Shown here: positions 1 through 26,013 of the stretch, piece after piece | How the letters are laid out: the number at the start of each line of letters is the position of its first letter | Numbering within the stretch: position 1 is the stretch's first letter | IMG/VR virus record: IMGVR_UViG_3300027844_000448 | Span: 1 to 26,013 of that record | DNA length: 26,013 nucleotides | Strand: one strand, 5' to 3' | Source of the DNA: a virus | Position numbers and translations under genes: made by a program | Notes under the pieces: model-generated | Databases searched by the model: none | What the model was told of the DNA's origin: nothing | The model's input: the letters and a program-made list of their open reading frames with translations, nothing else

Positions 1-304
1 GACCGTCACCATTGACCCTGTAGAGGGTGCAAAGTGGCATCTTATACAATCCCTAGCAGGAGATCAAACAGACGGTTACAGCGGCGTTCCTGGGATAGGA
101 ATTAAACGTGCAGTAGCACTGTTTGAAGAGACTGGATATAACTGGAAGACAGTAGTCAAAGCTTTCAAAGATAAAGATCTTGGAGAAGACATTGCACTAC
201 AAAACGCACGCCTTGCCCGTATCTTACAAGTAGAAGATTATGACTACAAAAACAAACGACCTATTCATTGGACCCCCGCCTCCGATTACAGCATTAACAG
301 TTGA
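1..304 (+). CDS. T7 gp6-like 5'-3' exonuclease, C-terminal part (partial)
   Basis: This is the last 100 codons of a gene that enters from the left edge; the frame starts at base 2 and stops at 302-304. The translation has a helix-hairpin-helix DNA-binding stretch (GDQTDGYSGVPGIGIKRA), typical of the FEN/PolI-type 5' nuclease domain, with the Asp of GDQTDG fitting a metal or DNA contact. In T7-like phages gp6 degrades host DNA to recycle nucleotides and removes RNA primers. Position just before MazG-like and ribonucleotide reductase genes fits a nucleotide-recycling role. The catalytic N-terminal half lies outside the window, so activity cannot be judged. The end overlaps the next gene by 65 bases. 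Confidence 0.85.
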   Translation, partial: TVTIDPVEGAKWHLIQSLAGDQTDGYSGVPGIGIKRAVALFEETGYNWKTVVKAFKDKDLGEDIALQNARLARILQVEDYDYKNKRPIHWTPASDYSINS

Positions 305-473
305 ACAAGATTTAAAGATGCGTCAGATAACAGATGCATTGAACAATCCTGCGACACAAAAGGATGACATCATCACTGTCTTCCTTGCCTTACAACGTCA
401 AGCCTTTGTGCTTGGCAATAACCTATCACAACTAGTAAAGACATGGCCACATCCCCTAAGTACTACACAATAG
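240..473 (+). CDS. small conserved-type cyanophage protein, unknown function
   Basis: A 77-residue protein beginning MTTKTNDLFIGPPPPITALT. It has a proline run at residues 12-15 and then a predicted helical body with a hydrophobic stretch around DIITVFLALQRQAFVLGNNL. No catalytic motif or signal peptide is visible. It overlaps the exonuclease end by 65 bases in another frame and the next gene by 31 bases, an arrangement common in packed phage early/middle operons. No strong Shine-Dalgarno precedes it, so coupling to the upstream gene is likely. From memory, proteins of this layout recur in cyanopodoviruses, but I cannot assign a function. Confidence rests on its place in a gap-free gene series and its clean start and stop. 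Confidence 0.7.
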   Translation: MTTKTNDLFIGPPPPITALTVEQDLKMRQITDALNNPATQKDDIITVFLALQRQAFVLGNNLSQLVKTWPHPLSTTQ

Positions 474-736
474 GATCAATTGAGCCTTGGGATTTCATCA
501 GAGATCAGAAGCTGAACTATCACCTCGGTTGTGCAATTAAATACATCTGCCGAGCTGGTCATAAAGATAGCAAATCAGAGGATCTAGAAAAAGCTATCCA
601 CTACATACAGAATGAACTTGAAAACACAGTATATGAGTCAGAGCTTACTGGACCAAGCTCACCACTTCCGAAAAGCTTACAATTTAGTTGTGACTGGGAC
701 GAGTGGCAGACTGATCCAGAAATGTTTGATCGATGA
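443..736 (+). CDS. DUF3310 family protein
   Basis: A 97-residue protein. Residues about 7-58 match the DUF3310 pattern: a tyrosine pair near the start (YYTIGSIEPWDFI), then LNYHLGCAIKYICRAGHKD, then DLEKAIHYIQNELE. The AIKYICRAGHKD stretch is the family hallmark. DUF3310 proteins are widespread in phages, often annotated as nucleotide kinase-like, but their reaction is not settled; placement beside MazG-like and nrd genes suggests a nucleotide metabolism link (inference). The last 37 residues are unlike the domain core and share DNA with the MazG-like gene in another frame, so this tail may be poorly constrained. The start at 443 lies inside the previous gene. Confidence 0.85.
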   Translation: MATSPKYYTIGSIEPWDFIRDQKLNYHLGCAIKYICRAGHKDSKSEDLEKAIHYIQNELENTVYESELTGPSSPLPKSLQFSCDWDEWQTDPEMFDR

Positions 737-989
737 AGAATGGAGTGAATTCCATGAAGCTTATCATCATGAACCAGAAGAGAATCAACTTAAAGAACTA
801 GCTGATCTAGTTTATGTTTGTTATCAATTTGCAGCATCACAAAACTGGGACCTAGATGAAGCTATGAGACGTGTTCATAAGTCGAACATGTCTAAGTTAG
901 ATAAAGACGGTAACCCTATCTACAGGGCAGACGGTAAGGTTCTCAAAGGCCCTGGATATGCACCACCTACACTAATAGATTTAATTTAA
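633..989 (+). CDS. MazG-like nucleotide pyrophosphohydrolase
   Basis: A 118-residue protein if it starts at 633 (MSQSLLDQAHHF); an in-frame ATG at 612 would add seven residues. I prefer 633 because the MazG/PRA-PH helix begins there. The all-alpha NTP pyrophosphohydrolase signature is visible: EEWSE (Glu35, Glu36, Glu39) followed by ELAD (Glu55, Asp58), which bind Mg2+ in this superfamily. The C-terminal part (KSNMSKLDKDGNPIYRADGK) is the usual tail of phage MazG-like/phosphoribosyl-ATP pyrophosphohydrolase-like proteins. Likely role: hydrolysis of non-canonical or host nucleotides during infection. It overlaps the DUF3310 gene by about 100 bases and its TAA forms a TAATG junction with nrdA. 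Confidence 0.85.
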   Translation: MSQSLLDQAHHFRKAYNLVVTGTSGRLIQKCLIDEEWSEFHEAYHHEPEENQLKELADLVYVCYQFAASQNWDLDEAMRRVHKSNMSKLDKDGNPIYRADGKVLKGPGYAPPTLIDLI

Positions 990-2359
990 TGTCAAACTAT
1001 ATCTCTCGAACAGGACGAGTTCAATCCTGGATGGATGACCCTACAGGTCGCCTGCCTGTCAGCTGCACGGTATTCCAAGTTGCTAACGAAATGGAAGGAC
1101 CAGAAGGTATCGAAGCCAGCTGGCGCTTTGCGAGTCACGCCCTTAGGTATGGCGCAGGTTGTGCTATCCACCTATCTCAACTTGACCCACGTGGTTATAC
1201 ACGAGAGTCAGGTGTAGTTGCATCTGGACCTGTATCTTTCGGTAAAATTTATTCAACACTAAATGAAATTCTTAGGCGGGGCGGAATTTACAAAAATGGA
1301 GCAATCGTCCTGCATCTTGATCTCAGTCATGCTGATGCTAGGGAGTTTATTACTACTCCACGATCCGAACTCCCCTGGGTCAAACGATGCATCAATATTA
1401 CCGAGGAGTGGTGGAACAGTTGTTCCTTTAAAGACGATCTATTACATGGAATCAAATCAGGCGACATTTGGCTCAACAAACTAAGGTACGATAACAATGG
1501 ATCAAGAATATTCGGTAACGTCTGCCTCGAGGTTTACTTGTCCTCACGTGGCACTTGCCTCTTACAACATATCAATCTCGGTGCCTGTGAATTCGACGAC
1601 ATACCCCGAGCTTTCGTTGAAGGTATGTCCGGACTGTGCGCACTCCATAGTCAAACAGGTGTTGGAGAAACTGGCGAGTACCTCCCACCCGAAACTGACA
1701 GACAAGTGGGTCTCGGAATGCTTGGACTCGCTAACCTCCTACGGCGGTACGGTGTAACTTACGAACAATTTGGTAGAGCTTTAGAACAATACAACTCTGG
1801 TGAAACTATCCGCTCTGCAGCTTATGAACTTGTCTTACAACTTGCTTCAGGAATTAATCAAGCAACCGAAGTCGCTCGCAACGCTAATATGGTTCGAGCC
1901 TTTGCTATTGCACCAACCGCCAGTTGCAGTTATAGAAGCATGGATCTGGATGGCTATACTTGCACACCAGAAATCGCTCCACCTATCTCGACGACAGTCG
2001 ATCGCGACTCAGGTACTTTCGGAGTGGAAACTTTTAACTATGGACCAGTCGAGACAGCTAGTGAAGTAGGTTGGGATAATTATAAAAGAGTGGCTGACGG
2101 TATCATGACGATGCTGGATGCCAAAGGGCTTCTTCATGGATATAGTTTCAACTCTTGGAGTGATATTGTAACCTACAACAATGAGTTTGTTGAAGAGTGG
2201 CTAAGGTCCCCACAGACATCTCTCTATTACAGCTTACAGGTAATGGGAGACACTCAAGATAAGACCGATGCATATGCTGCCTTAGAAGGTAGTGATGTAG
2301 ATGAATACTTGAGTGATTTATTTAACAACAGCGAACTTACTTGTGATTGTCAGGAATGA
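989..2359 (+). CDS. nrdA: ribonucleotide reductase, catalytic (alpha) subunit, short cyanopodovirus type
   Basis: 456 residues. It reduces ribonucleotides to deoxyribonucleotides for phage DNA synthesis. The catalytic set is visible: Cys26 (PVSCT) and Cys200 (INLGAC) as the substrate-reducing disulfide pair; Asn177, Cys179 and Glu181 in NVCLE as the thiyl radical and proton-transfer site; a phosphate-binding-like loop near APTASCSYRS; and a C-terminal CDC pair (Cys452, Cys454) for re-reduction. The protein is much shorter than usual alpha subunits (over 700 residues) and has no N-terminal ATP cone, so it should lack classic dATP inhibition. Such cyanopodovirus enzymes were long labelled class II; the adjacent beta-subunit gene, joined by an ATGA overlap, argues for class I, in line with the published reannotation of the P-SSP7-type enzyme. 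Confidence 0.92.
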   Translation: MSNYISRTGRVQSWMDDPTGRLPVSCTVFQVANEMEGPEGIEASWRFASHALRYGAGCAIHLSQLDPRGYTRESGVVASGPVSFGKIYSTLNEILRRGGIYKNGAIVLHLDLSHADAREFITTPRSELPWVKRCINITEEWWNSCSFKDDLLHGIKSGDIWLNKLRYDNNGSRIFGNVCLEVYLSSRGTCLLQHINLGACEFDDIPRAFVEGMSGLCALHSQTGVGETGEYLPPETDRQVGLGMLGLANLLRRYGVTYEQFGRALEQYNSGETIRSAAYELVLQLASGINQATEVARNANMVRAFAIAPTASCSYRSMDLDGYTCTPEIAPPISTTVDRDSGTFGVETFNYGPVETASEVGWDNYKRVADGIMTMLDAKGLLHGYSFNSWSDIVTYNNEFVEEWLRSPQTSLYYSLQVMGDTQDKTDAYAALEGSDVDEYLSDLFNNSELTCDCQE

Positions 2360-3075
2360 AGAACCCTTATCAGAAACTGCTACAACGGAAACGAAAATGG
2401 ACACCGGTACAGACGACTGCCGGTACATGCATGGATGGAAGCCAGGAGACCCTGCGCCGTGTGATTGCGCTTCGACATATGGAACTACCTGTGGGAGATT
2501 TTATTACTGATGCTCTATCCACTGACGTTCCAGAGTTGGCACGGGAGTTGCTCCTTTCCAATGTTAAAGATGAAGAGAACCACGATTTGGCGCTCGGTTA
2601 CATTGCCACAGCTTTCGGTGTGGATCCAAAGGCTGAGAAGGAAGCGTTGGCGCTCAGAGAAGCTTGGACTTCGCATCCAGATCACACTATCCTCAAAGCG
2701 ATGGTGGCCGAACGTGCGATTTTCTTCGTACTACTCCCATTTCTTAGGTGGAATGGTGATGCTGGAATGCGAACAGTATCAGCCGACATATCACGCGACG
2801 AACAGGTCCATGTCGCGGCTAATTCAATTGTTTGTAGAGAACTCAAACTAGAAGCGAGTCCATCCCTGGATAAGTTGAGGAAAGCCACCATCAATTGGGT
2901 GATGCAACCACTAGGTACTAATACTACCGATAAAAAACTAGATAAAAAATTTTGGCTACGTGCCAGCGATCAGCTGATGTATCAAGGTAAAGCCCCAGAG
3001 CTTTCCTATACAAAGTCAGCACGTATGCCTGCCTTCTTTGAGCACAGTAATGTCAACCTCCCCTCTTACGCTTGA
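2356..3075 (+). CDS. nrdB: ribonucleotide reductase, ferritin-like radical (beta) subunit
   Basis: 239 residues from ATG 2356, chosen because it forms ATGA with the nrdA stop; a TTG at 2347 in the same frame is possible but less likely. Metal ligands can be placed: Glu43 (RHMELP), Glu73 and His76 (EENH), Glu119 (AERAIFF), Glu149 and His152 (DEQVH). The 30-residue spacing within each helix pair matches the R2 fold. The position four residues after the first His, where the radical Tyr sits in class Ia (ExxHxxxY), is Leu80, and the first ligand is Glu rather than Asp, as in class Ic. A penultimate Tyr (PSYA end) could serve radical transfer to NrdA. It is short for an R2 (about 320-370 usual). 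The metal-based radical is inference. Confidence 0.88.
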   Translation: MKNPYQKLLQRKRKWTPVQTTAGTCMDGSQETLRRVIALRHMELPVGDFITDALSTDVPELARELLLSNVKDEENHDLALGYIATAFGVDPKAEKEALALREAWTSHPDHTILKAMVAERAIFFVLLPFLRWNGDAGMRTVSADISRDEQVHVAANSIVCRELKLEASPSLDKLRKATINWVMQPLGTNTTDKKLDKKFWLRASDQLMYQGKAPELSYTKSARMPAFFEHSNVNLPSYA

Positions 3076-3241
3076 TCTCTTAGAGGTCAAAGGTATGCAA
3101 GCTAATGCCTTACTACAAACATTAGAAGAAACATTCCCACCAACAAACCCTAACCCAGAAGATACAATGGAAAAGATTATGTACAGGTCGGGACAACATA
3201 GTGTTGTCGAATGGATCATTAATTATATGGAGGAAAACTAA
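3050..3241 (+). CDS. small acidic protein of unknown function
   Basis: A 63-residue protein starting MSTSPLTLDLLEVK at ATG 3050, inside the end of nrdB (26-base overlap). A TTG at 3038 in frame would add four residues and is less convincing. The C-terminal part (MEKIMYRSGQHSVVEWIINY) is the best-formed region, predicted helical with a conserved-looking Trp-Ile pair. No known motif, signal peptide or membrane segment is seen. Its last bases contain the strong ribosome binding site of the following gene, and its TAA forms TAATG with that start. Co-transcribed with nrdAB, but no functional link is shown. Confidence 0.7.
   Translation: MSTSPLTLDLLEVKGMQANALLQTLEETFPPTNPNPEDTMEKIMYRSGQHSVVEWIINYMEEN
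3229..3233 (+). promoter_or_regulatory. strong Shine-Dalgarno for the 3241 gene
   Basis: GGAGG lies seven bases before the ATG at 3241. Most genes in the window lack such a strong site and rely on overlaps, so this supports the 3241 start and suggests independent, efficient initiation at the beginning of the structural block. Confidence 0.65.
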
Positions 3242-3846
3242 TGGGAGCGAAACGATACTCAAATAACGCTAGTTCTATAAGCTACGGGGAGAAAACATCT
3301 TCACACGGTTACTACGCACCTGCTCAGAAAGGTGGTTCGTACGCTGGTACAAATTCAAACGGTTCGCGTTGGACAAGTACAAATATGGAATGGTATCCAA
3401 CGCAAGCTGCTGCCCCCAAACCTACCGCTGCTGCCGCACCAGCACCAATTGCTGCACCACAAGCAGCTACTCCTGCATTCGATAAGAGGATTGCTGATAT
3501 CAATAGTAGTTATGCAGCAGAGACTACACGTCTTACTGGTCTTATGGCTCAACAACAGAAAGATTATAATACTAGATCTACTAATCAGATGAGCATGTTT
3601 AATCAAAGGTCAGCTGAACAACAAGCAGCCTTTGATAAGTACAGTGGTGAACAAGATAAAAAGATTTCTAACCTTAGTAACTCTGTAGCTAACTCTGCAT
3701 CGCAGTATGATCCTACAAAGAATATGAGTACCAGTAATAACATTAACCCTGCTCTTACGATTCAAGAGAAAGGTAAGGATCTAAGTAAAGGTACTCAACG
3801 TTACAACCGTAACAGTAAACTAAACATTACAAACGTAAACGTATAA
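3241..3846 (+). CDS. probable virion-associated protein in the T7 gp7.3 position
   Basis: 201 residues. Order of features: Ser/Gly/Tyr-rich N-terminus (residues 1-50); an Ala/Pro linker (about 54-80); a Gln-rich helical stretch (AETTRLTGLMAQQQKDY onward, about 90-150); and a polar Asn-rich C-terminus ending NITNVNV. No enzyme motif is present. The gene lies directly before the portal gene, where T7 has gene 7.3, whose product is a small virion protein needed for adsorption/ejection; the low-complexity make-up also fits. Assignment is by position only, since I see no clear sequence match. It has a strong Shine-Dalgarno, unlike its neighbours. Confidence 0.75.
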   Translation: MGAKRYSNNASSISYGEKTSSHGYYAPAQKGGSYAGTNSNGSRWTSTNMEWYPTQAAAPKPTAAAAPAPIAAPQAATPAFDKRIADINSSYAAETTRLTGLMAQQQKDYNTRSTNQMSMFNQRSAEQQAAFDKYSGEQDKKISNLSNSVANSASQYDPTKNMSTSNNINPALTIQEKGKDLSKGTQRYNRNSKLNITNVNV

Positions 3847-3850
3847 ACAC

Positions 3851-5425
3851 ATGTCAGCTAAACAACGTTATGATGCGCTGACTTCAGACCGTAGTCAATT
3901 CCTTGATGTAGCTAAAGAAGCATCTAGATTAACCTTACCTTACCTTATAAGTGGTGAAGAAGAGAGTTCAGGATCTAAAGTTCTTAGAACACCATGGCAA
4001 TCAGTCGGGGCCAAAGCGGTTGTGACGTTGGCTAGTAAGCTAATGCTTGCGCTCCTTCCTACACAAGGGTCATGGTTTAAACTACAGTTAAATGAATCAG
4101 CAGTAAAAGAAGAGTTCCCTCCTGAAGTAAGGAGTGAATTAGATTTAAGTTTCAGTAAGATTGAACGTAGTGTTAATGAAGCTATCGCAGCTAGTAGTGA
4201 TCGTGTTGTAGTGCATCAAGCACTTAAGCATTTGGTTGTTGCTGGTAATGCACTTATCTTTATGGGTAAGGATGGACTTAAACTATATCCACTCAATCGT
4301 TTCGTAGTTGAACGAGATGGTAATGGGAACATTATCGAGATCGTCACTAAAGAACGTATCAACCGTGAACTATTAGTAGGTGTACTAGAAGAACCTAAAC
4401 CTAACTCTGTCTCTAGTCAGATGGATCAAAGGGATAATGAAGTTAGTATCTACACTCATGTCAAACGACTTGGTTCCACTATTATGTGGCATCAGGAAGT
4501 GGATGATGTTGTACTACCTAAGTCAACAGGTAAAGCACCTATTGAGACCACACCATTTTTAGTTCTACGTATGAACTATTGCGATGGTGAAGTATATGGT
4601 AGAGGTAGAGTAGAAGAATTCATGGGTGATCTTAAGTCACTTGAAGCACTCTCTCAGGCCCTCGTAGAAGGCTCTGCAGCAGCCGCTAAAGTAATCTTTA
4701 CTGTCAATCCATCTAGTACTACAAAGCCTGCCACACTGGAACGTGCCCCCAATGGAGCTATCGTTAGTGGTCGCCCCGATGATATCGGAGTGGTGCAAGT
4801 TGGCAAGACAGCAGATTTCAAAACAGCATACGAAATGATGTTGCAATTAGAGAAACGTATCTCTGATGCATTCCTTATTATGCAAGTCCGTAACTCAGAA
4901 CGCACAACTGCTGAAGAAGTACGGATGACACAAATGGAATTGGAAGCTCAACTCGGTGGCCTGTTCAGCATGCTTACCGTTGAATTCCTAGTACCTTATC
5001 TCAATAGAAAGATGTCAGTCTTTCAGAAGACCGGTGAGATACCTAAGATTCCTAAAGGAATTGTCAAACCGACAATCGTTGCTGGTCTCAATGCACTTGG
5101 CCGTGGTCAAGATGCAGAACAACTCACAATGTTTATCACTACTCTTGCTCAGACAATGGGACCTGAAGCTATTGCTCAGTACATTAGTCAAGAGGAATAC
5201 ATTAAACGCTTAGCTGCTTCACAAGGTATTGATTACCTTGGACTTATTAAAAGTCAAGAACAGATGCAAGGTGAGCAGCAACAGCAACAACAACAAGCCC
5301 AACAAATGGAGCTTACAAAACAAGCATCCAAGATTTCTGAACTTGGTATGGAACAACAACAAATTCAAGATGGACAAAACGAAACCAACCCAAACCCACA
5401 AGGTCAAGCAGAAGCCCCTGCCTAA
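3851..5425 (+). CDS. portal (head-tail connector) protein, T7 gp8-like
   Basis: 524 residues, close to T7 gp8 (536). It forms the dodecameric ring at the capsid vertex through which DNA is packaged and ejected. Typical T7-portal stretches include the N-terminal helical AKQRYDALTSDRSQFLDVAK, VGAKAVVTLASKLMLALLP with GSWFKLQLNE after it, and the central LRMNYCDGEVYGRGRVEEF. The tail end is Gln-rich (GEQQQQQQQAQQ, about residues 475-487), as in many podoviral portals. It follows the 3241 gene by four bases and precedes the scaffold gene, the T7 order. The last 56 bases overlap a small gene in another frame. Confidence 0.95.
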   Translation: MSAKQRYDALTSDRSQFLDVAKEASRLTLPYLISGEEESSGSKVLRTPWQSVGAKAVVTLASKLMLALLPTQGSWFKLQLNESAVKEEFPPEVRSELDLSFSKIERSVNEAIAASSDRVVVHQALKHLVVAGNALIFMGKDGLKLYPLNRFVVERDGNGNIIEIVTKERINRELLVGVLEEPKPNSVSSQMDQRDNEVSIYTHVKRLGSTIMWHQEVDDVVLPKSTGKAPIETTPFLVLRMNYCDGEVYGRGRVEEFMGDLKSLEALSQALVEGSAAAAKVIFTVNPSSTTKPATLERAPNGAIVSGRPDDIGVVQVGKTADFKTAYEMMLQLEKRISDAFLIMQVRNSERTTAEEVRMTQMELEAQLGGLFSMLTVEFLVPYLNRKMSVFQKTGEIPKIPKGIVKPTIVAGLNALGRGQDAEQLTMFITTLAQTMGPEAIAQYISQEEYIKRLAASQGIDYLGLIKSQEQMQGEQQQQQQQAQQMELTKQASKISELGMEQQQIQDGQNETNPNPQGQAEAPA

Positions 5426-5579
5426 AGCGGCTGAACCTGAAGCAATCAAACCCCTTGCAAGTAACAAGTATGCACCTAAACAAAAGGTGGGTAGTCCACA
5501 ACTACGACAAGCTAATCGTGTATCGACAGTAGGTCTCGGTGGTCTTGAAGTAATTACTGCAGAAGGTATGAAAGAATGA
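5370..5579 (+). CDS. small basic protein between portal and scaffold
   Basis: A 69-residue protein starting MDKTKPTQTHKVKQKPLPK at ATG 5370, inside the portal 3' end, and ending at 5577-5579 with an ATGA junction to the scaffold gene. The frame stays open further upstream (to 5229), but that part lies wholly within the Gln-rich portal tail and looks like a shadow. The protein is Lys/Pro/Ala-rich at the start and has a more ordered C-terminus (RVSTVGLGGLEVITAEGMKE). It fills the only gap between portal and scaffold, which otherwise would be 150 non-coding bases, so it is probably real. Function unknown; a role in head assembly is inferred from position only. Confidence 0.6.
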   Translation: MDKTKPTQTHKVKQKPLPKAAEPEAIKPLASNKYAPKQKVGSPQLRQANRVSTVGLGGLEVITAEGMKE

Positions 5580-6340
5580 GTACACTTACTTATGATCCAA
5601 CACCTGCTGATAACCCTGAGTTCTCTGAAGAGGAACAGGCAGCAATCCAAGTAGGTGAAGCACTAGAAGAACAACAGAACGGACTACTTGCTGGTAAGTT
5701 TCAAGATGCAGAAGCATTAGAGAAGGCTTACATTGAACTGCAAGGTAAGTTAGGTAGTGCATCAGAAGAATCAACTGATGAACCTGAAGTAGAAGAAGAA
5801 AAGGAAGAGCAATCTACTGCTCTACTTGAACGTCTATGGCAAGAAGCAAGTGCTGAGAAACTTACTGAAGAAACTATTAATGAGTTACGCTCTGCTTCAC
5901 AAGATGACCTTGCTAAGATGTATCTTGAATATAGAGATGAAGTAGAAGCTAATAAAGCAGCAGAACCTACAGTACTTACTGAAGAACAAGTAGGTGGCTT
6001 GAAGAACATCGTAGGTGGTGAACAACGCTACAACGATATGATGGCCTGGGCTGGTAATAACCTAGCTGAAGGTGACATCAATATGTTTGATCATGTAATG
6101 GATCATGGAGATCCTGCCTCATGTTTCTTTGCTATTCAAGCACTTCAATATAGGTTCCAAGAGGGAACAGGATACGACGGACAAATGATTACAGGTAAAC
6201 CTGCTGCTAATAAAGCAGATGTATATCGTAGCCAAGCTGAGCTTGTAGCTGCACAAGGAGACTCTCGTTATGAGAATGATCCAGCATATCGTAATGATGT
6301 AATGGAGAAACTTATGCGATCACCCAATCTACAATTTTAA
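5576..6340 (+). CDS. scaffolding (capsid assembly) protein, T7 gp9-like
   Basis: 254 residues, strongly acidic in the first half (EEEQAAIQVGEALEEQQNG and later EPEVEEEKEEQ), predicted mostly helical. The QDAEALEKAYIELQGKLG segment is the hallmark of podoviral scaffold/capsid assembly proteins. Such proteins direct procapsid formation around the portal and leave before DNA packaging. Shorter than T7 gp9 (307). Position between portal and the later capsid gene fits, although here about 5.7 kb of photosynthesis, tRNA and fibre genes separate scaffold from capsid, unlike T7 where they are adjacent. It starts by an ATGA overlap and ends one base before hli. Confidence 0.92.
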   Translation: MSTLTYDPTPADNPEFSEEEQAAIQVGEALEEQQNGLLAGKFQDAEALEKAYIELQGKLGSASEESTDEPEVEEEKEEQSTALLERLWQEASAEKLTEETINELRSASQDDLAKMYLEYRDEVEANKAAEPTVLTEEQVGGLKNIVGGEQRYNDMMAWAGNNLAEGDINMFDHVMDHGDPASCFFAIQALQYRFQEGTGYDGQMITGKPAANKADVYRSQAELVAAQGDSRYENDPAYRNDVMEKLMRSPNLQF

Positions 6341-6532
6341 ATGACAACAGTTAAAGAAGACGGCGGACGAACAAACATCTACGCCACTGAACCCACTATG
6401 GAGATTATGGAAGTGAACGAATTGCATTCAGAAAAAGCTGAACGCCTTAACGGACGCCTTGCAATGCTTGGTGTCATCGCTGCTCTAGGAGCCTATGCAG
6501 TAACAGGTCAACTTATCCCAGGTATTTATTAA
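6341..6532 (+). CDS. hli: high-light-inducible protein (single-helix CAB/ELIP family)
   Basis: 63 residues with the chlorophyll-binding helix motif: Glu34, Asn37, Gly38, Arg39, Ala41, Met42 in AERLNGRLAMLG, then one membrane segment to about residue 58. HLIPs sit in the thylakoid membrane, bind chlorophyll and carotenoid, and protect photosystem II assembly and repair under stress; phage copies support D1 turnover during infection. The gene starts directly after the scaffold stop and ends in a TAATG overlap with the next gene, so it is expressed with the structural operon rather than with psbA, which lies about 1 kb further on behind a hairpin and a tRNA. Confidence 0.95.
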   Translation: MTTVKEDGGRTNIYATEPTMEIMEVNELHSEKAERLNGRLAMLGVIAALGAYAVTGQLIPGIY

Positions 6533-6873
6533 TGAAAGCACTACTACTTATCCCTGCACTACTTCTCTCTGCTATGCCAGGACACACTAATAGTGTTGAT
6601 CCTTCTACTTCTGTAGAACGTGGTGCTCCTTACTCCATTCGTCAGTGTCCTGATACTGATGGATCCTTTGGTAAGTTTCTATGTTACAACCAACAAGTTG
6701 GACGAACTGTATCAGTACTAGGAGTACCTGTACTTCCTGTATATTTCGAGTCCACTAAGGTTCGTCAGGTGAACTGTAATGTTCGTCATCCTGGTGATAC
6801 TGTACGTGGCACGATGGCTACTACTTACTGTCCAGTATTGGGTAGTCTTCCTAAGGCATCTTTCTTGGAATGA
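6532..6873 (+). CDS. secreted four-cysteine protein, unknown function
   Basis: 113 residues. The N-terminus (MKALLLIPALLLSAMPGHTNS) reads as a Sec signal peptide with likely cleavage near residue 17-20. The mature part has four cysteines (RQCPD, FLCYN, VNCNV, TYCPV), enough for two disulfides, in a beta-looking domain; this suits an extracytoplasmic protein. I do not recognise a family. It is coupled on both sides (TAATG with hli, ATGA with the RlpA-like gene), so it may act in the periplasm with the RlpA-like protein. Alternatives: a superinfection-exclusion factor or envelope-modifying protein. Both are guesses from export and context. Confidence 0.75.
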   Translation: MKALLLIPALLLSAMPGHTNSVDPSTSVERGAPYSIRQCPDTDGSFGKFLCYNQQVGRTVSVLGVPVLPVYFESTKVRQVNCNVRHPGDTVRGTMATTYCPVLGSLPKASFLE

Positions 6874-7166
6874 TAGGTGTCGGAGCTACTCTTATGTTGC
6901 TCGCTAGCTATTATGGACCAGGATTACATGGGAACCTCACAGCTAGCGGCACACGATTTGACAGTAACGCAAGTACAGCTGCTCACAAATCACTTCCATT
7001 CGGCACAGAACTTCGCGTTTGTTATGTCGGTTGTGAAGTGGTGACTATCACTGACCGTGGGCCTTATGTTCATGGTCGTCACCTAGACCTCAGTGAAGGT
7101 ACAGCAAGACGTATTGGACTTATCCATTCTGGTATAGGTAATGTAAAGACTACTAGGTTAAACTAA
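6870..7166 (+). CDS. RlpA-like double-psi beta-barrel protein
   Basis: 98 residues, almost entirely one RlpA/DPBB domain: ASYYGPGLHGNLTASGTRFD, then STAAHKSLPFGTELRV, then ITDRGPYVHGRHLDLS, and a final GIGNVKTTRL strand. RlpA of Pseudomonas is a lytic transglycosylase that cuts septal peptidoglycan lacking stem peptides; its aspartate in the DRGP motif is Asp62 here. The glutamate normally following TASG is replaced by Thr28, which may abolish or change activity. Two cysteines (Cys51, Cys55) sit in the central loop. The N-terminus (MIGVGATLMLLA) is hydrophobic but short for a signal peptide. It lacks the SPOR domain of bacterial RlpA. Coupled by ATGA to the secreted protein gene. Role in wall remodelling or lysis is inference. 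Confidence 0.85.
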   Translation: MIGVGATLMLLASYYGPGLHGNLTASGTRFDSNASTAAHKSLPFGTELRVCYVGCEVVTITDRGPYVHGRHLDLSEGTARRIGLIHSGIGNVKTTRLN

Positions 7167-7309
7167 TGGCATTAGAAAGTAAGTATCTTAAGGACTACAA
7201 CACACGTGGTGCTAAGACTGAAAAGGATAAGCTAAAGATTAAACAATGGAAAGACTTGCCTAAGCAAGTAAAGAACAAAGTTAAAAAGTACACTGGCAAG
7301 AATGCCTAA
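7166..7309 (+). CDS. 47-residue basic protein
   Basis: Short gene starting MALESKYLKDYNTRGAKTEK at ATG 7166, overlapping the RlpA-like stop as TAATG, and ending at TAA 7307-7309. About a third of residues are Lys or Arg (for example LPKQVKNKVKKYTGKN), with no signal peptide or membrane segment; it could bind nucleic acid, but nothing shows this. The coupling, the clean reading frame and a hairpin with T-run 14 bases after its stop support it as the last gene of the operon. Function unknown. Confidence 0.65.
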   Translation: MALESKYLKDYNTRGAKTEKDKLKIKQWKDLPKQVKNKVKKYTGKNA

Positions 7310-7322
7310 TTAACGGGTCAAT

Positions 7323-7363
7323 CTTTAATAACAATTTTACTTATTAAAGGTTCCCTTTTTTTT
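7323..7363 (+). terminator. AT-rich hairpin with T-run before the tRNA
   Basis: A perfect 9-bp inverted repeat, CTTTAATAA (7323-7331) and TTATTAAAG (7341-7349), with a 9-base loop, followed by GTTCCC and eight T residues (7356-7363). The stem is AT-rich and the T-run begins six bases after it, so termination may be partial. It could also be a processing signal for the tRNA that starts at 7364. Confidence 0.55.
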
Positions 7364-7435
7364 CGGAGTGTAGCGCAGAGGTAGCGCGATGCTTTTGGGA
7401 AGCATAGGTCGTAGGTTCGATCCCTACCACCCCGA
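7364..7435 (+). tRNA. tRNA-Pro (anticodon UGG)
   Basis: A 72-base cloverleaf. Acceptor CGGAGTG pairs with CACCCCG except one A4-C69 mismatch; D stem GCGC/GCGC with loop AGAGGTA; anticodon stem ATGCT/AGCAT with loop TTTGGGA, anticodon TGG at 7396-7398; variable loop AGGTC; T stem GTAGG/CCTAC with loop TTCGATC; discriminator A. The C1-G72 pair and A73 are typical of bacterial tRNA-Pro. CCA is not encoded. UGG with wobble can read all four Pro codons, so it may supplement the host pool for Pro-rich virion proteins. It lies between a hairpin/T-run and psbA. Confidence 0.93.
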
Positions 7436-7500
7436 TTAGACAACCAAGTCTTTAAAATGGTCTTACTTAATGGAACAAATACTAATGAACTTTTATTTAA

Positions 7501-8583
7501 ATGACCGCTACTATTACGCTACAGAGAGAGCAACAAAACGCCTGGAATGATTTTTGTGATTGGGTAACCTCTACCAACAACCGACTATACGTAGGATGGT
7601 TTGGCGTCCTGATGATACCCACACTGCTTGCGGCAACCGCATGCTTTATCATCGCATTCATTGCAGCACCTCCCGTAGACATAGACGGTATTCGTGAACC
7701 TGTTGCAGGTTCTTTAATGTATGGAAATAACATCATCTCAGGAGCAGTCGTTCCCAGCTCCAATGCCATCGGTCTACATTTCTACCCAATTTGGGAGGCA
7801 GCAAGTCTCGATGAGTGGCTCTACAACGGAGGACCTTTTCAGCTCGTTATCTTCCACTTCCTTATCGGTGTCACGTGTTACATGGGACGCGAATGGGAAC
7901 TTAGTTATCGACTTGGAATGAGGCCTTGGATCTTTGTCGCATACTCTGCTCCAGTTGCAGCAGCATTTGCTGTATTCCTTGTGTATCCTTTTGGTCAAGG
8001 TTCGTTCTCTGATGCAATGCCTCTTGGCATTTCTGGAACGTTTAATTATATGTTCGTCTTCCAGGCAGAGCACAACATTCTTATGCATCCCTTTCATATG
8101 CTTGGCGTTGCTGGTGTCTTTGGTGGATCACTGTTCAGTGCTATGCACGGGTCGCTTGTTACATCGTCTCTTATCCGTGAGACCTCTGAAGAAGTGAGTC
8201 AGAACTATGGATACAAGTTCGGACAAGAAGAAGAGACCTATAACATTGTCGCCGCTCATGGTTACTTTGGTCGTCTCATATTCCAGTACGCTTCTTTTAA
8301 TAATAGCCGTAGCCTCCACTTTTTTCTCGCCGCTTGGCCGGTGGTAGGTATCTGGTTTGCAGCACTGGGTGTATCAACAATGGCATTCAATCTCAATGGA
8401 TTTAACTTCAATCAATCTATTGTCTCCCGTGACGGACACGTCATCAACACCTGGGCAGACATCCTCAACAGAGCAGGACTCGGAATGGAAGTCATGCATG
8501 AGCGTAATGCCCATAACTTCCCGCTCGATCTTGCGTCAACTAGCGCCACACCTGTGGCCTTAATCACTCCAACTATTGGATAA
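7501..8583 (+). CDS. psbA: photosystem II reaction centre protein D1
   Basis: 360 residues, full length. D1 binds the primary donor, pheophytin, QB and the Mn4CaO5 cluster in thylakoid membranes; phage copies replace photodamaged host D1. Visible key residues (canonical number minus one, because of a one-residue N-terminal insertion): Tyr162 (YZ), Asp171, Glu190, His191 (YZ partner), His199 (P680 ligand), His333, Glu334, His338, Asp343 and the mature end Ala345, followed by a 15-residue tail for CtpA cleavage. Position 131 (canonical 130) is Glu, the high-light D1:2 state. No strong ribosome binding site precedes the ATG; a 15-codon ORF (7457-7504) ends across the start as ATGA. Confidence 0.98.
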
Positions 8584-8586
8584 CAA

Positions 8587-9039
8587 ATGACATCATCTAG
8601 GTACAGAAACATAGATGGTCTAGATGCTTACCGTACGGTCCCTCCCACCCAGGGACCCCGCGGCCTTGCTGGTCCCTCTGGACCTCAGGGACCTGAAGGT
8701 AAAACTGGACCGCAAGGATTACAAGGACCGATTGGTCCAAGAGGAGAACAAGGAGAACAAGGTGTCTCTGGAATCACAGGATCTACCGGTCCTGAAGGAC
8801 ATCCAGGAACCCCTGGAAGAGACGGTAGAGACGGAAGGAATGGAACACCCGGAACACCAGGAACACCCGGTCCTCTAGGACCACAGGGTGAACGTGGAGA
8901 ACAAGGTGAGAAAGGACTGACTGGTTCTCAAGGTATTCAAGGACCACAAGGTCCATTCAATCAAAGTATACATAGAACAATGAGTACTATTTTAGAACGT
9001 TTAGCAGTACTTGAAAAGAAAGTGGAGAACCGTCGATGA
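8587..9039 (+). CDS. collagen-like fibre protein
   Basis: 150 residues. Residues 23-124 are 34 uninterrupted Gly-X-Y triplets (for example GPRGLAGPSGPQGPEG), many with Pro at X and GER/GEQ/GEK charged triplets that stabilise bacterial-type collagen helices lacking hydroxyproline. A C-terminal heptad-like helix (STILERLAVLEKKVENRR) could nucleate a trimer. The predicted structure is a rod of roughly 30 nm (102 residues at about 0.29 nm each), suited to a virion fibre or fibre extension. It begins three bases after psbA and overlaps the next fibre gene by ATGA, so both are probably made together and may assemble together (inference). Confidence 0.88.
   Translation: MTSSRYRNIDGLDAYRTVPPTQGPRGLAGPSGPQGPEGKTGPQGLQGPIGPRGEQGEQGVSGITGSTGPEGHPGTPGRDGRDGRNGTPGTPGTPGPLGPQGERGEQGEKGLTGSQGIQGPQGPFNQSIHRTMSTILERLAVLEKKVENRR
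8653..8958 (+). repeat. collagen Gly-X-Y coding repeat (34 triplets)
   Basis: A 9-base periodic stretch (GGN at every third codon) encoding 34 Gly-X-Y triplets. Locally near-identical units occur, such as GGAACACCC/GGAACACCA around 8840-8875, so slippage or recombination could change rod length. Confidence 0.85.
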
Positions 9040-10871
9040 GTTTTAGATCTTACATTAAAGTTGGACGTTCTGTTCCAAATAACTCACGTTATGTCAGACA
9101 AGTTGATGCTGGTTCTGGTGACGGAGATGGCTCATCAGGTGGAGGAGGTTCTGATGGTCTTGATGGTCTTGATGGTAAGGACGGTGAAGGTGTACCTGTC
9201 GGTGGTGAAACCGGTCAGATCCTAGCCAAGATTGATGAGAATGATTTCAATACTGAATGGATTGATAACTCATCAGTGTCAATTCTTGAGGAGTCACGTC
9301 CAGGAAAGCATGAAGGCGAACAAATTTTCTATGAAGGTAACTTATATGTCTGGGTTAATTCGGAGTGGGAAGTAATTGGGCCCACAGATATTGATGGTTA
9401 TGCCACAGAACAATGGACAACAGAAGCTCTCGAAAGTTATCTAACCGTTGATGCTTTTGATAATGGCCAACAGATCCAGACTGATAGCATCAGTGATAAC
9501 AGTAAAGCAATTGAACAGAATGCTTTAAACATTGCTGAACTAGAAGTAACCAAAGGCTCAGTCGCAAGATACAAAGTAGTCGATACTGCATTAGGTGTTG
9601 CATCCCGACCAGGCGAACTCTATACAAACAATAGTGATGCCAGTCTTGTCACAACGGTGAGCTTTGCTGCTGTTGACAGCAGCAGCAATGCAACCAAGCC
9701 AATGAATGATGGCGACATCATTGAGTTTGACTTTGGCAATGGAGTTGTTAGGTATGTAACAGGAGGGTCAGACGCTAACGCTTTGCCCGTCACCTATACC
9801 GACGGTCAGCACACTTTCAGCATCAATGAGGAGATGGATGTCTACATCTACCCTCAGAATAAAGCAGGCGCTAGCAAGGACTATGTTGATGAACAAGACG
9901 ACTTAAAGTATGACAAGACAGGTGGATTCATTACTGGACCCATAAAAGTTCAAGTTGATTCTCCATCGTCTCAGACTTGTTATGCAATCTATGAACCAGA
10001 AGGCGTAAGAACCTATTACATCTGGAATCCCGGCGGGCGGGGCGAAAACATTAAGCACGTCTGCCTGGATGGTAGCGATTTTGAGATTACTACTACAGCC
10101 ACAGTTAGCGGATCTAAGAAGACAGTAAGTCCTGCTATCTTTGGCTATCAGAATATCACTCTTAGCGGCGGAACAATCAGGCCACAAAGCGCCTCAGCAG
10201 ATGTAACCGTCTCTCACAAGATAGACACTGCACATACTTTTGAAGGACGAGCAATATTCAAGCTCCCGTCTGCTGGAGACGGCTTCACTATTAGAGGTAA
10301 CGCCACCGATGAAGACAAACTTTTGTCGACTTACCACAACAACGGTGGCGCGACTAAAGATGCTATCAACTACGCCGGTAGAACTGACAGTGATTCCAAC
10401 ATCCAGAACAAAGCATCAGTACAGGACTTAATACAAGCAGCCGGTGTAGCCACACCCGTTGGCGCAATCATGATGTGGATGAACCCGACAGCCCCTACTG
10501 GGTGGTTCTTGATGACAGGAGTTTCTTTCAGCGTCAATACATATCCTCTGCTGCACGCTTACTTATCGAATACATACGGATATTCATCAGGCATACTCCC
10601 CAACTGGCGTAACTACTATCCAGTAGGAAGTGGTACAGATACCAGCACAGAAGATAGTAACTTGGGTAAGAATTACAACTATAAAACAGCCAGGCCCCAG
10701 AGCAAGTTTAAAACTGCCGTCAGCATCCCGAATGGCGATGCCAGAACATTCAATGGTGCTGGCAGTACCAACGCATATTCAGATGGACTCGCAATAGTAG
10801 ACATTACTGGTGGTGATTCTATTACCAGACCCAAGTCAATTGCAATCCATTTCATTATCAAACATGATTAA
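9036..10871 (+). CDS. accessory tail fibre with C-terminal phage collar domain
   Basis: 611 residues. Order: Gly/Ser-rich linker (about residues 28-42), a short collagen-like DGLDGLDGKDGEG (about 43-55), a small beta module (GGETGQILAKIDENDFNTEW), polar repeats, and a C-terminal collar/MTD-like domain from about residue 470 (VATPVGAIMMWMNPTAPTGWF ... HFIIKHD), typical of receptor-binding fibre tips and common in cyanomyovirus fibres. It lacks the T7 gp17 N-terminal anchor found at 24865, so it attaches differently, perhaps via the collagen-like protein encoded just upstream. From about base 9570 codon choice shifts (more AGC, GGC, GTG), suggesting the distal part was acquired. Substrate unknown; host surface binding is likely. 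Confidence 0.85.
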   Translation: MSFRSYIKVGRSVPNNSRYVRQVDAGSGDGDGSSGGGGSDGLDGLDGKDGEGVPVGGETGQILAKIDENDFNTEWIDNSSVSILEESRPGKHEGEQIFYEGNLYVWVNSEWEVIGPTDIDGYATEQWTTEALESYLTVDAFDNGQQIQTDSISDNSKAIEQNALNIAELEVTKGSVARYKVVDTALGVASRPGELYTNNSDASLVTTVSFAAVDSSSNATKPMNDGDIIEFDFGNGVVRYVTGGSDANALPVTYTDGQHTFSINEEMDVYIYPQNKAGASKDYVDEQDDLKYDKTGGFITGPIKVQVDSPSSQTCYAIYEPEGVRTYYIWNPGGRGENIKHVCLDGSDFEITTTATVSGSKKTVSPAIFGYQNITLSGGTIRPQSASADVTVSHKIDTAHTFEGRAIFKLPSAGDGFTIRGNATDEDKLLSTYHNNGGATKDAINYAGRTDSDSNIQNKASVQDLIQAAGVATPVGAIMMWMNPTAPTGWFLMTGVSFSVNTYPLLHAYLSNTYGYSSGILPNWRNYYPVGSGTDTSTEDSNLGKNYNYKTARPQSKFKTAVSIPNGDARTFNGAGSTNAYSDGLAIVDITGGDSITRPKSIAIHFIIKHD

Positions 10872-10889
10872 ACACTAACGAGAGAAACA

Positions 10890-11072
10890 ATGGCTTACGA
10901 AGGACTTACAGTTGAATATTATGTCGCCACAGCAGGCGATCCTTTCTTTATCCCTGGCAACGTACAGGCACCCACAAGCTCCCATGACAACCCTGATAAC
11001 GGTACTAAGGCAGAACGTATTGCCGGTTGTCAGAAGCTGTCTCCAGACGGTGTAGCAGTCGTGGCTACCTAA
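10890..11072 (+). CDS. 60-residue protein of unknown function
   Basis: Starts MAYEGLTVEYYVATAGDPFF at ATG 10890, preceded by a GAGAG stretch nine bases upstream, and ends in a TAATG overlap with the next gene at 11072. One cysteine, no signal peptide or membrane segment; the composition (Gly, Pro, Asp, Thr) suits a small beta-rich structural protein. It lies between the accessory fibre and a membrane protein. A fibre-associated or virion role is possible from position alone; I do not recognise the family. Confidence 0.65.
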   Translation: MAYEGLTVEYYVATAGDPFFIPGNVQAPTSSHDNPDNGTKAERIAGCQKLSPDGVAVVAT

Positions 11073-11251
11073 TGAAACAGGCAGCCTTCTATTTGGTTGC
11101 CGGAGTAATCTCCATTCAGTTATTAATGGTAGCTGGTGTGTTAACAGGATGCTTTATAACACAGAACAGTAAATGTAATGGGTCTAAAGCATCTGAATTA
11201 ATGACATACATAGTTGCTCAAAGCTTTGCTCTATACGCTTCCGAGAAATGA
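11072..11251 (+). CDS. small membrane protein, holin-like candidate or lipoprotein
   Basis: 59 residues from ATG 11072 (TAATG with the previous stop). Residues 4-28 are a single hydrophobic segment (FYLVAGVISIQLLMVAGVLTG) followed by a polar loop with a second Cys and a hydrophobic-tending tail (MTYIVAQSFALYASEK). LTGC at residues 24-27 fits a lipobox, so an alternative is a lipid-anchored envelope protein, as outer spanins are. It overlaps the C39-like protease gene by ATGA. A lysis pair (membrane protein plus wall enzyme) is a reasonable inference; no sequence feature proves holin function. Confidence 0.7.
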   Translation: MKQAAFYLVAGVISIQLLMVAGVLTGCFITQNSKCNGSKASELMTYIVAQSFALYASEK

Positions 11252-11913
11252 TTAAACTTACAGATGCAGCTCTTTACTATAAAGAAGAGAGCCAACAATT
11301 TGAAGCCTATCAATGGCTTGAATCTCAGGTGGATCCTTGTACCCTTGAGATCTTTGGACAAAAATACAGGGACAAACCAGAAAGCATTAATGAGAACCCA
11401 CTCCTTGTTGAGTGGCAAAGTCAGAATGATAATGCTTCTGGAACTGGTTATCGTGAATGCTTCTCATCATCCATGGCAATGATTGCTATGTATTACGATA
11501 AGGTAAAGAACGATGATGAATATAACTCTATCCGTTCTAAGTATGGAGACACAACAGATGCGTCAGCACAGCTTGCAGCTCTCCGTTCATTAGGACTTAA
11601 CCCATCCTTTGTAACTAATGCTTCTATTCAAACCCTCCAAAACGAGATTGATTCTGGCCGCCCTGTTGGGACTGGTTGGCTCCATCACGGGACATCCTCT
11701 GCTCCTAGCGGTGGCGGGCATTGGAGTGTGGTTATTGGCTATTATGAAGGTGGTGTGATTATGAACGACCCCAACGGTGAGGCTAATCTCGTCAATGGTG
11801 GTTACACAGCTAATCAGAATGGTGCCGGCCTCAAGTACTCCTACAAACATTGGGAACCACGATGGTCTCCAGGTGGGAAGAATGATGGTTGGTGCATGAT
11901 AGTTAAGCCGTAA
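11248..11913 (+). CDS. C39-like papain-fold cysteine protease, possible endolysin
   Basis: 221 residues. A 55-residue helical N-terminal region (YYKEESQQFEAYQWLESQV) precedes a Peptidase_C39_2-type domain. Catalytic residues can be placed: Cys71 (GYRECFSSSMAM), His158 (GGGHWSVVIGYY) and Asp174 (IMNDPNGE), with a Gln-Asn pair (SQNDN) before the Cys as oxyanion-hole candidate. Members cleave peptides or, in phages, peptidoglycan cross-bridges. The gene sits right after a small membrane protein, away from the fibre genes' own functions, and no other lysin is seen in the window, so a lysis role is plausible. Alternative: a processing protease for virion proteins. Its stop is embedded in a tRNA T-arm-like hairpin region. 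Confidence 0.82.
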   Translation: MIKLTDAALYYKEESQQFEAYQWLESQVDPCTLEIFGQKYRDKPESINENPLLVEWQSQNDNASGTGYRECFSSSMAMIAMYYDKVKNDDEYNSIRSKYGDTTDASAQLAALRSLGLNPSFVTNASIQTLQNEIDSGRPVGTGWLHHGTSSAPSGGGHWSVVIGYYEGGVIMNDPNGEANLVNGGYTANQNGAGLKYSYKHWEPRWSPGGKNDGWCMIVKP

Positions 11914-11946
11914 GGTGTAGAGCAGGTTCGACTCCTGCTCACGGCA
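11905..11946 (+). other. tRNA T-arm/acceptor-like hairpin
   Basis: A 7-bp stem GAGCAGG/CCTGCTC encloses the loop TTCGACT, which matches the tRNA T-loop consensus, and an outer GCCGT/ACGGC helix (with an 8-base bulge on the 5' side) mimics an acceptor stem ending in a discriminator-like A. The D and anticodon arms are absent. It may be a decayed tRNA, an attachment-site remnant or a structured RNA. It overlaps the last codons of the C39-like gene. Confidence 0.5.
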
Positions 11947-11973
11947 TTGGACATTGGCCCGTACGCGGATACC

Positions 11974-11997
11974 CTTTGTCTAACCGGTTAGATAAAG
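11974..11997 (+). other. inverted repeat in the gap before the capsid gene
   Basis: CTTTGTCTAA and TTAGATAAAG form a 10-bp stem (one G-T pair) around CCGG. There is no T-run after it, so it is not a classic terminator. Between it and the capsid gene lies only a 16-residue chance ORF. It may be an RNA processing or stabilising hairpin for the capsid transcript, or an operator. Confidence 0.4.
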
Positions 11998-12038
11998 CCT
12001 ATGAATTTTATCAAACAATGCTTCAAACAATTAAATAA

Positions 12039-12078
12039 CTCAGACGTCTGAGAGCTAATGTAAACAACTCTCTTTTTT
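12039..12078 (+). terminator. palindrome plus weak hairpin with T-run before the capsid gene
   Basis: A perfect 14-bp palindrome, CTCAGACGTCTGAG (12039-12052), overlaps a second pairing, GAGAG (12050-12054) with CTCTC (12068-12072), followed directly by six T residues (12073-12078). The second fold is terminator-shaped but only 5 bp; the two folds exclude each other. It ends eight bases before the capsid ATG, so it could instead be a regulatory site or 5' leader structure of the capsid mRNA. Confidence 0.4.
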
Positions 12079-12086
12079 AAATTACA

Positions 12087-13133
12087 ATGACTACATGGTC
12101 CCCAAACCCCGGTGTTGCTCCTAATGCAACGATCACCGCGGTAGGTAACATCAATAAGACTCCAGGCTTGGGACTTACCCAAGGTGGAGCAGACTACGAT
12201 TCTAAGTATGCCACCTATCTGAAACTTTTCAGTGGTGAGATGTTCAAAGCTTACGAATCAGCTTGCATCGCTAAAGGTACTGTTCAGAACCGTACACTTA
12301 CAAGTGGCCGGTCAATGCAGTTCATCTTTACTGGCCGCATGGATGCTACTTATCATCAACCTGGAACTCCTATCCTCGGCTCCTCTAACCCTCCTGTGGC
12401 AGAGAAGACGATCATCATGGATGACCTGTTGATCTCCTCAGCATTCGTATACGATCTCGATGAAACTCTTGCGCATTATTCTTTGCGTTCAGAGATCTCC
12501 TCCAAGATCGGTCACGCTCTTGCAGAAGCCTACGACAAGAAAGTGTTCCGCACGATTGCTCTTGCAGCACGTGAAGCACATCCTGTCACCGCATCCCCTG
12601 GTCCTGAACCAGGTGGTTCCGTCATCAAACTTGGTGTCGGTAATGAGTACAACGCTCAAGCAATCGTAGATAGCTTCTTTGAGGCAGCTTCGATTCTCGA
12701 TGAAAAAAATGTACCCCGTAACGGACGTACAGCTGTGCTCTCTCCTCGTCAGTACTACGCCATGATCTCTCAGGTCGACAGCAACATCCTTAACCGTGAT
12801 TATGGCTCCTCACAGGGTAACATGAACTCCGGTGAAGGTCTGTATGAGATCGCTGGTATCTCCATCAAACGCTCCAACAACCTTCCATTTATGGCTGGTA
12901 ATGTTGCACGTGTCGATGGTGAGAACAACGATTACTCTGGTGACTTCAGTGCTTCATGTGGTCTTATCTATATGAAGGACGCAGCTGGTGTTGTTGAAGG
13001 TGTTGGACCTCAGGTTCAAACCACTGGTGCAGATGTAAAAACAATGTATCAAGGAGACATCATTGTTGGTCGCCAAGCAATGGGCGTAGGTACTCTTAAC
13101 CCTGCTTGTGCTATCGAACTTCAGGCTGCTTGA
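12087..13133 (+). CDS. major capsid protein, T7 gp10-like
   Basis: 348 residues, matching T7 gp10A (345). HK97-type fold with the podoviral pattern: N-terminal arm with LKLFSGEMFKAYESACIAKG, then GRSMQFIFTGRMDATYHQPG (E-loop), EKTIIMDDLLISSAFVYDLD, and the long spine helix (ISSKIGHALAEAYDKKVFRTIALAAR). Codon choice is more biased (ATC, CGT, GGT, CTC) than in the tail genes, as expected for the most abundant virion protein. No Shine-Dalgarno is seen; structured sequence precedes it. Two small genes and a strong terminator follow. No gp10B-like frameshift extension is evident. Confidence 0.96.
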   Translation: MTTWSPNPGVAPNATITAVGNINKTPGLGLTQGGADYDSKYATYLKLFSGEMFKAYESACIAKGTVQNRTLTSGRSMQFIFTGRMDATYHQPGTPILGSSNPPVAEKTIIMDDLLISSAFVYDLDETLAHYSLRSEISSKIGHALAEAYDKKVFRTIALAAREAHPVTASPGPEPGGSVIKLGVGNEYNAQAIVDSFFEAASILDEKNVPRNGRTAVLSPRQYYAMISQVDSNILNRDYGSSQGNMNSGEGLYEIAGISIKRSNNLPFMAGNVARVDGENNDYSGDFSASCGLIYMKDAAGVVEGVGPQVQTTGADVKTMYQGDIIVGRQAMGVGTLNPACAIELQAA

Positions 13134-13134
13134 T

Positions 13135-13296
13135 ATGCCAGCAACTCCTGGTACATCAACGGCTGTAACAGTTGATCCAGCAATTGGATTGACTGCATCC
13201 GTTACCTGGGATCCCGAAGTAGGGATCGAAGCAGGTCGGACAATCGTGCCTGTTACACCTCCTGAAGGTAAGGCACAAAGATCATCTGCTAAATAA
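13135..13296 (+). CDS. 53-residue protein downstream of the capsid gene
   Basis: Starts MPATPGTSTAVTVDPAIGLT at ATG 13135, one base after the capsid stop; an earlier in-frame start at 13108 lies inside the capsid gene and is less likely. Thr/Val/Pro-rich, no cysteine, probably beta strands with a basic tail (GKAQRSSAK). Being in the highly expressed capsid unit before a terminator suits a head decoration or stabilising protein, but this is position only. Family not recognised. Confidence 0.65.
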   Translation: MPATPGTSTAVTVDPAIGLTASVTWDPEVGIEAGRTIVPVTPPEGKAQRSSAK

Positions 13297-13298
13297 TT

Positions 13299-13466
13299 AT
13301 GGCAACTACTACACGCTTCAGCGTCGCTAAGACGGAAAAGAGCTATTCCCCATTGGGACTGGCAGCTGTTAAAGGTTCTACTGTTAAGTCAGAAACCGAA
13401 CAGTGGAGTGCTGGGCTTGCATACCCACCTTCCAAATCTACTACTCAACTAGCACCTACTAGCTGA
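13299..13466 (+). CDS. 55-residue protein, last gene of the capsid unit
   Basis: Short gene starting MATTTRFSVAKTEKSYSPLG at ATG 13299, two bases after the previous stop, ending at TGA 13464-13466. Ser/Thr/Lys-rich with a PPSKSTTQLAPTS end; no motif seen. The strong terminator begins nine bases after its stop, which fits it being the end of the transcription unit. Function unknown; possibly a minor head protein. Confidence 0.6.
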   Translation: MATTTRFSVAKTEKSYSPLGLAAVKGSTVKSETEQWSAGLAYPPSKSTTQLAPTS

Positions 13467-13474
13467 TAGTCCTG

Positions 13475-13503
13475 GCCTCTCCTTCGGGAGGGGCTTTTTT
13501 TTT
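13475..13503 (+). terminator. strong intrinsic terminator after the capsid unit
   Basis: GCCTCTCC (13475-13482), UUCG tetraloop and GGAGGGGC (13487-13494) form an 8-bp GC-rich stem with one G-T pair, followed at once by nine T residues (13495-13503). T7 places its late terminator just after gene 10 in the same relative position, so partial read-through into tail genes is likely. Confidence 0.93.
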
Positions 13504-13520
13504 ATCTATACATATTTCTA

Positions 13521-14150
13521 ATGAGTTATACAACTGGCGAATCTATTGAATTAAAAGCAGTTAATGGAATACTGGCGTCAGTTGGTCAAGCGCCTGTTAC
13601 CACCTTAGAACAGACCAACCCGGACGTTGCGATCTGCTATCAGACACTACTAGATGTTAGTCGTCAGGTACAGGCAGAAGGATGGACATTCAATACGGAA
13701 TATGATTTCCCTTTGAATATCAATACTGATAACACAGTATCCATTCCAGACAATACATTACAAATCAGTCTAGCTATTAATCACCCTGAATATGGTGACA
13801 AGGATGCAGTAAGGAGAACTGTTGATGGTGTGCCTTATCTCTATGAACGAGTAGCACATACATATAACTGGTCAGGTTCAAGTGTCTTTGTTGACATTGT
13901 ATCTCTTATTGATTGGGCTGATCTACCACTACCATTTCAAGCTTATGTAACTGGTAGAGCCAGTACTATTGTATCCCAAAGGATTATCTCCGACCCTACT
14001 CTTTATCAGATGCTCTCACAACAAGAGACGTATCTAAGATCAATGGCGATGGAGTATGAATGTAATCAAGGTAAGCCTACATTCTTTGGACATCCTGTTG
14101 GGAAAGATTATTACCAACCATATCAACCGTTCCATGCACTATATCGATAA
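13521..14150 (+). CDS. tail tubular protein A (head-tail adaptor), T7 gp11-like
   Basis: 209 residues, near T7 gp11 (196). N-terminal ELKAVNGILASVGQAPVTTL and DVAICYQTLLDVSRQVQAEGW are hallmarks of the podoviral adaptor, which forms a dodecamer between portal and nozzle and carries the fibres. It begins 18 bases after the terminator T-run, with no strong Shine-Dalgarno; transcription must read through or start in this short gap. The stop overlaps tail tube B by one base (TAATG). Confidence 0.94.
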   Translation: MSYTTGESIELKAVNGILASVGQAPVTTLEQTNPDVAICYQTLLDVSRQVQAEGWTFNTEYDFPLNINTDNTVSIPDNTLQISLAINHPEYGDKDAVRRTVDGVPYLYERVAHTYNWSGSSVFVDIVSLIDWADLPLPFQAYVTGRASTIVSQRIISDPTLYQMLSQQETYLRSMAMEYECNQGKPTFFGHPVGKDYYQPYQPFHALYR

Positions 14151-16564
14151 TGCCTGCTGTACAACAGACAATAGATGACTATCTAGGTGGAGTATCTACT
14201 CAGCCTGATTTCAAGAAACTACCATCACAAGTTAATCAAGCAGACAATGCTTGGATTGACCCAGCCTTTGGATTATGTAAGAGACCAGGATCTGAGTTCA
14301 TCAGAGACATTGGTACTGAAGATGAGTTCAAGGATTGTCATTTCTTCTTTTATAAGAGGGACAATCAAGAGGAGTACTTCAGTACAGTAAAGCAGAATTC
14401 AATAAGAGTATTCACTTCTGAAGGGGTTGAAGCTTCTGTAACCATTGAAGGTTCAGCACTCAACTATCTTACAAGTAACAACCATTTTGATTACCGTACA
14501 TTATCTATTCAAGATAAGACTTTCATTTTAAATAGAACGGTTAAAGTAGAGGAGCAAGCAGTACCGACATTCACTGAGAACTTAGCAGGTACTGTTATCG
14601 TTAACAGTGTTCAATACTCTGCTGATTATAGTGTCACATTAGCTGGATCTAAGGTAACTTATAAAACCTATAGTGCTGATAGTGATGACAATGAAAAAGT
14701 AAATGTCACTGAGATTCTCACACAACTTAAAGCAAAGCTAGATGCATTAAACAAACCAGTAACTATCACTGTATTAGATATCTCTATGGAGATTGCTAGT
14801 ACTAATGGTGCTGGTTTTACTCTTGAAGTAGTTGGTGGTAGGAATAACCTAGCACTAGAATCATTTCAAGACAATGTAAGAGATGCTTCAGAAATACCTA
14901 ATAAAAGTGTAGAAGGTAGATTAGTACGAGTAGATAACAGTACATCTGATGAAGATGATTATTACCTTAAGTACTCTACTACTATCAAAGCTTGGGAAGA
15001 ATCCAGAGCACCTGATGTAAGTCCTGGTTTGGTTAATGCAACCATGCCACATGAACTGATCAGTACAGAAGTTAATAAGTTTACCTTTAGACAAGTTAAG
15101 TGGAACGAACGTTTAGTTGGTGATATTATTACCAGCCCGTCCCCGTCATTCATCGATCTTACAATTAATAATCTCTTTTTTACAGACAATAGGTTGGGAT
15201 TCCTTAGTGGACCTAACGTAGTAATGTCTAGGGTCAGTGCATATGAGAACTTCTTTGTTAAATCTGCACTTACACAGATTGATAGTGACCCTATTGACCT
15301 GAATACAAATAGTACTATACCTTCTAACCTAGTTCATTCATTACCTGTACCACAGGGAGTGATTTTATTTAGTAATCGTCAGCAGTTCCTTATGTCTGCT
15401 AATGATTCTATTTACACACCAACGTCTACTTATATTAGACAGATCTCTAACTATGAAGTAGATGAGGATATTTCACCTGTTGACTTAGGAACCTATCAGA
15501 TCTTCATTCAGAAGACTTTAGGTTATTGTAAAGTAATGGTGATGCAGATACCTGATGTAAACCAACCACCTAGTGTCATTGATATTAGTAAGGTAGTTGC
15601 TGAATGGATACCACCTAACATTGATACGTTATATACCTCACCAGTTAATGAACTAGTTATACTATCAAGTAGAGCTAATAATGAGGTCTTCTTCTATCGT
15701 AAGTATAACACTGGATCAGAAGAGAAGATGCAATCGTGGTTCAAATGGAAGATGCCTGGCAAGACGTTAGGTTATGTCATCCCTGAGGACACGGTTAAGT
15801 TTATCAGTACACAATCTGGTAAGACAGCATTCAGTCAAGTCCCACTAGATAAGTCTTTAGCACTACCTGTTGTACATTCAACAGAGAAGGAGTACAGTAA
15901 CCCATTCATGGACTTCTGGTCTAAGGGCACTGTAGGAGCCTGGGACAAGACTACAAAGGAACAGAAAGTATATGTACCATTTGAACATATAGACGGGTTA
16001 CAGCCCCTTCTAGTGACCACTCAGGATGCACCATTAAACATCGAAGCATTTGGTGGAACACCACCTAATACATATGGTTGGATACTTGATTGTAAGAAGG
16101 ATGCTAATGGTGACCCAATGTATGGTAGTGATGTAACTGGTAACTACTTTATCTTTGAGCGTGACCTAACTGCTCTTACTGAAGAGATCGTTGTAGGTTA
16201 TAAGTATGGATTTAGTGTTACGTTCCCTGAGCAATTCTTTAAAGATAAAGAGGGTATTGCAGATTACACTTCATATTTAAATGTATCAAGACTTAAGTTT
16301 GCTGTTGGATTAACAGGAGCACTTGAGTTTCAACTTAAAACAAAAGGTAGAGAAGATTGGAATCAAATCTTCCCAGTAATTGAAGCTGATTATTACAGTG
16401 CCAATACTGGACCTATTAAACGACGGTACTTCTTTACTGTACCTATTCATCAAAATGCAAGTAACTTCATGATCAAAGCATACAGTGATGTACCTTATCC
16501 CGTCAGTATTAACATGATGACATGGGAAGGAATGTATTCACCAAGATTTTATAAGAGGACCTAA
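14150..16564 (+). CDS. tail tubular protein B (nozzle), T7 gp12-like
   Basis: 804 residues, near T7 gp12 (794). The N-terminus (TIDDYLGGVSTQPDFKKLPSQVNQADNAW) and the LCKRPGSEFI motif are diagnostic for the podoviral nozzle, a beta-propeller-based hexamer that closes the tail tube and opens on infection. The C-terminal part contains beta-rich repeats (GREDWNQIFPVIEADYYS). Codon use is AT-rich (CTA, GTA, ACT), like the other tail genes. Coupled by TAATG at both ends. Confidence 0.95.
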   Translation: MPAVQQTIDDYLGGVSTQPDFKKLPSQVNQADNAWIDPAFGLCKRPGSEFIRDIGTEDEFKDCHFFFYKRDNQEEYFSTVKQNSIRVFTSEGVEASVTIEGSALNYLTSNNHFDYRTLSIQDKTFILNRTVKVEEQAVPTFTENLAGTVIVNSVQYSADYSVTLAGSKVTYKTYSADSDDNEKVNVTEILTQLKAKLDALNKPVTITVLDISMEIASTNGAGFTLEVVGGRNNLALESFQDNVRDASEIPNKSVEGRLVRVDNSTSDEDDYYLKYSTTIKAWEESRAPDVSPGLVNATMPHELISTEVNKFTFRQVKWNERLVGDIITSPSPSFIDLTINNLFFTDNRLGFLSGPNVVMSRVSAYENFFVKSALTQIDSDPIDLNTNSTIPSNLVHSLPVPQGVILFSNRQQFLMSANDSIYTPTSTYIRQISNYEVDEDISPVDLGTYQIFIQKTLGYCKVMVMQIPDVNQPPSVIDISKVVAEWIPPNIDTLYTSPVNELVILSSRANNEVFFYRKYNTGSEEKMQSWFKWKMPGKTLGYVIPEDTVKFISTQSGKTAFSQVPLDKSLALPVVHSTEKEYSNPFMDFWSKGTVGAWDKTTKEQKVYVPFEHIDGLQPLLVTTQDAPLNIEAFGGTPPNTYGWILDCKKDANGDPMYGSDVTGNYFIFERDLTALTEEIVVGYKYGFSVTFPEQFFKDKEGIADYTSYLNVSRLKFAVGLTGALEFQLKTKGREDWNQIFPVIEADYYSANTGPIKRRYFFTVPIHQNASNFMIKAYSDVPYPVSINMMTWEGMYSPRFYKRT

Positions 16565-17631
16565 TGTTTAATAATGAAATTAACCCTAAGGGTTTTGACT
16601 TACTTGGTGAGCAGTTAGCTGAGTCCGGTCTAGAGATGAATATCCTAGGTGCACTTATAGGTGTAGGCACTTCATTATTGGGCGCTTCACAACAGTCATC
16701 TGCTGCTAGTGCTAGTAATGCAGCACAGAAGAAGGCGATGAAGGAACAGTATAAGTTCGACAAACAATCATACCGTGATAATAAATCTAAGATGAATGCT
16801 GATCGTGATTTCACGATTGAAGGCATTGAACTTAGACAGAGAGAAGACGCTAAGTTAAAAGGTCTTAAGGATAGACAATCCTTAGATAACTACGGTTTTA
16901 ATCTTCAGATTAGAAACCAACAGATAGATAATTCTGCTAAACAGTACGAAAAATCTCAACAGTTATATGACATGCAAGGTGTCTTCAATAATGTCGCGAT
17001 GAGTAATGCTCGTATCGCTGAACAGGAGAAGATGAACGATGCTATGTCACAAGCTGCATTTGAAAATGAAGATCTATTTGTACAAGGTCTTCAGGAACAA
17101 GGTCAACGTATGGCACGTGGACAGTCTGGTAAGAGTAATGCTAAAGCAGGACAATCTTTAGCAGCTCAACTAGGTCGTAACCAAAACATTATCATGAAGA
17201 ACTTACTTAGTTCTAAGAGTGAAATGAGGGCTAATCTTACACAGATTGCTACTCAATATGAAGGTAGTAAGATTCAGAACTTCGGTAACCTGATGATACC
17301 TCAAACAGCACCACCTGAAGTACTAGAACCATACGCTACATTAACACCTGAATATCAGATGCCAAGAGAATTTGAAGACTTTGACTTTGGACCCGAACCT
17401 GTTAAAGGTACAGCGTATCAACAGAGTACAGGTGCTCCTTGGTTAAATGCTTTAGGTAGTGTCAGTTCATCGTTAGTAAGTGGCTTTAGTAATAGCGGTC
17501 CTAACATGAGTTATAGCGGTGGTAGTGGTCTAAGTGGAGCTTCTTCTAGTGGTTTCAGTTTAGGTGGAAACTACGGTGGATTTGGAAGTTCATCTAGTTC
17601 AGCCTTTGGAGGTTTAGGTGGCTTTGGTTAA
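16564..17631 (+). CDS. internal virion protein, T7 gp14-like
   Basis: 355 residues; T7 gp14 has 196. A hydrophobic Gly/Ala segment (MNILGALIGVGTSLLGAS, about residues 25-42) is followed by a long Gln/Asn-rich helical region to about 230 and a Gly/Ser-rich tail (from about 295) of repeated SGG/GGF motifs. In T7, gp14 is ejected first and forms the outer-membrane pore; the hydrophobic N-terminal helix plus coiled helices fit. Assignment is by position after gp12 and by this pattern. An internal ATG at 16636 is an alternative start, giving a protein beginning at the hydrophobic segment as T7 gp14 does; the TAATG overlap favours 16564. Confidence 0.82.
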   Translation: MFNNEINPKGFDLLGEQLAESGLEMNILGALIGVGTSLLGASQQSSAASASNAAQKKAMKEQYKFDKQSYRDNKSKMNADRDFTIEGIELRQREDAKLKGLKDRQSLDNYGFNLQIRNQQIDNSAKQYEKSQQLYDMQGVFNNVAMSNARIAEQEKMNDAMSQAAFENEDLFVQGLQEQGQRMARGQSGKSNAKAGQSLAAQLGRNQNIIMKNLLSSKSEMRANLTQIATQYEGSKIQNFGNLMIPQTAPPEVLEPYATLTPEYQMPREFEDFDFGPEPVKGTAYQQSTGAPWLNALGSVSSSLVSGFSNSGPNMSYSGGSGLSGASSSGFSLGGNYGGFGSSSSSAFGGLGGFG

Positions 17632-17656
17632 TCAGTAATTATCTAACGAACTAAAA

Positions 17657-20600
17657 ATGAAACAGATTCAATTCAGGGGAGCTAATAAAAACACTAGTTA
17701 CTCTCCCGTTCAGATTGGTCAAGGTGAAGTGGGACAGATGAAATCCCGCGACAATCAGGCTATAAGTGACCTGAAGGAAGCACAGAACCAAAAGAACAAG
17801 CAGAATAGTGAACAGATTCAGAACCTAGAAAGTAACTTCCAAAAGGAAGAAGGCAATAGGAATGAACTCAAGAATCTTGAAGACAAGACTTTTGCTGTTA
17901 GACAATCAGCAATCCAACAGAACAAACAACAGTCACAGAGAAACGCTGTTGTTGATGAAAAGAATGCAGCTGAAGGTCTTAAGACTTGGACTGCATTAAC
18001 AGATTTCAGTAAGACTATTGGTGAAGAACTTACCAAGTATCAAGACGCAAAGAATGAGTCTGATATGGAAGCAGCCTATGCTGAGGCATTAGCTGAAGGG
18101 TTACCTCCTAACCAAGTCATTGCACATCAAGCAATGGAGAATGAACTACGTCGCTCAGGTTTAGCAGAAGATGCTATTGCTGATGAGATGGCTAAAAGGG
18201 GCGTCAGTCCTAATGTAGTTACCAAAGTCAGATCAGGTAATAAGTGGAGGGACTACGGACGTCTCAAGGCTTATTCAGAAATGGCTGGTGATGGTTATGG
18301 TCCGTGGCTAGAAGATCAACTAAATAAGTTAGGACCAGAAGCTGCATCACCTGCTAACAGGGCAGCTGCTATTCAAAAACTACAACAAGATTATCTGAAA
18401 CAGAATAAACTGTTTGGACTTAGTGCTGACTTCTTAGGACCTATGTTTTCCAAGATGAGGACATCATCTAATGGCGTAATTGAAGCTGCACGGAAACGTG
18501 AAGTAGTAAATGGTAGTACTGAACTGTTTGAAGAATCAAGGACTACTCTCTATGGGCAGAAGTCACCTGAAGCTTTGATGGGATTGTATAATGCTAAAGC
18601 TACTGGTTATGGTGCTGACGGTAAAACAATCAACGGTAATTCTGCTGGTGTAGATGCTGTATTCAAGGAACTAGAAAGTTATAATCGTTATACAGATGAA
18701 GAAGTAAAGTACTTACTTAGTAATACTATTACTGATAATGGTCAATCATTTGCTGAACGCTATGGTGGTAGAACTAGTGATCTATTAGATCAACGCAGAA
18801 CGTCTGCTGACTCTGATCGTAGCCTTGCTGATCGTGAGAAAGCTGAGGCAGGTAAAGCTAAAGAAGGTGAAGTCCTTGATTTCTTTAAGTCACAACCTGA
18901 AGGAATTGATGTAAAATCATTAGATGAAGCTATCAATGAACTGAAGCAAGAAGGTATTTCTGTTACACGTCTCGAAGCACTTAGGTATGAAACCAATCAA
19001 CAGAAAGATAAGCGTGCTATTACTGCTGAATTAGAAGAGAAGTGGTTAGGAGGTACTCTAACAAAAGCAGACCTAGATGATGTACGGATTCCTAATGAGC
19101 TTCGTAATCAGTATGCTGATAGAGTTACTAAACTAGATGCTGCTAGGGCTGGTACTGGTACTTCTCAAGAGACTATGAAGTCTACTTTAGAAAGTACATT
19201 AAAAGGGAATCTACTTGGTGCTGGTTTCCAAGCTGATGCAGCGGCTGATGGTACTTTAGATCTTGCAGTATCTTCTGCACTGGCTGAGTACAACAGAAAG
19301 TTTAAAGCTTACAGTGAACTCATGTCTCCTGATAAGGCGCATGAAAGGGCTTGGAATCAAATCTATGAAGAAGTATTGAATCCTCCCAAAGGTAGTCTTT
19401 ATGCACCTAAGGAAGATGGTAGTGCTAAAACTGGTAAGAAGAACTACTTCCCTGCATTCAGGCCAAAAGCACAAGGTGCTTGGATGGATCAAACCACTCT
19501 TAGGGCTGCAATCAAAGAAGATCCTAAATTATTTACCAAAGAAGAGGTAATTTCTAAAGCTACTGCCGCTGAGGGTGTACAGAGATTCAAGCTTAATGCT
19601 ATACCACAGATTCCTGCTGTTTTACAAAATGCTGCAAAGACATCAGAATACACAGCTACTGAATTGTATGAACAACAGATTGAGTTACTTACTGGTCAGA
19701 AGGTAAAGTTTTCACCATCTGCTGCTGATACTTTATCAGGACAGATTGATGATCCAAAACTACAGGAGATTCTGAATCGTCCTTCACCACAGAACATCAG
19801 AACATCTATTTTAAGTTCTGGTGCTTCAAATGGGTTCAGTTCACCACAACCTAGAGGTCAATCCATTATTGCAATGGCTTCACGTAATGGTTGGGATCCT
19901 ACTGATATTGCAGCGATTATTAGTTTTGAAACAGGTGGGACATTAGATCCTGGTGAACCTGGCCGTGGTGCTGCTACTGGTCGTATAGGACTCATCCAAG
20001 CTGGACCTAATGAACGTAGACAGTACGGACTAGGTAGTGGTGATTGGGATCTAGAGATTAAAGGTATTGAAAAATACTTAAAGGATAGAGGTGCTAAACC
20101 TGGTATGAGTTTAGAGGATCTATATGCAACTGTTAATGGTGGTAATCCTGGTGCAGGGTACACACCAGATGGTAACGGAACCGTAGCACGATCACCTGAA
20201 ACTCTCGCACGTCTATTGGTACACAAGGAAGCTGGTAGTAATAACTTAGGTATAACTAGGAGTTCATATGCTCCAACCCGTGATCCTAACAATATGAGTC
20301 CTACACTACAACACTTCTATACAACTGGTGGTGAGACTAATGGTGGATGGTCTGAACATACAGACTTCAAACAGGCGGATAATCCAAACACGGTTGAAGA
20401 TGAATGGGGTCAGTACTGGGATCCAGCTGAATTAGATAATTACATTCATTTTGAAGATCCTGATCATGGTGTTATCACCTTATCTGAATTAAGGAACCGT
20501 ATACCTATTTCTGGAGGTAACTTTGGTGATGCTAGATCCTATGGTGGTCATGCCGGATGGGATTATGGAACCAAATCAGGAACCAAACTATATTTAAAGA

Positions 20601-20710
20601 ACGGAGCAAGAAAGATTTCAACAGAACGAGTTCCAGGTAATGGATGGAGATCAACCTTCAAACTACCTGACGGACGTTATTTCGCAGCACTACATGGTAC
20701 AGGAGTATGA
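17657..20710 (+). CDS. internal virion protein (gp15 position) with transglycosylase-like and M23-like domains
   Basis: 1017 residues; T7 gp15 has 747. A long helical, Gln/Asn/Lys-rich body (residues 1-720) is followed by a lysozyme-like/lytic transglycosylase-type segment (about 734-860), with GWDPTDIAAIISFETGG giving Glu758 as the likely catalytic acid, and ATGRIGLIQAGPNERRQYGL. The end resembles a LytM/M23 peptidase: GHAGWDYG with His965 and Asp969 (HxxxD), GTKLYL and a final AALH (His1013); the usual HLHFE zinc-ligand motif is missing. In T7 the wall-cutting domain sits in gp16, so the domain has changed place. Role: ejected core protein opening the peptidoglycan for DNA entry. Coupled by ATGA to the next gene. 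Confidence 0.85.
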   Translation: MKQIQFRGANKNTSYSPVQIGQGEVGQMKSRDNQAISDLKEAQNQKNKQNSEQIQNLESNFQKEEGNRNELKNLEDKTFAVRQSAIQQNKQQSQRNAVVDEKNAAEGLKTWTALTDFSKTIGEELTKYQDAKNESDMEAAYAEALAEGLPPNQVIAHQAMENELRRSGLAEDAIADEMAKRGVSPNVVTKVRSGNKWRDYGRLKAYSEMAGDGYGPWLEDQLNKLGPEAASPANRAAAIQKLQQDYLKQNKLFGLSADFLGPMFSKMRTSSNGVIEAARKREVVNGSTELFEESRTTLYGQKSPEALMGLYNAKATGYGADGKTINGNSAGVDAVFKELESYNRYTDEEVKYLLSNTITDNGQSFAERYGGRTSDLLDQRRTSADSDRSLADREKAEAGKAKEGEVLDFFKSQPEGIDVKSLDEAINELKQEGISVTRLEALRYETNQQKDKRAITAELEEKWLGGTLTKADLDDVRIPNELRNQYADRVTKLDAARAGTGTSQETMKSTLESTLKGNLLGAGFQADAAADGTLDLAVSSALAEYNRKFKAYSELMSPDKAHERAWNQIYEEVLNPPKGSLYAPKEDGSAKTGKKNYFPAFRPKAQGAWMDQTTLRAAIKEDPKLFTKEEVISKATAAEGVQRFKLNAIPQIPAVLQNAAKTSEYTATELYEQQIELLTGQKVKFSPSAADTLSGQIDDPKLQEILNRPSPQNIRTSILSSGASNGFSSPQPRGQSIIAMASRNGWDPTDIAAIISFETGGTLDPGEPGRGAATGRIGLIQAGPNERRQYGLGSGDWDLEIKGIEKYLKDRGAKPGMSLEDLYATVNGGNPGAGYTPDGNGTVARSPETLARLLVHKEAGSNNLGITRSSYAPTRDPNNMSPTLQHFYTTGGETNGGWSEHTDFKQADNPNTVEDEWGQYWDPAELDNYIHFEDPDHGVITLSELRNRIPISGGNFGDARSYGGHAGWDYGTKSGTKLYLKNGARKISTERVPGNGWRSTFKLPDGRYFAALHGTGV

Positions 20711-23700
20711 CTGAAGAAGAATTTTTGATCTGGGATGATCAACAAAAACAAGCAGCAGCAGAGGCTGCTAATGGAGGTACTTCACAATTAGGTCCACCAC
20801 AACCTGCTCCTGCTGAGAGTACTGAAGCTCCTCAGCCAACACCTGAAGCCCCTGTAGCACCCCCAGTACAGCCCACAGCACCACCTCAACCCGTTGAGAA
20901 TACAAACACACCAGAGCAACAATTAAACCCCGTACAGCAGTTTGCACAGAATGTACAAGGTGTTATTGAAGATCCTATTGGTGCAGTTAAGAACGTTCAG
21001 AATGCAGTAGCTAGTGTTACTAATCCTGAAATTAAAGATCCTAATGCTGCATTGGCTAGTGATTTAACTAGGATGATTCCTAGTGCTATCGCTAATGGAC
21101 CTACTGGTATTATCACTCAAGCATTACAAGACTTTGGTAGTGATGCTATTGGTAATCTACCTGGCCTTGGTTGGGTTGATGATCAATACGATAAGAACAC
21201 ACGCTTCCAAAACCCTGCACTACAGAACATCAGAGAGAAGATGTCTGTACTTATTCCTGCTGGTTTAGCTGGTACTGCTGCTGCTACTTATAGTGGTGGT
21301 ATAGCTGCCCCTGCAGTAGTCAAAGGTCTCGCTTCATTAGCCCTATCCGTAGGAGCTGATGCAACTATTGCTGCTGTAAGTGATCAGTCTGAAACTGAGA
21401 ACAATACATTGAGAGATCTCGATGATATGTTCCCTAATCTTAATATCCCAGATAGGTTTAAAACACTAGATGGTGATAGTCCTGAAGTAAGGACAGAGAA
21501 GCATATCTATGATTCCATTGGTATGAGCCTTGTTGGTGAGTTCCTTGGATTCTCTATGCAAGTAGGTAAGCCTTTGATGAAGTGGATGGTTCCACTTAAT
21601 AAGAATGCTGAGATCTATAAAGCTGGTCAACTCTCTACTGTTATGGATAGAGAGACAGCTGCAGCTCTTGCAACTATTGATGAACAGGTATCTCTTGGTA
21701 TTGTTGATCCTAAACAGCTTGAGAGCCTTAACGTTAAACGTAATGAACTCATCCAACAAGCACAGACAACAGGGTCATCTGAAGTCACTACAAGTCGCTT
21801 AGAGGCAGCTGTAGAACGTGCTGATGATTCACGTCAAGTACAGATAGATGAAGACGGTATTGCTGCAATCAGAGAAGCACCTGAGTCTATTGAATATGAT
21901 CCAACCATCACCTCAAAGATTACTAATGAGATGAATGTACCTAGATCCGCTATTCCTCCTGGGAATGTAGCTAGGAACATGGCTGATGTTGCTGCTCTTA
22001 AACGTGGTATCTCTCCAGGTTCTGGTACTCCAGCTCCTGTCTTAACCTCCCCTATGATCCGTAAAGGACTAGGTGTTGATGGAACTACTCGTAATGTAGT
22101 AGTAGGACTAGCTGAAGCTACACGCAGTACTGGACGTTTTGCTGCTGTTGTAGATGGTGTCAGGATGAACAAACCAGAAATGGATTCATCTGCTTGGAAG
22201 GTTTATCAAGACATTATCCTTGCTGACTCTGTAGAGGATGTAAGACAACTCTTCGCTAGTCGTAGAGATATAAAGAACATCCTTGATGGTCAGATTGATT
22301 ATGTCAATGAAGAGCAAGCTATGGGTATTGGATTCGCTATGCGTGATCTTGTTAATACTTATCTTGGTCGTGAAGTAACTGAAGCGTCTGCTCGTGTCAT
22401 GGATACACTAGGACGTGAAGTAATGGCACAAACTAAAGCATTGGTTGACTTTGGTTCAGCTGCTAATAAAGAAGTTGTCATGGATAATGTCTTTGACAAG
22501 CTTAACTTCCTGATGGATGAATATGCCATTAATAAGTATGTGTCAGGTTGGCAACTACAAAACAAAAGATGGTGGCAAGGAAGGTTTGGTAATCAAGCTG
22601 GTGAACAGCTAGCGATGACTACTAAACAGTTTGATGATGCTATCAAGAAAAAGAAAGGGATGAATAAAGCCCTTACTGATGAGATCAAACAACTTGCTAA
22701 AGAGAATCCTGAAATGGCAGATGCCATGGTTGATGCTTATGCAATGAGTAACGGAGATGTTGATACACTTGTTAAACTTAATAAGTATGTAGAACAACAA
22801 CTTGATCCATTGTCTTCTTTCATTAGTCCTAGAGGGGCTACAAAGATGACCTCTTTTGCTAGTGGTCTGTGGTCTGTCAAGTTCAATAACATCCTATCTG
22901 GATTGTCTGCAATCCGTACTGGTGTAGGAGCGACTGTTCTGAACACCTTAAAGGCTACTAATGCCATCACAGGTGCAGGACTCGAATCGATTGTTACAAG
23001 AGACCCTGCTGCTCTTAGAGAGTCAATGTACATCTACAGTGCATGGTCTGAAACTAATATGCGTTCCTTGAAGTATGGGTGGAGTCAATGGAAGCGTGCT
23101 AATGCTGACCCTAACTTTGCACAGGAAGCTTCACGACAAGACTTTGTCTTTGAATCAGAGAAGAACTTAGAGATATTAGATAAGGTAGCCGCTTCTTGGG
23201 GTGATGATAAGTTTGGTAAGAAGTTCTTTTATAACTGGAACAAAACTAATCATGAGGTATCTAAGTCTCCATTCATGAGATGGGGTACTAACGCTATGAT
23301 TGGTGTTGATGGTTTTACTAAATCAACACAAGCTACCTTACAATCTCGTGCTGAAATTTATCTAGACGCAGCAAAGAAAGGTGTTGATGTTAAGAACTTT
23401 AGAGAAGCTGAAAGGATTAATTATTCTAAGATGTTTGATTCTGAAGGTCGGTTGACTAATGAAGCAGCTAAGAATGCTGCTGGTGAAATCAACATGAACT
23501 TAGATGATGGTCTAGCTTCTGTAATTAGTTCAGCTACGAATCAAGTACCTGTAATGAGGTCTTTGTTTACCTTCCCTAAGACTGGTCTCAATGCACTAAA
23601 GTATGCATCTAGTTATACACCTTTGATGGCTATTCCTGGGATGAGTAAGTATACTAAACTACTTCATGCAGGTAAGGATATTGATAAGATTAAACTTGCT

Positions 23701-24855
23701 TTAGGTGAACATGGTATTGATTTTGATACTACTCCTAATGCAATGCAGATGTATAACAACCTCCGTAGAGAATACATAGGTCGTCAAGCATCCGCTGCTG
23801 TATTTGTATCAACTGGTATGGCTTATGGTCTAGCTGGTAATGTTCGTGGTCCTGGTCACCATGATCCAAGTCGTAGGCAAAAAGAAAGGGATAACCTTGG
23901 TTATATCCCATTCACCATTAAGATTCCAGGTACTGATATTTGGTTTGATTATCGTGGTTTAGGTGAACCTATCGCTAGTCTATTGACTGTTGTAGGTTCT
24001 AGTTCTTATTACTTAGGACAAACAGATACAGCTGTACATCAGGACATTCAGGATAAGCTTGCTTGGACTGTTACAGCAGCCTATACTAATCAAAGTTTTG
24101 TCTCTCAACTAGAACCTCTTGCTGGTCTTCTGACTGGTGATGAAACAGCTATCAATAGATTCGTTTCTAATGAAGTACGTTCATTCATACCACAATCTGG
24201 TGCATTAGGTGTAATGGCTAATGCTATCTCTAGTACTCAAAAGGACATTCATAATAATCTACTTGATTATGTTAAGAATCGTATTCCTGGTGTTAATGCT
24301 ATGTTACCTGAGCGGAGAGATTACTGGACAGGTGATGCACTGAACGATATCAATAACCCTATCTTACGTGCTATCAATGCTGGTAATCCGTTAAAGGTAA
24401 GTGAAGGTGTTGAGCCTTGGAGACAGGAACTACTTTCTATTGGATATGATGGTATGTCATTAATAACTAAAGATACTTCTGGTACTTTAGAATATCCTGC
24501 TGAAGTCCGTGATTTAATTTACGAACGTATGGGTGAAACACAACCTTGGAAAGAAGCTAAGCGTTTACTTGGTATGAAGAAGTATCAAAATGAAATTGCT
24601 GGTATTAAAAAAGCACGTACTGAAGGTTACACAACAGTTCAGATTAGAGCACAAGATACTGAAATCTTCGATGCCTTAGATGAAGTTGTGAAACGTTCTA
24701 AAAATACTGCAGAAGCTTCTGTAATGAGAGATAATAAGGATATAAGAGATTATATCAACTACGGTAAGCAGTCTAAAACCTACGTCGAACAAAACAGGAC
24801 TGAAGACGCGACACGAGTTCAAGATCAAATGAAGGTTCTACTCCAAAACATTTAA
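20707..24855 (+). CDS. large internal virion protein, T7 gp16-like
   Basis: 1382 residues, similar to T7 gp16 (1318). A Pro/Ala-rich disordered N-terminus (residues about 25-70) replaces the transglycosylase domain found in T7 gp16. A Gly/Ala-rich hydrophobic part (about 178-225, IPAGLAGTAAATYSGGIAAP) may insert in the inner membrane. The rest is long helices, with podoviral gp16-like segments such as FNNILSGLSAIRTGVGATVLN and the C-terminal part around KIPGTDIWFDYRGLGEPIASLL. In T7, gp15 and gp16 form a periplasmic tunnel and motor that pulls DNA in. Start by ATGA overlap. Position and size make the call; the domain loss is direct from sequence reading. Confidence 0.88.
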   Translation: MTEEEFLIWDDQQKQAAAEAANGGTSQLGPPQPAPAESTEAPQPTPEAPVAPPVQPTAPPQPVENTNTPEQQLNPVQQFAQNVQGVIEDPIGAVKNVQNAVASVTNPEIKDPNAALASDLTRMIPSAIANGPTGIITQALQDFGSDAIGNLPGLGWVDDQYDKNTRFQNPALQNIREKMSVLIPAGLAGTAAATYSGGIAAPAVVKGLASLALSVGADATIAAVSDQSETENNTLRDLDDMFPNLNIPDRFKTLDGDSPEVRTEKHIYDSIGMSLVGEFLGFSMQVGKPLMKWMVPLNKNAEIYKAGQLSTVMDRETAAALATIDEQVSLGIVDPKQLESLNVKRNELIQQAQTTGSSEVTTSRLEAAVERADDSRQVQIDEDGIAAIREAPESIEYDPTITSKITNEMNVPRSAIPPGNVARNMADVAALKRGISPGSGTPAPVLTSPMIRKGLGVDGTTRNVVVGLAEATRSTGRFAAVVDGVRMNKPEMDSSAWKVYQDIILADSVEDVRQLFASRRDIKNILDGQIDYVNEEQAMGIGFAMRDLVNTYLGREVTEASARVMDTLGREVMAQTKALVDFGSAANKEVVMDNVFDKLNFLMDEYAINKYVSGWQLQNKRWWQGRFGNQAGEQLAMTTKQFDDAIKKKKGMNKALTDEIKQLAKENPEMADAMVDAYAMSNGDVDTLVKLNKYVEQQLDPLSSFISPRGATKMTSFASGLWSVKFNNILSGLSAIRTGVGATVLNTLKATNAITGAGLESIVTRDPAALRESMYIYSAWSETNMRSLKYGWSQWKRANADPNFAQEASRQDFVFESEKNLEILDKVAASWGDDKFGKKFFYNWNKTNHEVSKSPFMRWGTNAMIGVDGFTKSTQATLQSRAEIYLDAAKKGVDVKNFREAERINYSKMFDSEGRLTNEAAKNAAGEINMNLDDGLASVISSATNQVPVMRSLFTFPKTGLNALKYASSYTPLMAIPGMSKYTKLLHAGKDIDKIKLALGEHGIDFDTTPNAMQMYNNLRREYIGRQASAAVFVSTGMAYGLAGNVRGPGHHDPSRRQKERDNLGYIPFTIKIPGTDIWFDYRGLGEPIASLLTVVGSSSYYLGQTDTAVHQDIQDKLAWTVTAAYTNQSFVSQLEPLAGLLTGDETAINRFVSNEVRSFIPQSGALGVMANAISSTQKDIHNNLLDYVKNRIPGVNAMLPERRDYWTGDALNDINNPILRAINAGNPLKVSEGVEPWRQELLSIGYDGMSLITKDTSGTLEYPAEVRDLIYERMGETQPWKEAKRLLGMKKYQNEIAGIKKARTEGYTTVQIRAQDTEIFDALDEVVKRSKNTAEASVMRDNKDIRDYINYGKQSKTYVEQNRTEDATRVQDQMKVLLQNI

Positions 24856-24864
24856 ATATTAACT

Positions 24865-26013
24865 ATGACAATATTAACAGAAAATCTAATTAATGGTAGT
24901 GGTTCCAATACTTATAATTTTACCTTTCCTGTCATTGGTGACGGTGATGTAAGGGTTCAATTAAGAGAGTTTGATCCCTCCAGACCACCTTCCAATCAAG
25001 TCGTATCTCAAGTAGATACCTCAGCATTCACTGAATTACGTGATCCTAATAGGGTTGTCTTCTCACCAATTCCAGAAGATACTATTTATCAACTAGCTAA
25101 TGGTGATGTACGGACTACATCAACTGGAGGTTACCAAGTTGTTATCCGTATCTATCGTGATACTGAGATCAATAGTTCTACTGCATTCTTCTATCCTGGT
25201 TCTGCAGTCAGAGCAGAGGATTTGAATGAGAACTTCAGACAACTACTATTTGCTGCTCAGGAAGACGCTACAGACATTGGACAGATTCAGGGTTCTGTGC
25301 TTCCTGATGACAGCATCACAACTAATAAGATCAGAGATGGTGCTATTACCACACCTAAACTAGCAGATGGTGCAGTAACCACTGAGAAGTTAGCTGATGG
25401 TGCAGTAACACCTGATAAATTAGATCGTGAGTATCTTACTGATGCACCAAGTAATGGTGTTCAGTACACACGACGTGATGCTAACTGGTCTGCTGTTGAA
25501 ACTGATTACACAGAGATTAGTCCTACACCACCTCCTAATGCTGTACCTGGTCAATCCTGGTATGACTCAAAGGATGGTCGTACTTATATCTATTATGAAG
25601 ATACTGATAGTTCCCAGTGGGTTGAGATGAACCCCAGTTGGAATGGTTCAGTTGCTGATAACTCTGTTACTACATCCAAGCTTGTAGATGGTTCTGTAAC
25701 CCCTGTGAAGCTTGATCGTACTTATGTAGAGCCTGGGGATAACGTCTCCACTCTGACTAATGACGCTGGTTACATTACTTCAGCTGCTGCTGATGTCTGG
25801 ACACGCGACGGCACAACGCTGAAGCCTGCTAATGATGGCGATTCGATTGAAGCGGGGGCGGCCAGCTTTGCGGGTAATATCACAGCTGGAGATTATCCTA
25901 ATCCTACAGCATATATTTCAGCTCAAAATTTATTAGCTAGCGTTAATCCAAAGGCTGCTACTACAAATTCTTGCGGTGTCGCTGTCTACACAGATGGTTC
26001 TAATAACGGGGCA
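24865..26013 (+). CDS. main tail fibre, T7 gp17-like N-terminal part (partial)
   Basis: 383 codons, open at the right edge; ATG 24865, nine bases after the previous stop. Residues 1-150 are the T7 gp17-type tail-anchoring domain ([19 protein letters not shown], then [20 protein letters not shown]). Next come [15 protein letters not shown]-type repeats (about residues 152-190 and again near 270-290), a beta module ([20 protein letters not shown]) and, from about residue 310, a [20 protein letters not shown] segment with a GC-rich codon pattern unlike the rest. The receptor-binding end lies outside the window. The gene anchors fibres to the gp11/gp12 tail. Confidence 0.9.
25336..25425 (+). repeat. 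three tandem 30-bp repeats in the tail fibre gene
   Basis: Units start at 25336, 25366 and 25396 with GATGGTGC and encode [20 protein letters not shown] and [10 protein letters not shown]. Related degenerate copies recur near 25655-25720. Such decapeptide repeats are common in cyanophage fibre shafts and allow length variation by recombination. Confidence 0.85.

Follow-up and report, generated by a model that had tools for sequence, protein, structure and literature searches.

Two adjoining genes in a fragment of a T7-like cyanopodovirus, the first for a collagen-like rod protein and the second for a collar-domain fibre protein, probably encode an accessory host-binding fibre of the virion that would be carried besides the gp17-type tail fibre, with the pair being one version of an exchangeable cassette. 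The fragment, hereafter called the window, is the whole stretch of 26,013 bases that we analysed (IMGVR_UViG_3300027844_000448). T7-like cyanophages are usually described with a single type of tail fibre.

Genes in the window are arranged in this order: ribonucleotide reductase, portal, scaffold, hli, an RlpA-like DPBB protein, psbA, the collagen and collar genes, two small ORFs of 60 and 59 aa, a C39-like peptidase, major capsid protein (MCP), tail tube, internal virion proteins and the gp17-type fibre (ORFs were called by custom scripts, and some of these names were given by gene order). The nearest named relatives of the MCP, at 76–79% identity, are those of S-CBP4, DSL-LC07, S-CBP3, S-SRP01, S-CBP1 and NATL1A-7. 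A preliminary description of this DNA had placed a main fibre, separate from the pair, at position 24865, and the gene there, truncated at the window end, is indeed of the gp17 type judging from matches to several tail-fibre PHROGs (best 1.5e-27), while its match to PF03906 (0.0072) stays under the Pfam cut-off. Lysis-type genes flank psbA and the fibre pair in the same interval, on one side (6532–7166) the RlpA-like DPBB protein and a 113-aa ORF whose start, by eye, resembles a signal peptide, and on the other (11248–11913) the C39-like peptidase, which matches a PHROG annotated as endolysin (1.4e-69).

The rod protein (150 aa; 8587..9039, plus strand) is composed of a 22-aa head, 34 uninterrupted Gly-X-Y triplets (residues 23–124, nt 8653–8958) and a predicted coiled coil (residues 128–146). 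Such a run of triplets has a chance of around 3e-22 by residue composition alone, and the match to Pfam Collagen (PF01391; 3.2e-18, 65.7 bits with a cut-off of 27.2) places the protein in this family. Near its C-terminus, the residues I/M/I/L/L/V at positions 128, 132, 135, 139, 142 and 146 follow a 4-3-4-3-4 heptad spacing, which fits a short coiled coil of the trimerising kind. The earlier assignment of a 34-triplet collagen-like protein with a trimerising helix is therefore well founded in triplet count, family match and hydrophobic spacing. Many phage proteins match the rod, chiefly via the repeats.

The second gene (9036..10871, plus strand) encodes the collar-domain fibre protein of 611 aa, and its start codon lies within the stop of the collagen gene, so that the ATGA coupling reported previously is seen at 9036. 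Close to its N-terminus, the protein has a collagen stub of its own (9138..9191, plus strand; residues 35–52, six triplets), followed by the linker motif GVPVGG...W (9189..9260, plus strand; residues 52–75, from motif scan and BLAST) and, much further on, a phage tail collar domain (10461..10616, plus strand; residues 476–527) that belongs to PF07484 (1.2e-10, 41.6 bits with a cut-off of 24). Tail-fibre PHROGs match as well (best 6.9e-10), and the T7 fibre N-terminal domain (PF03906) was found in neither the rod nor the collar protein at E values up to 0.1, which agrees with the description of this gene as one with a collagen-like stretch and a collar domain that lacks the gp17 anchor.

Searched against 50,697 phage records, the collar protein gave no full-length relative, and its partial matches (37 records, Microbacterium and Yersinia phages) cover only the region around the collar domain. 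Its middle part gave one chance-level match in the phage collection (E 0.7), and the one weak match in the PDB sequences was to the chain HbP1 (E 0.072) and spans only the linker motif; nothing on HbP1 was found in the literature. The AlphaFold2 model of the collar protein alone is unusable (mean pLDDT 31.2, with none of the 611 residues reaching 70). In IMG/VR, a single other contig encodes the protein, at 100% protein identity, and there too the collagen gene accompanies the collar gene; this co-occurrence is trivial because the contig and the window align over 12,022 bases with 99.75% identity. The segment 8587–11072 had been presented as one fibre module; its last part is a separate ORF of 60 aa (orf60; 10890..11072, plus strand) that need not belong to the fibre. 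This ORF is conserved in relatives behind psbA or an adhesin gene (in L091, L101, L106, L119, L130, L137, L164 and others) and marks the downstream edge of the site; it has no family in Pfam or PHROG and no match in the phage collection, and a role as a small structural protein is conceivable.

From the families of both proteins, we infer trimerisation, joint assembly and receptor binding. The rod would trimerise into a collagen triple helix that is closed by the coiled coil and, with a collagen rise of 0.286 nm per residue, would measure about 29 nm if fully extended. The collar protein, also as a trimer, would continue or cap this rod through its own collagen stub, and its tip would touch the cyanobacterial surface and thereby raise adsorption or widen receptor choice.

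The location of the pair between psbA and capsid genes had been regarded as unusual, but we find that it is ordinary for this group of cyanopodoviruses, in which the interval is a recurrent adhesin site. The psbA–MCP gap of S-CBP1, S-CBP3, S-CBP4, DSL-LC07 and P-SSP7 holds at most one small annotated ORF. In IMG/VR, we considered the best 80 of 540 candidate MCP loci, near-duplicates included (e.g., L098 and L100), of which 41 show both scaffold and MCP and 52 have psbA reaching near its end and were used for the gap count. Across these 52 loci among the best 80, the median gap is 597.5 bases, and nine of them have gaps above 2.1 kb (the window, about 3.5 kb) that are filled with ORFs of 254–638 aa. 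A placement unique to the window can thus be rejected, as other contigs have long ORFs or cassettes there.

The proteins encoded at this site show matches to Laminin-G-like (just under the cut-off), carbohydrate-binding and PKD domains as well as to tail-protein PHROGs. In our scan, 8 contigs have an adhesin at the site with a shared MTHEK or MSYFK N-terminus, and 3 more start with a related MTIDHRK, giving 11 contigs with a single adhesin and a related N-terminus. The N-terminus of the collar protein looks similar by eye, and against the N-terminal profile of these adhesins it scores a non-significant E = 2.4 among 4,369 ORFs, just below the true members and beside similarly scoring unrelated ORFs. 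When 32 proteins from the site and from cassette tips were scanned, 7 matched Collagen, a few matched beta-propeller or Ig-like models, and only one, the window's own, has a collar domain. Two of the 32 (alignment A7) match SMP-30/gluconolactonase and lactonase beta-propeller models, which is odd for a fibre tip. The adhesin of contig L137 (7890–9110) combines a PKD domain with repeated SGLTSFPxI-type units, presumably of the kind found in surface leucine-rich proteins.

Gene position alone says little about function, because non-structural genes (hli, psbA and lysis-like genes) are found in the interval as well. The psbA stop and the start of the collagen gene are 3 nt apart, and neighbours such as hli and psbA act in the host, as would be expected if the pair were a moron that is expressed together with psbA and acts in or on the host cell instead of forming part of the virion. 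We consider this very unlikely, given that the named families matched by both proteins are nearly all structural or fibre families and that in relatives the site carries adhesin-type domains of various kinds.

The accessory fibre that we favour finds its closest parallel in a cassette of three genes that recurs in relatives. L091, a close IMG/VR relative (MCP 95%), encodes three proteins upstream of psbA: orf76 (76 aa), a collagen-like protein of 186 aa and a collagen-containing fibre of 511 aa. Scans with the rod and with orf76 found both orf76 and the collagen-185 rod in 28 IMG/VR contigs and in the isolate S-SRP01. This count merges contigs by name, since several locus ids are one contig: L194–L197 are omitted as duplicates of L210–L213, L198 is the contig of L214, and L181 is added, while L202–L209, which matched the rod scan via repeats or a short motif, are excluded, as no orf76 turned up next to them. 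Of the 28 contigs, 10 carry the cassette downstream of psbA (9 of these with the MCP visible behind it) and 7 upstream; another 4 show no psbA between the neighbours (L215, L220, L229 and L232), and for the remaining 7 the contig ends early or too few neighbours are shown to tell the side.

Its rod varies little in length (178–187 aa), and the first following ORF of at least 100 aa spans 118–744 aa; such an ORF stands behind the rod in 27 of the 28 contigs, and the 28th (L201) ends there. In S-SRP01 too a gene follows the rod, encoding 291 aa. In L217 and L231, the frame after the rod looks broken. L230 has orf76 and tip-like genes with no collagen gene detected, and the same gene went undetected at seven further orf76 loci, namely L239, which ends at orf76, and L234–L238 and L240, which have none of the cyanopodovirus marker genes used. 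The combination of a constant rod and varying tips would fit an exchangeable adhesin.

Like this cassette, the window pair lies between scaffold and MCP and has its fibre gene right after that of the rod, and it shares the linker with some of the tips. This linker of the collar protein (GVPxGG...GQxLxK...W) is also found in the cassette tips of L091, L193, L217, L231 and L233 and in S-SRP02 p004, and the loci contain three further ORFs with it (L024, L035 and L044); by BLAST, identity is 62% with S-SRP02 p004 (29 aa) and 33% with the L091 tip (69 aa). Unlike in the cassette, where orf76 stands directly upstream, no frame of the window matches the orf76 profile at E values up to 1 (30,480 stop-to-stop frames of all loci plus the window). 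The rods differ as well: BLAST matches between them are confined to the collagen repeats, and, set against an alignment of five cassette rods, the window protein has one block of 34 triplets and lacks both the NPITG-type (P-I-T-G) N-terminus and the middle FYIDYxxWVIYGPKG insert of the cassette rods. On these comparisons, the window pair, which is otherwise known only from one near-identical contig, is best seen as a separate, parallel version of a recurrent, little-described adhesin site. The proposal of the preliminary description that the pair is a rod plus tip fibre accordingly gains from a collagen gene followed by a separate fibre or adhesin gene recurring in the scaffold–MCP interval, whereas the unusual location that came with it has to be dropped.

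Some features of the locus could also be explained by two separate structural proteins, of which the rod would decorate the capsid like gp12 of phage SPP1 and the collar protein would be an independent receptor-binding protein, with the gene overlap being just compact packing. SPP1 gp12 is described as a 64-aa protein with a collagen centre and possible helices at its ends that forms trimers on hexon centres and is non-essential, and its gene sits exactly between scaffold and MCP (gene order as given in the paper; PMC6316719, PMC6813328; review PMC7602432). The collagen gene of the window lies between the same two genes more loosely, at distances of 2.2 kb (scaffold) and 3.0 kb (MCP), and other genes intervene. 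Similar overlaps are found elsewhere in the window (6870–6873 and 20707–20710), and the collar gene has a GGAG sequence of its own 8 nt before the start. Nevertheless, we judge such independence of the two proteins unlikely: a fibre or adhesin gene follows the related rod in all 27 contigs that go on, and several cassette tips contain a collagen stretch themselves, pointing to a coaxial joint. Compared by gene place and architecture only, SPP1 gp12 and the window rod have in common the collagen centre, a predicted helical end and a gene between scaffold and MCP, but gp12 stands alone without a tip gene and directly between its neighbours, and no homology is claimed beyond the repeats.

For an accessory fibre made of both proteins, we regard capsid and tail as about equally probable attachment sites, each somewhat short of an even chance, and a place on neither of them as about half as probable. 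SPP1 gp12, as a collagen-like protein of the capsid whose gene lies between scaffold and MCP, suggests the capsid, and the related cassette adjoining tail fibre genes in S-SRP02 suggests the tail. In a narrower form of the favoured explanation, the pair would sit on the tail, where the rod would bind the adaptor or nozzle or else the gp17 fibre and thus create second or branched tail fibres. This is possible, at a little under even probability. The cultured phage S-SRP02 encodes an orf76 homologue (1.1e-26) and a linker-bearing collagen-containing fibre directly behind its gp17-type and collar-domain fibre genes, contig L234 has orf76 following tail-fibre genes, and the collar domain and most of the named PHROG matches of the pair are of the tail-fibre kind. 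Against a position on the tail speak the missing orf76 in the window, the lack of a gp17-type anchor on either protein and the fact that relatives keep the cassette in the scaffold–MCP interval. One of the S-SRP02 fibre genes resembles the collar domain by BLAST (31% over 67 aa, 3e-4). The orf76 family corresponds to phrog_26903, which has no known function (L091:4322–4552; S-SRP01, L085:7158–7373; S-SRP02, L170:1580–1822; also L234, L236 and L237); in phages of quite different kinds, it stands ahead of fibre genes that are collagen-like or start with NPFTG, and it is a candidate adaptor or chaperone for fibres.

Other known systems resemble the pair in part. The E. coli prophage proteins EPclA and EPclB share with it a collagen rod, a trimerising coiled coil and a likely role in host attachment, but each is one larger protein with PfN/PfC domains of its own, whereas rod and tip of the window are separate genes outside the tail cluster; such prophage collagen-like proteins are described as trimeric and likely side-tail proteins (PMC3368898). 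T7 gp17 is comparable as a receptor-binding fibre by its general role, though the window proteins do not have its N-terminal anchor. The horn of Syn5, which we take to be formed by gp53 and gp54, is alike in being an extra non-tail appendage of a cyanopodovirus, but these proteins are encoded at a different genome place and have no run of at least 8 Gly-X-Y triplets. Kinship with Syn5 gp53, gp54 or gp58 was rejected, as no sequence relation emerged (best BLASTP E 0.37 over 33 aa, for the collar protein). By eye, gp53 and gp54 (L088:25983–29204) have a similar L-(E/D)-R-x-Y-x-N-P segment at their C-termini that may be a shared docking tail. In the passages on the shell in the cryo-EM paper on P-SCSP1u, MCP is the only shell component, and the knob and horn of Syn5 are noted as an exception (PMC10575957).

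Searches of open-licence literature on cyanopodoviruses for collagen-like fibres or for fibre islands next to psbA gave no title or abstract that describes this cassette, and we met no proteomics of a phage with a pair of the window type. The word "collagen" is absent from the main text of the papers on S-SRP01 (PMC8557907) and S-SRP02, and the text of the latter does not mention mass spectrometry. For S-SRP01, the passages with "proteom" concern the proteomic tree, and those on electron microscopy describe an ordinary podovirus and leave an extra fibre unmentioned (PMC8557907).

We also consider, as a rather doubtful extension of the accessory fibre, that collagen whiskers mounted on the capsid might serve as a second receptor-binding apparatus. 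With a rod that is conserved or replaced and tips that are swapped, all beside psbA, such whiskers would make host recognition changeable without touching the gp17 fibre. The isolate S-SRP01 is a cultured carrier of the related cassette, which makes the question directly testable. If rod and tip are part of the virion, host binding in abundant aquatic viruses could partly be set by a second, easily exchanged adhesin.
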